DNA from: a candidate division KSB1 bacterium
Lineage (GTDB): Bacteria; Zhuqueibacterota; JdFR-76; DREG01
Assembly (NCBI GenBank): GCA_022566355.1
Contig: JADFJB010000134.1
Location: 1-11,936 of the forward strand
Length of the DNA stretch: 11,936 nt
Direction: 5' to 3'
Shown here: in pieces, positions 1 through 11,936 of the stretch
Layout: each line of letters begins with the position of its first letter
Position numbering within the stretch: position 1 is the first letter of the stretch
The notes under the pieces: generated by a model
Database searches by the model: none
What the model was told of the DNA's origin: nothing
Seen by the model: the letters and a program-made list of their open reading frames with translations, nothing else
Made by a program: the position numbers and the translations under genes

Positions 1-351
1 CCACCGCCGCCTCCGCCGCCTCAAAAGGAAGAAGAAGACATCATTTTTGTTGCTTATGATACGGAACCAGTACCAATAGGCGGTTTTGCAGCTATCCATA
101 AAAATCTGACATATCCTGATATTGCAAGAAGAGCCGGCGTTGAAGGGACCGTTATCATTCAAGCCATAATTGATAAAAGAGGTATTGTTATTGATACACA
201 AGTTCTGAAATCGCTTGGTAACAATGGTTGCGATGAAGCCGCAATGTTTGCCATAAAGCAAACAAGATGGAAGCCTGCTCTTCAAAGAGATAAACCGGTA
301 AAAGTTCGTGTGAGTATTCCGGTAATATTTAAATTGAAAGAAAGTCGTTAA
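1..351 (+). CDS. TonB C-terminal domain protein, 3' part only
   Basis: This is the last 116 codons of a TonB-like energy transducer, cut off by the window start. The visible part opens with seven prolines and an acidic run (QKEEEDII), the usual periplasmic Pro-rich linker. A TonB C-terminal domain follows at about residues 27-112. Its family marks are the 'YPDIARRAGVEGTV' segment, the 'D.RG.V.D..VLKS' strand and turn, and the 'A...I.QTRWKPA' helix and strand. TonB domains pass energy from an ExbB/ExbD motor to outer-membrane receptors, but neither partner is visible here. The N-terminal anchor must lie upstream of the window. The gene is followed by a hairpin terminator, so it probably ends its own transcript. 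A second, clearly different TonB-like gene lies about 630 bases downstream. The family call is firm; the substrate is unknown. Confidence 0.9.
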   Translation, partial: PPPPPPPQKEEEDIIFVAYDTEPVPIGGFAAIHKNLTYPDIARRAGVEGTVIIQAIIDKRGIVIDTQVLKSLGNNGCDEAAMFAIKQTRWKPALQRDKPVKVRVSIPVIFKLKESR

Positions 352-381
352 TAAATTAATCATCAAAAATTTGTGATCTAT

Positions 382-420
382 AAGGCGGCGCGATTTCATT
401 GCGTCGCCTTTTGTTTATTT
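382..420 (+). terminator. Rho-independent terminator after the first TonB-like gene
   Basis: A 10-bp stem pairs aaggcggcgc (382-391) with gcgtcgcctt (401-410), with one G-T wobble and a 9-base loop. A T-rich run (ttttgtttattt) follows it. It starts 30 bases after the stop of the upstream gene, the normal place for an intrinsic terminator. Confidence 0.8.
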
Positions 421-458
421 ATATTGTTTAATGGTATGGTAATTATTCAGCTATTGGC

Positions 459-476
459 ATCCCGACGCTTCGGGAT
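459..476. repeat. Small palindrome flanked by 6-bp direct repeats
   Basis: The sequence atcccga-cgct-tcgggat forms a perfect 7-bp stem with a 4-base loop. The hexamer ttggca occurs on the left at 454-459 and on the right at 476-481, so the palindrome looks like a small insertion with duplicated flanks. It sits at the damaged 5' end of the four-helix-bundle pseudogene. No U-tract follows, so I do not call it a terminator. Confidence 0.55.
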
Positions 477-757
477 TGGCAGAAAGGCTTCCTGTTGAAG
501 AAAAAATACGGGTTAAGAAGTCAAATCTGTCGTTCGGCTGTATCCAAACCATCAAAAATTGCCGAGGGTTGTAGCCGAAACAGTCAAATAGATTTCAAAC
601 GGTTTTTAGAAATTGCTTTAGGTTCATCATTTGATTGGAAACTCAATTAATCATCATCGAAGAGATATATTTAATCCCAACAAAAGATGGTTAAGTGATT
701 ATGGATCAGTTAAATAGTGAACAAAAAATGAGTAACAATCTCACTCAGAAGCTAAGG
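477..757 (+). pseudogene. Decayed four-helix-bundle (23S rRNA intervening-sequence, S23-type) protein gene
   Basis: No intact reading frame exists here, but joining three frames rebuilds a recognisable member of the S23/four-helix-bundle family. WQK is at 477-485, followed by P-V-E-E-K at 491-505. After a one-base surplus in an A run, frame 507-650 reads KYGLRSQICRSAVS..., then IAEGCSRNSQIDF, then FLEIALGSS. This matches the family core 'KYGL.SQI.R.AVSIPSNIAEG..R.....F..FL.IA.GS'. The reading then shifts again to LETQL-III-EEIYL (635-673), the next conserved helix. A TAA at 692-694 interrupts it, and LNSEQKMSNNLTQKL (710-754) looks like the last helix. The start and first helix are missing or deleted between WQK and P-V-E-E. 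Such proteins occur inside 23S rRNA insertions or as orphan genes, and their function is unsettled. This copy cannot make a normal product. Confidence 0.75.
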
Positions 758-823
758 CCAACAGCTAAAAGCTGGCTGAATAGTGGCAGAGATTCGTAAA
801 AGCGACGAACCTAATTTTATATG

Positions 824-840
824 AGAAACTTCAAGTTTCT
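824..840. repeat. Short perfect palindrome
   Basis: The arms agaaactt (824-831) and aagtttct (833-840) are perfect inverted complements around a single base. The element lies in AT-rich intergenic DNA between the pseudogene and the second TonB-like gene. It has no T-run after it. It could be an operator or a fragment of a dispersed repeat; nothing in the sequence decides between these. Confidence 0.4.
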
Positions 841-924
841 TGAAAGTTACGTTTAATTTTAATGAATGATATTAATATTACCGGGAACCCAAATGCCAAA
901 TTGAACTTAATGATTATATTGGAG

Positions 925-955
925 TTGTAATTTTCCAAAACGGTCTTAATATAAT
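925..955 (+). promoter_or_regulatory. Possible housekeeping promoter of the envelope operon
   Basis: A perfect TATAAT lies at 950-955, about 30 bases before the ATG at 985. The only -35-like match is TTGTAA at 925-930, four of six bases to the TTGACA consensus, with a long 19-base spacer. The position fits the start of the operon after the upstream terminator and pseudogene. In an AT-rich region such matches arise by chance, and FCB-group bacteria often use other promoter forms, so this is only suggestive. Confidence 0.3.
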
Positions 956-984
956 GAGTAATTTGATTTTATTTATTTTATTTT

Positions 985-1650
985 ATGATTAAATGGCGAA
1001 AAACATTCAAAGATTTTTATCCTTTTCGTATCGCATCCCGCTCACCTAGTCAACGAGAAAATGAAAACATCTACTTGAATCAACTCTTTCATAAATGTTT
1101 GATTGCAAGTATTGCTTTAATCGTAATAATTTTCCAGTTTAACAAACATTGGGATTCCCGAATTGAGGATATACCGGAGATAGCCGATGTTGAATTTTAT
1201 ATCATTGATGAGATTCCGATAACTCGACAAGACATAAAAAGACCCATTCCACCACGTCCCAAAGTCCCTATTCCATCGGATGAACCAACTATTCCTGAAG
1301 ATCTAACCATTGAAGAAACAGAACTGGATGATTTACCTTTACCGCCGATAGAGCCCCTTGGTATAAGTACCGGTGGAGTAACGCCTCCACGACCGATTGC
1401 AGAGGTTTTCCCGGAATATCCTGTTAGTGAAAAAAAAAGTGGTGTCCAGGGTGTAATTGAGCTGGCGTTGTTTGTTGAGAAAGATGGTGTCGTAACCAAT
1501 GTTCAAATTATTAAAAACTCTACATTAAGTAAAAAATGTGAGAATTCTGCAATTCAAGCTGCTTATAAAACCAGGTTTCTTCCCGCCAAAAGGGAAAATG
1601 AAAAAATTGCAGTTTGGATTAATAAAATCTACAAATTTGGTATCAATTAA
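985..1650 (+). CDS. TonB-like protein with N-terminal membrane anchor
   Basis: This 221-residue protein has the TonB layout. A basic cytoplasmic tail of about 36 residues comes first, then one membrane helix at about 37-52 (CLIASIALIVIIFQF). A Pro- and acid-rich periplasmic linker spans about 84-135, and a TonB C-terminal domain about 139-220 carries 'FPEYP', 'G.QGVIELALFVEKDGVV' and 'A...A.YKTRFLPAK'. It would couple inner-membrane energy to an outer-membrane partner, but no ExbB, ExbD or receptor is in the window. It differs strongly from the TonB-like gene at the window start. The ATG is the only good start and has no clear Shine-Dalgarno sequence. It leads a run of envelope genes and overlaps, or nearly touches, the SpoIID-domain gene. 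Its use as a structural or Tol/TonB hybrid component rather than a nutrient-uptake TonB is possible. Confidence 0.88.
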   Translation: MIKWRKTFKDFYPFRIASRSPSQRENENIYLNQLFHKCLIASIALIVIIFQFNKHWDSRIEDIPEIADVEFYIIDEIPITRQDIKRPIPPRPKVPIPSDEPTIPEDLTIEETELDDLPLPPIEPLGISTGGVTPPRPIAEVFPEYPVSEKKSGVQGVIELALFVEKDGVVTNVQIIKNSTLSKKCENSAIQAAYKTRFLPAKRENEKIAVWINKIYKFGIN

Positions 1651-2893
1651 CTTGATCAGATATTTTCAAATTGTTATTGGATTTGGCTTAATCCTATTTC
1701 AAATCCATTGTGCCGGTTTAACTCCCAAACCAAATGGTACCAATATACCAACAATCGACGTGTTGTTGGGAGAGCAAAAAAATGTCCAACTATCCTTTTT
1801 GGGGAAATTCCAAATAAAATCTGATTATAGAGGTGAATTTGATTTCCCTAGGAATAAACCTATCAATTTTCAAGTTGCAAACACGGAAACGAACGGCGAT
1901 TCATACTTTGATGGAGAAACATTTTTTGTTAGCAATAAAATTGTTTTTCAAGCAGTTAATTCGAATCAATATTTCAAGTATTCAAACAATTTATACCCGG
2001 GATCAATTCAATTGTCGGTTACAGGAAATAATATTAGCATCATAAATAAAGTTGATTTGGAGTCCTATCTAAAAGGAGTTGTTTTGCGGGAAATGGGCTC
2101 GCTGGGAAAGTTAGAATTTGAGGCTTTAAAAGCCCAGGCAATTGCTGCAAGAACTTATGGGTTGGCAAAAATAAATAATCGAAAAGAGAACAACAAATCA
2201 TATGATGTTCGGGCAGATGTAACAGACCAGGTTTATTCCGGGATTGTTAGAAATTCTAACAAGTGGATCAACTTAGCAGTGACTGGAACGAAAGGCGAAG
2301 TTATCGTTTTTGAAAATGAATTAATTGATTGTTATTATCATTCTACATGTGGGGGACGAACGGAATCCGGGGAAAACATATTTGCTTTACCGAACACTCC
2401 TTATTTAAAAGGAGTGGCCGATAATTTCGGTGATGGAGATTTTTGTTCTGAGTCACCCAATTACAGGTGGACTGAATTTTTTTTATTATCCGACATATTT
2501 GCATCACTAAAATCAACCATTCCGGCAGGAAGAAATCCTAAATTTTCAGATGAACTAAAAACAGTTGAAATTTCAAATAGATTCCCATCCGGTCGAGTTA
2601 AAGCTTTAACTGTATTTTTTGCCGGAGAACAACCTTCGCTAAATATAAGTTCTAATTCAATACGAAATGTATTGCGAACGAAAAATAACCTGGTTCTTCG
2701 TAGTAATCTTTTTAAAATAAAAAAAGCCAGAAATGGAGAATCAAAAAAAGAAATTACACTCATTGGAGCTGGAAATGGTCATGGAGTTGGTATGTGCCAA
2801 TGGGGCGCGATTGGCATGGCCAAAACCGGTTATATTTACGATCAAATTTTAAGACATTATTATCGCGGTACTGAAATAAATAAAGTATATTAA
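1598..2893 (+). CDS. SpoIID/LytB-domain protein, exported (peptidoglycan remodelling)
   Basis: Residue numbers assume the ATG at 1598 (431 aa). A hydrophobic segment (IVIGFGLILFQIHCAG) near residues 25-41 indicates export, perhaps as a lipoprotein, though the lipobox is poor. The SpoIID/LytB core is clear: VDLESYLKGVVLREM from 152, with Glu165 at the position of the family's catalytic glutamate, then EALKAQAIAARTYGL. The motif C245-Y-Y-H-S-T-C251-G-G follows, and GHGVGMCQWGA around 394-404. The usual Pro after the 'EM' of the active site is Gly here. Family members are lytic transglycosylases or amidase enhancers acting on glycan strands; the C-H-C cluster might bind zinc. The reading frame is open back to an ATG at 1538, deep inside the preceding gene. 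The ATG at 1598 follows aaaggg, and TTG codons at 1637 and 1652 are alternatives, so the start is uncertain. Confidence 0.88.
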   Translation: MKKLQFGLIKSTNLVSINLIRYFQIVIGFGLILFQIHCAGLTPKPNGTNIPTIDVLLGEQKNVQLSFLGKFQIKSDYRGEFDFPRNKPINFQVANTETNGDSYFDGETFFVSNKIVFQAVNSNQYFKYSNNLYPGSIQLSVTGNNISIINKVDLESYLKGVVLREMGSLGKLEFEALKAQAIAARTYGLAKINNRKENNKSYDVRADVTDQVYSGIVRNSNKWINLAVTGTKGEVIVFENELIDCYYHSTCGGRTESGENIFALPNTPYLKGVADNFGDGDFCSESPNYRWTEFFLLSDIFASLKSTIPAGRNPKFSDELKTVEISNRFPSGRVKALTVFFAGEQPSLNISSNSIRNVLRTKNNLVLRSNLFKIKKARNGESKKEITLIGAGNGHGVGMCQWGAIGMAKTGYIYDQILRHYYRGTEINKVY

Positions 2894-2894
2894 G

Positions 2895-3377
2895 ATGTTG
2901 ATCAGGATAATCTTTTTCTTTTCAACCGGTTTTATTTTGATTGGATGTGCATCTGCTCCCCGTTATTCAAACTCAAAAGCAACCGATGAAAAGCAATTTG
3001 AAAATGAATTGAAGTACTCAATGAAAATTTTCAATGAACCGATTGATATTCTACAGGATGAATTTTCTAACTCGGATTCAATGAGCGGATATTCTCCTGA
3101 TGTTGCCCGCAGTGGAGGGAAAAACAAATCAAATTCATTTCCAAATTTGGAAAATGGGTTTGGCGTTCAAATAGCTTCTTTTAGTAGTAAAAAAAATGCT
3201 GATAATTATTTGTCTGATTTGAAAAAAGAACGATTAAATGTAACACTCAATGTTCGGTTTTATGATGGCTATTGGCGGGTTTTTGCAGGCTTGTACAAAA
3301 CGCGAAATGAAGCGGAAAAATCAAAGATCAGAATTCATTCTTATGGATATTTATCTGCTTGGATAATTATATTTTAG
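2895..3377 (+). CDS. SPOR-domain lipoprotein
   Basis: This 160-residue protein begins with a lipoprotein signal: a hydrophobic stretch then the lipobox L15-I16-G17-C18. A Ser/Asn-rich, probably unstructured linker follows. The C-terminal SPOR domain, about residues 88-158, shows FGVQIASFSSKKNADNYL, then the DGYWRVFAGLYKTRNEAE segment, and ends near YGYLSAWI. SPOR domains bind glycan strands stripped of stem peptides, typically at division sites. The gene starts one base after the SpoIID-domain stop, so the two are almost certainly translationally coupled. The pairing is sensible because SpoIID-type enzymes act on glycan strands of the same kind. Its size is normal for a SPOR lipoprotein. Confidence 0.9.
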   Translation: MLIRIIFFFSTGFILIGCASAPRYSNSKATDEKQFENELKYSMKIFNEPIDILQDEFSNSDSMSGYSPDVARSGGKNKSNSFPNLENGFGVQIASFSSKKNADNYLSDLKKERLNVTLNVRFYDGYWRVFAGLYKTRNEAEKSKIRIHSYGYLSAWIIIF

Positions 3378-3378
3378 G

Positions 3379-3921
3379 TTGGAACGGTTGCAGCAACAAA
3401 AATCAAAAACAATATTTTTTATATTCCTGTTTTGCAGTTGTGTTTTTTTCTGCTCTTGTTTAAATCCGTTTGCGCCGGAACTAAAAGAGCAATCTCAACC
3501 GACGGATTTAATCATAACGAACCAGGAAACCCCGGATGATGTGCTCACAAATTTTCGTTATGCCTATATTTTTAAAGATTCGTTAATTTATAGTGAATTG
3601 TTGGACAGTTCTTTTATATTTTATTACTTCGATCCCAATATCGGAACTACAGGTCAATTCGTTTCCTGGGGTCGTGATTTGGATCTAAAAACAACCGGAA
3701 AACTTTACCGTAGCTTTAATGTTATTGATTTGGTTTGGAACACAACCATATATGAATCGGTTCAAGAATCTACTGCTGAAATCACAAAAACGTTTAATTT
3801 AACTTTATTTTCTAATGATGAAGGTTTGCGAATAAATGGGACAGCTGTTTTTAGCTTTAGGAAAAATCTTTCGTCCGGCATTTGGAGAATTAACAGATGG
3901 AAGGATGAATCCAATTTATAG
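3379..3921 (+). CDS. Small lipoprotein of unknown function
   Basis: I do not recognise a named family. The 180-residue reading lacks an ATG. TTG at 3379 lies one base after the previous stop, and TTG at 3388 is an alternative, with AGG at 3376-3378 nine bases upstream. The N-terminus is hydrophobic and Cys-rich (IFFIFLFCSCVFFCSC), and Cys27 followed by L-N-P-F is the likely lipidated residue. The remainder has alternating strands and helices: PDDVLTNFRYAYIFKDSLIYSELLDSSF looks like the first helices of an NTF2/SnoaL-like cone fold, and the end (FSFRKNLSSGIWRINRWKDE) like its last strands. That fold guess rests on pattern only. Tight packing on both sides places it in the envelope operon, so an outer-membrane or periplasmic accessory role is likely. 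Confidence 0.72.
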   Translation: MERLQQQKSKTIFFIFLFCSCVFFCSCLNPFAPELKEQSQPTDLIITNQETPDDVLTNFRYAYIFKDSLIYSELLDSSFIFYYFDPNIGTTGQFVSWGRDLDLKTTGKLYRSFNVIDLVWNTTIYESVQESTAEITKTFNLTLFSNDEGLRINGTAVFSFRKNLSSGIWRINRWKDESNL

Positions 3922-3922
3922 T

Positions 3923-3930
3923 CAGGAGTA
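3923..3930 (+). promoter_or_regulatory. Ribosome binding site of the propeller-barrel gene
   Basis: The sequence caggagta carries AGGAG at 3924-3928, eight bases before the ATG at 3937. It is the clearest Shine-Dalgarno site in the window; several neighbouring genes lack one. Confidence 0.7.
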
Positions 3931-3936
3931 ACAATC

Positions 3937-6900
3937 ATGAAGAAAGTTTCCATCCTAGTTGCTATTATATTCATTACAACATCAACTGGTTTTACCCAGT
4001 TTGGCAAGAATAAAGTTCAATATACAAATTTCAATTGGCAGTATATTCAATCCAAACATTTTAATATATATTTTTATGAAGGTGGTGAAAGTATTGCGAA
4101 ATTTACTGCCGATGTTTCCGAATCCAGCTACATTTCATTGCAATCGGATTTAGGATATGAGTTGGCGGACAGAGTCACGCTAATCATTTACCGGGGGCAC
4201 AATGATTTTGAACAATCGAATGTCTCTTTTGGAGTTCCTGAAGAATCCGTAGGTGGTTTCACTGAATTTTTCAAAAACAGAATCGTATTGCCCTTTGAAG
4301 GTGATTATTCAAAATTTCGTCACGTTATCCATCATGAATTAGCACATGCTGTTATGCTGCAAATGTTATATGGGGCTGGAATGCAATCTATTATTAACGG
4401 GATGATGCGTTTTCAACTACCCCTTTGGATGATCGAAGGATTTGCCGAATATGCCAGTACTCGTTGGAATACCGAAAGCGATATGTTTATGCGAGATGCG
4501 GCAATTTCAGGATACCTGCCTCCACTCTCCGGATTTGGAGGATTTCTGAATTACAAAGCAGGCCAGTATGTTTTTTATTATTTGGCTGAAAAATATGGAC
4601 CGGAAAAAATCAGCGAGATAATGGGAAAAATCAAAGTTTCAAAAAGCGTAGAGAGGGGGTTAAAAAGATCCATCGGAATTGGTATGGAAGAATTGAACAA
4701 GAGATTTCAAAAGTATGTTAAAACAGAATATTGGCCTGATATCGCGAATCGCCAGGAACCGGAAGAATTTGCCAAAAAAATGACAGATCATGCTAAAACC
4801 AATAATTTTGTAAATAATGCCCCGACCTTGTCTCCCCGGGGGGATAAGATCGCTTTTCTATCGGATAGGGATGATTATTTTGATATTTTTTTGATGAGTG
4901 CAATCGATGGCAAAATGATTTCTAAAGTGGTTCAGGGCCAAAGAACAGTAGATCTGGAAGAATTAAATTGGTTAAATCCCGGAATCACATGGTCACCGGA
5001 TTCTAAGAAAATGGCTTTTGTCGCAAAAAAAGGCGAGTTCGATGTTTTACATATCGTAGATGTTAAAAAGAAGAAAATTGTGACTACTTATGATTTTGAA
5101 TTTGATGAATTGTTTTCTCCAACCTGGTCTCCACAAGGAGACGAAATAGCGTTTACCGCTTCTAAAAATGGGGCAACCGATATTTATATTTTTAATATTA
5201 CTACAAATCGTTATAGAAATATAACGAAAGATGCCTTTAGCGACCTCAGGCCTCAATGGTCCCCAGATGGGGAACGGATTGCTTTTGTCAGCGATCGTGG
5301 TCCTTTTACAGACCCGAAAGACAGGATAAATGTAGATTTTCAAACATTCAATTATAACAACCATGATATTTATTACCTGGATGTCAAAAGCAAGGAAATC
5401 CACAGGGTAACCCAAACTGAATATTTGGAAAAGGATCCAACCTGGTCTCCCGATAGTAAAGCCCTGGTTTATTCTTGTGATGAAAACGGTGTATTCAATT
5501 TATTTTATCACAATTTAGAAACCGGCGAAAGGTATCCAATAACAAATATCCTCACCGGTGCGGTCCAGCCCCATTGGGTGAAGAACAACCTGGTTTTTAC
5601 TTCATTTTATCAAGGCGGATATGATATTTATATGATTAAGAATCCTGGTGGTATTAAACCTGACGAGATTGTTTTAGAGGACACCAGGTTTCTTCAAAAA
5701 TTGAAGAACGGAGAAATTACCACTATTTTCGAGAATTATCGGAAACTGGATGAAGAGGAATTGACGGCCAATAATTTATCGAATGAAAGTTACCGGAATT
5801 TTGTTTTCGACAAAAGCTTTCAGCAAGGAAATATAATTCCGCAAAAGGCCAAACTGGCAGAAATATTTCCTGAAGACTCCACGGCCTTTAAATCTGTTTC
5901 CGGCGAATATTTAGTCAATGATTACAAAATAACATTCTCACCTGACATCGTTTATGGGAATGCTGGATATAGTCAATTTTTTGGGGTTCAGGGGAATGCC
6001 ATTTTTTCTATGTCAGATGTATTGGGAAACCATCGATTAGATCTTTACACGAATTTATTCTATGATTTACGAAATAGTGATTACCAGTTGGGTTATTATT
6101 ATTTGCCACGACGAACAGATATTGGGGTGGGTGCTTTTCATTATACATATTTTTTTCAAACCAGTGGTTTCCGTATTGTTCGGGATCGCAATTTTGGATT
6201 CAATCTTTATTTCTCCCGACCCTTCGACCGCTATCGTAGAATTGACTTAAATATACTTTATCTTGGCGTAAATCGAACGGACATATCTTTAGGTTTGGAT
6301 CTCAATAAACGGAGGGTAATGGTTTACGGTTTATCCTATGTAAAAGATACGGCACTTTGGGGATATACGGGTCCAACTAATGGTCAACGATCAAGGATAT
6401 CTTTCCAATACAGCCCCAGTATTGGGGCAAACAGCCTCGATTTTCGCACGATTTCTTTTGATTATCGCAAATATTTCAAAATGGGTGAAGAATCTAATTT
6501 TGTTGCCCGTTTTTCAGGTGGCGCCTCTTTTGGAGACAATGCGCAACATTTCTTCTTAGGAGGAATGGATAACTGGATTAACCGTAGTTTTAAGAATGGT
6601 ACGTTGCGAGTGGATGATTTGGATGATATTTATTTTTCATCATTTGAATTGCCGTTACGGGGATCAAAATATTATGAACAAGTTGGCACGCGTTTTTTCC
6701 TGACCAATTTCGAAATCCGGTTCCCGTTTGTGCGATACTTTATTTTGGGTGTCCCGCCATTGTTTTTCTCAAACATCCGCGGAACTCTTTTTTATGATAT
6801 GGGCGCCGCGTGGACTAATAATAATTTTCGATTCTTTGCCAAGGATGATGGTAGTAGCTTACTTCCAAAACTGGGATCACCCATTGCAGGTTTTGGGATG

Positions 6901-7017
6901 GGTATGAGAGTAAATTTGGGATTTTTCTTACTGCGTTACGATTTAGCCTGGAAAACAAACTTTAGTGAAACCAGCGATAAGCCAACTTCCTATTGGTCTT
7001 TAGGAGCGGAATTCTAA
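3937..7017 (+). CDS. Peptidase-MA-like / PD40 propeller / outer-membrane beta-barrel fusion protein
   Basis: This 1026-residue protein has at least three parts after a signal peptide (about 1-20). Residues about 30-250 resemble a gluzincin metallopeptidase of the peptidase-MA type. They hold the zinc motif H133-E134-L-A-H137 and the downstream W164-M-I-E167-G-F-A-E171-Y, where E167 is the likely third ligand. Residues about 296-570 form six PD40/TolB-like blades. The first four start at P296 (LSPRGDKIAF), TWSPDSKKMAF, TWSPQGDEIAF and QWSPDGERIAF. The last two are T502-WSPDSKALVY and the weaker H546-WVKNNLVF. Residues about 665-1026 alternate as membrane beta-strands, with the Omp85-like G-S-K-YYEQVGTRFF...FEIRFPF segment and a terminal Phe. 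The barrel should sit in the outer membrane with the other domains in the periplasm. Proteolytic activity and substrate are not shown. It ends the envelope operon; an ECF sigma gene starts 32 bases later. Confidence 0.87.
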   Translation: MKKVSILVAIIFITTSTGFTQFGKNKVQYTNFNWQYIQSKHFNIYFYEGGESIAKFTADVSESSYISLQSDLGYELADRVTLIIYRGHNDFEQSNVSFGVPEESVGGFTEFFKNRIVLPFEGDYSKFRHVIHHELAHAVMLQMLYGAGMQSIINGMMRFQLPLWMIEGFAEYASTRWNTESDMFMRDAAISGYLPPLSGFGGFLNYKAGQYVFYYLAEKYGPEKISEIMGKIKVSKSVERGLKRSIGIGMEELNKRFQKYVKTEYWPDIANRQEPEEFAKKMTDHAKTNNFVNNAPTLSPRGDKIAFLSDRDDYFDIFLMSAIDGKMISKVVQGQRTVDLEELNWLNPGITWSPDSKKMAFVAKKGEFDVLHIVDVKKKKIVTTYDFEFDELFSPTWSPQGDEIAFTASKNGATDIYIFNITTNRYRNITKDAFSDLRPQWSPDGERIAFVSDRGPFTDPKDRINVDFQTFNYNNHDIYYLDVKSKEIHRVTQTEYLEKDPTWSPDSKALVYSCDENGVFNLFYHNLETGERYPITNILTGAVQPHWVKNNLVFTSFYQGGYDIYMIKNPGGIKPDEIVLEDTRFLQKLKNGEITTIFENYRKLDEEELTANNLSNESYRNFVFDKSFQQGNIIPQKAKLAEIFPEDSTAFKSVSGEYLVNDYKITFSPDIVYGNAGYSQFFGVQGNAIFSMSDVLGNHRLDLYTNLFYDLRNSDYQLGYYYLPRRTDIGVGAFHYTYFFQTSGFRIVRDRNFGFNLYFSRPFDRYRRIDLNILYLGVNRTDISLGLDLNKRRVMVYGLSYVKDTALWGYTGPTNGQRSRISFQYSPSIGANSLDFRTISFDYRKYFKMGEESNFVARFSGGASFGDNAQHFFLGGMDNWINRSFKNGTLRVDDLDDIYFSSFELPLRGSKYYEQVGTRFFLTNFEIRFPFVRYFILGVPPLFFSNIRGTLFYDMGAAWTNNNFRFFAKDDGSSLLPKLGSPIAGFGMGMRVNLGFFLLRYDLAWKTNFSETSDKPTSYWSLGAEF

Positions 7018-7049
7018 ATAACCGGATTGATGAAATTACCCAATTCTGA

Positions 7050-7658
7050 ATGTCTTCTAAACAACTAGCTCAAGATCGCCCTGGTTTATTTGAAGAAATT
7101 GCATTTGAGCATATTGATTCTTTATATAGTACCGCGCTACGTTTAACGCAAAGTAAACAAGATTCCGAAGATCTTGTTCAAGACACTTACCTGAAAGCCT
7201 TCCAATTTTTTTCCAGGTTTGAACCGGGTACTAACTTTAAGGCCTGGATTTTTAAGATCTTGATGAATACTTTTATTAATCGCTATCACAAAAAATTGCG
7301 TACGCCTAAGTCTGTTCAATTCGAAAAAGTCGAATTTTCTATCGAAGCAGAACCTGAAGCGGAAGAATTACAGGAATTCCTTAAGAATAAAGATAATTAT
7401 AAAAATATATTTAACGACGAGGTGGTTTCAGCGGTTGAACAAATGCCGTCCAATTATAGAATTGCGGTATTGTTATGTGATCTGGAAAGCTTTTCTTACA
7501 AAGAAATTAGCATTATGCTCGATATTCCAATTGGAACAGTCATGTCCAGGATATCGCGTGGGCGACAGTTTTTACAAAAGGCTCTTCTGGATTATGCAAA
7601 GAAAGAGGGGTTTCTTAGAGAAAAACAAAGTGAGCGAATGGAAAAAATAAAACAATAA
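7050..7658 (+). CDS. ECF-type RNA polymerase sigma-70 factor
   Basis: This 202-residue protein has only sigma regions 2 and 4. Region 2 (about 18-82) reads YSTALRLTQSKQDSEDLVQDTYLKAF, then FKAWIFKILMNTFINRYHKK; the first part contacts core polymerase and the second melts and binds the -10. Region 4 (about 124-180) reads VEQMPSNYRIAVLLCDLESFSYKEI and IPIGTVMSRISRGRQFL, the helix-turn-helix for the -35. A charged linker (about 90-122) separates them, and a basic tail ends the protein. The size and form match RpoE/SigW-like extracytoplasmic-function factors. The start lies 32 bases after the barrel protein's stop, with no clear Shine-Dalgarno sequence. The anti-sigma gene that follows is the obvious partner. 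The regulon is unknown; nearby dsbD and the TlpA-like gene are candidates by position only. Confidence 0.94.
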   Translation: MSSKQLAQDRPGLFEEIAFEHIDSLYSTALRLTQSKQDSEDLVQDTYLKAFQFFSRFEPGTNFKAWIFKILMNTFINRYHKKLRTPKSVQFEKVEFSIEAEPEAEELQEFLKNKDNYKNIFNDEVVSAVEQMPSNYRIAVLLCDLESFSYKEISIMLDIPIGTVMSRISRGRQFLQKALLDYAKKEGFLREKQSERMEKIKQ

Positions 7659-7682
7659 ATAGGAATTTTTTCCCGGTTTTTT
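7640..7682 (+). terminator. Weak AT-rich hairpin between the sigma and anti-sigma genes
   Basis: The 3' end of the sigma gene carries ggaaaaaat (7640-7648), which pairs with attttttcc (7665-7673) across a 16-base loop. A run of six T follows at 7677-7682. The stem is nearly all A-T, so it is a weak terminator at best. It would explain the unusual 98-base gap between two genes normally co-transcribed tightly, and might lower anti-sigma expression relative to sigma. It may also be chance in AT-rich DNA. Confidence 0.25.
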
Positions 7683-7756
7683 AAGTTAATCATAAACAGA
7701 AAATGGACGAAAGAATTATAAACAAAATGGATTAATCCTGTTACTGATATTTTATA

Positions 7757-8419
7757 ATGAACTGTAAAGAAATTAAATCACATATTTCATCTTTTATCGA
7801 TGGACAATTGGAGCATGATCTGGAGCATCAGACTCAAGCTCATCTTTCTGAATGTGAGTTGTGCAGATTAGCTTTTGAATCCGATAGTGAAATGAAATTT
7901 TTGTTTCAAGAGTCCGTTTATGCTCATGAAGCACCGAGTAAACTCAAAAGAAAAATTCGAAAGGCAATTTCAAAAGACAGTCGAAAAGAGACTTTTCTCT
8001 TCGGATTTTTCAACCAGCCGAGATTAACAGTGGCAGCGGTTCTAACGGTAATGGTATCAGCGTTTCTTGGAATTCAAGGCTATAAAATGATGACACCCGT
8101 TAACCATTTTGACGTTTCGTATGTTGAAAACTTGAGTGGACATATCGAATGTATCGGATGTTATTATACTCAATATCAAAATGCTGAAAATTTCTGCGCG
8201 AAACACGGTCATTCACCGGCAATCATGGCGGAAAACAAAGAAGTATATTCTTTTATACCCAACGAAAAAAGCGCTGAACTAAAAGAAGAATTCGTTGATT
8301 CGGTAATTAGGGTGAGCGGCTGGGTTTATTATCAATCGAATTTTATTGAGATTGAAAGCTACGAGATTGTCGAATCAGATGTGGCTTCTATTTATCCTTC
8401 AAAATTTGTTCAAAATTAA
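7757..8419 (+). CDS. Membrane anti-sigma factor with ZAS zinc motif and periplasmic Cys/His domain
   Basis: This 220-residue protein has a cytoplasmic zf-HC2/ZAS domain with C3, H29, C33 and C36, that is C-x25-H-x3-C-x2-C. This is the full set of zinc ligands, with the same spacing I recall for the redox-sensitive RsrA. One membrane helix spans about 90-109 (LTVAAVLTVMVSAFLGIQGY). The periplasmic part, about 126-210, holds C132-x2-C135, C147-x2-H150-G-H152 and the strand patterns YSFIPN and IRVSG...IEIESYEI, which look like a small beta-barrel. The same domain makes up the next gene. Its normal job is to hold the upstream ECF sigma factor at the membrane. The Cys/His domain could sense thiol redox state or a metal, but that is inference. 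No Shine-Dalgarno sequence is evident; the ATG gives the normal MNCKEI-type start of this family. Confidence 0.88.
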   Translation: MNCKEIKSHISSFIDGQLEHDLEHQTQAHLSECELCRLAFESDSEMKFLFQESVYAHEAPSKLKRKIRKAISKDSRKETFLFGFFNQPRLTVAAVLTVMVSAFLGIQGYKMMTPVNHFDVSYVENLSGHIECIGCYYTQYQNAENFCAKHGHSPAIMAENKEVYSFIPNEKSAELKEEFVDSVIRVSGWVYYQSNFIEIESYEIVESDVASIYPSKFVQN

Positions 8420-8426
8420 GAAGATT

Positions 8427-8801
8427 ATGTTTTATCGATCTACACTTCTGGTTCTATTGGTTTGCTTCTTTCCAGTATTTCTCATGGCTCAAGTGAATCA
8501 AAATAAGCCTAAAACAGACAATAGTCTTATGGATGTGGAAGGGAAGTTGGTTTGTATCATTGAAGAGATGGCTAAATTGCGTGATGTAAAACCAACCTGT
8601 CCGGAATACGGACATATTATTGGCATCCGGGTTTCGGATGGAACGATTTGGTCTTTTTATCCGAATCCATATCAAAAAGAATTGCATGAAAAAAATCTAA
8701 TCGGGAAAAAAATCAAAATAACCGGAAGGCTCTTTTACGATGGGAAAATCATTGAGATTGTAAAATATCAATTTATCGAGTTTAAAATGAATAAATCTTG
8801 A
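8427..8801 (+). CDS. Secreted paralog of the anti-sigma periplasmic domain
   Basis: I do not recognise a named family. From the ATG at 8427 (124 aa) the protein has a signal peptide, cleaved probably after A21 (VCFFPVFLMA-Q). A single domain follows, about 37-120. It aligns with residues 126-210 of the upstream anti-sigma factor with one gap and about 22 identities by hand count. The matches include G39-x3-C43, C58, G62-H63, W75-SF-x-PN, EL-x-E, the I-x-(I/V)-x-G turn and I-IEI-x-x-Y. C135 and H150 of the anti-sigma factor are not kept. The frame is open upstream to 8346, but that start would overlap the previous gene by 74 bases and lose the signal peptide. AAGAAG at 8418-8423 overlaps the previous stop. 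It starts 7 bases after the anti-sigma gene, so the two are one unit. It may be a soluble periplasmic metal- or redox-binding partner. Confidence 0.75.
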   Translation: MFYRSTLLVLLVCFFPVFLMAQVNQNKPKTDNSLMDVEGKLVCIIEEMAKLRDVKPTCPEYGHIIGIRVSDGTIWSFYPNPYQKELHEKNLIGKKIKITGRLFYDGKIIEIVKYQFIEFKMNKS

Positions 8802-8829
8802 TTTTGGGGGCTAATATCATTTCCCTTTT

Positions 8830-8885
8830 GACAGGATTAACAAGATATACTGGATTTTTTTCCAGATAATCCTGTTTATCCTGTC
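8830..8885. repeat. Imperfect palindromic dispersed repeat upstream of dsbD
   Basis: The left arm starts gacaggattaacaagata (8830-8847) and the right arm ends aatcctgtttatcctgtc (8868-8885). They pair at 15 of 18 positions. Inside them ctgga (8850-8854) and tccag (8861-8865) extend the hairpin around a T-run loop. From memory, this 'gacaggat...atcctgtc' form is a widespread intergenic repeat in unrelated bacteria. It fills the 124-base gap before dsbD. It lacks a following U-tract, so it is not a standard terminator, but it could stabilise or attenuate the transcript. Confidence 0.75.
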
Positions 8886-8925
8886 TAAAAATGAACTATG
8901 AACAGATCAAATTAACTGCAGAACA

Positions 8926-10755
8926 ATGAATCGAAAAATTATTTACATATTCGTTTTTACTTTGTCGCTGTCGCTGAGCGCTTCATCTTTAAGTAACGCT
9001 TTTCAGCCTCAAACCTTAACGGTTAGAGCGGTAAGTTCATCCGACCGTATTCCAGCGGGGGGCGAATTTCAGATTGCGGTAATCGTCGATATTGAAGCGG
9101 GTTTTCATATCAATTCGAATAAACCATTAGAAGAAGCATACAAAGCAACCCTGGTCTCTTATCAACTTACCGATGGTGTGTCATTTGGGAAAGTCTATTA
9201 TCCCGAAGGTGAAATTAAAAAATTCGAATTTGCAATTTCAGATTTATCCATTTATGAACATCAAATTACTATTATTACGGAAGTAGAACTTTCCGATCAG
9301 TTAAATCCCGGCAAAATAACACTCGAGGGTTATCTTGATTATCAAGCCTGTAACGACAAGATATGTTATCTTCCCGCCCGGGAGGAATTTGAAATTTCAA
9401 TAGAACTTGTCGGTAAAAATGAAATAGCTTCCGCTGTTAACCAGGAATATTTTACGGATTATGCCTCTCTAAAAGAATTTGGGAAAAATCAGAGAAATGA
9501 GCTGTTTTTAACAAGGCAGGAAAGACAAGCTAAAAAAGTATTGGAAAAAGGCTTCTTTTATGCTATGGCTGCTTTTTTTTTATTTGGATTAGCGCTTAAT
9601 TTAACACCCTGCGTTTACCCGGTAATTCCGATAACCGTTAGTTATTTCAGCGCCCAGTCAAATAAGAATAAAAGAGACTCAATTTCCAAGTCCGTCCTGT
9701 ACGTGGTTGGCATAGCCATTGTTTTTGCGGTGCTCGGTTTATTGTCCGGGCTTGCAGGAAAGCAGTGGGGATTTCTTTTCCAAAATCCCTGGTTTGTGAT
9801 TGTTGTTACGGTTATTATTTTGGCCATGGCTGCCAGCATGTTTGGCGCTTTTGAAATAAAGGTTCCGGCTTCATTATTAAATAAGTTTGGCCATTCACAA
9901 GAAGGCCCGGTTGGCGCTTTTCTAATGGGCCTAACCGTCGGTGTCGTAATAGCTCCTTGTGCAGCCGGGGTAATTATCGGACTTGTGGGATTGGTCGCAA
10001 AGCTGGGCATTGTAGCAGAAGGAACCTTGTTGTTTTTTATTATGGGCTTGGGCCTGGGCTTGCCTTATTTGATTTTGGCAAATTTTTCGGTTTTACTCAA
10101 AAAAATGCCGAAGTCCGGAATGTGGATGGTATGGATCAAGAAAATATTCGGCATCATGCTGGTTGGAGTCGCGTTATACTTTTTCCTTCCCCAGGCAAAA
10201 CATATCCCGGATCTGCAGGGATATTTTTTCGGATTACTTATAATTTTCGGCGGAGTATTGCTCGGATTTCTGGATTCGCCCCAGGATTATACCAAAGGAT
10301 TCAAGAGAATTAAATGGCTCATCGGAACAGCCGCTATTCTTTTTGGCGTTTATGTTACTGGCAATTCCATTCAAGAAAAGGCACAAGACATCGACTGGCA
10401 TTTTTATAGTAATGAGGATTTAAATACTTTACTCGTTGAAGGCAAACCGCTTTTCTTCGATTTTTATGCGGATTGGTGTGCCCCATGTAAAGAAATGGAT
10501 CAAAAGACATTTACCGTTCAAGATGTTATTGATTTAACACCAAAATTTACGATGGTAAAAGTGGATTGTACCGCACCTAATAGTACAGTTCGAGATTTCA
10601 TGGAGGGACTGCAAGTAACCGGAATGCCGACTTTAATATTTATGGATAACCGGGGTAACGAATTAAAAGAATTAAGAGAAGTTGGCTTTATTGAAGCAGA
10701 AATCTTTATCGGCTCCATGGATAAGGTTTTGTCTGTAAGCAGCGCTACAAATTAA
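8926..10755 (+). CDS. dsbD: Thiol:disulfide interchange protein DsbD
   Basis: This full-length DsbD (609 aa) moves electrons from cytoplasmic thioredoxin across the inner membrane to periplasmic thiol proteins. A signal peptide (about 1-25) precedes the N-terminal immunoglobulin-like domain (about 28-165), with its redox pair C142-NDKI-C147-YLP. Eight membrane helices lie between about 210 and 485. They contain the two CcdA/DsbD core cysteines, C229 in LTPCVYP and C345 in APCAAG. The periplasmic thioredoxin domain (about 490-605) has W517-C518-A-P-C521 and the cis-Pro segment GMPTLIF. All six catalytic cysteines are present. The gene starts 40 bases after a palindromic repeat, without a clear Shine-Dalgarno sequence. 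The TlpA-like gene 12 bases downstream would be a natural recipient of its electrons, for cytochrome c maturation or disulfide repair. Confidence 0.96.
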   Translation: MNRKIIYIFVFTLSLSLSASSLSNAFQPQTLTVRAVSSSDRIPAGGEFQIAVIVDIEAGFHINSNKPLEEAYKATLVSYQLTDGVSFGKVYYPEGEIKKFEFAISDLSIYEHQITIITEVELSDQLNPGKITLEGYLDYQACNDKICYLPAREEFEISIELVGKNEIASAVNQEYFTDYASLKEFGKNQRNELFLTRQERQAKKVLEKGFFYAMAAFFLFGLALNLTPCVYPVIPITVSYFSAQSNKNKRDSISKSVLYVVGIAIVFAVLGLLSGLAGKQWGFLFQNPWFVIVVTVIILAMAASMFGAFEIKVPASLLNKFGHSQEGPVGAFLMGLTVGVVIAPCAAGVIIGLVGLVAKLGIVAEGTLLFFIMGLGLGLPYLILANFSVLLKKMPKSGMWMVWIKKIFGIMLVGVALYFFLPQAKHIPDLQGYFFGLLIIFGGVLLGFLDSPQDYTKGFKRIKWLIGTAAILFGVYVTGNSIQEKAQDIDWHFYSNEDLNTLLVEGKPLFFDFYADWCAPCKEMDQKTFTVQDVIDLTPKFTMVKVDCTAPNSTVRDFMEGLQVTGMPTLIFMDNRGNELKELREVGFIEAEIFIGSMDKVLSVSSATN

Positions 10756-10756
10756 T

Positions 10757-10762
10757 GGGTGA
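10757..10762 (+). promoter_or_regulatory. Ribosome binding site deciding the TlpA-like start
   Basis: GGGTGA lies five bases before the ATG at 10768 and overlaps the GTG at 10759. It supports the ATG over the GTG. It begins two bases after the dsbD stop, suggesting coupled translation. Confidence 0.5.
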
Positions 10763-10767
10763 CCCTT

Positions 10768-11283
10768 ATGAAAAACCCTAAACGTTTCATTCTAATTTTC
10801 TTTCTGTTGATTTGTTTTCATCAGGATGTTTGTTTCTCCGGTGATGTCAAAATGCCGCCGTTCACTTTGATCGATGTAGACGGCAATAAAGTATCCTCCT
10901 CGGATTTTGCAGGCCAGGTCATCTTATTAAATTTTTGGGCGACCTGGTGTGGCCCTTGTAAAGTAGAGATACCTGACCTGGTAAAATTGCACGAGACCTA
11001 TAAGGATAAGTCGTTTCAAGTGGTTTCAATCGCTTTGGATTCCGGCAGCTCGCAGAGAATAAAAAAGTTTGCCAAAAAGTGGAAGATGAGTTATCCGATC
11101 CTTATAGGCGGTTATGATGTGGCAAAAGCCTTCGGCGGCATAAGAGGCATTCCCACTACTTTTATTATTGATAGTCATGGTTATGTAAAAAATGTGTTTG
11201 TAGGGCCCAGGTCTTACAAACTATTTGAAAGAGAAATCGTCCCGTTATTGCCCAAAAAGAAAAGGATAGCAAAGAAGAAGTGA
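10768..11283 (+). CDS. TlpA/ResA-family exported thioredoxin
   Basis: From ATG 10768 this is a 171-residue thiol-disulfide oxidoreductase; a GTG at 10759 would add three residues. An N-terminal signal or anchor (about 1-27, FILIFFLLICFHQDVCFSG) directs it to the periplasm. The thioredoxin fold spans about 31-160: PPFTLIDVDGNKVSSSDFAGQ, then W60-C61-G-P-C64, then the cis-Pro128-type segment GIPTTF with P129. A helix insertion (GSSQRIKKFAKKWKMSYPIL) sits between, as in TlpA/ResA proteins. The tail is very basic (PKKKRIAKKK), which is unusual for a periplasmic protein. Family members reduce apocytochrome or other Cys proteins. It lies 12 bases after dsbD, its probable electron donor. The exact client cannot be told; no cytochrome c genes are in the window. 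Confidence 0.92.
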   Translation: MKNPKRFILIFFLLICFHQDVCFSGDVKMPPFTLIDVDGNKVSSSDFAGQVILLNFWATWCGPCKVEIPDLVKLHETYKDKSFQVVSIALDSGSSQRIKKFAKKWKMSYPILIGGYDVAKAFGGIRGIPTTFIIDSHGYVKNVFVGPRSYKLFEREIVPLLPKKKRIAKKK

Positions 11284-11635
11284 ATACCTGATTTATTGCA
11301 ATTTCCAACTTGCAAGGGGTTGATTGTAAACAATCTTAGCCACGGATTTTCACAGATTTAAAACCGATTAAAAATTATTAATCCATTGGGGTAATCTTTT
11401 AGTAAAGATGGGTTGTAATTGGATTGTCAATTCTGACATATTAACTATTTTAAAAGCTATGGGTAATGTTGGAAATTTGTATCTGCAATGGGCATATGGA
11501 TACTTAAATATGTCATTCCCGCATTTTTATCCATTAAAATCATGTGAGCACAAGTTTTAGCAGGACTTCATTCTGCGCTTGATAAAGTAACAAGATCCCC
11601 GATTAAGCTTGTGCCCGTACGTTTTTAACGGACAG

Positions 11636-11695
11636 CATTCGGGGATGACAGTTTTGGGGTTCTGGTCAGCCTGTAAACATTCGGGGATGACAGTT
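11636..11695. repeat. Direct repeat of 18 bases
   Basis: The sequence cattcggggatgacagtt occurs at 11636-11653 and again at 11678-11695, 42 bases apart. Its core, ggggatgaca, is close to the inverted form of tgtcattccc at 11511-11520. These look like fragments of one dispersed repeat family in both orientations. Confidence 0.7.
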
Positions 11696-11741
11696 CATGG
11701 AATAGGGTAGTCCACCGGGACGATTATTTTACACACCCCTG

Positions 11742-11771
11742 AAAATCCTCCCGTCTGCACGGGATGATTTT
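11742..11771. repeat. Hairpin with 13-base arms
   Basis: The arm aaaatcctcccgt (11742-11754) pairs with acgggatgatttt (11759-11771) at 12 of 13 positions around the loop ctgc. It is part of the repeat cluster. It ends in a short T run and could terminate transcription, though it is 460 bases beyond the last gene. Confidence 0.55.
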
Positions 11772-11774
11772 CTT

Positions 11775-11791
11775 CCCCTCTCAAAGAGGGG
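11775..11791. repeat. Perfect 7-bp hairpin
   Basis: The arms cccctct (11775-11781) and agagggg (11785-11791) are perfect complements around the loop caa. It follows the previous hairpin by three bases, so the two may fold as one structured unit. No T-run follows. Confidence 0.6.
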
Positions 11792-11817
11792 AATTCCAGC
11801 CATTCAGTCTCTAGTCT

Positions 11818-11936
11818 CCAGCATCCAGCATCCAGCATCCAGTATCTGGTATCCGATATCCAGCATCCAGTATCCAGTATCCAGTATCCAGTATCCGGCA
11901 TCCGGCATCTGGCATCTGGCATCCGGCATCTGGTAT
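11818..11936. repeat. Heptanucleotide tandem repeat, 17 units, reaching the window end
   Basis: Seventeen contiguous 7-base units fill 11818-11936 exactly. The forms are ccagcat, ccagtat, ctggtat, ccgatat, ccggcat and ctggcat. Units 1-4 and 7-11 are mostly ccagcat or ccagtat; the last six are ccggcat or ctgg-type. All differences between units are C/T or A/G changes, and the final 'at' never varies. Two more degenerate units, tcagtct and ctagtct, precede it at 11804-11817. The array continues beyond the window. It has no spacers, so it is not CRISPR. Confidence 0.93.

Follow-up and report, generated by a model that had tools for sequence, protein, structure and literature searches.

In a stretch of DNA of 11,936 nucleotides from a candidate division KSB1 bacterium (the window), a membrane-anchored zinc-motif anti-sigma factor carries on its periplasmic side a previously undescribed Cys/His domain with a predicted OB fold, and the gene that follows encodes a small secreted protein homologous to this domain. 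The arrangement of sigma factor, anti-sigma factor and secreted relative is real and is unusual among zinc anti-sigma systems (Table 1). Comparisons at the sequence level show the homology, a shared predicted fold, a conserved site, a conserved promoter element and the gene order. Our leading reading, still a tentative one, is that the anti-sigma factor, which is RsrA-like and anchored in the membrane, senses thiol or metal stress in the periplasm, and that its sigma-induced soluble relative acts as a buffer or in feedback.

Table 1. Features of the sigma/anti-sigma locus in the window (positions are those of the window; G001 and G002 are two other genera of its family).
Feature	Position	Strand	Evidence
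ECF sigma factor, SigR/SigH-like, 202 aa	7050..7658	+	Pfam Sigma70_r2 and r4_2 over cut-off
SigR/SigH-type promoter GGAAT-N18-GTT, between sigma and anti-sigma genes	7662..7687	+	Same element in the same place in G001 and G002
Membrane-anchored zinc-motif anti-sigma factor, 220 aa	7757..8419	+	Pfam zf-HC2, 27.9 bits over cut-off 22.2
Cytosolic zinc motif C3, H29, C33, C36 (C-x25-H-x3-C-x2-C)	7763..7864	+	Pattern found; RsrA spacing
Transmembrane helix, anti-sigma residues 90–108	8024..8080	+	Top hydropathy window; helix 88–112 in model
Predicted periplasmic OB domain of anti-sigma factor, residues 122–206, with C132, C135, C147 and H152	8120..8374	+	AlphaFold2, structure matches, alignment
Secreted stand-alone OB protein, 124 aa	8427..8801	+	Homology; pLDDT 91.5; adjoins anti-sigma gene in G001 and G002 too
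Signal peptide of secreted protein, about residues 1–22	8427..8492	+	Hydrophobic from residue 5, ends LMAQ; putative cleavage site
Site residues C43, E46, C58 and H63 of secreted protein	8553..8615	+	Conserved in three genera
DsbD, 609 aa	8926..10755	+	Pfam DsbD_TM, DsbD_N, thioredoxin; same place in G001 and G002
TlpA/ResA-like thioredoxin, 174 aa	10759..11283	+	Pfam Redoxin, AhpC-TSA; same place in G001 and G002

The best NCBIfam model for the sigma factor is TIGR02947 (SigH_actino; SigR/SigH sigma factors form group ECF12) at 171.3 bits, below the cut-off of 251.55, and the anti-sigma factor scores 42.4 bits against the RsrA model TIGR03988, below the cut-off of 62.5; by these scores, both proteins differ from SigH and RsrA. 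The anti-sigma profile nonetheless matches the RsrA structure 5frf (E 6.9e-10), and the zinc residues of RsrA, C11, H37, C41 and C44 (PMC4960319), have the same spacing as those in the window. The motif H29-x3-C33-x2-C36 plus C3, with the sigma gene directly upstream, marks the protein as a putative zinc-binding anti-sigma (ZAS) factor.

The initial annotation had proposed that the periplasmic domain recurs in the adjacent protein, with about 22 identities and one gap by hand count. The two adjacent open reading frames are present as claimed, the second with an ATG start, and BLASTP bore out the count, aligning anti-sigma residues 125–206 with residues 36–118 of the secreted protein at 22/83 identities with one gap (E 7e-12). 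Smith–Waterman alignment gave a score of 107, compared to a mean of 26.1 and a maximum of 49 for shuffled sequences (n = 2000; z 17.3). When the secreted protein was searched against the whole 4.6-Mb genome, it matched only itself and the neighbouring anti-sigma factor (E 1.2e-7). Profile–profile comparison of the two domains was also significant, with a probability of 98.7% (E 2.9e-16) when the secreted copies were compared with the anti-sigma domains from the same three genera, and of 99.4% (E 3.3e-21) when the anti-sigma set comprised 18 domains from other families. The alignments reproduced the proposed pairing of C132, C147 and H152 with C43, C58 and H63, and the cysteines are 15 residues apart in both proteins.

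AlphaFold2 predicted an OB fold for the secreted domain (mean pLDDT 91.5) and the same order of strands and helices for anti-sigma residues 122–206; the alignment for the first model contained anti-sigma rows, and the two models are thus not fully independent. The best structural matches of both models were the NigD-like OB chains 3k6o, 3k0y, 4j8q and 4pqx, with Z about 7 to 8 (top 8.2), a level that may mean a common fold only and does not imply family or function; NlpE structures matched at Z about 6 to 7. NigD-like proteins and NlpE have a similar OB fold, with no sequence match to the domain in the window. A profile search found no clear sequence relative of the domain among solved structures, and no Pfam or NCBIfam family scored above its cut-off. 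The secreted protein reached 14.6 bits against Pfam DUF4431 (cut-off 24) and one distant relative 11.4 bits against DUF5818 (cut-off 27), and the secreted protein had no RseB-family match in Pfam or NCBIfam.

The Cys/His site first proposed, C132, C147 and H152, stands but was incomplete, as it overlooked C135, which completes a CxxC with C132. This CxxC is kept in 24/24 anti-sigma homologues checked. Most anti-sigma relatives have a His in place of C147, so that the site can be written more generally as C-x2-C ... C/H ... H. Where the anti-sigma domain has C135, the secreted copy has E46, giving CxxE, and the secreted copy therefore cannot be an exact copy of a CxxC-based switch. All secreted copies of the window's family have C, E, C and H at the site positions; the stand-alone proteins of another phylum, that of G120, have C, E and H, often with an extra H two residues before. 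Such C/H and C/E ligand swaps between subfamilies would be easier to reconcile with a metal site than with a simple disulfide pair.

The promoter element GGAAT-N18-GTT lies between the sigma and anti-sigma genes in all three genomes of the window's family (f1), with unlike spacers, and upstream of the corresponding operon in 21/23 loci; permuted patterns averaged 0.56 loci, with one of them, presumably a near-copy of the real pattern, scoring 19. Among other families of the phylum, the element lies upstream of the sigma gene in f10 and f12. In f16 the operon begins with a TlpA gene, and the element is found either 5' of this gene or just within its reading frame as called. The element agrees with the consensus published for SigR and SigH; C. 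glutamicum likewise has a SigH-dependent promoter before its anti-sigma gene rshA, at the position seen in the window (PMC3489674). We infer that the sigma factor of the window reads this element. The genes for the anti-sigma factor, secreted protein, DsbD and TlpA look like one stress-induced operon and would be co-transcribed, with read-through into dsbD being an assumption, since a dispersed repeat (window 8829–8886) separates it from the secreted-protein gene. The right arm of this repeat, GATAATCCTGTTTATCCTGTC, has 24 copies in this genome (≤2 mismatches), 2 in G002 and 0 in G001, with 0 for the reversed control.

A 10-base promoter pattern had 25, 11 and 20 matches in the three f1 genomes versus 9, 1 and 4 for the reversed pattern; most matches fall inside genes, and therefore no regulon is claimed. 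Exact intergenic patterns were seen before an epimerase/DUF1731 gene (Pfam) and before a small DUF1289-like protein (by eye) in G000 (L114:1501-2448 and L142 near 1468), and before a gene for a DUF427-like protein (by eye) in G001 (L130 near 344), and these genes are possible regulon members. In G028 (L072:6934-8188), an anti-sigma gene has the promoter element before it and no sigma gene recognised alongside.

Behind the anti-sigma gene, the three f1 genera share one gene order: secreted copy, DsbD, TlpA. Genes for DsbD/CcdA and/or TlpA adjoin the sigma genes in 3/3 f1 and 8/8 f16 genomes, the gene next to the anti-sigma gene in G024 and G036 being recognised as TlpA only; the f10 and f12 loci are mostly without these neighbours. 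Three f10 genomes have a gene for a SoxA/TsdA-type cytochrome behind the anti-sigma gene, with the same promoter pattern before it (two identified by Pfam, the third by eye). DsbD/CcdA, TlpA and this cytochrome act in the periplasm, which would be in keeping with a redox or metal cue there. A cytochrome c maturation locus, guessed from the sizes of the relatives' downstream genes, was rejected when Pfam identified a lipid kinase, DUF2064 and glycosyltransferases. In G030 (L077:6174-7493), sigma and anti-sigma factors share one open frame of 439 aa, which may be a fusion or a sequencing error.

These features would fit a mechanism in which the RsrA-like anti-sigma factor keeps the SigR/SigH-type sigma factor at the membrane, and in which the OB site of the anti-sigma factor most likely binds a metal or is a metal-protected thiol switch. 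The sensor is most probably the tethered OB domain, which would respond to periplasmic thiol-oxidising or metal stress; disturbance of its site would free the sigma factor to read GGAAT-N18-GTT promoters. As the f1 promoter lies between the sigma and anti-sigma genes, the induced unit would comprise the anti-sigma factor as brake, the secreted OB protein as a soluble homologue of the sensor, and DsbD and TlpA, which would bring the periplasm back to a reducing state. The soluble protein would most likely buffer the same ligand, or be kept reduced by DsbD/TlpA and thereby help to reset the switch. This role as buffer or feedback is the weakest step of the mechanism, and we consider it rather doubtful on its own. 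A bolder version, with one Cys/His OB module used both as tethered sensor and as sigma-induced soluble partner that delivers the ligand (a metal or sulfur species) to the tethered copy or removes it there, so that the two form a matched sensor–buffer pair of one fold in an undescribed sensor family, is a long shot.

The distribution of the domain bears on the role of the secreted protein. The domain was found in 24/82 genomes of the window's phylum, and in 21 of the 24 (f10, f12 and f16) it is present as a single copy within the anti-sigma factor. The trio of sigma factor, anti-sigma factor and small secreted protein, which the initial annotation had suggested looking for elsewhere, occurs in 3/3 genera of f1, the only family of its phylum with two copies side by side, and does not extend to the other 21 domain-bearing genomes; the soluble copy is thus accessory, which argues against the secreted protein being an obligate partner. 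The phylum of G120 has the domain in 57/84 genomes, as a stand-alone protein in all twelve loci examined (L086–L097), where the members have an extra zinc-ribbon-like, Cys-rich C-terminal tail, YYYCDTCYIRTVAPGNCDCCQ, with no Pfam match. Stand-alone members also occur in single genomes including G123, G235, G128, G289, G383, G423, G463 and G465, and the phylum of G135 has the domain as an anti-sigma fusion. The domain belongs to a wider family, mostly of small secreted proteins, which is fused to RsrA-like anti-sigma factors in two phyla.

In a first alternative, the secreted protein would be a regulon effector only, a protective metal- or thiol-binding member of this widespread family with no sensing role; its likeness to the sensor would then reflect the origin of the anti-sigma factor's sensor domain in the secreted family. 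The many stand-alone members without any anti-sigma partner, the usual occurrence of the sensor without a soluble copy, and the failure of the two f1 copies to join in trees all speak for this explanation. However, in each of the three f1 genera the soluble gene comes immediately after the anti-sigma gene, suggesting a closer link than shared regulation, and we regard a pure effector as unlikely, though it is the strongest of the alternatives.

In a second alternative, redox sensing would fall to the cytosolic zinc motif, as it does in RsrA; the OB domain in the periplasm would be structural or used for docking, with its site holding a structural metal only. The window's anti-sigma factor does have the full C-x25-H-x3-C-x2-C motif with RsrA spacing. 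However, the cytosolic motif is missing in 6/24 anti-sigma homologues, which retain the OB site and still have the promoter element; given the invariant CxxC, the periplasmic domain is the better conserved input. We consider a purely cytosolic sensor improbable.

The least favoured alternative is that of the initial annotation, a tandem duplication in the f1 ancestor that produced a soluble decoy competing with the tethered copy for ligand, and we think it quite improbable: adjacent homologous domains found within the phylum only in f1, and the C, C and H common to both copies, agree with it, but in the best trees the f1 secreted copies do not join their own anti-sigma domains and group with stand-alone proteins of another phylum that have the CxxEEM motif (support 93/88 and 89/89); in trees built without the CxxEEM proteins, the secreted copies fall, with weak support, beside the anti-sigma domains of the phylum of G135. 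A tree constrained to unite the f1 secreted copies with their own anti-sigma domains in one clade is worse by 4 to 9 log-likelihood units, and the tests do not reject it (p 0.15, 0.10 and 0.27); the trees neither favour nor reject a single clade. The earlier claim of a duplicated domain is thus upheld as regards homology and not as regards gene duplication.

Among known systems, SigR–RsrA of Streptomyces and SigH–RshA of Corynebacterium and Mycobacterium resemble that of the window in the sigma factor, which is most like SigH_actino, and in the GGAAT element. RsrA is a soluble protein of 105 aa that senses disulfide stress in the cytoplasm, whereas the 220-aa anti-sigma factor of the window adds a membrane helix and the predicted OB domain. 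SigR–RsrA systems are known for sensing within the cytosol. In the window, a comparable module is anchored in the membrane and has a periplasmic Cys/His domain, which persists even in relatives that lack the cytosolic zinc motif. With one promoter element, one tethered copy, one soluble copy and two thiol-repair enzymes, the window is a compact test set.

The sensor modules of the RsgI anti-sigma factors of Clostridium thermocellum are also present in secreted proteins under the same regulation, but they bind polysaccharides, and the RsgI sigma and anti-sigma families differ from those of the window. In SigL–RslA of M. tuberculosis, the anti-sigma factor is likewise membrane-associated, with a redox-sensitive cytosolic zinc domain (PMC2877774); RslA is described there by this domain, with no mention of a periplasmic OB domain or soluble relative, a contrast by description only. 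ChrR, the partner of RpoE in Rhodobacter, is a zinc anti-sigma domain fused to a cupin that is the real sensor, of singlet oxygen (PMC2877774), whereas Pfam found no C-terminal cupin in the window's anti-sigma factor, which instead has the predicted OB fold behind the membrane helix. In EcfF–OsrA of Bradyrhizobium, conserved cysteines of the membrane anti-sigma factor, one of them thought to face the periplasm, matter for the peroxide response, and the regulon includes a DsbD-type protein and a periplasmic thioredoxin, resembling the neighbours in the window (PMC3420878). OsrA, a DUF1109 protein, has six helices in the membrane and is by family unrelated in sequence to the window's anti-sigma factor.

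Further observations concern the surroundings of the locus. An unnamed lipoprotein-like gene of 180 aa (window 3379–3921) has no Pfam or NCBIfam match, and its homologues (44–68% identity) lie close upstream of the sigma gene across the phylum. The contig ends in a 7-base tandem repeat with the consensus TCCAGCA in about 16 copies (window 11817–11936). In G289 and G423 (L192:4732-8333 and L194:4375-8102), stand-alone OB members lie directly upstream of a Peptidase_MA/PD40/Omp85 homologue with 41–43% identity to the gene preceding the sigma gene in the window, a link that may mean something.
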